From Aureimonas ureilytica (GTDB taxonomy: Bacteria; Pseudomonadota; Alphaproteobacteria; Rhizobiales; Rhizobiaceae), in contig NZ_LDQA01000065.1 of the NCBI RefSeq assembly GCF_001475935.1, positions 1 to 33,242 on the forward strand: a DNA stretch of 33,242 nucleotides, given 5' to 3'. Of this stretch, positions 1-33,242 are shown piece after piece (the first letter of the stretch is position 1; each line of letters begins with the position of its first letter). A program made the translations under genes and the position numbers. The notes beneath the pieces are model-generated. The model did not search any database. It was given only the letters and a program-made list of their open reading frames with translations, and was not told the origin of the DNA.

Positions 1-2
1 CC

Positions 3-1718
3 GGTGGCGCTTCGACGCCGTCCAAGCCTGCCGCTCCAGACTCCGGTCCCCCGACCAATGCGCCGGAGGGAACTCGCGGCAATATGCCGACGGATCAGGG
101 CACGCTCAACGACGCAGCCCCAGCCCCCAATCCAGGCCCAGAACCGGCCCCTGCCGCGCCAGAGCCAGCGAAGCCCGAAGCTTCCGAGCCGCCCCGGCCG
201 ACAGGCGAGCAGCCTGCGCCGGCGCCTCAACGACGCGCAGCCCCGGCTTCCCAGACGCCAGACGCCCCACCTCCGCCGCCTAAACCTGAGGCCGAAACGC
301 CGCCTCCAGCGGACGCACCGGCGGCGCAGCCATCTGCAACACCGCCACAGACGGAGCCTGTACCGCCCGCCCCTCCGCAGCCTGGGCAAGAACCGGCCGC
401 GCCCAATGCGGACCCCGCCACACGAGCCGCTCCTGCCGCAGCGCCCACCGCGCCAACCGCCGCACCGGCAGCACCCGATGCCGCGCCGGTCGTACAGGGC
501 ACGCCGCCGGCTCCGCCTCCACCGGCGGGAAGCGACACGTCGCCCGCTGCGCCCGGCAGCGTTCCCGCTCCGCCGGTGCAGGACGGGGCGACGCCTCCTC
601 CTGCGCCGGCCAATCCAGCTGCGGCGCAACTTGCGCCCCCGGCGGCCGAGGCTCCCCAGCCCGTTCCCGTCGAAGTTCAGACCGCGCCGGTCCCTCAAGG
701 CGGCGTTAGTCAGAGCGATGCCCGCGTGCAGCAGTTGCAACAGCCGATCGCCGTACCGCCTGTGCGACAAGCCGAAGGGCAACCCATTCAGGCTCCGCCT
801 GCGCTTGCGCTCCCGCCCAATGTTCAGGTCGTGGAGCGGGTCGGGAACCGCGACATCCTGTCCTTGGTCGGCGCAGGCGTCGCCGGCGCGGCGGCGGGCG
901 GTCTGGCAGCCTATTTCATCCGCTCGGACGACAATCCGCGCCTGACGCAAGGGTCGCAGGACGTTCGGTTCGAGCAGTTGCCGCGTGGCTTGACGCGTCA
1001 GACGATCCGGCGGCCGAACGGTGTCGAGGTCGTCACGATCGAAAACGAATATGGCGACATCGTCCAGCGGTCTCGGATCATGCCGGACGGCCGGGAAGTC
1101 GTTCTCTTCTACGACCCCTATGCCGAGGACGACACGCGGCGGAACGACTATGCCGACGTGGGCGCGGATCTTCCGCCTCTGCGCCTGACCATTCCTGAGG
1201 ATCGTTATGTCGTGGACGTGTCCCGACCCGACGAGGATCTCTACTATCAAACCATCGTCGCGCCGCCGGTGGAGACGGTGGAACGTATCTATTCCGTCGA
1301 TGAGGTGCGACGCTCAGCCCGCATTCGCGACAAGGTTCGGCGGATCGATCTCAACACGATCAATTTCGGCTTCGGTTCGGCGACGATCGAGCAGGCCCAA
1401 GCTCGCAACCTGCAAGCTCTGGCCGACGCCGTGAAACGCGTCATCGATGAGAATCCGGGCGAGGTCTTCCTTTTGGAAGGTCACACGGACGCGGTCGGCA
1501 GCAATGTCGCCAATCTGGCCCTGTCGGATCGGCGTGCGGAAGCGGTGGCCAGCGCTCTCACCGAGTATTTCGAAGTGCCGGCCGAAAACCTGGTGACGCA
1601 GGGCTATGGCGAGGAAAATCTCAAAGTGAACACGCAGGAGCCGAACCGCGAGAACCGCCGCGTGACGCTGCGGCGCATCACGTCGCTGGTCAAGCCGGTT
1701 GAGACCAGCAACCGCTGA
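3..1718 (+). CDS. OmpA-family protein with long Pro/Ala-rich region, 5' partial
   Basis: The reading frame is open to the left edge, so the true start lies outside the window. An ATG at 84 is available but nothing marks it as the start. From about 84 to 800 the protein is low-complexity Pro/Ala/Glu/Gln, resembling a periplasm-spanning spacer. A Gly/Ala-rich hydrophobic stretch follows at about 852-921 and could be a membrane anchor. The C-terminal 110 residues (about 1350-1690) form an OmpA/MotB peptidoglycan-binding domain, with the NFGFGSA beta strand, the GHTDAVGS motif, the LSDRRAEAV helix and the closing NRENRRVTL segment. Proteins of this class tether the envelope to peptidoglycan through diaminopimelate. 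Domain identity is secure; the exact role is not. A terminator follows directly. Confidence 0.88.
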   Translation, partial: GGASTPSKPAAPDSGPPTNAPEGTRGNMPTDQGTLNDAAPAPNPGPEPAPAAPEPAKPEASEPPRPTGEQPAPAPQRRAAPASQTPDAPPPPPKPEAETPPPADAPAAQPSATPPQTEPVPPAPPQPGQEPAAPNADPATRAAPAAAPTAPTAAPAAPDAAPVVQGTPPAPPPPAGSDTSPAAPGSVPAPPVQDGATPPPAPANPAAAQLAPPAAEAPQPVPVEVQTAPVPQGGVSQSDARVQQLQQPIAVPPVRQAEGQPIQAPPALALPPNVQVVERVGNRDILSLVGAGVAGAAAGGLAAYFIRSDDNPRLTQGSQDVRFEQLPRGLTRQTIRRPNGVEVVTIENEYGDIVQRSRIMPDGREVVLFYDPYAEDDTRRNDYADVGADLPPLRLTIPEDRYVVDVSRPDEDLYYQTIVAPPVETVERIYSVDEVRRSARIRDKVRRIDLNTINFGFGSATIEQAQARNLQALADAVKRVIDENPGEVFLLEGHTDAVGSNVANLALSDRRAEAVASALTEYFEVPAENLVTQGYGEENLKVNTQEPNRENRRVTLRRITSLVKPVETSNR

Positions 1719-1739
1719 CGCGGGATGAACGCAGATGAT

Positions 1740-1777
1740 GGGGCCGGGCCGCAGATGCGCCCGGCCCCGTTCTTTTT
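1740..1777 (+). terminator. Rho-independent terminator of the OmpA-family gene
   Basis: A perfect 10-bp GC stem (1740-1749 with 1759-1768) with a 9-nt loop is followed by a T-rich tract at 1770-1777. It starts 21 nt after the OmpA-family stop and sits just before the end of the convergent membrane-protein gene. Confidence 0.93.
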
Positions 1778-1786
1778 GGACGATCG

Positions 1787-2947
1787 TTAGGGGGAAGGAG
1801 GCGTCTCCTCCTGCGCCTCTTCGGCGGCGAGGAAGTTGGCAAGGGGATGCAGGCTCTCGATATAGCCCGCCACGATCTTGACGCAGACCATAAGCGGCAC
1901 CGCCAGAAACATACCGACCACACCCCAAATCCAGCCCCAGAAGGCGACGGACAGAAAGACCGCGGCCGCGTTCATGCGCAGCCGCCGCCCGACCAGAATA
2001 GGTGTAATGAACTGCCCCTCGATCGAGGTGATCAGGAGATAAACCAGAGGCGGCACGAGCGCATAGGCGTCGCTCCCGAACTCGGTGAGCCCCACCAGCC
2101 CGACAAGACCAATCCCTGCGATGGCGCCGAGATAGGGAATGAAGTTCAGAACGAAAGCCAGCGCGCCGAACACCGCCGGCATGGGAAGCCCAACCAGCGC
2201 CATGGCTGAGCCGATCGCCAAGCCTAGGCAGAGATTGATGAGGGTAATGGCGAAGAGATAGCGCGACAATTCGGTTTCGATATCGGACGCGATCGAGAGC
2301 GCCCGCTTCTTGTCCGAAAGGCTCGGCAGAGCCTCGACCGTCTTGCGGTAGAACAGGCTTCCCGAGGACAGAAGGAAAAACAGAAAGATCAGCGCGAAGG
2401 CGATGCTGGCCCCGATGCGCGGGATTACCGCCGCCATGTTTCCCAGAAGGCTCGGGCCGCTGATGACAACATCCTCGGGCGGCTCCGCGCCCGTATCCTT
2501 ACCCGCAGCCTGATGCACCTCGCGCTTGGCGTCGCGAACCACGGCAAAGCGCTCCCGAAGAACCGAAATCTCTTCGTTCGCCGCCTCGATGTAACGAGGC
2601 GCGTTTTGCGCGATCTCTGAGATAGGGCCGCTGAAGGCATAGAAGGACGAAAGGATGACGAGCAGCGTGCCGAAGACAAGGACCGCCGCCGTCACAGGCT
2701 CCCAGAACCCCAGACGCCGTTTGGCAACGCGCACGATCGGGCTCAGCACCAGCATGAAAAGAAGCGCGAAGACGACGGGCAGAATAAAGTCGCGGGAAAG
2801 ATAAAGCGCGCCGAAAAACAGGATCAGGAAGATTCCGATCACCGCCCAACGCGGGCCGATCTGGATCGTCTGCGTGTTGATCAGGCCGATATTGGGCGAG
2901 ACGATTCGTGTCGCCTCTCGCTTCGGCCTGTCTCCGTCGTCCGTCAT
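1787..2947 (-). CDS. AI-2E family transporter (PerM/DUF20 type membrane protein)
   Basis: A 386-residue polytopic inner-membrane protein. The layout is typical of the AI-2E/PerM family. Two N-terminal transmembrane segments (about residues 32-75) are followed by a third near 85-105, then a soluble stretch, then a C-terminal half of about five segments. That half contains the family signature around NFIPYLGAIAG and the IEGQFITPILVGRRL region. Members export small molecules or ions; the TqsA branch affects AI-2 export, but most members have no proven substrate. The ATG at 2947 is preceded by AAGGA at good spacing. It follows aapP on the same strand after about 115 nt containing a hairpin, so it is probably a separate transcript. 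Confidence 0.9.
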   Translation of the reverse strand: MTDDGDRPKREATRIVSPNIGLINTQTIQIGPRWAVIGIFLILFFGALYLSRDFILPVVFALLFMLVLSPIVRVAKRRLGFWEPVTAAVLVFGTLLVILSSFYAFSGPISEIAQNAPRYIEAANEEISVLRERFAVVRDAKREVHQAAGKDTGAEPPEDVVISGPSLLGNMAAVIPRIGASIAFALIFLFFLLSSGSLFYRKTVEALPSLSDKKRALSIASDIETELSRYLFAITLINLCLGLAIGSAMALVGLPMPAVFGALAFVLNFIPYLGAIAGIGLVGLVGLTEFGSDAYALVPPLVYLLITSIEGQFITPILVGRRLRMNAAAVFLSVAFWGWIWGVVGMFLAVPLMVCVKIVAGYIESLHPLANFLAAEEAQEETPPSP

Positions 2948-3021
2948 GGCGGCATGTCCTTGTTTGAAGGAAAATGCCGCCCTCTCCCGCCCGTTCCCTA
3001 AGGAATGGTAGCGATCCGAGG

Positions 3022-3050
3022 CTGCCAGCCGAGCCCGTCCCAGCCGGCAG
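3022..3050 (-). terminator. Possible hairpin end of the aap operon
   Basis: An 8-bp stem with one G.U pair (3022-3029 with 3043-3050) begins 12 nt after the aapP stop on the minus strand. No T-tract follows, so it may be an mRNA-stabilising hairpin rather than an intrinsic terminator. Confidence 0.4.
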
Positions 3051-3062
3051 ACCGAACCGATC

Positions 3063-3845
3063 TTAGTGCAGGATCTGGCTCAGGAAGAGCTTGGTGCGCT
3101 CGTGCTGCGGGTTGTTGAAGAAGGCGTTCGGCTCGTTCTGCTCCACGATCTGCCCGGCGTCCATGAAGATTACGCGGTTGGCGACCTGACGCGCGAAACC
3201 CATTTCATGCGTGACGCAGATCATGGTCATGCCTTCTTCGGCGAGACCCACCATCGTATCCAGCACTTCCTTAACCATTTCAGGGTCGAGCGCGGAGGTC
3301 GGCTCGTCGAATAGCATCACTTTCGGCCGCATGCAGAGCGCGCGCGCGATAGCCACGCGCTGCTGCTGGCCGCCCGACAACTGGCCGGGATATTTGTTGG
3401 CCTGCTCGGGAATGCGCACCCGCGTCAGGTAGTGCATCGCGATCTCCTCGGCCTTCTTCTTCGGCATCTTGCGCACCCAGATTGGGGCCAAGGTGCAGTT
3501 CTCGAGGATGGTCAGGTGCGGGAAGAGATTGAAGTGCTGGAACACCATTCCGACCTCCTGGCGCACGAGGTCGATCTTCTTCAGATCGTTCGTGAGCTCG
3601 ACGCCGTCCACGACGATCGTTCCCTTCTGGTGCTCTTCCAGCCGGTTGATGCAGCGGATCATGGTGGATTTGCCCGAGCCCGATGGCCCACAGACCACAA
3701 TGCGCTCGCCGCGCTGAACCTTCAGGTTCACGTCGCGCAGCACATGGAACTCGCCATACCACTTGTTGACCTGGGTGAGTTCGATGGCGACCGGGCCGAG
3801 TTGGCCGGCGGGAACGATGGTGGATTCGGCAGCGGAGGATGTCAT
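3063..3845 (-). CDS. aapP: General L-amino acid ABC transporter ATP-binding protein AapP
   Basis: A 260-residue ABC ATPase of the polar amino-acid (PAAT) class. Walker [10 protein letters not shown] is at residues 53-61, the Q-loop glutamine at about 103, the signature LSGGQQQR from 156, and Walker [15 protein letters not shown] from 176. The His switch lies in CVTHEMGFA. It energises uptake by the AapQ/AapM permease pair with AapJ as binding protein. In rhizobia this system moves a broad range of L-amino acids. It is the last gene of the minus-strand aapJ-Q-M-P operon, 77 nt after aapM. No strong ribosome-binding site precedes the ATG at 3845. Confidence 0.96.
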
Positions 3846-3877
3846 GGCGTATCGTCCAGAAATGGGGTGCTGACAGA

Positions 3878-3927
3878 GATCGGCCCGAACCGATCAGCGG
3901 CAAGAGGAAAGGCTGAGCGGGCTCAGC
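3878..3927 (-). repeat. Two intercistronic hairpins between aapM and aapP
   Basis: Two short dyads lie in the aapM-aapP junction. One is a perfect 6-bp stem with a 6-nt loop (3878-3883 with 3890-3895). The other is a 7-bp palindrome with a GG centre (3912-3918 with 3921-3927) that overlaps the aapM stop codon. Neither is followed by a T-tract. They could tune mRNA stability between permease and ATPase genes. Confidence 0.45.
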
Positions 3928-5413
3928 GCTTGTGTCCCCTCGAAAGGCGGCGCTCCATAAAGATGGAATAGCGCGACATGCCGAAGCAGAAGATCCAGAA
4001 GGAGAAGGCCGCAAAGACAAGGCCCGTGGCCGGAGTGGTCGGCGTGATCCATGCGGGATCGTTGAAACCGCGCCGGACAGCGCCCAGAAGATCCGCAAGG
4101 CCGATGATCGACACCAGACTCGTGTCCTTGAACAGACCGATGAACGTGTTGACGATCCCGGGAATCACGAGCGTCAGGGCCTGAGGCAGGATGATCATGC
4201 GCATTTTCTGCCAATAGGTCAGCGCCATCGCATCGGCGCCCTCATACTGGCCTTTGGGGATGGCCTGCAGCCCGCCGCGAATGACCTCGGCCATATAGGC
4301 GGCCGCGAACAGCGAGACGCCGACCAGCACACGAAGAAGCTGGTTCAAGCTAACGCCGCTCGGCAGAAGCAGAGGCAGCATGAAGGTCGCCATGAACAAA
4401 ACGGTGATCAGGGGAACACCGCGCCAGAACTCGATGAAGACGACCGAAAGCAGGCGAACCGCCGGCATACTCGACTGACGGCCGAGCGCCAGAAGGATGC
4501 CGAGGGGGAAGGACAAGGCGATGCCGGTCAGAGCGACCACCAGCGTCACGAGCAGACCGCCCCAGAGATTGGTCGGCACGGGTGCCAAACCGAAATCCGT
4601 CGTCAGGGTGGCCACGAAGAACAGCGCCGCCAGCGTGGGATAGACCAAGCGCAAAGCGCCGGACTTCTCTTCCAGGGTGGCAAGAGCGGTCACGAAGGAC
4701 AGAGTGATCGCCAACAGCGATGCGACAAGCGCGACGAAAGACAGCGTGTCGAAGCGGAAGGTCAAAACGCTGAAGCGATCGAAGTTCAGATAGGGTGCCG
4801 CCAAAGCGGCCAAAAGGCCGAAGACCGTCAGTCCGACAGCAGCTTTCATCAAGCCATAGGAACCGGCGCGACTGCTGATCCCGACGCAAAGGAACAGCGT
4901 GACCGCCGCGGCCAACGCAAAGGCAAGCGCGATCGAAGAACCCGTCATGGCGAAACGTCCGCCGGTCAGGAGAACGATCGTCACCAGCGGAAACACGAAG
5001 AACATCAAGGACGCGTTCAGCCGCTTGAAGGGCGCGCGCGGGATCGCCAGGGGAACCAGGAGCACCACGAGCAAAGCGAAGACGAGAACCACCCGCCACC
5101 GCTCTTCGACAGGATAAAGCCCGAAAATGAACTGCTGGAAGCGTGCTCCGATGAAGGCCCAGCAAGCCCCGACCGAGTCACCCAAACATGCGCTTCGATT
5201 TTCGCCGGTGAAGACCGCGTTGGCGATGCCCCATTGATAGAGGCCGACGGCGATATATCCGATCAACAAGGCCGACAGCAGGGACAGGACGGCGTCCAAA
5301 GGCGTCGCAAAGAAGCTTTTCCGAATTCGTCCGGTCCAACCGCCTTCAGCGGATGGCGGTGGAAGAGGCTGTAGATAGCTTCCGGCAACGAAGCGTGAGA
5401 CTTGTTCTTCCAT
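3923..5413 (-). CDS. aapM: General L-amino acid ABC transporter permease AapM, long form
   Basis: A 496-residue inner-membrane permease of the PAAT family. The C-terminal half is a standard binding-protein-dependent transport domain (about residues 284-490). It carries the conserved [14 protein letters not shown] segment and the EAA-like loop around [17 protein letters not shown], which contacts AapP. The N-terminal part, with the periplasmic SVGACWAF region and an [11 protein letters not shown] loop, is AapM-like. From memory of rhizobial AapM (about 385 residues), this protein is some 110 residues longer. The extra part is near residues 153-272 and is rich in hydrophobic segments. The ATG at 5413 is preceded by GAGGA. 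It starts 10 nt after aapQ, so the two are translationally close. Confidence 0.94.
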
Positions 5414-5423
5414 GGTCTCGTCC

Positions 5424-6614
5424 TCAGCGCTCGATCAGTTTCATGCGGCGGTTGAACAGATTCATGATTATCGAAACCGTCACGCTGATGCCCAGATAAA
5501 CCGCCATCCAGATGACCACGACCTCAATCGACTGCCCGGATTGATTCAGCACCGTCGAGCCGACCGCGACGAGATCAGGATAGCCGATCGCCAGTCCGAG
5601 CGACGAGTTCTTGATCAGGTTGAGATATTGGGAGGTGAGCGGCGGGATGATGACGCGGAAGGCCTGGGGGACGATGACGAGGCGCAGCCCCTGCCCTCGA
5701 CGCAGACCGAGAGCCGCTGCCGCCTCCGTCTGACCTTTGGACACCGACAGGATGCCCGCGCGCACAATTTCAGCGATGAACGCGCCCGTGTAGACCGACA
5801 GGGCCAGGAAGATCGACAGGAACTCGGGTCTGATCTGGAACCCGCCCGTCAGATTGAACGTCCCGCGTTGCGGAATTTGGAGCGTTGCAGGGAGGCCCGC
5901 CGCAACGAACACGCCGATCGGCAAGACGATGATAAGGGCCAGCGCGGGCAGCAAGAGCCCGGGCCGTTCGCCGGTGCGCAATTGCCGCGCCTTGAAGGCC
6001 GAGGACAACGCGATCGTGGCGACAATGCCGACGATGAACGCCGCAAAGGTGAGCCAGGCCTCGGGGCCGAACTGAACGCTGGGCGTCTGGAGACCACGGT
6101 TGGAAATGTAACTGTCGAACGGCAGTTCGATGGCTTGTCGCGGCTGCGGCAGCACGGCTAGAACGCCGAAATACCAGAACAGGATCACCAGAAGCGGCGG
6201 GATGTTGCGGAAGGTTTCGACGTATACGGTCGATATGCCGCGCACGAGCGCGTTATGGGACAGGCGGCCGATGCCGATGAGAAAACCGAGGATCGTCGCG
6301 AAGACAATGCCTGTGCCGGCCACGATCAGCGTGTTGGTCAGGCCGACAAGAATGGCCCGCCCATAGGTGGCATTGTTGGTGTAGGGGATCGGCACCTGCG
6401 AGATGTCGAAGCCGGATCGCGTGCTGAGGAAGCCGAAGCCCGATGCGATATTGGCGTTCTGCAGATTCTGCGCGGTGTTGCCGACGATCCACCAGACGAA
6501 GACACTGAGGCCCAGGATCAGGGCGACCTGGATGACGATGCTGCGCACCTTCGGATTGGTGAATATCGAATCGCGAGAGCGACTGGCTGGCATCGTTCCG
6601 GTATCGACCGTCAT
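5424..6614 (-). CDS. aapQ: General L-amino acid ABC transporter permease AapQ
   Basis: A roughly 396-residue polytopic permease partnering AapM. The first membrane segment follows [11 protein letters not shown] family-typical periplasmic loop contains [15 protein letters not shown]. The transport domain includes [24 protein letters not shown] and the EAA-like loop [19 protein letters not shown] chose the ATG at 6614. An upstream in-frame TTG at 6683 would add 23 residues, but it would put a perfect 10-bp hairpin (6644-6668) inside the coding region and lies only 6 nt after the aapJ stop. The chosen length matches the family, about 400 residues. Confidence 0.94.
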
Positions 6615-6643
6615 GGGCGTCCCTGTACTGGGAGATAAGGTAG

Positions 6644-6668
6644 CGTCGCCGGCTAGAAGCCGGCGACG
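6644..6668 (-). repeat. Perfect intercistronic hairpin between aapJ and aapQ
   Basis: A perfect 10-bp GC-rich inverted repeat (6644-6653 with 6659-6668) with a 5-nt loop lies 21 nt past the aapJ stop and 29 nt before the preferred aapQ ATG. No T-run follows on the minus strand. A position just after the binding-protein gene is typical of hairpins that protect that part of the mRNA and raise its level above the permease genes. Confidence 0.8.
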
Positions 6669-6689
6669 GGATTCATCAGACAAGCCCGA

Positions 6690-7709
6690 TCAGCGCACCG
6701 GCGGAGCGTATTGGAGGCCGCCCTTTGTCCACAGAGCGTTCTGGCCACGCGCGATTTTCAGCTGCGAGTCCTGACCGACATTACGCTCGAAAATCTCGCC
6801 GTAATTGCCGACCGCCTTGACGATGCGAACGACGAAGTCGTTGGTCAGACCGGCATCCGCGCCGAACGTGCCTTCGACGCCGAGGAGACGACGAATCTCA
6901 GGATTGGTCGAGTTCTTCATTTCCTCGACATTGGCCTGATTGACGCCGAGCTCTTCGGCGTCGAGCAGCGCGAAGTGCGTCCACTTCACGACATTGAACC
7001 ACTGGCTGTCGCCTTGGCGAACGGCAGGACCGAGGGGCTCCTTGGAGATGATTTCCGGCAGAACCACGTTATCGTCCGGGCTGCCCAGTTCCAGGCGGGA
7101 CGCGTAGAGGCCCGACTGATCGGTGGTCAGGACGTCGCAGCGGCCGCTCTCATAGGCAGCGTTCACGTCCGACTGCGCCTCGATGACGACCGGATTGTAC
7201 TGCATGTTATGGGCGGCGAAGTAGTCCGCCAGATTCAGTTCCGTCGTGGTTCCGCTTTGCACGCAGACCGTGGCGCCGGACAACTGCAACGCGGAATTCA
7301 CGCCGAGCGACTTGCGGACCATGAAGCCCTGGCCATCGTAGAAGTTGACGCCCGCGAAGGTCAGCCCCAGTGCCGTATCGCGGCTCATCGTCCAGGTCGT
7401 GTTGCGAGCGAGAACGTCGATCTCGCTATTCTGCAAGGCCGGGAAGCGTTGAACGGCCGAGAGCGGCGAGTAAACGACCTTGCTCGCATCGCCAAAAATC
7501 GCAGCCGCAATGGCCTTGCAGTAGTCGACGTCCAGACCGGCCCATTCACCCTTGTCGTTCTGGTAGCCGAAGCCCGGCAGGCCGGTGTTCACGCCGCAAC
7601 GAACGGTCCCGCGCGCCTTGGTGTCGTCCAAGGTTCCAGCGGAAGCGCCAGTCGCAGCAACTCCAACGGCGGACAGGCAGAGCGCGGCGGCTAGAAGCTT
7701 CAGTTTCAT
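6690..7709 (-). CDS. aapJ: General L-amino acid ABC transporter substrate-binding protein AapJ
   Basis: A 339-residue periplasmic binding protein of the SBP_bac_3 family. A clear Sec signal peptide occupies residues 1-24 (MKLKLLAAALCL..., cleavage after ASA). The mature protein opens with GTLDDTKARGTVRCGVNTGLPGFG, characteristic of AapJ. Downstream are the ligand-lobe elements GLDVDYCKAIAAAIFGD, NTTWTMSRD and CVQSGTTTELNL. The ATG at 7709 is chosen because AAAAAGG sits about 8 nt upstream and the signal peptide starts there. Earlier in-frame starts add a charged extension that would spoil the signal. First gene of the aap operon, divergent from metC. Confidence 0.96.
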   Translation of the reverse strand: MKLKLLAAALCLSAVGVAATGASAGTLDDTKARGTVRCGVNTGLPGFGYQNDKGEWAGLDVDYCKAIAAAIFGDASKVVYSPLSAVQRFPALQNSEIDVLARNTTWTMSRDTALGLTFAGVNFYDGQGFMVRKSLGVNSALQLSGATVCVQSGTTTELNLADYFAAHNMQYNPVVIEAQSDVNAAYESGRCDVLTTDQSGLYASRLELGSPDDNVVLPEIISKEPLGPAVRQGDSQWFNVVKWTHFALLDAEELGVNQANVEEMKNSTNPEIRRLLGVEGTFGADAGLTNDFVVRIVKAVGNYGEIFERNVGQDSQLKIARGQNALWTKGGLQYAPPVR

Positions 7710-7803
7710 CCCAATACCTTTTTGCATTCGGGTGGAGGATCGTTCACCGCTTGCTGATCCCAACAAGGGCAATTCGAAACGTTGCGAGCGTCAGGTTCAT
7801 GCC

Positions 7804-7833
7804 ATAAAACTGCGCAGGTCAAGCAGGTGACAA
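7804..7833 (-). promoter_or_regulatory. Candidate aapJ promoter
   Basis: On the minus strand a TTGTCA -35-like box (7828-7833) is separated by 18 bp from TTTTAT (7804-7809), leaving a leader of about 90 nt before the aapJ ATG. The match is moderate and no start site is proven. Confidence 0.4.
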
Positions 7834-7854
7834 ATTTTCTCCCAAGATTTTGTC
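7829..7854. promoter_or_regulatory. Candidate operator dyad in the metC-aapJ intergenic region
   Basis: GACAAA (7829-7834) and its reverse complement TTTGTC (7849-7854) are 14 bp apart, i.e. half-sites on the same helical face two turns apart. The left half-site overlaps the candidate aapJ -35 box. This suits a dimeric regulator of the divergent pair, but the regulator is unknown. Confidence 0.4.
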
Positions 7855-7901
7855 CTGGCTCGAACCGACCCTGTTTAAATCTCTCTCAGGATGCCCGTAG
7901 C

Positions 7902-9083
7902 GTGAGCAGCCCAACTGACAATAAGCACCAGTTCAGAGCATCGACCCGGCTCATCCACGCGGGCTATGATCCTCACGAATACCATGGCTTCGTCAATCCG
8001 CCCGTGGTCCATGCCTCTACAGTTCTATTTCCTGACGCCGCGACAATGCGTCGGCGCGATCACAGCTATCTCTACGGGCTGCGGGGAACGCCGACGACAG
8101 ATGCGCTCGAGGCCGCGCTGGACGATCTCGAAGGCTCAGCGGGCACGATCCTGGTTCCTTCGGGCCTCGCCGCGATCAGCATTCCTCTGCTCGCCTTTCT
8201 GTCTCACGGCGATCATTGTCTGGTGATTGACAGCGTCTATGGTCCGACCCGCCATTTCTGCGATACGCTGCTGACGCGAATGGGGGTTGAGGTCGAATAT
8301 TTCGATCCCGCGATCGGTGCGGGTCTGAAAGACTTGATGCGCGACACGACCCGCGTCGTCTTCCTGGAAGCGCCGGGATCCAACACCTTCGAAATGATCG
8401 ACATCCGTGTGATGGCCGACATCGCAAGAGCCGGCAATGCCGTGTCGATGATCGACAACACCTGGGCGACGCCGCTCTTCCTTCGCCCGTTGGACTTCGG
8501 AGTCGATCTATCGATCCATGCCTTGACCAAATATCCGGGCGGGCATTCCGACATCATGCTGGGCAGCGTTTCGGCGACGGCCGCAACCTATACCAGGCTG
8601 CGTGAGGCGCAGATGCAGATCGGCATCAACGCAGCGCCCGACGATGCTTATCTTGCCATTCGCGGTTTGAAGACCATGGAGGTCCGCTTGCGCGCCCACG
8701 AGCGGGCGGCGCTTCGTCTGGCGCATTGGCTGGAGGGACATAGCGGCGTCGCTCGGGTCCTTCACCCCGCCCTTCCCTCCTTCCCCGGTCACGGCCTCTG
8801 GAAGCGGCAGTTCAAAGGCGCGAGCGGTTTATTTTCCTTCGTTCTCGATGGAGGAGGAAATCGCGAAGCCGACGCCTTCCTAGACGCGCTGCGCATCTTT
8901 GGCCTCGGCTATTCCTGGGGCGGGTTCGAGAGCCTCGCTTTGCAGGTGGATCTGTCGGACCGGCTTTTCGCGAAGGCCCCAACGGAGGGACCCGTCATCC
9001 GGCTCCAGGTCGGGCTGGAAAACGTCGACGACCTCCAGGAAGACCTCGAAGCCGGCTTCGCGGCCATCTCGGCGATCGGCTGA
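7902..9083 (+). CDS. metC: Cystathionine beta-lyase type PLP enzyme
   Basis: A 393-residue Cys/Met metabolism PLP-dependent enzyme. It would cleave cystathionine to homocysteine, ammonia and pyruvate in the cytoplasm as part of methionine synthesis. The PLP lysine is K210 in the motif ALTKYPGGHSD. Other family marks are PPVVHAST near the N terminus, the SVYGPTRHFC loop, LEAPGSNTFE, and the cofactor aspartate in IDNTWATP. The GTG at 7902 is chosen: AGG lies 11 nt upstream and the product begins at the family N terminus. An upstream ATG would add about 40 unrelated residues. It diverges from aapJ, an association I recall from rhizobia. Cystathionine gamma-lyase activity cannot be excluded. Confidence 0.92.
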   Translation: MSSPTDNKHQFRASTRLIHAGYDPHEYHGFVNPPVVHASTVLFPDAATMRRRDHSYLYGLRGTPTTDALEAALDDLEGSAGTILVPSGLAAISIPLLAFLSHGDHCLVIDSVYGPTRHFCDTLLTRMGVEVEYFDPAIGAGLKDLMRDTTRVVFLEAPGSNTFEMIDIRVMADIARAGNAVSMIDNTWATPLFLRPLDFGVDLSIHALTKYPGGHSDIMLGSVSATAATYTRLREAQMQIGINAAPDDAYLAIRGLKTMEVRLRAHERAALRLAHWLEGHSGVARVLHPALPSFPGHGLWKRQFKGASGLFSFVLDGGGNREADAFLDALRIFGLGYSWGGFESLALQVDLSDRLFAKAPTEGPVIRLQVGLENVDDLQEDLEAGFAAISAIG

Positions 9084-9089
9084 AAGCGA

Positions 9090-9674
9090 TCAGGGCGCAA
9101 TCCAACGTCGGATTGCGCCGCGTTCGGAATAGAGAAACTCAGCTCGACTCTGCCGCCCGTCCTGAAGCTGCAACCATTCCAAGCGTCGTATGACGCAGCG
9201 GACCAGAACGAAATTCTGCTCCGCCATGTCGTGGTCCGCCACGATCTCGGGCCGGGCGGCGTCGGGATGATCGATCGGCAAACCAGCGGCAACAGGACCT
9301 CGATAGGCGTTTCGCGCATCGTCGCTCAGTCCGCGAAAGGCTTCCGCGCCCTCCTTGATCGACGTTCGCCAAAGGGATGCTTCGCCTTCCGCGCGCAGCT
9401 GAACACGATCGTCCTCGTCCCACACCAAAAGGCTGACTCGCGTATCCGCCGCGATGTCTCCAACCTTGGACGATCTTGCATCCGTATGAAATGAGAGCCG
9501 TCTTTGGGTAGACGCGACGTCTCGCAGGACCACCATCCTTGCACGAGGCGCTCCTTCCACCCCAATCGTCGAGACCGTCAGCAGCCTGAACGGATGACGG
9601 CGATCCAGAACCGCTTCTTCCCATCGCTGCCAGATCGAGGCCTCCAGCTTTTCGAGCTCGCCTTCGACTCTCAT
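9090..9674 (-). CDS. Pyridoxamine 5'-phosphate oxidase family flavoprotein
   Basis: A 194-residue protein with an FMN-binding split-barrel (PNPOx-like) fold. The barrel strands read RLLTVSTIGVEGAPRARMVVLRDV, then LSFHTDARSSKVGDI, then VSLLVWDEDDRVQLRAEGEA. The C-terminal part has VRCVIRRLEWLQL and ends with AIRRWIAP. Such proteins usually bind FMN and some bind F420 or heme; this subgroup is uncharacterised, so I do not call it PdxH. The ATG at 9674 is preceded by GAGGA about 10 nt upstream; farther starts lack this. It converges with metC, leaving only 6 nt between stop codons. Confidence 0.85.
   Translation of the reverse strand: MRVEGELEKLEASIWQRWEEAVLDRRHPFRLLTVSTIGVEGAPRARMVVLRDVASTQRRLSFHTDARSSKVGDIAADTRVSLLVWDEDDRVQLRAEGEASLWRTSIKEGAEAFRGLSDDARNAYRGPVAAGLPIDHPDAARPEIVADHDMAEQNFVLVRCVIRRLEWLQLQDGRQSRAEFLYSERGAIRRWIAP
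9094..9119 (+). terminator. Palindrome after metC, embedded in the end of the PNPOx-family gene
   Basis: A perfect 10-bp inverted repeat (9094-9103 with 9110-9119) with a 6-nt loop starts 11 nt after the metC stop. It simultaneously encodes the last residues (AIRRWIAP) of the opposing gene. No T-tract follows, so its terminator role is a guess, but the symmetry is exact. Confidence 0.5.
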
Positions 9675-9778
9675 CTTGATCCATTCCTCGAATTGAAAAA
9701 TCGACCTTTCGGTCTTCGCCTTGATCTTGCACCATCCATGCTCTATCTCGCGCGCCTTCGGACGAAAGGAGCTCCACG

Positions 9779-9934
9779 ATGCACGACGCACGATCCACCA
9801 TGACTCGAAACGACATCGTAAGACGGGAAGGCGAAGACGCCAAAGCTAGGCACCGCACCCGTAAGGACAACCCATACCGGCCGGGCAGCGCCGACTGGCG
9901 CGCTTGGACCGAAGGCTTCGGCGACGCTTTCTGA
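9779..9934 (+). CDS. Small ribosome-modulation-factor (Rmf/CrpP)-like protein
   Basis: A 51-residue basic protein starting at ATG 9779, with AAGGAG at 9766-9771 spaced 7 nt away, one of the best ribosome-binding sites in the window. It begins MHDARSTMTRNDIVRREGED and ends with NPYRPGSADWRAWTEGFGDAF. The pattern EG..A...NPY followed by W..W..GF..A matches the Rmf/CrpP family core. In gammaproteobacteria Rmf dimerises 70S ribosomes in stationary phase; the alphaproteobacterial relatives are poorly studied. It is divergent from the PNPOx-family gene with about 104 nt between starts. Assignment rests on this short motif, so function is tentative, but the gene call is good. Confidence 0.72.
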   Translation: MHDARSTMTRNDIVRREGEDAKARHRTRKDNPYRPGSADWRAWTEGFGDAF

Positions 9935-9938
9935 TCGA

Positions 9939-9975
9939 GTTGCGCCACGACAAAGCTCCCGCTCCGTGGCGCGAC
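9939..9975 (+). terminator. Hairpin after the Rmf-like gene
   Basis: An 11-bp stem with one T.G pair (9939-9949 with 9965-9975) begins 4 nt after the stop of the Rmf-like gene. It lacks a T-tract. It could be the 3' end hairpin of a short stable mRNA. Confidence 0.4.
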
Positions 9976-10042
9976 ACCCTCGGCTATCCGGCGCATGGAG
10001 GATCGACCCTGCGGTCTACAGGGCTTCTGAAGGTCGGATCGA

Positions 10043-10064
10043 TAAAAACCACCGCCTCAGGTGG
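10043..10064 (-). terminator. Rho-independent terminator downstream of tRNA-Arg
   Basis: On the minus strand a 5-bp stem (10060-10064 with 10049-10053) with a 6-nt loop is followed immediately by five T residues (10044-10048). It lies about 100 nt past the tRNA-Arg 3' end and is the first clear stop for transcription coming from tRNA-Pro, the NDUFS4-like gene and tRNA-Arg. Confidence 0.65.
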
Positions 10065-10166
10065 CAGCGCGATATCTCCAAACGCTGTTCGGGCGTCTGA
10101 TGCTAAGCGGGACTTTGACGTCAGAGGCTGATCGCCGTACTTCGGCCAACAAATTTGAAAGAAGAG

Positions 10167-10242
10167 TGGCGACCCCGGCAGGATTCGAACCTGCGACCAT
10201 CGGCTTAGAAGGCCGGTGCTCTATCCACTGAGCTACGGGGCC
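10167..10242 (-). tRNA. tRNA-Arg (anticodon TCT)
   Basis: A full cloverleaf can be drawn. The 7-bp acceptor stem has one G.T pair, the D arm contains AGCTCAGTGGATAGAGC, the anticodon loop CTTCTAA gives anticodon TCT, and the T arm contains GGTTCGAATCC. The 3' CCA is encoded (10167-10169). It decodes AGA and AGG, rare codons in this GC-rich genome. It starts 33 nt after the NDUFS4-like gene. Confidence 0.97.
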
Positions 10243-10275
10243 CGGTGAGCGCCGCGTCGGCGGCGCTCCGATGGT

Positions 10276-10581
10276 TCAGTGCGTCCAGGGCGCAATGCGA
10301 TCGTAGCGAAAATTGTCGGAATAGGACACTTTCGGACGAACCGATACGTGCTCTTCCTCGACGCGATACGCGATACCGTAGCGATCGGCATAGGCAATCG
10401 CCTGTTCCTTCGTTTCGAAGGACAAACGGACCTGCGACAGCATATCGGACGAGGATGTATAGCCCATCAGAGGCTCAACGACCTTCGGTGCGGCGGGCTC
10501 GTATTGGAGCAGCCATTCCTTGGTCTTCGCCTTGCCGGACTGCATCGCCGTACGTGCAGGACGATAGATCCGGGCCACCAT
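10276..10581 (-). CDS. NDUFS4-like complex I accessory subunit (ETC complex I subunit conserved region)
   Basis: A 101-residue protein matching the 18-kDa accessory subunit family (NDUFS4) of respiratory complex I. It begins with MVARIYRPARTAMQSGKAKT, followed by WLLQYEP, MGYTSSSDMLSQVRLSF, and the ending YSDNFRYDRIAPWTH. The last region, with the Asn-Phe-Arg and Pro-Trp-Thr-His elements, is the most conserved. It binds the peripheral arm of NADH:quinone oxidoreductase near the NADH module and is known in alphaproteobacteria and mitochondria. The ATG at 10581 has GGAG 9 nt upstream; a TTG five codons earlier is less likely. It lies between two tRNA genes on the same strand, away from any nuo genes. 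Confidence 0.93.
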   Translation of the reverse strand: MVARIYRPARTAMQSGKAKTKEWLLQYEPAAPKVVEPLMGYTSSSDMLSQVRLSFETKEQAIAYADRYGIAYRVEEEHVSVRPKVSYSDNFRYDRIAPWTH

Positions 10582-10626
10582 GAAAACGATCTCCAACCTC
10601 TTGAGCCAACCAGTCCTTTCAAGACA

Positions 10627-10703
<77 letters not shown>

Positions 10704-10732
10704 AACGGCCCCAAACGACTGGAACGATCTGG

Positions 10733-10761
10733 GGTATGCCCTGCGGATGAGCCCGGGTCAA
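10733..10761 (-). promoter_or_regulatory. Candidate promoter of tRNA-Pro
   Basis: On the minus strand TTGACC (10756-10761) is 17 bp from CATACC (10733-10738), about 29 nt before the mature tRNA-Pro 5' end. The -35 box is strong and the -10 box weak. Confidence 0.5.
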
Positions 10762-10807
10762 GAGACGCCCGCGCCTCATTCCAGCTTTCCAAAAGCTGCG
10801 TGAACGA

Positions 10808-11278
10808 TCAGTTTCGGGACGGGATTACGGCGTGTTCCAGCATGTCGCCGCGTGTCGCTCCATAACGGGCCGCCGCGCCCCCATTGATCTCGAGCACATA
10901 GCGAACCGGGCCGCCCGAAGAGATCAGGTCCAAGGACAAGGGCTGGGCATTGGCGCCGATCCGCACGATCCGTCCCGTCTCGTCCAGAAACAGCATGTCG
11001 AGCGGAATCAGCGTATTCTTCATCCACATATCGACATCGCGCGTCTGACCGAAATCGAAGAGCATCCCCGTATCATGAGGCAGCGACTCGCGGTTCATGA
11101 GGCCGACTTCGCGCTGACCTGGGGTATCGGCCACTTCGACCTCGATCGGAAAGCGCCCTTTCGAAGTCACCAGTGTTGCGGTTGACCCCGAGGATTGCGT
11201 GGTGACAGCCAGGACGCCCGCAATGGCCAGTGCCGCCAATCCCAGGGCCGCGACTGTCGATTTGGTCCGTAGAATCAT
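10808..11278 (-). CDS. DUF192 family exported protein
   Basis: A 156-residue protein with an N-terminal hydrophobic signal or anchor (residues about 8-27). A DUF192 domain follows, with the family marks [39 protein letters not shown] and the final YVLEINGG. Function is unknown; some homologues are annotated as metal-associated (YjbR/TraD-unrelated) envelope proteins without firm evidence. Its ATG overlaps the stop of the upstream cold-shock gene (ATGA), so the two are translationally coupled. Confidence 0.9.
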
Positions 11279-11874
11279 GTTTCTTCACCGCCGTGTTCGT
11301 CAGCAGTCGGCCCAAGAGGTTGGATTTCGGCTGCCATCAAGCCTTTCGAGCCGAGACCGAATCGGACAAGCACCGACTGGCCGGGTCGTAGCTCCGTCAT
11401 GCCATAACGGCGCAGCGTTTCCATATGGACGAAAATGTCCTCGGTGCCCTCGCCTCGTGAGAGGAAGCCGTAGCCTTTGGTCCGATTGAACCATTTGACG
11501 CTCGCCAGCTCCAGATCACTCGACGGATCGACTTGAACATGGGTTCGCATCGGGGCGCCCGCTGAGCCGGACGAAACGGCCGTCGACGCATCCATGGACA
11601 CAACGCGCGAAGCCTGAAGCCCACGTCCGCCTTTCTGAACCTCACAGACAATGGTCGCGCCCTCGAGAACGGTGGAATAACCATCCCTCCGCAGGCAGGT
11701 TACATGGAGAAGGATATCCGCCGATCCGTCATCGGGCACGACGAACCCGAACCCTTTCGCGACATCGAACCATTTGATGCGACCGGATACGACCTGCGCC
11801 GGCTCCGCCAGTTCCGCGTGACCGTCAGTCGTTTCGGTGGGGCAAGAACAGGCGTGCCCCGTCATATGGGCCAT
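11275..11874 (-). CDS. Two-domain cold-shock protein
   Basis: A roughly 199-residue cytoplasmic protein with two tandem cold-shock domains. The first has [18 protein letters not shown] and the RNP2-like [11 protein letters not shown]. The second has [18 protein letters not shown] and RNP2 [12 protein letters not shown] linker of about 30 residues containing SSGSAGAP joins them. Tandem CSD proteins of this size are common in Hyphomicrobiales and bind single-stranded RNA or DNA. The ATG at 11874 is followed by another at 11865; neither has a strong ribosome-binding site, and a TTG at 11919 is less likely. It is coupled to the DUF192 gene by a 4-nt overlap. Confidence 0.92.
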
Positions 11875-12200
11875 CGCTTCGCTTGCCGATACACAACACG
11901 CATTTCCACCCCTGTCCAAACCGCATGCGACACGCTGGTCTCACATCGATTCGCCGCCAATCGTCCTTCGACACCGCCTCTTTTGATGAGAATAGATAAT
12001 CAAGTGCTTTTGGAAATCCTTTTGGTCGAATTTTAACGATTTTCCCGACAGGCGATCCCCTTACGTCACAGTCGCAGCTAACGGATGCTCTGCGAAATAA
12101 ACTGTCCGAAATTGGCGGGAGACCGGAACAATTCCGCCGAACCCTTTTCGGCATCGTTTCGGGCACCAGATAGCGCGAACACATTACGACGGGGGAATCC
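11875..12200. other. Divergent intergenic region between cold-shock gene and gloA
   Basis: About 326 nt separate the two divergent starts. The part from about 11980 to 12060 is clearly AT-richer than the surroundings, fitting promoters for both genes. I could not pick a convincing -35/-10 pair. The cold-shock mRNA would have a leader of up to about 150 nt if transcription starts in that AT-rich part. I see no gene here. Confidence 0.4.
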
Positions 12201-12641
12201 TTGCGCTATCTCCACACTATGGTTCGGATCACCGACATCGATCGCTCTCTCGATTTCTACTGCCGCCATATGGGCATGGTGGAAATCAGGCGATCGGAAA
12301 GCGAAGCGGGTCGATTCACACTGATTTTTCTCGCAGCGGCGGACGACGTCGAAACAGGTCGCGCTCAGAGCGCCCCGCTTCTGGAACTGACCTATAATTG
12401 GGACCCGGAAACCTATAGCGGCGGCCGGAATTTCGGCCATCTCGCCTATGAGGTCGACGACATCTACGAAACGTGCCAGCGCTTGATGGACGCCGGAATC
12501 ACCATCAATCGTCCGCCGCGCGACGGGCGCATGGCCTTTGTGAAGTCGCCCGACAATATATCGTTCGAACTTCTCCAGAAAGGTTCGAGCAAGCCGCCGC
12601 AGGAACCTTGGGCGAGCATGGAGAACACAGGTTCCTGGTGA
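12201..12641 (+). CDS. gloA: Lactoylglutathione lyase (glyoxalase I)
   Basis: A 146-residue VOC-fold enzyme that converts the methylglyoxal-glutathione hemithioacetal to S-lactoylglutathione in the cytoplasm. The four expected metal ligands are present: His5 in MRYLHTMVR, Glu in LLELTYNWD, His in [11 protein letters not shown], and Glu in ISFELLQKG. The substrate-binding [10 protein letters not shown] loop is also present. The start is a TTG at 12201. The conserved N terminus MRYLHTM with the first metal ligand begins exactly there, and GGGGGA lies a few nt upstream. A strong terminator follows at 12751. Confidence 0.95.
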
Positions 12642-12750
12642 GGCGCCGAGTAGTGGCACCCGGCTTCATTCGGTGTTAATGTTTCGCCATGTCAGGAGCT
12701 GCGCCGAACAGGCGGGCGCATGGGAACTTGAGACGCTCGCAAGGCCGGTC

Positions 12751-12780
12751 GCGCCGATCCTCGGATCGGCGCTCTTCTTT
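12751..12780 (+). terminator. Rho-independent terminator downstream of gloA
   Basis: A perfect inverted repeat (12751-12760 with 12763-12772), which folds as a 9-bp stem with a CTCG tetraloop, is followed by the T-rich TCTTCTTT (12773-12780). It lies about 110 nt after the gloA stop and just before the next gene on the same strand. Confidence 0.88.
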
Positions 12781-12821
12781 AAGACGCCGGTTCTGCGACG
12801 CATCAAAGGGTGGACGAGCGA

Positions 12822-13898
12822 TTGACGACCAAGAGTTACTGGCGACAAGCGCGTTGCGTTTGGATTGTCGCGGGCCTCGCGAGTGCCTCGTCCCTGGTGA
12901 CGGGGTGTGTGTCCGCTGTCGATGAAACATCGGCCTTCGGATTCTCTCATACCCCGAAGGCGAACGAACCCAAGGACATCGCATCGATCATCCAATCGGA
13001 TGGAAAGGCGACGCCCGACGTCAACAGCCCTCCTGAGGTGGCAGCGCCCAGTCCGGTGGAACCGGCCAAAAAGCAGGCGGAGACGCTCCGAAAGGTGGCG
13101 TCGGGCGATATCGCCAAATCGATCGCAGCCCCCGCCCCTGCGGATCGTCAGGCGCCAATGCAGGTAGCGACCGCCGATCGGCCGGCAGACGCCAAATCGC
13201 GCAGCCTGCTGACGCCGCTCTCGGCACCGGTCGTTACCGCCTTCTCGCAGCCGCGCAGCGGCGGGCCGGAAGCCGATCATTCTCTTTACGCATCTCTCTA
13301 TACGCAATCCGAGGCCAAGGTCCCCTTGCGCAACGCCGATCGCACCAAGAGCAAGCGGGTCATCATTCATCAGGCGGGAAGCGACGACAAGCAGAGCCCG
13401 GCCGACAATGGGCTTCCCGGCGTCAACCCCAAGTCCCTCTTCGAAATCGGCCAGCGCGCGTCGGTGGATTCGGAACTGATCGACGATCTCGGAGACAGCT
13501 ATCAGCTGGCCTCGCTCAGCGGCATCGCACGCCTCGCGCCGAGTGGCCTTCTGATCCAGCGTGAAGACGTCGTGACGAATTGCTTCGACTCCAATCTGAT
13601 GTCGCTGATCTCGCAGATCGAGACGCGCTTTCATCAGAAGGTGGTCATTACGTCAGGCTTCCGTTCACCGTCGCATAATCGCCGCGTCAACGGCGCGAAG
13701 GCATCGTTGCATATGCAATGCAAGGCCGCCGACCTTCATGTGCCGGGCGTCAATGGACAGGAAGTGGCTCGCTTCGTGCGCGCGCTGCCCGTGCGCGGCG
13801 GCGTCGGGACCTATTGCCATACGGCCTCCATCCATATCGATGTCGGCCCGCGCCGGGACTGGAATTGGCCGTGCCGAGGCATGCGCCGAACCGGGTGA
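12822..13898 (+). CDS. Lipoprotein with peptidase M15A-type (D,D-carboxypeptidase-like) domain
   Basis: A 358-residue exported protein. An N-terminal signal ends in the lipobox SLVTGC, so it is probably a lipoprotein. A long variable linker follows. The C-terminal 120 residues are an M15A peptidase domain with GFRSPSHNRRVNGAKAS and zinc ligands His297 and Asp304 in LHMQCKAADLH and His338 in SIHIDVG. The family hydrolyses D-Ala-containing peptidoglycan links or acts as an inactive relative. Start choice: the TTG at 12822 has AAAGGGTGG about 8-11 nt upstream, while a GTG at 12810 overlaps that site. Two tRNA-like promoters begin only after its stop. Confidence 0.85.
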   Translation: MTTKSYWRQARCVWIVAGLASASSLVTGCVSAVDETSAFGFSHTPKANEPKDIASIIQSDGKATPDVNSPPEVAAPSPVEPAKKQAETLRKVASGDIAKSIAAPAPADRQAPMQVATADRPADAKSRSLLTPLSAPVVTAFSQPRSGGPEADHSLYASLYTQSEAKVPLRNADRTKSKRVIIHQAGSDDKQSPADNGLPGVNPKSLFEIGQRASVDSELIDDLGDSYQLASLSGIARLAPSGLLIQREDVVTNCFDSNLMSLISQIETRFHQKVVITSGFRSPSHNRRVNGAKASLHMQCKAADLHVPGVNGQEVARFVRALPVRGGVGTYCHTASIHIDVGPRRDWNWPCRGMRRTG

Positions 13899-13917
13899 TT
13901 TTCACTCGCAAGGGGGC

Positions 13918-13946
13918 TTGCGAATCTGCGGCCTTCCTTGCATAGG
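13918..13946 (+). promoter_or_regulatory. Promoter of tRNA-Glu copy 1
   Basis: TTGCGA (13918-13923), a 17-bp spacer and CATAGG (13941-13946), with 11 nt to the mature tRNA. The geometry is identical to the promoters of copies 2 and 3. Confidence 0.65.
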
Positions 13947-13957
13947 AACACTTGTCC

Positions 13958-14032
13958 GCGCCCGTCGTCTATCGGTTAGGACGCCACCCTTTCACGGTGG
14001 AGAGAGGGGTTCGATTCCCCTCGGGCGTACCA
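13958..14032 (+). tRNA. tRNA-Glu (anticodon TTC), copy 1
   Basis: The acceptor stem GCGCCCG pairs with CGGGCGT (G.T at position 1-72), the anticodon loop CTTTCAC gives TTC, the T arm reads GGGGTTCGATTCCCC and CCA is encoded at 14030-14032. Confidence 0.97.
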
Positions 14033-14138
14033 CATTCTTCGCATATCAAGCCGTTCAAGCGTGTTTCCGAGTTTGGCTCGGTCTCGTTATGAGCGTTGTT
14101 TTTCGAGCGGTGGGGCGTCTTCGAATTGCAATGATGGC

Positions 14139-14167
14139 TTGCGATAATACGCGACTCACCTTATAGA
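14139..14167 (+). promoter_or_regulatory. Promoter of tRNA-Glu copy 2
   Basis: TTGCGA (14139-14144), 17 bp, TATAGA (14162-14167), 11 nt before the mature tRNA. Confidence 0.72.
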
Positions 14168-14178
14168 GACCCTCGTCC

Positions 14179-14253
14179 GCGCCCGTCGTCTATCGGTTAG
14201 GACGCCACCCTTTCACGGTGGAGAGAGGGGTTCGATTCCCCTCGGGCGTACCA
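14179..14253 (+). tRNA. tRNA-Glu (anticodon TTC), copy 2
   Basis: Identical over all 75 nt to copy 1, including the encoded CCA. Confidence 0.97.
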
Positions 14254-14360
14254 CTCTTCTGTCGGTCTCAGGCCATTCAAGCGTACTTCCGAGTTTGGCT
14301 CGGGCTCCTTCTGAGTGCCGCTTTCCGAGCGGCGGTGCGTCTTTGAAGTGCAATAATGGC

Positions 14361-14389
14361 TTGCCATAACACGCGACTCACCTTATAGA
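14361..14389 (+). promoter_or_regulatory. Promoter of tRNA-Glu copy 3
   Basis: TTGCCA (14361-14366), 17 bp, TATAGA (14384-14389), 11 nt before the mature tRNA. Confidence 0.72.
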
Positions 14390-14400
14390 CGCCCTTGTCC

Positions 14401-14475
14401 GCGCCCGTCGTCTATCGGTTAGGACGCCACCCTTTCACGGTGGAGAGAGGGGTTCGATTCCCCTCGGGCGTACCA
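14401..14475 (+). tRNA. tRNA-Glu (anticodon TTC), copy 3
   Basis: Identical to copies 1 and 2, with encoded CCA. A 6-bp hairpin (14541-14546 with 14557-14562) lies downstream without a T-tract and could mark the end of the transcript. Confidence 0.97.
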
Positions 14476-14594
14476 CAAGCCTCCGTAACATGATCTATCT
14501 TGTGTCTTGCGGCGTTCGCCCGACTAAGCACGCAATGGGTTCGCTCGCTTTGGGCTGAGCGAGGATCGTTGGTCGATCAGGCTCCGAACCTGTG

Positions 14595-16391
14595 TCACTC
14601 CGACGGGATAGCCATATCTACGACCCGCATCGTCACTTTCTCACGCCCGCCATAGCGGTCCATGGACAGCGTCCCAGCCACATGGATCGCCCTGTCTCGT
14701 GACGCCATCAGCGCCTCACCGAGGGGCGTCCCTTCGACCCGGAAGGCGATGGCGGACGCCTGCGCACCATCGGCAGCCTTCAATGTCATCCGAATGTGAC
14801 CACCTGTCCCGACATAGGACGCCTGGATCAGGCGATGTCGCGGCAAGGCGAAAATGGGCGCGGCATGACCGGCGCCATAAGGGCCTGCCTTCTCCACCAG
14901 CGAATAGGTCTCGGACGACAGCGCCGAGGCGGACATGGCCGCGTCGATCTCAATGACATCGCCTGCCATCAGGTCCGGAACGACCTTGCCGGCCTGTTCC
15001 TCCGCCAAAGCGCGGAAGTCCCCCAGACGCGCGCGCTCGATCGTCAAACCGGCGGCCATCGCATGTCCGCCCCCTTTCACGAGAATTCCTGTCTCGACCG
15101 CGCGCCGCACGAAGCGCCCGAGATCGAAACCGGGGATCGAGCGCCCTGATCCCGTTCCACGGCCGGTCGCGTCGAAGGAAATGGCGAAAGCCGGGCGCGA
15201 GAAGCGCTCTTTGAGACGCGCTGCCAGAAGCCCGACAATCCCCGGATGCCAATTCGCGCGGGCGGCGATCAGGACCGAGGGCCCCTCACCCGTCCCAATT
15301 TCCGTTCGGATCTCGGCCTCGGCTTCGTCCAGCATCACGCGTTCCATGGCCTGACGCTCGGCGTTCAGGAGGTTGAGCTGCTCGGCAAGCGCCCGCGCCT
15401 CCAGATCGTCCGACGTTACGAGAAGCCTTGTGCCCAAATGGGCTTCGCCGATGCGACCGCCCGCGTTGATGCGCGGGCCGAGAAGGAAGCCGAGATGGAA
15501 CGTGTCGATCGGACCGGACAGGCGCGCGATTTCAGCGAGAGCCTTGATGCCCGGTTTGCGGAGATGGCGCATGGTGGCCAGCCCGCGCACCACCAGGGCC
15601 CGGTTGAATCCTTGCAGCGGGACGACGTCGCAGACCGTCGCCAGGGCAACGAGATCGAGATCGTCCATGAGGGGCGGCAGGCTGGACGGATCATAGCCGC
15701 GACGGCGAAGTTCGCGCGATACGGCCGCGAGCGTGACGAACACCACGCCCGCCGCGCAAAGATGCCCCTGCTGCGAAAGATCGTCCTGCCGGTTCGGATT
15801 GACGATGGCATGGGCGGGCGGAAGCAGGCCGCCCGTCTGATGATGGTCGAGAACGATGAGATCGACCCGCCGCGCGGCGACGGCCTCCAGCGCCTCGAAA
15901 CTGCCCGTACCGCAGTCGACCGTTACGATCAGCCGCGCGCCACCGTCCATCAGATCCCGCATGGCATTGGGATTCGGCCCGTAGCCCTCCGTCAGACGGT
16001 CGGGAATGCGCACGATGGGGTCGAGGCCGAAATGCTGGAGATAACGAGCCAGCAAGGCCGATGAAGCCGCGCCGTCCACGTCGTAGTCGCCGAAGATCGC
16101 GACCTTCTCTCGGCGGGCGATCGCGTCGGCCAGACGCGCAGCCGCCTTGTCCATATCCGTCAGGCTGGACGGGTCCGGCATGAGGTCGCGGATGGTGGGC
16201 TCCAGAAAGCGCGCCGCCTCGTCCGGTCCGACGCGCCGAGCTGCCAGAACGCGAGCCACCATGTCGGGAATCGCGTGAAGCTGCGCGATCCGCGAAGCGG
16301 ACGCCTCATCCCGAAGGTTCAATGCGTGGACCCAGCGTCGGCGGGACGCCGACTGCTCGACTTGGAGAAACGTTCTGTGCTCGGCGGTCAT
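14595..16391 (-). CDS. recJ: Single-stranded-DNA-specific 5'-3' exonuclease RecJ
   Basis: A 598-residue DHH-superfamily nuclease used in RecF-pathway recombination, mismatch repair and base excision repair. Catalytic motifs are in order: FGDYDVDG (Asp102, Asp104, Asp106), TVDCGTG, the DHH motif D182-H183-H184 in VLDHHQ, then CAAGVVF and VCDVVPL. The DHHA1 half follows with GPRINAGGRIG and the GGGHAMAAGLT loop, and an OB-like C-terminal domain ends the protein. Length is normal for RecJ. It is the last gene of the alaC-hom-glpX-recJ strand group, 76 nt after glpX, and has only a weak ribosome-binding site before its ATG. Confidence 0.96.
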   Translation of the reverse strand: MTAEHRTFLQVEQSASRRRWVHALNLRDEASASRIAQLHAIPDMVARVLAARRVGPDEAARFLEPTIRDLMPDPSSLTDMDKAAARLADAIARREKVAIFGDYDVDGAASSALLARYLQHFGLDPIVRIPDRLTEGYGPNPNAMRDLMDGGARLIVTVDCGTGSFEALEAVAARRVDLIVLDHHQTGGLLPPAHAIVNPNRQDDLSQQGHLCAAGVVFVTLAAVSRELRRRGYDPSSLPPLMDDLDLVALATVCDVVPLQGFNRALVVRGLATMRHLRKPGIKALAEIARLSGPIDTFHLGFLLGPRINAGGRIGEAHLGTRLLVTSDDLEARALAEQLNLLNAERQAMERVMLDEAEAEIRTEIGTGEGPSVLIAARANWHPGIVGLLAARLKERFSRPAFAISFDATGRGTGSGRSIPGFDLGRFVRRAVETGILVKGGGHAMAAGLTIERARLGDFRALAEEQAGKVVPDLMAGDVIEIDAAMSASALSSETYSLVEKAGPYGAGHAAPIFALPRHRLIQASYVGTGGHIRMTLKAADGAQASAIAFRVEGTPLGEALMASRDRAIHVAGTLSMDRYGGREKVTMRVVDMAIPSE

Positions 16392-16467
16392 GTCAGCCTA
16401 TATGGGCGTGACGCGGCCATGATGGTCCCGCCATCGCTTTTTGCGAGCAGAAGCCATTAGCTTTGCG

Positions 16468-17457
16468 TCAAAGCCCGAATTTCTCGAACTCGTAATGGCG
16501 CGCGCGAATATCGCGGATCGTGCGGGTCTGCATCCGCATCACCAGCGTATGCGTTTCGATCCGCCCCTGGTGGAAGCGAACGCCGTCCAAGAGATTACCG
16601 TCGGTCACACCCGTTGCGGCAAACACGACGTCGCCCCGCACCATATCGGCCAGCCGATAGATGCGGTCGGGATCGCCGAGACCGAGCTTCTCGGCTCGGG
16701 TGCGCTTTTCGCCGGTGTTGAGTTGCAAACGACCTTCCATCTGGCCACCCATACAGGCCAAAGCCGCTGCCGCGAGAACACCCTCCGGTGCGCCGCCAAT
16801 CCCCATATAGATGTCGATGCCGGTCTCTGCGGGACTCGTGGTTTGGATCACGCCCGCAATGTCCCCGTCGCCGATCAGCCGGATAGCCGCGCCGGTTTCG
16901 CGGATCGACTCGATCAGCTTCGCGTGGCGCGGGCGATCGAGAATGCAGGCCGTGATCTGACCGACCGACACGCCTTTTGCGGCGGCCAGCGCGTTGAGAT
17001 TGTCCGCCGGACTGCGGTCCAAACTGACAATGCCATCGGGAAAGCCCGGACCGACCGCGATCTTCTCCATATAGACATCGGGCGCGTGCATCAGGCTTCC
17101 CTGCCGCGCAATGGCGAGGATCGTCAGAGCGCCGGGCAGACTTTTGGCGCAAAGCGTCGTGCCCTCGAGCGGGTCGAGCGCCACGTCGGCCGAGAAGCCG
17201 CCGGCGCCGATCTGTTCGCCGATATAAAGCGAGGGCACTTGATCCTTCTCACCCTCGCCCACCACGATCGTGCCTTGGATGGCCAGCGCCGCCAATTCGC
17301 GCTTCATGGCATCGACGGCCGCGCGGTCAGCGGCGCGCTCGTCGCCGCGCCCGCGAAGCGTCGCGGCGGCCACGGCGGCACGCTCGGTCACACGCGCGAT
17401 CTCGATCGACAGAACGCGGTCGAGCGACTGCAAGTCTTCGTCCACTCGCTCCGACAT
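16468..17457 (-). CDS. glpX: Class II fructose-1,6-bisphosphatase
   Basis: A 329-residue cytoplasmic enzyme that removes the 1-phosphate from fructose-1,6-bisphosphate in gluconeogenesis. The lithium-sensitive phosphatase motif DPLEGTT is at residues 95-101, preceded by the metal-binding GEGEKD. The domain continues through GGAPEGVLAAAALACMGG and FAATGVTDG. The start is set at ATG 17457, because GGAGG lies 9 nt upstream of it but directly abuts the ATG at 17466; starts farther upstream run into an inverted repeat. It is downstream of hom and upstream of recJ on the same strand. Some family members also hydrolyse sedoheptulose-1,7-bisphosphate. Confidence 0.95.
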   Translation of the reverse strand: MSERVDEDLQSLDRVLSIEIARVTERAAVAAATLRGRGDERAADRAAVDAMKRELAALAIQGTIVVGEGEKDQVPSLYIGEQIGAGGFSADVALDPLEGTTLCAKSLPGALTILAIARQGSLMHAPDVYMEKIAVGPGFPDGIVSLDRSPADNLNALAAAKGVSVGQITACILDRPRHAKLIESIRETGAAIRLIGDGDIAGVIQTTSPAETGIDIYMGIGGAPEGVLAAAALACMGGQMEGRLQLNTGEKRTRAEKLGLGDPDRIYRLADMVRGDVVFAATGVTDGNLLDGVRFHQGRIETHTLVMRMQTRTIRDIRARHYEFEKFGL

Positions 17458-17491
17458 CGCTTCCATCCTCCGGCTCGAGAGCCATGGCCCC

Positions 17492-17521
17492 GATATGTCG
17501 GCGTTCCGTTGCCGACATATC
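17492..17521 (-). repeat. Perfect 11-bp inverted repeat between hom and glpX
   Basis: Arms at 17492-17502 and 17511-17521 are perfect complements around an 8-nt loop. A second, shorter AAAGGC/GCCTTT dyad adjoins it (17522-17539). On the minus strand they lie between the hom stop and the glpX ribosome-binding site. No T-run follows, so they look like an intercistronic processing or attenuation structure, or an operator for an internal glpX promoter. Confidence 0.7.
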
Positions 17522-17544
17522 AAAGGCGCTCCTGCCTTTTATTC

Positions 17545-18849
17545 TTAGTCCAAAGCCTCGATACGAACCATGCGGGGCTCGCTCTTGAGGTGACCATCCT
17601 TCGAGACGGCATCGAGCGCCTTGCGAACCGCCGCTTCCGTCGTCTCATGGGTGATCAAGATGACAGGCGCGGCGTCTCGCTCGCCCGCACCGTCTCGCTT
17701 GCGCTGGACGATGGATTCCAGAGAAATCTCGTTCTCCGCCATACGGCGCGCGATCGAGGCAAAAGCGCCGACACGATCGAGAACGCTGAGGCGGATGTAA
17801 TAGCCGCCCTCATGCGCGCGCATCCGGGCCCGCTTGTAGGGCGCAAGACTTGCAGGCTCCAGACCGAAGGCAGGCATGGAAACGCCCCGCGCGGCGTCCA
17901 GAACATCCGAAAGAACGGCCGAGGCCGTCGCACTGCCGCCCGCCCCCGGCCCGACCAGGAGGATCGAGCCGAGAAGATCGGTGTCTACGGCCACAGCGTT
18001 CGTCACGCCATCGACCTGAGCCAAGGCCGAATACGCCGGGATCATGGTCGGATGAACACGCTGCTCGATGCCCGATTCCGTGCGCTGGGCGACGGCCAGA
18101 AGTTTGATGCGATAGCCGAGATCGGCCGCCGCCTCGATATCTTCGGTCGTCACCGCTGCAATGCCCTCGATGAAGATCGAATCGAGGTCGATCTCGCAGC
18201 CGAAGGCGAGCGAGGTCAGAAGCGCCAATTTGTGGGCCGCGTCGAAACCGCCGATGTCGAAGGTCGGGTCGGCCTCGGCATAGCCCAGACGCTGCGCATC
18301 CTTCAGGCAGTCGTCGAAGGCGATGCCCTCGCGCTCCATGCGCGTCAGCATGTAATTGCAAGTGCCGTTCAGAATGCCATAGACGCGGCTGACCTTGTTG
18401 CCACGCAGGCCCTCGCGCATCGTCTTGATGATGGGGATGCCGCCAGCGGCGGCCGCCTCGAAGAAGATCGTCGTTCCCTTGCGCTGCGCCAGCTTGGCGA
18501 GTTGCACACCATGATGGGCGAGCAACGCCTTGTTGGCGGTGACGACCGGAAGGCCACGGTTCAACGCGGCTTTCACGCTGTCGAAGGCCGCCCCTTCGGC
18601 TCCACCCACGAGTTCCACGAACAGGTCGATCTCAGCATGAGACGCCAGAGCGACCGGATCGTCGAACCACTGGACCCCGGACAGATCGACGCCACGATCC
18701 TTCGAGCGATCCCGCGCGGTGACCGCGACGAGTTCGATCGGGCGCCCGGCGCGCAATGCATAGGCATCCTTGTTCGAGGCGATCAGCCGGGCGAGCGAGG
18801 CGCCGACCGTACCGAGCCCGGCAATGCCGAGCCGCATCGGGCGATCCAT
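17545..18849 (-). CDS. hom: Homoserine dehydrogenase
   Basis: A 434-residue NAD(P)-dependent enzyme reducing aspartate semialdehyde to homoserine, the branch point to methionine and threonine. The N-terminal Rossmann motif GLGTVG is at residues 11-16. The catalytic domain includes VTANKALLAHHG, AAAAGGIPIIKTMREGL, GILNGTCNYMLTRM and AYAEADPTFDIGGFDAAHK-type signatures. A C-terminal ACT domain (YYIRLSVLDRVGAFASIA) suggests feedback control by an amino acid, usually threonine. The ATG at 18849 has AAGGA 6 nt upstream. Together with alaC 52 nt upstream it forms an amino-acid biosynthesis operon. Confidence 0.96.
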   Translation of the reverse strand: MDRPMRLGIAGLGTVGASLARLIASNKDAYALRAGRPIELVAVTARDRSKDRGVDLSGVQWFDDPVALASHAEIDLFVELVGGAEGAAFDSVKAALNRGLPVVTANKALLAHHGVQLAKLAQRKGTTIFFEAAAAGGIPIIKTMREGLRGNKVSRVYGILNGTCNYMLTRMEREGIAFDDCLKDAQRLGYAEADPTFDIGGFDAAHKLALLTSLAFGCEIDLDSIFIEGIAAVTTEDIEAAADLGYRIKLLAVAQRTESGIEQRVHPTMIPAYSALAQVDGVTNAVAVDTDLLGSILLVGPGAGGSATASAVLSDVLDAARGVSMPAFGLEPASLAPYKRARMRAHEGGYYIRLSVLDRVGAFASIARRMAENEISLESIVQRKRDGAGERDAAPVILITHETTEAAVRKALDAVSKDGHLKSEPRMVRIEALD

Positions 18850-18901
18850 GATATGTCCTTGGGTCAAAGCTCTGCGAATGGGTTGCTGCCGCCGTCGCGC
18901 G

Positions 18902-20113
18902 TTACGCGCCGGCTGCGGCCTTTTGGCCCTGATCCTGCTCCGTTGCAAGGAAGCGTCGCAGGTTGCGGGCCGCTTGGCGAATGCGATGCTCGTTCTCGAC
19001 CAGAGCGATGCGGACGAAATCGTCGCCATATTCGCCGAAGCCGACACCTGGAGCGACCGCAACATCGGCCTTCTCGATCAGCATTTTCGAAAATTCCACC
19101 GACCCCATATGCCGGTAGGCTTCGGGGATCTGCGCCCAGGCGAACATGGTCGAGGACGGCGGCGGAACATGGAAGCCGGCGCGACCGAAGGATTCGACCA
19201 GAACGTTGCGGCGATGGCGATAAACCGAGCGCACCTCTTCGATGGCCGCATCGCCGGCGTTCAACGCGGCCGTAGCGGCCACCTGGATCGGCGTGAAGGC
19301 GCCATAGTCGAGATAGGACTTCACGCGCGCCAGAGCCGCGATCAGGCGCTCGTTGCCCACGGCAAACCCTACGCGCCAGCCGGGCATGGAGAACGTCTTG
19401 GACATGGAGGTAAATTCGACCGTCACATCCATCGCGCCGGGCACTTCGAGGACGGAGGGCGGCGGCGCGCCGTCGAAGAAGATTTCGGCATAGGCGAGAT
19501 CGGAGAGAATGATGATCTCATGCTCTTTGGCGAATTTTACGACCTCTGCGTAGAAGTCCAGCGTCGCCTCGTAGGCCGTTGGGTTCGACGGATAGTTCAG
19601 GATGATAGCGATGGGCTTGGGGATCGAATGACGCACTGCGCGGTCGATCGCCCGCAGGAAGTCCTCGTCAGGGCGTGCCGGAATTGAGCGGATCGTTCCG
19701 CCCGTCATCAGGAAGCCGAAAGCGTGGATCGGATAGGTCGGGTTCGGGCAGAGCACGACATCGCCAGGCGCGGTGATCGCCTGCGCCATATTGGCGAAGC
19801 CCTCCTTGGAGCCCAGCGTCGCGACGATCTGCGTGTCGGGATTGAGCTTCACATTGAAGCGGCGCGCATAATAGGCGGCCTGGGCGCGGCGCAGGCCGGC
19901 AATGCCCTTGGAGGCGGAATAGCGATGCGTGCGCGGATCGCGAATCGCCTCGCAGAGCTTGTCGACCACGAAGGACGGCGTCGGCAGGTCCGGGTTGCCC
20001 ATGCCGAGATCGATGATATCGACACCGCGCGCGCGAGCGGCCGCTTTCTTCTTGTTGACCTCCTCGAAGACATAGGGAGGGAGGCGGCGGACTTTGTGGA
20101 ATTCTTCGGTCAT
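18902..20113 (-). CDS. alaC: AlaC/LL-diaminopimelate-aminotransferase-type PLP aminotransferase
   Basis: A 403-residue class I/II aminotransferase. The PLP lysine is K239 in SMSKTFSMPGWRVGF. Other family marks are DLGMGNPDLPTP, RYSASKGIAGLRRA, GSKEGFANMAQA, NPTYPIHAFGF, LNYPSNPTA and the SDLAYAEIFFDG pocket. This subgroup is annotated either as alanine-forming glutamate-pyruvate aminotransferase (AlaC) or as LL-diaminopimelate aminotransferase; sequence alone does not separate them. Adjacency to hom supports a role in aspartate-family or alanine synthesis. The ATG at 20113 has only a weak ribosome-binding site but matches the family N terminus. Confidence 0.9.
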   Translation of the reverse strand: MTEEFHKVRRLPPYVFEEVNKKKAAARARGVDIIDLGMGNPDLPTPSFVVDKLCEAIRDPRTHRYSASKGIAGLRRAQAAYYARRFNVKLNPDTQIVATLGSKEGFANMAQAITAPGDVVLCPNPTYPIHAFGFLMTGGTIRSIPARPDEDFLRAIDRAVRHSIPKPIAIILNYPSNPTAYEATLDFYAEVVKFAKEHEIIILSDLAYAEIFFDGAPPPSVLEVPGAMDVTVEFTSMSKTFSMPGWRVGFAVGNERLIAALARVKSYLDYGAFTPIQVAATAALNAGDAAIEEVRSVYRHRRNVLVESFGRAGFHVPPPSSTMFAWAQIPEAYRHMGSVEFSKMLIEKADVAVAPGVGFGEYGDDFVRIALVENEHRIRQAARNLRRFLATEQDQGQKAAAGA

Positions 20114-20242
20114 GGGATTTGCTTTCGAATCGGTACGGACGATCGGACGCGCTGGGCCATGGGAAGGCGCGCGTCACTGTTCACTCGCTTTGAGCGTCCG
20201 CTGAAGCCGGGCACATCGACCTTGGGTTCGGTCGGCGGCGCT

Positions 20243-20653
20243 CTACTGCGCCCGGCTGCTGGCGGCGTCCGCCGCCGATCCGGTGGTCGCGGCTCGAAGC
20301 CGCGCTTCGGCTTCGCTCTGCTGCTGCGCCGCGATCTGGCTGAGTTCGCCGACACGGCGCTGATACGCGGCGTCGTTGGGCGGCGTGGCGCGCGCGGCGA
20401 CATTCGCAAAACGGTCGCGCGTCGCCTGTACCTCTTCGTTCGAAACCTGCGGCGCCGCCGCCTTGGGGAATGCGCCGATTAATGGATAGCCATTTTCATC
20501 GAGCCGCTGGGCCGACGGGCCGGAGGCTGGCGCAGCGCCTAGACGCGGAAGAATCGTGGGCGTGTCGTCGCGCGGCAAAAGCGGCTGGCAGGCCGAGAGA
20601 GGCGCGCCGATAAGGGCGAGCGTCGCCGCCATTCTCAACCGTAGCATTGCCAT
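20243..20653 (-). CDS. Small predicted lipoprotein of unknown function
   Basis: A 136-residue protein with a signal peptide MAMLRLRMAATLALIGAPLSAC ending in a lipobox cysteine. The mature part is polar, with ENGYPLIGAFPKAA and a coiled-coil-like segment (RVGELSQIAAQQQSEAEARL) near the C terminus. I do not recognise a domain. The start is chosen at ATG 20653 because the signal peptide begins there; the longer frame upstream is unlike a signal sequence. It lies 129 nt before alaC and is divergent from phaC. Confidence 0.75.
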   Translation of the reverse strand: MAMLRLRMAATLALIGAPLSACQPLLPRDDTPTILPRLGAAPASGPSAQRLDENGYPLIGAFPKAAAPQVSNEEVQATRDRFANVAARATPPNDAAYQRRVGELSQIAAQQQSEAEARLRAATTGSAADAASSRAQ

Positions 20654-20828
20654 ACACCGCTTCCCGCTCCACACCGCGTTCTCTTTACCTAAACCACGCG
20701 CCCTTGGGAATGGTGCCGTTCCATCGCGTGTCTTGCTGCAATGCCGCGACGAAAACCGGAGCGGAAACGCTGGCAATCGCTGAAACGATCACCAAAACAT
20801 GCTTATCTCCGACCGACGAGGAGACTTC
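20654..20828. promoter_or_regulatory. Divergent promoter region of the lipoprotein gene and phaC, with TGC-rich motif
   Basis: About 175 nt between divergent starts. It contains TTGCTGCAATGC at 20733-20744. TGC-rich sites are bound by PhaR repressors in other alphaproteobacteria, so this may be a PhaR site. No convincing -10/-35 pair was found. Confidence 0.3.
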
Positions 20829-22637
20829 ATGAACGACCAACGCTCCGCCCCCTTCCAAGCCGGGATCGATAGTTTCCAAGGCTATGCCGTGCGCGACCCC
20901 GAGGCCTTCGCGCGCAACGCGGCGCGGATGCTCGAGCATCTCGGCAAGGCGGCGGCCGCGTGGGTAGAGCCGCGCGAGCGGGGCGAAGTGCGCGATGGTC
21001 CGATCAGCTACACGGACGTCGTCTCGACTCTGTCGGAGGTCGGAGACTATTGGCTGAGCGACCACCAACGCGCGTTTCAGGCCCAGGCCAAGCTGATGTC
21101 CGGTTTCATGGGCATCTGGGCCAATTCCATCGCTCGCGCGGCGGGCCAGCCGGTTGCCCCGCCCGTGCCGGACAAACGCTTTGCCGACGAAGATTGGCAG
21201 CGCCATCCACTCTTCGCCTTCCTGCGGGAGAGTTATGGTGTCGTCAGCGAATGGGCCAACGGCTTGGCGCAGGACGCCGAAGGGGTGGATCCCCACACCA
21301 GGCACAAAGCGATCTTCTACACTCGGGCCATCGTGAACGCGCTGTCGCCCGCCAATTTTCTCGCCACCAACCCCGAGCTTTATCGGGAGACCATGGCCGA
21401 AAACGGCGAGAATCTCGTTCGCGGGATGCGCATGTTCGCCGAGGATATGGCGCGGGGTGAAGGCTTCCTGAAGCTGCGCCAATCCTGCGAGAACAGTTTC
21501 AAAGTCGGAGAGAACGTCGCGACCACGCCGGGCAAGGTGATCGCGGAAAACGAACTTTGCCAGATCATCCAATATTCGCCGTCCACCGAGACGGTGTTCA
21601 AACGGCCGATCCTGATCGCGCCGCCTTGGATCAATCGCTTCTACATTCTCGATCTCAACGCGGAGAAATCTCTGATCCGCTGGATGGTCGAGCAGGGCCA
21701 TACCGTGTTCGTCATCTCCTGGGTGAACCCGGACGCGCGGCACGCGGACAAGGACTGGCAGAACTACATAGAGGAAGGTCTGGTCTTCGGCCTCGACACC
21801 GTTCAGCAGGTGACGGGCGAGAGCGAGGTGAACGCCGTCGGTTATTGCGTGGGTGGCACGCTTCTGGGCGCGGCGCTGCCCTATCTCAAAGCGCGCGGCG
21901 ACGAGCGCATCCGCTCCGCGACCTTTCTGACGACCCAGATCGACTTTCGCCATTCGGGTGACCTCAAGGTCTTCGTGGACGAGCAGCAACTGGCCGAGCT
22001 CGAAAAGACCATGGAGCGCGGCTATCTCGAAGGTACGCGCATGGCGGCGACCTTCAATCTCCTGCGCTCGGGCGAGCTGATCTGGCCTTATGTGGTCAGC
22101 AATTATCTGAAGGGGAAGGAGCCTGCGCCCTTCGACCTTCTTTTCTGGAATGCCGACGCCACGCGCATGGCCAAGGCCAACCACCTCTTCTATCTGCGTG
22201 CCTGCTATTTCGAGAATCGGCTGGCTCGCAAGGAGATGGAGATCGGCGGCGTTCGTCTCGACCTCTCGACCATAGATCTGCCGGTCTACCATCTCGCGAC
22301 CAAAGAGGATCACATCGCGCCCGCGATCAGCGTCTATGAAGGAAGCCTCGCCTTCGGCGCGCCGTCCACCTATGTGGTCGCCGCGTCCGGCCACATCGCC
22401 GGCGTCGTCAATCCGCCATCCAAACAGAAGTACCGTTTCTGGACCGGGGCCGCGCCGTCGCGGGACGTGAGCTTTCAGGATTGGTGGAACACGACCGAAG
22501 AAACGCCCGGCTCTTGGTGGCCGCATTGGCAGGTCTGGATCGAGCCGATGGCCGGAGAGCGTGTGCCGGCGCGCGAGCCGGGCGGCGGCGTTCTCACACC
22601 GATCGAAGACGCGCCGGGGCGCTACGTCAAAGGTTGA
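20829..22637 (+). CDS. phaC: Class I poly(3-hydroxyalkanoate) synthase
   Basis: A 602-residue enzyme polymerising 3-hydroxyacyl-CoA on the surface of PHA granules. The lipase-like box GYCVGG carries catalytic Cys340; Asp494 (in TKEDHIAP) and His522 (in SGHIAGVVNPP) complete the triad. The N-terminal PhaC_N domain is present, with KFRADEDW-like FADEDWQRHPLF. The C-terminal region, with WTGAAPSRDVSFQDWW and GSWWPHWQVWI, is typical of class I. The ATG at 20829 has AGGAG 5 nt upstream, preferred over an ATG ten codons earlier. No phaA, phaB, phasin or phaZ gene is in the window, so phaC stands alone here. Confidence 0.97.
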   Translation: MNDQRSAPFQAGIDSFQGYAVRDPEAFARNAARMLEHLGKAAAAWVEPRERGEVRDGPISYTDVVSTLSEVGDYWLSDHQRAFQAQAKLMSGFMGIWANSIARAAGQPVAPPVPDKRFADEDWQRHPLFAFLRESYGVVSEWANGLAQDAEGVDPHTRHKAIFYTRAIVNALSPANFLATNPELYRETMAENGENLVRGMRMFAEDMARGEGFLKLRQSCENSFKVGENVATTPGKVIAENELCQIIQYSPSTETVFKRPILIAPPWINRFYILDLNAEKSLIRWMVEQGHTVFVISWVNPDARHADKDWQNYIEEGLVFGLDTVQQVTGESEVNAVGYCVGGTLLGAALPYLKARGDERIRSATFLTTQIDFRHSGDLKVFVDEQQLAELEKTMERGYLEGTRMAATFNLLRSGELIWPYVVSNYLKGKEPAPFDLLFWNADATRMAKANHLFYLRACYFENRLARKEMEIGGVRLDLSTIDLPVYHLATKEDHIAPAISVYEGSLAFGAPSTYVVAASGHIAGVVNPPSKQKYRFWTGAAPSRDVSFQDWWNTTEETPGSWWPHWQVWIEPMAGERVPAREPGGGVLTPIEDAPGRYVKG

Positions 22638-22661
22638 ACGAACCGATCCGGTTCCGCTCTG

Positions 22662-22692
22662 CCCGCCCACGCTGCCGCACAGCGCGGGCGGG
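22662..22692 (+). terminator. Large GC hairpin between phaC and map
   Basis: A 7-bp outer stem (22662-22668 with 22686-22692) and a 5-bp inner stem (22670-22674 with 22680-22684) are separated by one A.C mismatch, with a 5-nt loop. A smaller GAACCG/CGGTTC hairpin sits just upstream. There is no T-tract, so it may only attenuate or protect the phaC mRNA. Confidence 0.5.
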
Positions 22693-22769
22693 GTTGAAGC
22701 CGGGGCCTATCGGTGCGACATCTTCAGAAAACACCGCCTTGTCGCGGTCTTGGATCGAATTGCTGCCCG

Positions 22770-23621
22770 ATGACCATCTATCTTGAAGCCGAAGCCCAGC
22801 CCCTGCGCAACACCGGCTCGATCCGCCTTTACGGAGCCGAAGCATTCGAGGGAATGCGCCGCGCCTGCCTGCTGACGGCGACCTGCCTCGACAAGCTCGC
22901 CGATCTCGTGAAGCCCGGCGTCACCACGCAGGCGATCGACGATTTCGTGTTTCAGTTCGCGATGGATGCCGGTGCCCTGCCCGCGACGCTGAACTATCGC
23001 GGCTACATGAAGAGCGTCTGCACCTCGGTCAATCATGTCGTGTGCCACGGTATTCCGAACGACAAGCCGCTGCGCGAAGGTGACATCGTGAATATCGACG
23101 TGACATTCATCGTCGATGGCTTCTACGGCGATTCCTCGCGCATGTATCTGGTGGGCAAGGTGAAGCGCGCGGCCGAGCGGCTTTGCGAAATCACCTATCG
23201 CTCGCTCGTTCTGGGCATTCGCGAGGTCAAGCCGGGCGGCCACATCGGCGATATCGGCGCGGCGATTCAGGATTACGCCGAGGGCGAGCGCTGCTCCGTC
23301 GTGCGCGATTTCTGTGGCCATGGCGTCGGCAAGCTGTTCCACGATTCGCCCAATATCCTGCATTATGGCCGGCGCGGTGAAGGCGTGGAGATGCGTCCAG
23401 GCATGATCTTTACGATCGAACCGATGATCAATCTCGGTCGCCCGCATGTGAAGGTTCTGCCCGACGGCTGGACGGCCGTGACGCGCGACCGCAGCCTGAC
23501 GGCGCAGTACGAGCACACGGTCGGCGTGACAGAGGGTGGGTGCGAGGTCTTCACCTATTCTCCGGCCGGGCTCGACATGCCCGGCTTCTCGGCCGAGCGT
23601 CTGGCAGAAATCTCCGCCTGA
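22770..23621 (+). CDS. map: Methionine aminopeptidase, type I
   Basis: A 283-residue cytoplasmic metalloprotease removing the initiator methionine from new proteins. All five metal ligands are visible: Asp110 (NIDVTF), Asp121 (YGDSSR), His184 (CGHGVGK), Glu217 (FTIEPM) and Glu248 (YEHTVG). The substrate-pocket motif HVVCHGIPN is present. The alphaproteobacterial N-terminal extension ([19 protein letters not shown]) is typical. The ATG at 22770 has no strong ribosome-binding site, but 19 upstream codons in frame look unrelated. It is followed closely by radC. Confidence 0.96.
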
Positions 23622-23634
23622 AAGCTCGCTGCCG

Positions 23635-24420
23635 GTGCCGCCCCGCAAGGATCGCAAGGGACTGAATGAAGCCTCGGGCTTTCTGCCGACCGAGCTTCTT
23701 CGGACGGCAGAACCCATTCCAGTCGCGCCCATCCAGCCCGCGCCCGAACCCAAGCATCATGACGGGCATCGCGACCGGCTGCGCGATCGGTTCGCGGACG
23801 CTGGCGCGACTGCTCTCGCCGACTACGAGCTTCTGGAGCTCGTCCTGTTTCGCTCGATCCCGCGTCGGGACGTGAAGCCGATCGCCAAGGCTTTGCTCCA
23901 GCGCTTCGGCACGCTGGAAGATGTGTTGAACGCGCCGACCCATCTCCTTCAGGAAGTGGACGGAATGGGTCGGTCCTCTGCCTTGGATCTTCGCATCATC
24001 GCCGCCCTCCTTCAGCGCACCATTCGCTCCGGCCTGCGCTCGCGCGAGGTTTTGTCGTCTTGGTCGGCCGTTATCGACTATTGCTATGCGGCGATGGCGC
24101 ATGAGACGCGCGAGCAGTTTCGCGTTCTCTTTCTCGACAAGAAGAACGCGCTGATCGCAGACGAGGTGCAGCAGACCGGCACGGTCGACCATACGCCGGT
24201 CTATCCGCGCGAGATCATTCGCCGAGCGCTGGAGCTTTCGGCCTGCGCGCTCGTGCTCGTGCACAATCACCCGTCAGGCGACCCGTCGCCGTCCAATGCC
24301 GATATCGAGATGACCAAGATCATCGTGGACACATGCCGACCGCTCGGCATCACCGTCCACGATCATCTCATCATAGGCCGCAACGGGCACACGAGTTTCA
24401 AGAGCCTGCGCCTGATGTGA
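23635..24420 (+). CDS. radC: RadC-family (JAMM/UPF0758) protein
   Basis: A roughly 261-residue protein. The N-terminal part has a helix-hairpin-helix-like region ([26 protein letters not shown]). The C-terminal JAMM metalloprotease-like domain has the full motif H210-N-H212-P-S-G-D with Ser220 and Asp223 ([14 protein letters not shown]). Despite the name, a DNA-repair role in E. coli was withdrawn, and molecular function remains unclear. The start is uncertain: GTG 23635 is the best option just after the map stop at 23621; in-frame alternatives lie inside map. Its stop codon abuts the convergent usg stop codon with no bases between. Confidence 0.88.
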
Positions 24421-24705
24421 TCAATGCAGATGTCCGAGCTCGCGCATGAGGCGGATTTCCTGCGGGCGGATGAGCCGCTCGTGCGAGATGCGAACCGAGT
24501 GGATCTTCGCTTCGATTTCCCGCTCCCAGTGGTCGAGAAAGCGGCGCAGGCGCGGATAGTCTGGCGCCATATCCTCGAACTGCCAGGAGAAACTTTGCAG
24601 GAAGCTCGGATGATCCGGCATTCGGTAGAGAATCTCCGCAAAGGTCATTCCGAAGCCCGAAAGCATCTTCCGGAATTGCGGGTCGGGCACGCGTGCAGTC
24701 GGCAT
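24421..24705 (-). CDS. usg: Usg family protein
   Basis: A 94-residue protein. The core FGMTFAEILYRMPDHPSFLQSFSWQFEDMAPDYPRL matches the Usg family, followed by FLDHWEREIEAKIHSVRISH. Usg is named from a gene near trp loci and has no established activity; homologues occur widely in alphaproteobacteria. The ATG at 24705 is preceded by AAAGGA 6 nt upstream. It converges with radC, with abutting stop codons. Confidence 0.9.
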   Translation of the reverse strand: MPTARVPDPQFRKMLSGFGMTFAEILYRMPDHPSFLQSFSWQFEDMAPDYPRLRRFLDHWEREIEAKIHSVRISHERLIRPQEIRLMRELGHLH

Positions 24706-24789
24706 GTCGCATCCTTTCGCAGGCGGCGCTGAACTGCGCCTGAGACAAGGCTGCGCCTCCAAGCTTAACGAAGCCTTGCGGTTTGGCTA

Positions 24790-24818
24790 ATTAAGAGGCC
24801 GGCACAAAATTTGTGCAA
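24790..24818 (-). promoter_or_regulatory. Candidate usg promoter overlapping a palindrome
   Basis: On the minus strand TTGCAC (24813-24818) lies 17 bp from CTTAAT (24790-24795). The 15-bp palindrome GCACAAAATTTGTGC (24802-24816) overlaps the -35 box and spacer, where a repressor could bind. The promoter match is moderate. Confidence 0.45.
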
Positions 24819-24892
24819 CGCGATAGGCCAACCATGGAGTTAAGTTGCCGCAGGGCGCTGGTCCCGCTCCAGCGACAGCCCATCTCCGCCTC

Positions 24893-25093
24893 ATGCCGAA
24901 AATGAAAAAGAAATCCGACCTTCCTTCCAAACTCTGCCGCGGATGCCAAAAGCCGATGGTTTGGCGGAAGGCTTGGGCGCGCACGTGGGATCAGGTTCTC
25001 TACTGCTCGGATCGCTGCCAGAAAGAGGCCAGCCGCAAACGGCATGACGGAACGGCTCAGACGGATCGAACGACCCGCGCAGCGCCGAACTGA
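24893..25093 (+). CDS. DUF2256 zinc-ribbon small protein
   Basis: A 66-residue basic protein with the DUF2256 pattern KKSDLPSKLCRGC...WRKAWARTWDQVLYCSDRC. The CxxC and CxxxC pairs would bind one zinc ion. Function unknown. Starts at ATG 24893 or 24902; neither has a clear ribosome-binding site. It converges with the molybdopterin-binding fusion gene after 4 nt. Confidence 0.82.
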   Translation: MPKMKKKSDLPSKLCRGCQKPMVWRKAWARTWDQVLYCSDRCQKEASRKRHDGTAQTDRTTRAAPN

Positions 25094-25097
25094 TGGA

Positions 25098-26714
25098 TCA
25101 AGCCGGGGGGAGAATGCCTCCCGCTTGCTCCATCAGTTCGGGCGTATCGACGTCGAACGAGGCGGCGGAGCCGATGTCGATCTCGCGAACGATGTCGTGA
25201 TGCTGCTGCACGAGCTGTCTCGCACCGACATCGCCCTCGAGCCTAGCTATGTCTTCGCGAAAATCACTCGACAGGATCACGGGATTGGCGCGTCGCTCTC
25301 CGTCGCAGGCCAGAACGATCGAACCTTCTCCGGAGGGTTCGAAGGCTGCTATCAGCGTGTCGAGATGGGAGGGCGTCAGAAGGGGCTGATCCGCAAGCAT
25401 GACGAGGACGCCATCGGCATCCTGGGAGGCGGCTTCGAAGCCGCGTTTGAGCGAGGTCGATAGGCCTTCGGCATAATCGGGGTTGTCGTGTAGCACGACG
25501 TCCAGCCCTTCGATCGCGCGCCTCAACTCGCTCGACCTGTGACCCAGAACGACGTGGACCGATACCGCGCCGCATGCGAGCGCCGTTTCCACGGAGCGGC
25601 GAAGGAGCGGCTGACCATCGAACCTCGCCAGGAGTTTGTTCGGCCCGCCCATGCGACTGGAGCGGCCTGCCGCTAGGACGACGATCGCGACCCTCGGGGT
25701 AAGGGCCTCCAAGCGATTGATCTCGCGAGGCTGCGGGCGCGAGGCGATTTCCATCAGCAGGCCTCCCACGCCAAGACCCGTCAACTCCCGCGACGAGACT
25801 GGAAGATCGGCCAACAAGCGGTCGAGAACCCAGTCGAAACCGTTCTCACGTGGACTGCGCGCGCAGCCCGGTGCGCCGATGACGATCCGCTCGCCAAGAT
25901 GCCCCAGCAGCAGGAGATTGCCGGGATCGACGGGCATACCGAGGTGATCGACTTGGCCGCCGGCCAGCCGGATCGCAGCCGGGATGACATCATCCTCATC
26001 GATCACGGCCGACGCCCCGAAGACGATTGTCATCGCTTCGTCCGGGTGAGCCTGCGAGAGGGCTCGCCTCAATTCGTTTTCGTCATGCCCGACCCGCTCC
26101 TCCCGCAGGATATTCGAGCCCGTTCGCTTCAACCGTTCAGCCAGGACGGAGGCTGTCTTGTCGAGGATGCTGGGCTTCATCCCGGGAAGAGTGGTCTGCA
26201 CCAAGCCGACGCCGCGCCCGCGAAACGGCGCGAGGCGGAACGTCGCCTGGCCGGCCAGCAAGTCGGCGACCTGCTCGACTGCGGCACGCGGCACGGCGAG
26301 CGGAATGATCTTCACCGTCGCGACCATGCGGCCGGCCTCGACGCTCGCGAAATCGTCAAGCGTCGCGAGCGTGATGCCGGGATGAACGCGGTTGATCGCA
26401 TCCACAAGACGGCGATCGGCGAGAAACACGCCGGCCTCGCCCGCGAAGAGATTGGCTCGGCCGGTGGCGGCCGGCGCCCCGCCGATCTCGTCGCTTGCCA
26501 AGGCGTCGGCAATCGTGGCGGCGGCTTCGTCTTCGGGCAGATCGTCTGGACCAAGCCGTGCGACGATGACGCGATCGATTCCGGCCGCCAGAAGACGCTC
26601 CACATCATCTGACGTCAGACACCGCCCCTTGGGCAGTTTGCTGCAGCCGACCTGCGTCGCGTGGGCGAGAATGCAGCCTTGAGCTGACCGGCTCTCGACC
26701 GGCCCGAACTTCAC
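25098..26714 (-). CDS. Molybdopterin-binding domain / MocA-type nucleotidyltransferase fusion
   Basis: A 538-residue two-part protein. Residues about 1-330 contain a MoeA/MoaB-like molybdopterin-binding region (TLPGMKPSILDKTASVLAERL, then TIVFGASAVIDEDDVIPAAI and GAPGCARSPRENGFDWVLDRLL). Residues about 342-538 are a MobA-like NTP transferase (LAAGRSSRMGGPNKLL, LADQPLL). The likely role is to convert Mo-molybdopterin to the cytosine dinucleotide cofactor for molybdenum hydroxylases. The GTG at 26714 overlaps the upstream stop (GTGA) and has GGAGG 5 nt away. It is the last gene of the cox-like maturation operon. Confidence 0.92.
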   Translation of the reverse strand: MKFGPVESRSAQGCILAHATQVGCSKLPKGRCLTSDDVERLLAAGIDRVIVARLGPDDLPEDEAAATIADALASDEIGGAPAATGRANLFAGEAGVFLADRRLVDAINRVHPGITLATLDDFASVEAGRMVATVKIIPLAVPRAAVEQVADLLAGQATFRLAPFRGRGVGLVQTTLPGMKPSILDKTASVLAERLKRTGSNILREERVGHDENELRRALSQAHPDEAMTIVFGASAVIDEDDVIPAAIRLAGGQVDHLGMPVDPGNLLLLGHLGERIVIGAPGCARSPRENGFDWVLDRLLADLPVSSRELTGLGVGGLLMEIASRPQPREINRLEALTPRVAIVVLAAGRSSRMGGPNKLLARFDGQPLLRRSVETALACGAVSVHVVLGHRSSELRRAIEGLDVVLHDNPDYAEGLSTSLKRGFEAASQDADGVLVMLADQPLLTPSHLDTLIAAFEPSGEGSIVLACDGERRANPVILSSDFREDIARLEGDVGARQLVQQHHDIVREIDIGSAASFDVDTPELMEQAGGILPPA

Positions 26715-27418
26715 AACGCCTCCGTTTCGCCGCGCCGCTCGGCGTGCATCTTCCGCTTACGAAAAGCGGAAATAACCGAGCCGAGGATCGCCACCGCAAT
26801 TTCGGCGGGCGTCGAAGCACCGATGTCGAGCCCGATCGGCGCTTCGATCCGAGCCGTCTTATGGTCCGGCAGCCCCGCTGCGGCCAGCCGCTCCAGCCGT
26901 TTGGCATGGGTCTTCCGGCTTCCCAGCGCGCCGATATAGAAGCAGCCGGCCTTGATCGCTTCGATCAGTGGCAAATCATCGATCTTGGGATCGTGCGTCA
27001 CGGCCACCAGCGCGCAATAGGAATCGAGCGGCCGATCCTTCAGGACGAGCTCAGGCCATTCGGCTTGGAGACGAAGGCCGGGGAAGCGCTCGGGTGTCGC
27101 GAACGCCGTGCGCGGGTCGATGATCTCGATGTCGAACCCCGCGAGTTCCGCCATGGGCACCAAGGCCTGCGAGATATGCGCCGCCCCGATCACGACGATG
27201 CGCGGTGGAGGCAGATGCACGTTCAGGAAGAGGTCATCGCCCCGCCGCCCAGACTTTCCACTTCGAAGTGCTTTCGAAAGGTCCGGCGCGAGATCGTCCG
27301 CTTCGACCTCGGCCTCGCGAACGAGGCGCTGCGCGCCGCTGGTCAGATCCGTGACCAGAATGCAGGCGCGGCGAGCGAGGCGCTCTTCGTTCAAGGCCTT
27401 GAGAAGCGCGAGATCCAT
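26711..27418 (-). CDS. XdhC/CoxF family maturation protein (Rossmann-domain type)
   Basis: A 235-residue protein. The N-terminal 70 residues are a reduced XdhC_CoxI-like region (ARRACILVTDLTSGAQRLV). The rest is an XdhC Rossmann domain: RIVVIGAAHISQALVPMAELAGF, IIDPRTAFATPERFP, AVTHDPKIDDLPLIEAIKAG, YIGALGSRKTHAKRLERL, and PIGLDIGASTPAEIAVAILG. XdhC binds Mo-cofactor and passes it to the enzyme after sulfuration. Start and stop overlap neighbours by 4 nt each, so translation is coupled throughout. I regard it as a CoxF-like partner of the next gene. Confidence 0.92.
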   Translation of the reverse strand: MDLALLKALNEERLARRACILVTDLTSGAQRLVREAEVEADDLAPDLSKALRSGKSGRRGDDLFLNVHLPPPRIVVIGAAHISQALVPMAELAGFDIEIIDPRTAFATPERFPGLRLQAEWPELVLKDRPLDSYCALVAVTHDPKIDDLPLIEAIKAGCFYIGALGSRKTHAKRLERLAAAGLPDHKTARIEAPIGLDIGASTPAEIAVAILGSVISAFRKRKMHAERRGETEAL

Positions 27419-27747
27419 CAGGCCACCTTCTCTACATAGACGCAGATGCGCCCGCCGCAGGACAGGCCAACCCGCCAGGCTATTTCGTCCGCCACGCCGA
27501 ATTCCAGCATTCGCGGCGCGCCGGTTTCAATCACGTCCAGCGCTTCCGCCACCACCGCGCCTTCGACACAGCCACCGGAGACGGAACCGGCAAAATCTCC
27601 GGCTGCATCGATCACCAGATGACTTCCAACGGGTCTTGGCGCCGAACCCCAGGTTTCCACGACGGTCGCCAAGGCGACGCCGCGCCCATCCCGGCTCCAG
27701 TCTTCGGCGATTTGCAGGACGTCGCTCAATGCATGCAGCGTTTCCAT
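27418..27747 (-). CDS. XdhC/CoxI family protein, N-terminal-domain only
   Basis: A 109-residue stand-alone XdhC_CoxI domain. It has ALATVVETWGSAPRPVGSHLVID, the glycine-rich VSGGCVEGAVV and SCGGRICVYVE. In many XdhC proteins this domain is fused to the Rossmann domain; here the two are separate genes joined by an ATGA overlap. AAGGA lies 7 nt before the ATG at 27747. Likely works with the adjacent XdhC-type protein in molybdenum-cofactor insertion. Confidence 0.92.
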   Translation of the reverse strand: METLHALSDVLQIAEDWSRDGRGVALATVVETWGSAPRPVGSHLVIDAAGDFAGSVSGGCVEGAVVAEALDVIETGAPRMLEFGVADEIAWRVGLSCGGRICVYVEKVA

Positions 27748-27757
27748 CGTCTCGTCC

Positions 27758-29011
27758 TTAAGCCATCTCGCGGTTCAACGCATCGGAGCGCAACCAGTGC
27801 AGCGGCGATAGGTGGCCGCGATTCGCCCGGTTTTCCGTCAGAGCCTTGCAGAGCGCATCCAACGAGGCGACGGAGTGGACCGGGCGAAACTCATCGACAT
27901 GCGGCAGCATCGCCCTCATTCCCTTGGCCTTGGCCTCGAACCCGTCGAACCGCAGCAGCGGGTTCAGCCAGATGAGCCGACGGGAGGACAAATGGAGCCG
28001 CACCATCGCCTCTTCCAGTCGTTCCGTCTGATCGCGTTCCAAACCATCGGTGATCAGCAGCACCGTCGCGCCGCCCGATAGCACGCGGCGCGACCAGATC
28101 TTGTTGAAAGTCTCCAGGGCCTCGCCGATCCTTGTTCCGCCCGACCAGTCCCGCACGGCCGATGCCGCACGATCGACCGCTTCATCCGGGTCGCGGCGAG
28201 TCAGTTCGCGCGTGATATTGGTCAGCCGCGTCCCAAACAGAAACGTATGGACACGCCGGCGATGCGCCGTGATCGCGTGAAAGAAATGCAGGAACAGCCG
28301 GCTATACTGGCTCATGGAGCCGGAAATATCGGCGAGCACCACGAGCGGCGGCGGACGCATTCGGGCGGTTCGCCATTTTGGAAGAAGCAAGGCGCCGCCG
28401 GTTCGCACGCTGGCGCGCAGGCTTTCGCGCATATCCATCCGCTCGCCATGAGGAGCCGGGCGGAACCGCCGCGTGCGGCGTTCGTCGCCCGAGAAGGCGA
28501 TGCGGCGCACGGCTCGCTTGGCGTCCTCCAGCTCGGCCGCCGTCATCTGCGCGAAATCCTTGGTTCGCAGCACGTCTTCACCCGACATGGAGAAACGCGC
28601 GTCGATGTCGAGAATGGGTTTCTCACGCGGGGCTCCGTGCGGCGCTCCCGTCTGCGAGAAGGCGTCAGCGGCCCGCTGTGCACCCGCCCGCTTCTCGGCC
28701 GGCCGTGCTGGGGCACGACCGGAAAACAGAGCCAGCATTTTTTCGATCAGCTGGCGCGAGCGCCAGAACGTGTCGAAGACTTCCGCGAAGACAGTGCTGT
28801 CCTCGCGCCGATGCACGAAAACGGAATGCAGAACCCAATAGACATCCTCGCGCGAGCCGATCCCGCCGAGGCGGAGCGCCTCGATCGCGTCCAGCGTTTC
28901 GGCCGGCCCGGTCTTCAAACCGGCGCGGCGGAGCGCCCGAGCGAAATGGACGATGTTGTCGCCGAAGCGGCCGCTATCCGGGTTGGTGCCTAAGTCGCCC
29001 GTCGCTGGCAT
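27758..29011 (-). CDS. CoxE-like von Willebrand A domain protein
   Basis: A roughly 417-residue protein of the VWA-containing CoxE family. The N-terminal helical part (NIVHFARALRRAGLKTGPAETLDAIEAL) is family-typical. The MIDAS motif DISGS is at about residues 228-232, with later elements SGGTRIGEAL and VLLITDGLERDQ. With the MoxR ATPase encoded upstream it would remodel or mature the molybdenum hydroxylase; in Oligotropha CoxD and CoxE help build the CO dehydrogenase active site. Start uncertain: ATG 29011 lies 4 nt after the MoxR gene stop, while a GTG at 29035 overlaps it by 20 nt. Confidence 0.92.
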   Translation of the reverse strand: MPATGDLGTNPDSGRFGDNIVHFARALRRAGLKTGPAETLDAIEALRLGGIGSREDVYWVLHSVFVHRREDSTVFAEVFDTFWRSRQLIEKMLALFSGRAPARPAEKRAGAQRAADAFSQTGAPHGAPREKPILDIDARFSMSGEDVLRTKDFAQMTAAELEDAKRAVRRIAFSGDERRTRRFRPAPHGERMDMRESLRASVRTGGALLLPKWRTARMRPPPLVVLADISGSMSQYSRLFLHFFHAITAHRRRVHTFLFGTRLTNITRELTRRDPDEAVDRAASAVRDWSGGTRIGEALETFNKIWSRRVLSGGATVLLITDGLERDQTERLEEAMVRLHLSSRRLIWLNPLLRFDGFEAKAKGMRAMLPHVDEFRPVHSVASLDALCKALTENRANRGHLSPLHWLRSDALNREMA

Positions 29012-29015
29012 GTCG

Positions 29016-29927
29016 TCAGCCGACCGCCAGTTCACGCTTCACCGCATTTAGGATTTCGCGGCCTTCGCCCTTCTCGATGCGGGCGATATCGTCCTGATAT
29101 TTTAGGAGAACCCCGAGCGTGTCGGAGATCAGCGACGGATCGAGCGCGATGGCATCGAGTTCGGTCAGCGCGGTGGCCCAGTCGATCGTCTCGGCCACGC
29201 CCGGCGATTTGAAGAGATCGGCCGCGCGCAGCTTCTGCACGTAGCTGACGATCTCGCGGGAGAGATCATCGCTCGCGCCGGGTGCCTTCAGGCGGACGAT
29301 GGCCAGTTCCCGCTCGGCGCTGGGATAATCGACCCAGTGATAGAGGCAGCGGCGCTTCAGCGCGTCGTGGATTTCGCGCGTGCGGTTGGTCGTGATGACG
29401 ACGATCGGCGGGTCCTGCGCCCGGATCGTCCCGAATTCGGGAATGCTGACCTGATGGTCGGACAAGACCTCAAGGAGAAAGGCTTCGAAGGCTTCGTCCG
29501 TTCGGTCGAGCTCATCGATGAGCAGAACCGGCGCGCGGCCCGCTTCGCCTTCGAGCGCTTGGAGAACGGGCCGGCGGATCAGGAAACGTTCGGAGAAAAT
29601 ATCCGCCCGAAGCGCCTCGCTTGTCGCATCGCCGGCCGCCTCGCGCAGCCGGATTTCGATCATCTGCGCGGCGTGGTTCCACTCGTAGACGGCGGACGAG
29701 AGGTCGAGCCCTTCATAGCACTGGAGACGGATCAGCGGGCGATCCAACGCCTTGGACAGAACTTTGGCGAGTTCGGTCTTGCCGACACCCGCCTCCCCTT
29801 CGAGAAACAAGGGGCGACCCATCCTGAGCGCCAGGAAAAGAACCGTCGCCAACGAGCGATCGGCCACATAGTCCGCAGCCGCCAGGAGTTCGATGGTCTC
29901 ATCGATATGGGCCGGCAGATCACTCAC
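29016..29927 (-). CDS. CoxD-like MoxR-family AAA+ ATPase
   Basis: A roughly 303-residue AAA+ chaperone. Walker A GEAGVGKT lies about 45 residues in, Walker B LLIDELDR near 136, and the sensor-1 ITTNRTRE follows. The LQCYEGLDLSSAVYEWN segment and the LLEVLSDHQVSIPEFG insert are MoxR/CoxD-like. In Oligotropha CoxD functions in assembling the Mo-Cu site of CO dehydrogenase. Start: GGGAGG abuts the ATG at 29936 but is 9 nt from the GTG at 29927, which gives the family-like N terminus MSDLPAHIDET, so I prefer the GTG. Confidence 0.93.
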   Translation of the reverse strand: MSDLPAHIDETIELLAAADYVADRSLATVLFLALRMGRPLFLEGEAGVGKTELAKVLSKALDRPLIRLQCYEGLDLSSAVYEWNHAAQMIEIRLREAAGDATSEALRADIFSERFLIRRPVLQALEGEAGRAPVLLIDELDRTDEAFEAFLLEVLSDHQVSIPEFGTIRAQDPPIVVITTNRTREIHDALKRRCLYHWVDYPSAERELAIVRLKAPGASDDLSREIVSYVQKLRAADLFKSPGVAETIDWATALTELDAIALDPSLISDTLGVLLKYQDDIARIEKGEGREILNAVKRELAVG

Positions 29928-29975
29928 GGTCTTCATCCTCCCAGATGACAGTGGCTTCGCCCGCGCGGAACCGTT

Positions 29976-30485
29976 TTAGAGGCTATGATACCTTCGCGCG
30001 CGATACAAAAGACTGTTGCCGGCGGTCGGCTCCCCGATGGCCAGAACCTCGCCGACGATCACGCGGTGCGTAGCAACCGGGCGGCTGTCGATCACGCGGC
30101 AATCGAAGCTGATCAGCGCATCCATGAGAACGGGTGCATCCGTGACGAGACGCGTCCAGCGCCCTGCGGCAAATCGCGCTTCGAGCTCCAACTGGCCTTC
30201 TCCCGCGAAGGCGCGCGCGACCGGCTCGTTATGGGATGCCAGAAGATTGACCGCAAAGACGCCGTTCTGGTCGAAGCGCGTGTTCGCCAGACTGGTTTGG
30301 TTCAAGCAGAAGAGAACCGTCGGCGGTTCGTCCGAGACGGAACAGACCGACGTCACCGTCACGCCTCGTCGGCCGGCCGGACCATCCGTCGTCACGAGAC
30401 AGACCGGCGCGGCGAAATGGCTCATCGCCTCCCGGAAATGCACGCGGTCGGCAGGGGGATGAGAGGCGACACCGGACTTCAACAC
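29976..30485 (-). CDS. Flavin reductase family protein
   Basis: A roughly 169-residue flavin reductase-like (HpaC/RutF type) protein with an FMN-binding split barrel. Visible marks are FREAMSHFAAPVCLVTTDG, GVTVTSVCSVSDEPPTVLFCLN and FAVNLLASH, then the C-terminal HRVIVGEVLAI. It would supply reduced flavin to a monooxygenase or act as an NAD(P)H:FMN reductase. The start is uncertain: GTG 30485 gives the usual length, ATG 30425 would cut into the fold. It lies 39-48 nt upstream of the MoxR gene on the same strand, so is probably the first gene of the maturation operon. Confidence 0.8.
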   Translation of the reverse strand: MLKSGVASHPPADRVHFREAMSHFAAPVCLVTTDGPAGRRGVTVTSVCSVSDEPPTVLFCLNQTSLANTRFDQNGVFAVNLLASHNEPVARAFAGEGQLELEARFAAGRWTRLVTDAPVLMDALISFDCRVIDSRPVATHRVIVGEVLAIGEPTAGNSLLYRARRYHSL

Positions 30486-30601
30486 AAGGCTTTTCCCAGA
30501 GCTTCCCGACTCGCGGAGGATGCAAGTCGTCCGTTTAAGATAGAAGAGTCTGTTGAAGAATGAATGGCCCTGCGCCCGGTCCTTTCGCGGTCGCTCGGGA
30601 T

Positions 30602-30629
30602 TTGACAAATCAACGGCATCGCGTATGGG
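30602..30629 (+). promoter_or_regulatory. Candidate promoter of the liv-type operon
   Basis: A consensus TTGACA (30602-30607) is followed after 16 bp by TATGGG (30624-30629), about 57 nt before the first liv-type ATG. No other strong pair was seen in the 200 nt between the divergent operons. Confidence 0.5.
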
Positions 30630-30686
30630 GGCCGCTTCGCCTTTCATCGTCGCATCACATGCGCCCGCCGAACGGAGCGACCCGTC

Positions 30687-31490
30687 ATGGCTCCAATGAT
30701 CGAAGTCAAGAACGTCACCCGTCGCTTCGGCGGCTTCGTGGCGGTCAACGATTGCAGTCTTTCCGTCGAAAAGGGCAGCATTACCGGGCTGATCGGGCCG
30801 AACGGTGCCGGTAAGTCGACTTTGTTCAACATGGTGGCCGGCAATTTGGAGCCGAGTTCGGGCGCCATCTTTCTGGATGGTCGGGAGATTACGGGCCTGA
30901 AGCCGCATCAGCTTTTCGGCCGTGGCCTCCTGCGCACCTTCCAGATCGCCCATGAGTTCTCGCGCCTCACCGTTCTGGAAAACCTGATGATGGTGCCGGC
31001 GGGTCAGCCCGGCGAGAACCTGTTCGATGCCTGGTTTCGCGGTCGCAAGGTGCGAGAGTTCGAGCGCGGCGTGCGCGAGCGCGCCGAAGAGGTCGTGGAC
31101 TTTCTCCAGATCGGCCATGTGCAAAACGAGCTGGCCGGCAATCTCTCCGGCGGCCAGAAGAAGCTCGTCGAACTCGGCCGGACCATGATGGTGGATGCCA
31201 AGGTCGTGCTGCTCGACGAAATCGCCGCCGGCGTGAACCGCACGCTTCTCAACGATCTCGCCAGCAATATCGAGCGTCTCAACCGCGAGCGCGGCTACAC
31301 GTTCTTCGTCATCGAGCACGACATGGACCTGATCGGTCGCCTCTGCGACCCCGTCGTGGTCATGGCGGCCGGGTCGGTCATGATGAAGGGCTCGCTCGCC
31401 GAGATTCAGGCCGACGAGCGCGTGGTGGAAGCCTATTTCGGCGGCTCGCCCACGGGACATGCCACCAGCCTGCCCGGAGCCACGGCATGA
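30687..31490 (+). CDS. livG: Branched-chain amino acid type ABC transporter ATP-binding protein (LivG-like)
   Basis: A 267-residue ABC ATPase of the HAAT class. Walker A GPNGAGKST is at residues 37-45, the signature is LSGGQKKLVELGR, and Walker B is KVVLLDEIAAGVN. The last motif is unusual: the Walker B line continues as E-I-A-A-G-V-N rather than the common E-P-x-A-G-L-N. The C terminus has FFVIEHDMDLIGRLCD. It pairs with the LivF-like protein. GGAG is 9 nt before the ATG. The stop overlaps the next ATG (ATGA). Substrate of such systems ranges over amino acids, amides, urea and aromatic acids. Confidence 0.93.
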   Translation: MAPMIEVKNVTRRFGGFVAVNDCSLSVEKGSITGLIGPNGAGKSTLFNMVAGNLEPSSGAIFLDGREITGLKPHQLFGRGLLRTFQIAHEFSRLTVLENLMMVPAGQPGENLFDAWFRGRKVREFERGVRERAEEVVDFLQIGHVQNELAGNLSGGQKKLVELGRTMMVDAKVVLLDEIAAGVNRTLLNDLASNIERLNRERGYTFFVIEHDMDLIGRLCDPVVVMAAGSVMMKGSLAEIQADERVVEAYFGGSPTGHATSLPGATA

Positions 31491-32191
31491 GCCTTCTTTC
31501 GGTTCGCGGGGTCGTCGCCGGCTATGGCGCGGCCACCATCCTGAACGGCGTCGATATCGCGCTGGAAGCGGGCGAGATCGGCGTCATCGTCGGACCCAAC
31601 GGCGCGGGCAAGTCCACGACGCTCAAGGCCATTTTCGGCCTGCTGCGCGTATCCTCCGGCTCCATCACCTTCGACGGGCAGGACATCACCAACCGCCCGA
31701 CCGAGAGCCTCAGCGCTCTCCGCATGGCCTTCGTGCCGCAGGAGCATAATGTCTTTCGGACATTGAGTGTGCACGAGAATTTGGAAATGGGCGCCTATGT
31801 CCGCAAGGACGATGTGTCCGCCCTGCTCGATCGCGTCTATCAAATCTTCCCGCCGCTGAAGGCCAAACGAAACCAACCGGCGGGCGAGTTGTCGGGCGGA
31901 CAGCGCCAGATGGTGGCGGTTGGCCGCGCGCTGATGATCGATCCCAAGCTGATCCTGCTGGACGAGCCGACGGCCGGCCTGTCGCCGCTTTTCATGAGCG
32001 AAATCTTCGACCGCATCCTCGCCATCAACGCAACCGGCGTGACCGTCGCGATGGTGGAGCAGAACGCCAAGCAGGCGCTTGGGATCGCGCACAAGGGTTT
32101 CGTGCTCGCCGGCGGGCGCAATCGATTCACCGATAGCGGCGCGGCGCTTCTCGCCGATCCCGACGTCGCGAAATCCTTCCTCGGCGGCTGA
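31487..32191 (+). CDS. livF: Branched-chain amino acid type ABC transporter ATP-binding protein (LivF-like)
   Basis: A 234-residue ABC ATPase. Walker A GPNGAGKST is at residues 36-44, the signature LSGGQRQMVAVGRALM follows, and Walker B is LILLDEPTAGLSP. VPQEHNVFRTLSVHENLEMG is the Q-loop region and VEQNAKQAL the C-terminal switch. Second ATPase of the transporter, translationally coupled to livG by a 4-nt overlap. Confidence 0.95.
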   Translation: MSLLSVRGVVAGYGAATILNGVDIALEAGEIGVIVGPNGAGKSTTLKAIFGLLRVSSGSITFDGQDITNRPTESLSALRMAFVPQEHNVFRTLSVHENLEMGAYVRKDDVSALLDRVYQIFPPLKAKRNQPAGELSGGQRQMVAVGRALMIDPKLILLDEPTAGLSPLFMSEIFDRILAINATGVTVAMVEQNAKQALGIAHKGFVLAGGRNRFTDSGAALLADPDVAKSFLGG

Positions 32192-32219
32192 CGCCAGCAT
32201 CAAGACAACGGGGCCAGCC

Positions 32220-33212
32220 GTGGACGAGCTGATCTTCTTCATCAATCGCGGCGTGGTCGGCGGGCTGATCATCGGCTCCGTCTATGCGCTGGGCGCGGTC
32301 GGCGTGACGCTGATCTTCGGCATCCTGCGCTTTGCGCATTTCGCCCATGGCGACATGATGACGGCGAGCGCCTTCATCGCGCTGGCGCTGGCAGGGCTCC
32401 TGTCGGCGCTTGGCGTGAGCCTGCCCATTCCGCTGGTGCTGGCGCTTCTGCCGGTCGTGATGGCGCTGACGGCGCTGTTCGCCATCGGGCTGGACAAGGC
32501 CTTCTATCAGCCGCTGCGCCGGCGCGGGGCGAAGCCGGTCGTGCTGGTCATGGCGTCGATCGGCGTCACGCTGATGCTCCAAGGCGTCATCCGCCTCTTC
32601 GGCGGCACAGGCTCGCGGGACATGTATCTGGAGGCTCCCAAGGCGATCTATCGCATCCCGACCGGCGGACGCCCCATCATTCTGACCGAGCCGCAGCTCG
32701 TGCTGATCGCGCTCACGATTCTCTCGGTCATCGCGCTGCATCTGTTTCTGACGCGCTCGCGCCTTGGCAAGGCCATGCGCGCCGTCTCGGACAATCCCGA
32801 TCTGGCGCGCGTGACGGGCATTCCGATCGAGCGAGTCGTCAAGGCGACTTGGGCGATCGGCGGGGGCCTCGCCGCCATCGCGGGGACGATGCTGGCGATG
32901 GACGTGCAGCTGAAGCCCGACCTTGCCTACAACATCCTCCTGCCGATCTTTGCGGCGGCCATCGTCGGTGGCATTGGCCAGCCCTATGGTGGGATCGCGG
33001 GCGGCTATCTCATCGGCTTTGCCGAGACGCTGGCGGTTTTCAACTTCTCGGTTCTGCTGCGGCCCTTCCGGGATTGGCTTCCAGCCGGAACGGAAATCCC
33101 GGCGAGCCTCGCCATGGTGCCGACGGAATATCGGCTCGTCGTGCCCTTCTTCATTCTCGTGGCCGTCCTGATCTACCGGCCGACCGGCATCTTCAAGGGA
33201 CGGGTGTTCTGA
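32220..33212 (+). CDS. livH: Branched-chain amino acid type ABC transporter permease (LivH-like)
   Basis: A 330-residue inner-membrane permease. The N terminus MDELIFFINRGVVGGLIIGSVYALGAVGVTLIFGILRFAHFAHGDMM is LivH-like. It has about eight membrane segments, and the cytoplasmic coupling loop is near SRLGKAMRAVSDNPDLARVTGI. The GTG at 32220 is chosen (GGGG just upstream); the longer in-frame ORF would run back into livF. Its stop overlaps the next ATG (TGATG). Confidence 0.93.
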   Translation: MDELIFFINRGVVGGLIIGSVYALGAVGVTLIFGILRFAHFAHGDMMTASAFIALALAGLLSALGVSLPIPLVLALLPVVMALTALFAIGLDKAFYQPLRRRGAKPVVLVMASIGVTLMLQGVIRLFGGTGSRDMYLEAPKAIYRIPTGGRPIILTEPQLVLIALTILSVIALHLFLTRSRLGKAMRAVSDNPDLARVTGIPIERVVKATWAIGGGLAAIAGTMLAMDVQLKPDLAYNILLPIFAAAIVGGIGQPYGGIAGGYLIGFAETLAVFNFSVLLRPFRDWLPAGTEIPASLAMVPTEYRLVVPFFILVAVLIYRPTGIFKGRVF

Positions 33213-33242
33213 TGACCGATGCTTCCGCCTCTCGTGCTCGCC
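33212..33242 (+). CDS. Start of the next gene, probably the LivM-like permease (3' partial)
   Basis: An ATG overlapping the livH stop opens a frame (MTDASASRAR) that runs off the window edge. Ten codons cannot identify the product. LivM is inferred purely from the usual gene order. Confidence 0.55.
   Translation, partial: MTDASASRAR

Follow-up and report, generated by a model that had tools for sequence, protein, structure and literature searches.

A CoxDE-type maturation operon of Aureimonas ureilytica as a candidate trans-acting unit for an unlinked form II CoxSLM

In the form I CO dehydrogenase system of Oligotropha carboxidovorans, coxD, coxE and coxF lie beside coxMSL, and a MoxR ATPase, a VWA protein and an XdhC-type protein are jointly involved in maturation of the molybdenum site (PMC4240915, in the parts consulted). 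An ATPase and a VWA protein are likewise required to insert a metal cofactor into one enzyme in the NorQ/NorD system of nitric oxide reductase (consulted sections of PMC9976466). The form II coxSLM genes of Aminobacter and other Hyphomicrobiales have been described with the order S-L-M and the motif AYRGAGR, and the portions of these reports that we consulted mention accessory genes only in connection with form I (PMC7645674, PMC8235418). The activity of form II CoxL has been called unresolved (excerpts of PMC13240472 and PMC6794299), and form-II-only isolates that oxidize CO are cited in an excerpt of PMC5747140. As far as the sources consulted go, enzymes of the form II CoxL type occur commonly within this order; their active-site loop is without the form I cysteine. 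XdhC domains and MobA-like CTP transferases are also found in xanthine dehydrogenase systems, where XdhC is one protein. No XdhC or MocA partner genes are known for NorQ/NorD.

The stretch of DNA analyzed here (the window) is the entire contig C146, 33,242 bp, of the genome designated G000; other G numbers denote compared genomes and L numbers denote the loci read. It carries a maturation operon and, diverging from it, a liv-type operon (Table 1). The original prediction had recognized both, naming in the former a flavin reductase, a CoxD-like MoxR protein, a CoxE-like VWA protein, CoxI-like and CoxF-like XdhC proteins and a MocA fusion, all of molybdenum-hydroxylase maturation type. Pfam matches upheld these identities as well as those of LivG, LivF and LivH (20 of the 115 listed window ORFs were run against all of Pfam). 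A whole-genome search placed no PF02738 large subunit on C146, in agreement with the predicted lack of structural enzyme genes in the window.

Table 1. Coordinates of the maturation operon and of its divergent neighbor in the window
Feature	Coordinates	Strand	Evidence
MocA-type fusion, N-terminal molybdopterin-binding MoCF and C-terminal MobA-like nucleotidyltransferase	25098..26714	-	PF00994, PF12804
CoxF-type protein, XdhC C-terminal (Rossmann) domain	26711..27418	-	PF13478 XdhC_C E 2e-38
CoxI-type protein, XdhC N-terminal domain only	27418..27747	-	PF02625 XdhC_CoxI E 8e-27
CoxE-type VWA protein	27758..29035	-	PF05762 VWA_CoxE E 1e-71; GTG start 29035 or ATG 29011
CoxD-type MoxR AAA+ ATPase	29016..29936	-	AAA_5 E 3e-11; Walker A GEAGVGKT, Walker B VLLIDE
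RutF/HpaC-like flavin reductase	29976..30482	-	PF01613 E 6e-36; start codon uncertain
Divergent intergenic region	30483..30686	.	From gene coordinates
LivG-type ATPase, neighbor	30687..31490	+	PF00005, PF12399; LivG 207 bits, under cut-off
LivF-type ATPase, neighbor	31487..32191	+	PF00005; LivF 210 bits, under cut-off
LivH-type permease, neighbor	32220..33212	+	PF02653; start read from sequence

A MoxR AAA+ ATPase with Walker A and B motifs adjoins a VWA_CoxE protein whose DxSxS motif (DISGS at residue 236) is invariant in 13 relatives, which identifies a CoxDE-type pair. The ATPase matched the NCBIfam MadB-family ATPase at E 8e-79, yet under that model's cut-off. XdhC is split over two genes; positions 8-100 of NCBIfam XdhC_rel_AOR match CoxI and positions 175-342 match CoxF. 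The MocA-type fusion combines MoCF_biosynth (E 9e-7) with NTP_transf_3 (E 8e-40) and reached 140 bits against NCBIfam MocA/YgfJ, under the model cut-off; the flavin reductase scored 170 bits against NCBIfam RutF, likewise under cut-off. The 4-nt overlaps predicted for the three distal junctions hold for MocA/CoxF only: CoxF and CoxI overlap by 1 nt (TGATG), and CoxI and CoxE are 10 nt apart. If CoxE starts at the GTG, it shares 20 nt with MoxR; if it starts at the internal ATG, 4 nt separate the two genes. The divergent gap, predicted at about 200 nt, measures 204 nt provided that the flavin reductase starts at 30482.

Compared with Oligotropha, XdhC is split over two genes here and the operon adds the MocA fusion and the flavin reductase; moreover, the CoxDE pair tracks form II CoxL and is unlinked from structural genes. 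The window CoxF carries an RGD at residue 59, a motif invoked for the CoxE-CoxF contact in Oligotropha (PMC4240915, in the parts consulted). The locus differs from NorQ/NorD in its client, from xanthine dehydrogenase systems in that two genes encode XdhC and share an operon with CoxDE, and from the Aminobacter accounts in being an unlinked candidate accessory locus.

CoxE and form II CoxL co-occur strongly. CoxL at 1113-1828 bits was found in 30 of the 31 genomes with CoxE of at least 320 bits, versus none of the 30 other relatives, and across the order full-scoring CoxL was present in 153 of 170 strong-CoxE genomes versus 3 of 177 others, counts that are not independent because the genomes are related. 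Thresholds (CoxE at least 320 bits or E<1e-85; CoxL at least 1100 bits or E=0) were set with the score gap already known, and the order-wide scores were taken from the best five candidates per genome in one search and the best two in the other. Of the 17 strong-CoxE genomes without full-scoring CoxL, G000 is one; in six the CoxL copies are fragmented or more divergent (58-79% identity), four genomes are incomplete (58-84%), and six near-complete ones (G076, G116, G151, G181, G286, and G357) have an AYRGAGR CoxL that is only 44-47% identical. CoxL is present with no CoxE match in G293.

Loci of relatives, read by tblastn, link the two physically in part of the order. The genes coxS-L-M-MoxR-CoxE-CoxI-CoxF-MocA are contiguous in L104, L105, L106, L103, L167, and L168, and all 28 coxSLM loci scanned carry AYRGAGR. 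Among the 134 other genomes with coordinates for both proteins, CoxE and CoxL are adjacent (within 15 kb) in 50 and unlinked in at most 84, an upper figure because it includes different-contig pairs, some of them near contig ends (4.2 and 7.3 kb in G059); counted manually, 17 of these pairs share a contig and are separated by more than 15 kb. CoxDE is also without linkage to molybdo-hydroxylase genes on C146 and its inferred neighbor C153. The client of the operon is likely an unlinked form II (AYRGAGR) coxSLM.

A whole-genome search of G000 returned four PF02738 matches, on C120, C105, C162, and C127. These large subunits were rejected as the co-occurring client because none of the four loci shows AYRGAGR or AYxCSFR. 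The xanthine-dehydrogenase-like locus of G000 (L006) has, by eye, its own separate XdhC-like ORF. Contig C124 ends in an intact coxS, and C99 begins with the coxM flank. Since coxL and coxM are absent from the G000 assembly, we infer the client in this genome, and both genes would fall in the gap behind coxS, between C124 and C99. In the nine CoxE-bearing congeners, coxS and an AYRGAGR coxL are present throughout and coxM in eight (L098 ends before coxM). Classifying the large subunit by its active-site loop, as had been proposed, gave form II AYRGAGR in relatives, with coxL of G000 missing from the assembly.

The congeners without CoxE divide the operon. The operon site was read in 10 of these 11, and all 10 are without exactly MoxR and CoxE between the flavin reductase and CoxI, while retaining the flavin reductase, CoxI, CoxF and all or half of MocA. 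All 11 are without form II CoxL, yet have 2-10 other PF02738 matches each. On the tree, several nodes of which have support of 45-87, the absence of coxDE amounts to five losses if regain is excluded or four events if it is allowed. Because the congeners read that are without form II CoxL lose exactly coxD and coxE and keep the other genes, MocA in full or in half, CoxD and CoxE look dedicated to form II CoxL, and XdhC and MocA look shared. A specific tie of the flavin reductase, the conserved first gene of the operon, to form II CoxL was rejected because all 10 sites read without coxDE and form II CoxL keep this gene.

The persistence of CoxI, CoxF, MocA (all or half) and the flavin reductase without form II CoxL indicates that part of the operon is general, and the six near-complete genomes with CoxDE but only the more distant AYRGAGR CoxL point the same way. 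It is nevertheless unlikely that the whole operon, including CoxDE, matures every molybdenum hydroxylase of the cell and has no dedicated client, given that CoxD and CoxE are absent from 11 of 11 congeners without form II CoxL despite their other PF02738 enzymes. Most improbable of all is that the operon matures a form I CO dehydrogenase as in Oligotropha. CoxD, CoxE, CoxF, and CoxI are of the same protein families, but AYxCSFR is found neither in the G000 PF02738 loci, with a slight reservation because of the coxL gap, nor in any of the 28 co-occurring coxSLM loci, and the two form I (AYRCSFR) loci read have their own CoxE, to which the window CoxE is 28-31% identical.

The original prediction had paired the two divergent operons as one uptake-and-hydroxylation system, possibly for an N-heterocycle, with the enzyme subunits and a binding protein just right of the window. 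Nothing lies to the right in this record because the window is the whole contig; LivM has its first codons at 33212-33242 and its remainder on C153 (13,261 bp), the right-hand neighbor inferred by synteny. On C153, as in 11 congener loci, the genes that follow are LivM, (DUF3140), the binding protein, peptidase S58, and then purB. The binding protein was thus where predicted, and with LivM, both on C153 and with domains assigned from G013 orthologs, it completes a Liv (HAAT) set of two ATPases, two BPD_transp_2 permeases and a Peripla_BP_6 binding protein. Its PDB relatives, led by Leu/Ile/Val-binding proteins, give no substrate. Liv, S58 and purB genes stand in place of the expected catalytic subunits: neither C153 (13.3 kb) nor the roughly 14.7 kb past the LivH start in G013 showed a molybdo-hydroxylase gene, so that none occurs within about 15 kb as far as the sequence is readable. 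The divergent arrangement, the binding protein to the right and the presence of the transporter in 8 of 10 CoxE-bearing congeners versus 5 of 11 without CoxE favor the pairing. However, the transporter is kept without coxDE in five congeners (G004, G007, G009, G019, and G020), coxDE occurs without the transporter in two (G001 and G011), related transporters (59-74% identity) occupy 20-kb loci without any cox protein in G040 and G022 (L127 and L128), and the transporter is found in only 1 of 60 named loci (20 of 80 with short flanks were left out). A single uptake-and-hydroxylation system is accordingly very unlikely. Being separable in congeners and so rare in named loci, Liv was rejected as part of the maturation system, and we judge it to be an independent neighbor of the operon.

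The identities of the genes, their co-occurrence, their adjacent placement in other families and their joint absence on repeated occasions make it quite probable that the operon acts in trans as a maturation unit, in which CoxD and CoxE would be dedicated to the unlinked form II CoxSLM and CoxI, CoxF, and MocA would also serve other molybdenum hydroxylases, with Liv independent. Every biochemical step is proposed from the protein families. MocA would form molybdopterin cytosine dinucleotide, and CoxI and CoxF, as a split XdhC, would guard the sulfurated cofactor and pass it on to the enzyme, these three serving form II CoxSLM as well as the cell's other molybdenum hydroxylases. CoxD and CoxE would spend ATP remodeling the folded apo-CoxSLM so that the molybdenum site can be completed. 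More tentatively, and with slightly less than even confidence, CoxD and CoxE may be an obligate chaperone pair for form II CoxL that stayed with it after gene separation in a large part of Hyphomicrobiales, the ancestral CoxDE task being completion or remodeling of the molybdenum site (e.g., sulfuration) rather than copper insertion.

The system belongs to a known type, with its genes in a split arrangement. No description of an unlinked coxDE operon for form II was recognized, by title or opening abstract lines, in the literature covered, which mostly lay outside subscription journals. If our reading is correct, form II has a candidate accessory operon in a stable position next to purB/S58 and radC/map, and this operon should be included when form II CoxSLM is expressed heterologously to find its substrate. 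The absence of coxDE from congeners without form II CoxL hints at the role of coxD and coxE, and such natural deletions would separate the enzyme-specific factors (CoxD and CoxE) from the shared ones (XdhC and MocA).

The A. ureilytica genome is a draft assembly of 183 contigs (99.5% complete), and the window is one whole contig of it (C146, 33,242 bp). Domain searches bore out the gene list of the original prediction for the maturation operon, which runs in the opposite direction to LivG, LivF and LivH, where LivM also begins with its opening codons. Of three 4-nt overlaps claimed at its distal junctions, only that between the MocA and CoxF genes was found; CoxF and CoxI share 1 nt, and CoxI and CoxE are spaced by 10 nt. 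Synteny points to C153 (13,261 bp) as the continuation of C146, its gene domains being taken from orthologs in the congener G013. The binding protein expected directly right of the window is indeed on C153, but the catalytic subunits expected with it are not: in whole-genome PF02738 searches, neither C146 nor C153 had a large-subunit match. Eleven congener loci show the full order LivM-(DUF3140)-binding protein-S58-purB, with coxDE (G006, G008, G010, G013, G016, G017) or without it (G004, G007, G009, G019, G020). Beyond purB in G013, where 10 ORFs of the flank (L043) were scanned against Pfam, same-strand ORFs looked by eye like purC, purS, and purQ.

Features of the operon (in transcription order), of its contig and of the right-hand flank
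Feature	Type or detail	Location	Strand
Flavin reductase	RutF/HpaC-like	C146	minus
MoxR ATPase	CoxD-type	C146	minus
VWA protein	CoxE-type	C146	minus
N-terminal XdhC domain	CoxI-type	C146	minus
C-terminal XdhC domain	CoxF-type	C146	minus
MoCF/MobA-like fusion	MocA-type	C146	minus
Three consecutive tRNA-Glu (TTC) genes	equal Rfam scores, spacing ~220 nt	window 13958-14475	
LivM		C153, from ~base 42	
DUF3140		C153	
Binding protein		C153	other strand
Peptidase S58		C153	
purB		C153	
DUF3140 protein	beside LivM in most transporter-bearing congeners	L093 near 11569; L043:12970-13329	

The first clue to the probable client of this operon was a class of PF02738 large subunits among the matches listed. 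CoxL of this candidate class (client-class CoxL) carried the form II loop AYRGAGR in all 28 coxSLM loci scanned, with gene order S-L-M. Among 61 relatives, this CoxL, at 1113-1828 bits, was present in 30 of the 31 genomes with a CoxE of at least 320 bits versus none of the 30 others; the next-best scores were 971, from a genome already holding such a CoxL, and 622, from one lacking any CoxE ortholog. Across 347 genomes of the order, 153 had both proteins, 17 CoxE only, 3 CoxL only, and 174 neither (Fisher p 4e-74, relatedness of genomes ignored). The CoxE-only exceptions comprised A. ureilytica itself, genomes with fragmented or divergent CoxL copies at 58-79% identity (G125, G138, G156, G240, G248, G282), genomes 58-84% complete (G062, G085, G114, G198), and near-complete genomes whose sole AYRGAGR CoxL was more distant at 44-47% identity (G076, G116, G151, G181, G286, G357). 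In G038, a genome lacking a CoxE ortholog, the best match was likewise a CoxL at 43% identity, so we do not claim this second AYRGAGR clade (L261-L266) as a client. In two of the three CoxL-only genomes the contig breaks off beside a partial MoxR or CoxE (L165, L166). The complete-looking genome G293 (L159), with form II coxSLM and no CoxE match found, looks like a true exception. At L150 and L152, a form I (AYRCSFR) coxL is accompanied by a distinct CoxE (28-31% identity) and MoxR (50-52%).

In the A. ureilytica assembly, neither whole-genome search nor loop scan found a client-class CoxL. The coxSLM region of G013 aligns to the last base of C124 and picks up again at base 4 of C99; coxS is intact (166 residues), C124 ends 26 nt after it, and the stretch absent between the two contigs, 3,758 nt in G013, contains coxL and coxM. 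With homologous ends on both sides, the break is more probably a gap in the assembly than a deletion. A fourth PF02738 large subunit was observed near the end of the 12.4-kb contig C127 (L009), with transposase-like ORFs by eye.

CoxE was absent from 11 of 21 congeners, all 11 of which also lacked a client-class form II CoxL (each had 2-10 other PF02738 matches among the matches listed). At all ten CoxE-less sites read, flavin reductase, CoxI, and CoxF were present and MoxR and CoxE absent, the alignment gap from flavin reductase to CoxI being 28-104 nt versus ~2.2-2.3 kb in the CoxE-bearing congeners (measurable in 8). The eleventh, G018, had no MocA ortholog. MocA was whole in five CoxE-less congeners; in G003, G014, G005, G012, and G015 (L153, L155-L158) the nucleotidyltransferase half alone aligned, and the molybdopterin-binding half seems to have been lost. 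A tree of 24 genomes, built from eight markers all from the operon region and with support of 45-87 at several nodes, gave five coxDE losses (G004; G019; G009 and G020; G005, G012, G014, and G015; G003 and G007) on the assumption that coxDE was never regained at that site, or four events once regain is allowed. Outside the genus, G036 has CoxI-CoxF-MocA and lacks coxDE, flavin reductase, and client-class CoxL.

Of the 21 congeners, 13 carried a LivH ortholog (at least 74% identity), namely 8 of 10 CoxE-bearing and 5 of 11 CoxE-less ones; G001 and G011 have CoxE and no LivH at that identity, and related transporters lie in loci without any cox gene in G040 and G022 (L127, L128). In the 60 named loci whose flanks were complete, the sequence flavin reductase-MoxR-CoxE-CoxI-CoxF-MocA was kept in order in 53, purB was present in 48, coxSLM in 2, and the transporter in 1 (A. 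phyllosphaerae).

In other families, coxS-L-M-MoxR-CoxE-CoxI-CoxF-MocA is contiguous (L103-L106, L167, L168), with radC-map beyond the cluster at L104, L105, L167, and L168. For the 134 genomes with both coordinates listed, coxE and coxL lay within 15 kb in 50, none of these linked CoxL exceeding 1244 bits against the query, and were not so linked in 84; by hand count, 17 of the latter had both genes more than 15 kb apart on the same contig, and contig ends may hide linkage in some. In G013, the operon (2.34 Mb) and form II coxL (1.48 Mb) are ~0.86 Mb apart on one contig. This distribution is consistent with a split of coxDE from coxSLM in an ancestor shared by much of the order. G230 (L170), perhaps an intermediate of the split, has coxDE-CoxI-CoxF-MocA beside coxS and coxM homologs with no coxL there, its form II coxL being ~2.2 Mb off on the same contig.

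Form II enzymes and their S-L-M gene order are already known, as are the families of CoxDE and XdhC; in the literature searched, we found no description of an unlinked operon as a form II accessory locus. Passages of earlier papers call form II activity unresolved (PMC13240472), consider CO not to be its physiological substrate (PMC6794299), cite form-II-only isolates oxidising CO, and state that, of the accessory genes of form II, coxG varies less than coxD, E, and F (both PMC5747140). For O. carboxidovorans, PMC4240915 assigns CoxD to Mo sulfuration and CoxE and CoxF to copper delivery. By their families, MocA would attach CMP to molybdopterin, the XdhC-type CoxI and CoxF would bind the sulfurated cofactor and keep it protected, and CoxD and CoxE would act on the folded enzyme. 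CoxF is a copper carrier in the O. carboxidovorans model, whereas here CoxF stays where the form II enzyme is absent. The cysteine of the AYRCSFR loop holds copper, and the loop of the candidate client CoxL is without it. If CoxE is dedicated to this cysteine-less form II client, copper delivery is unlikely to be its only or original task.
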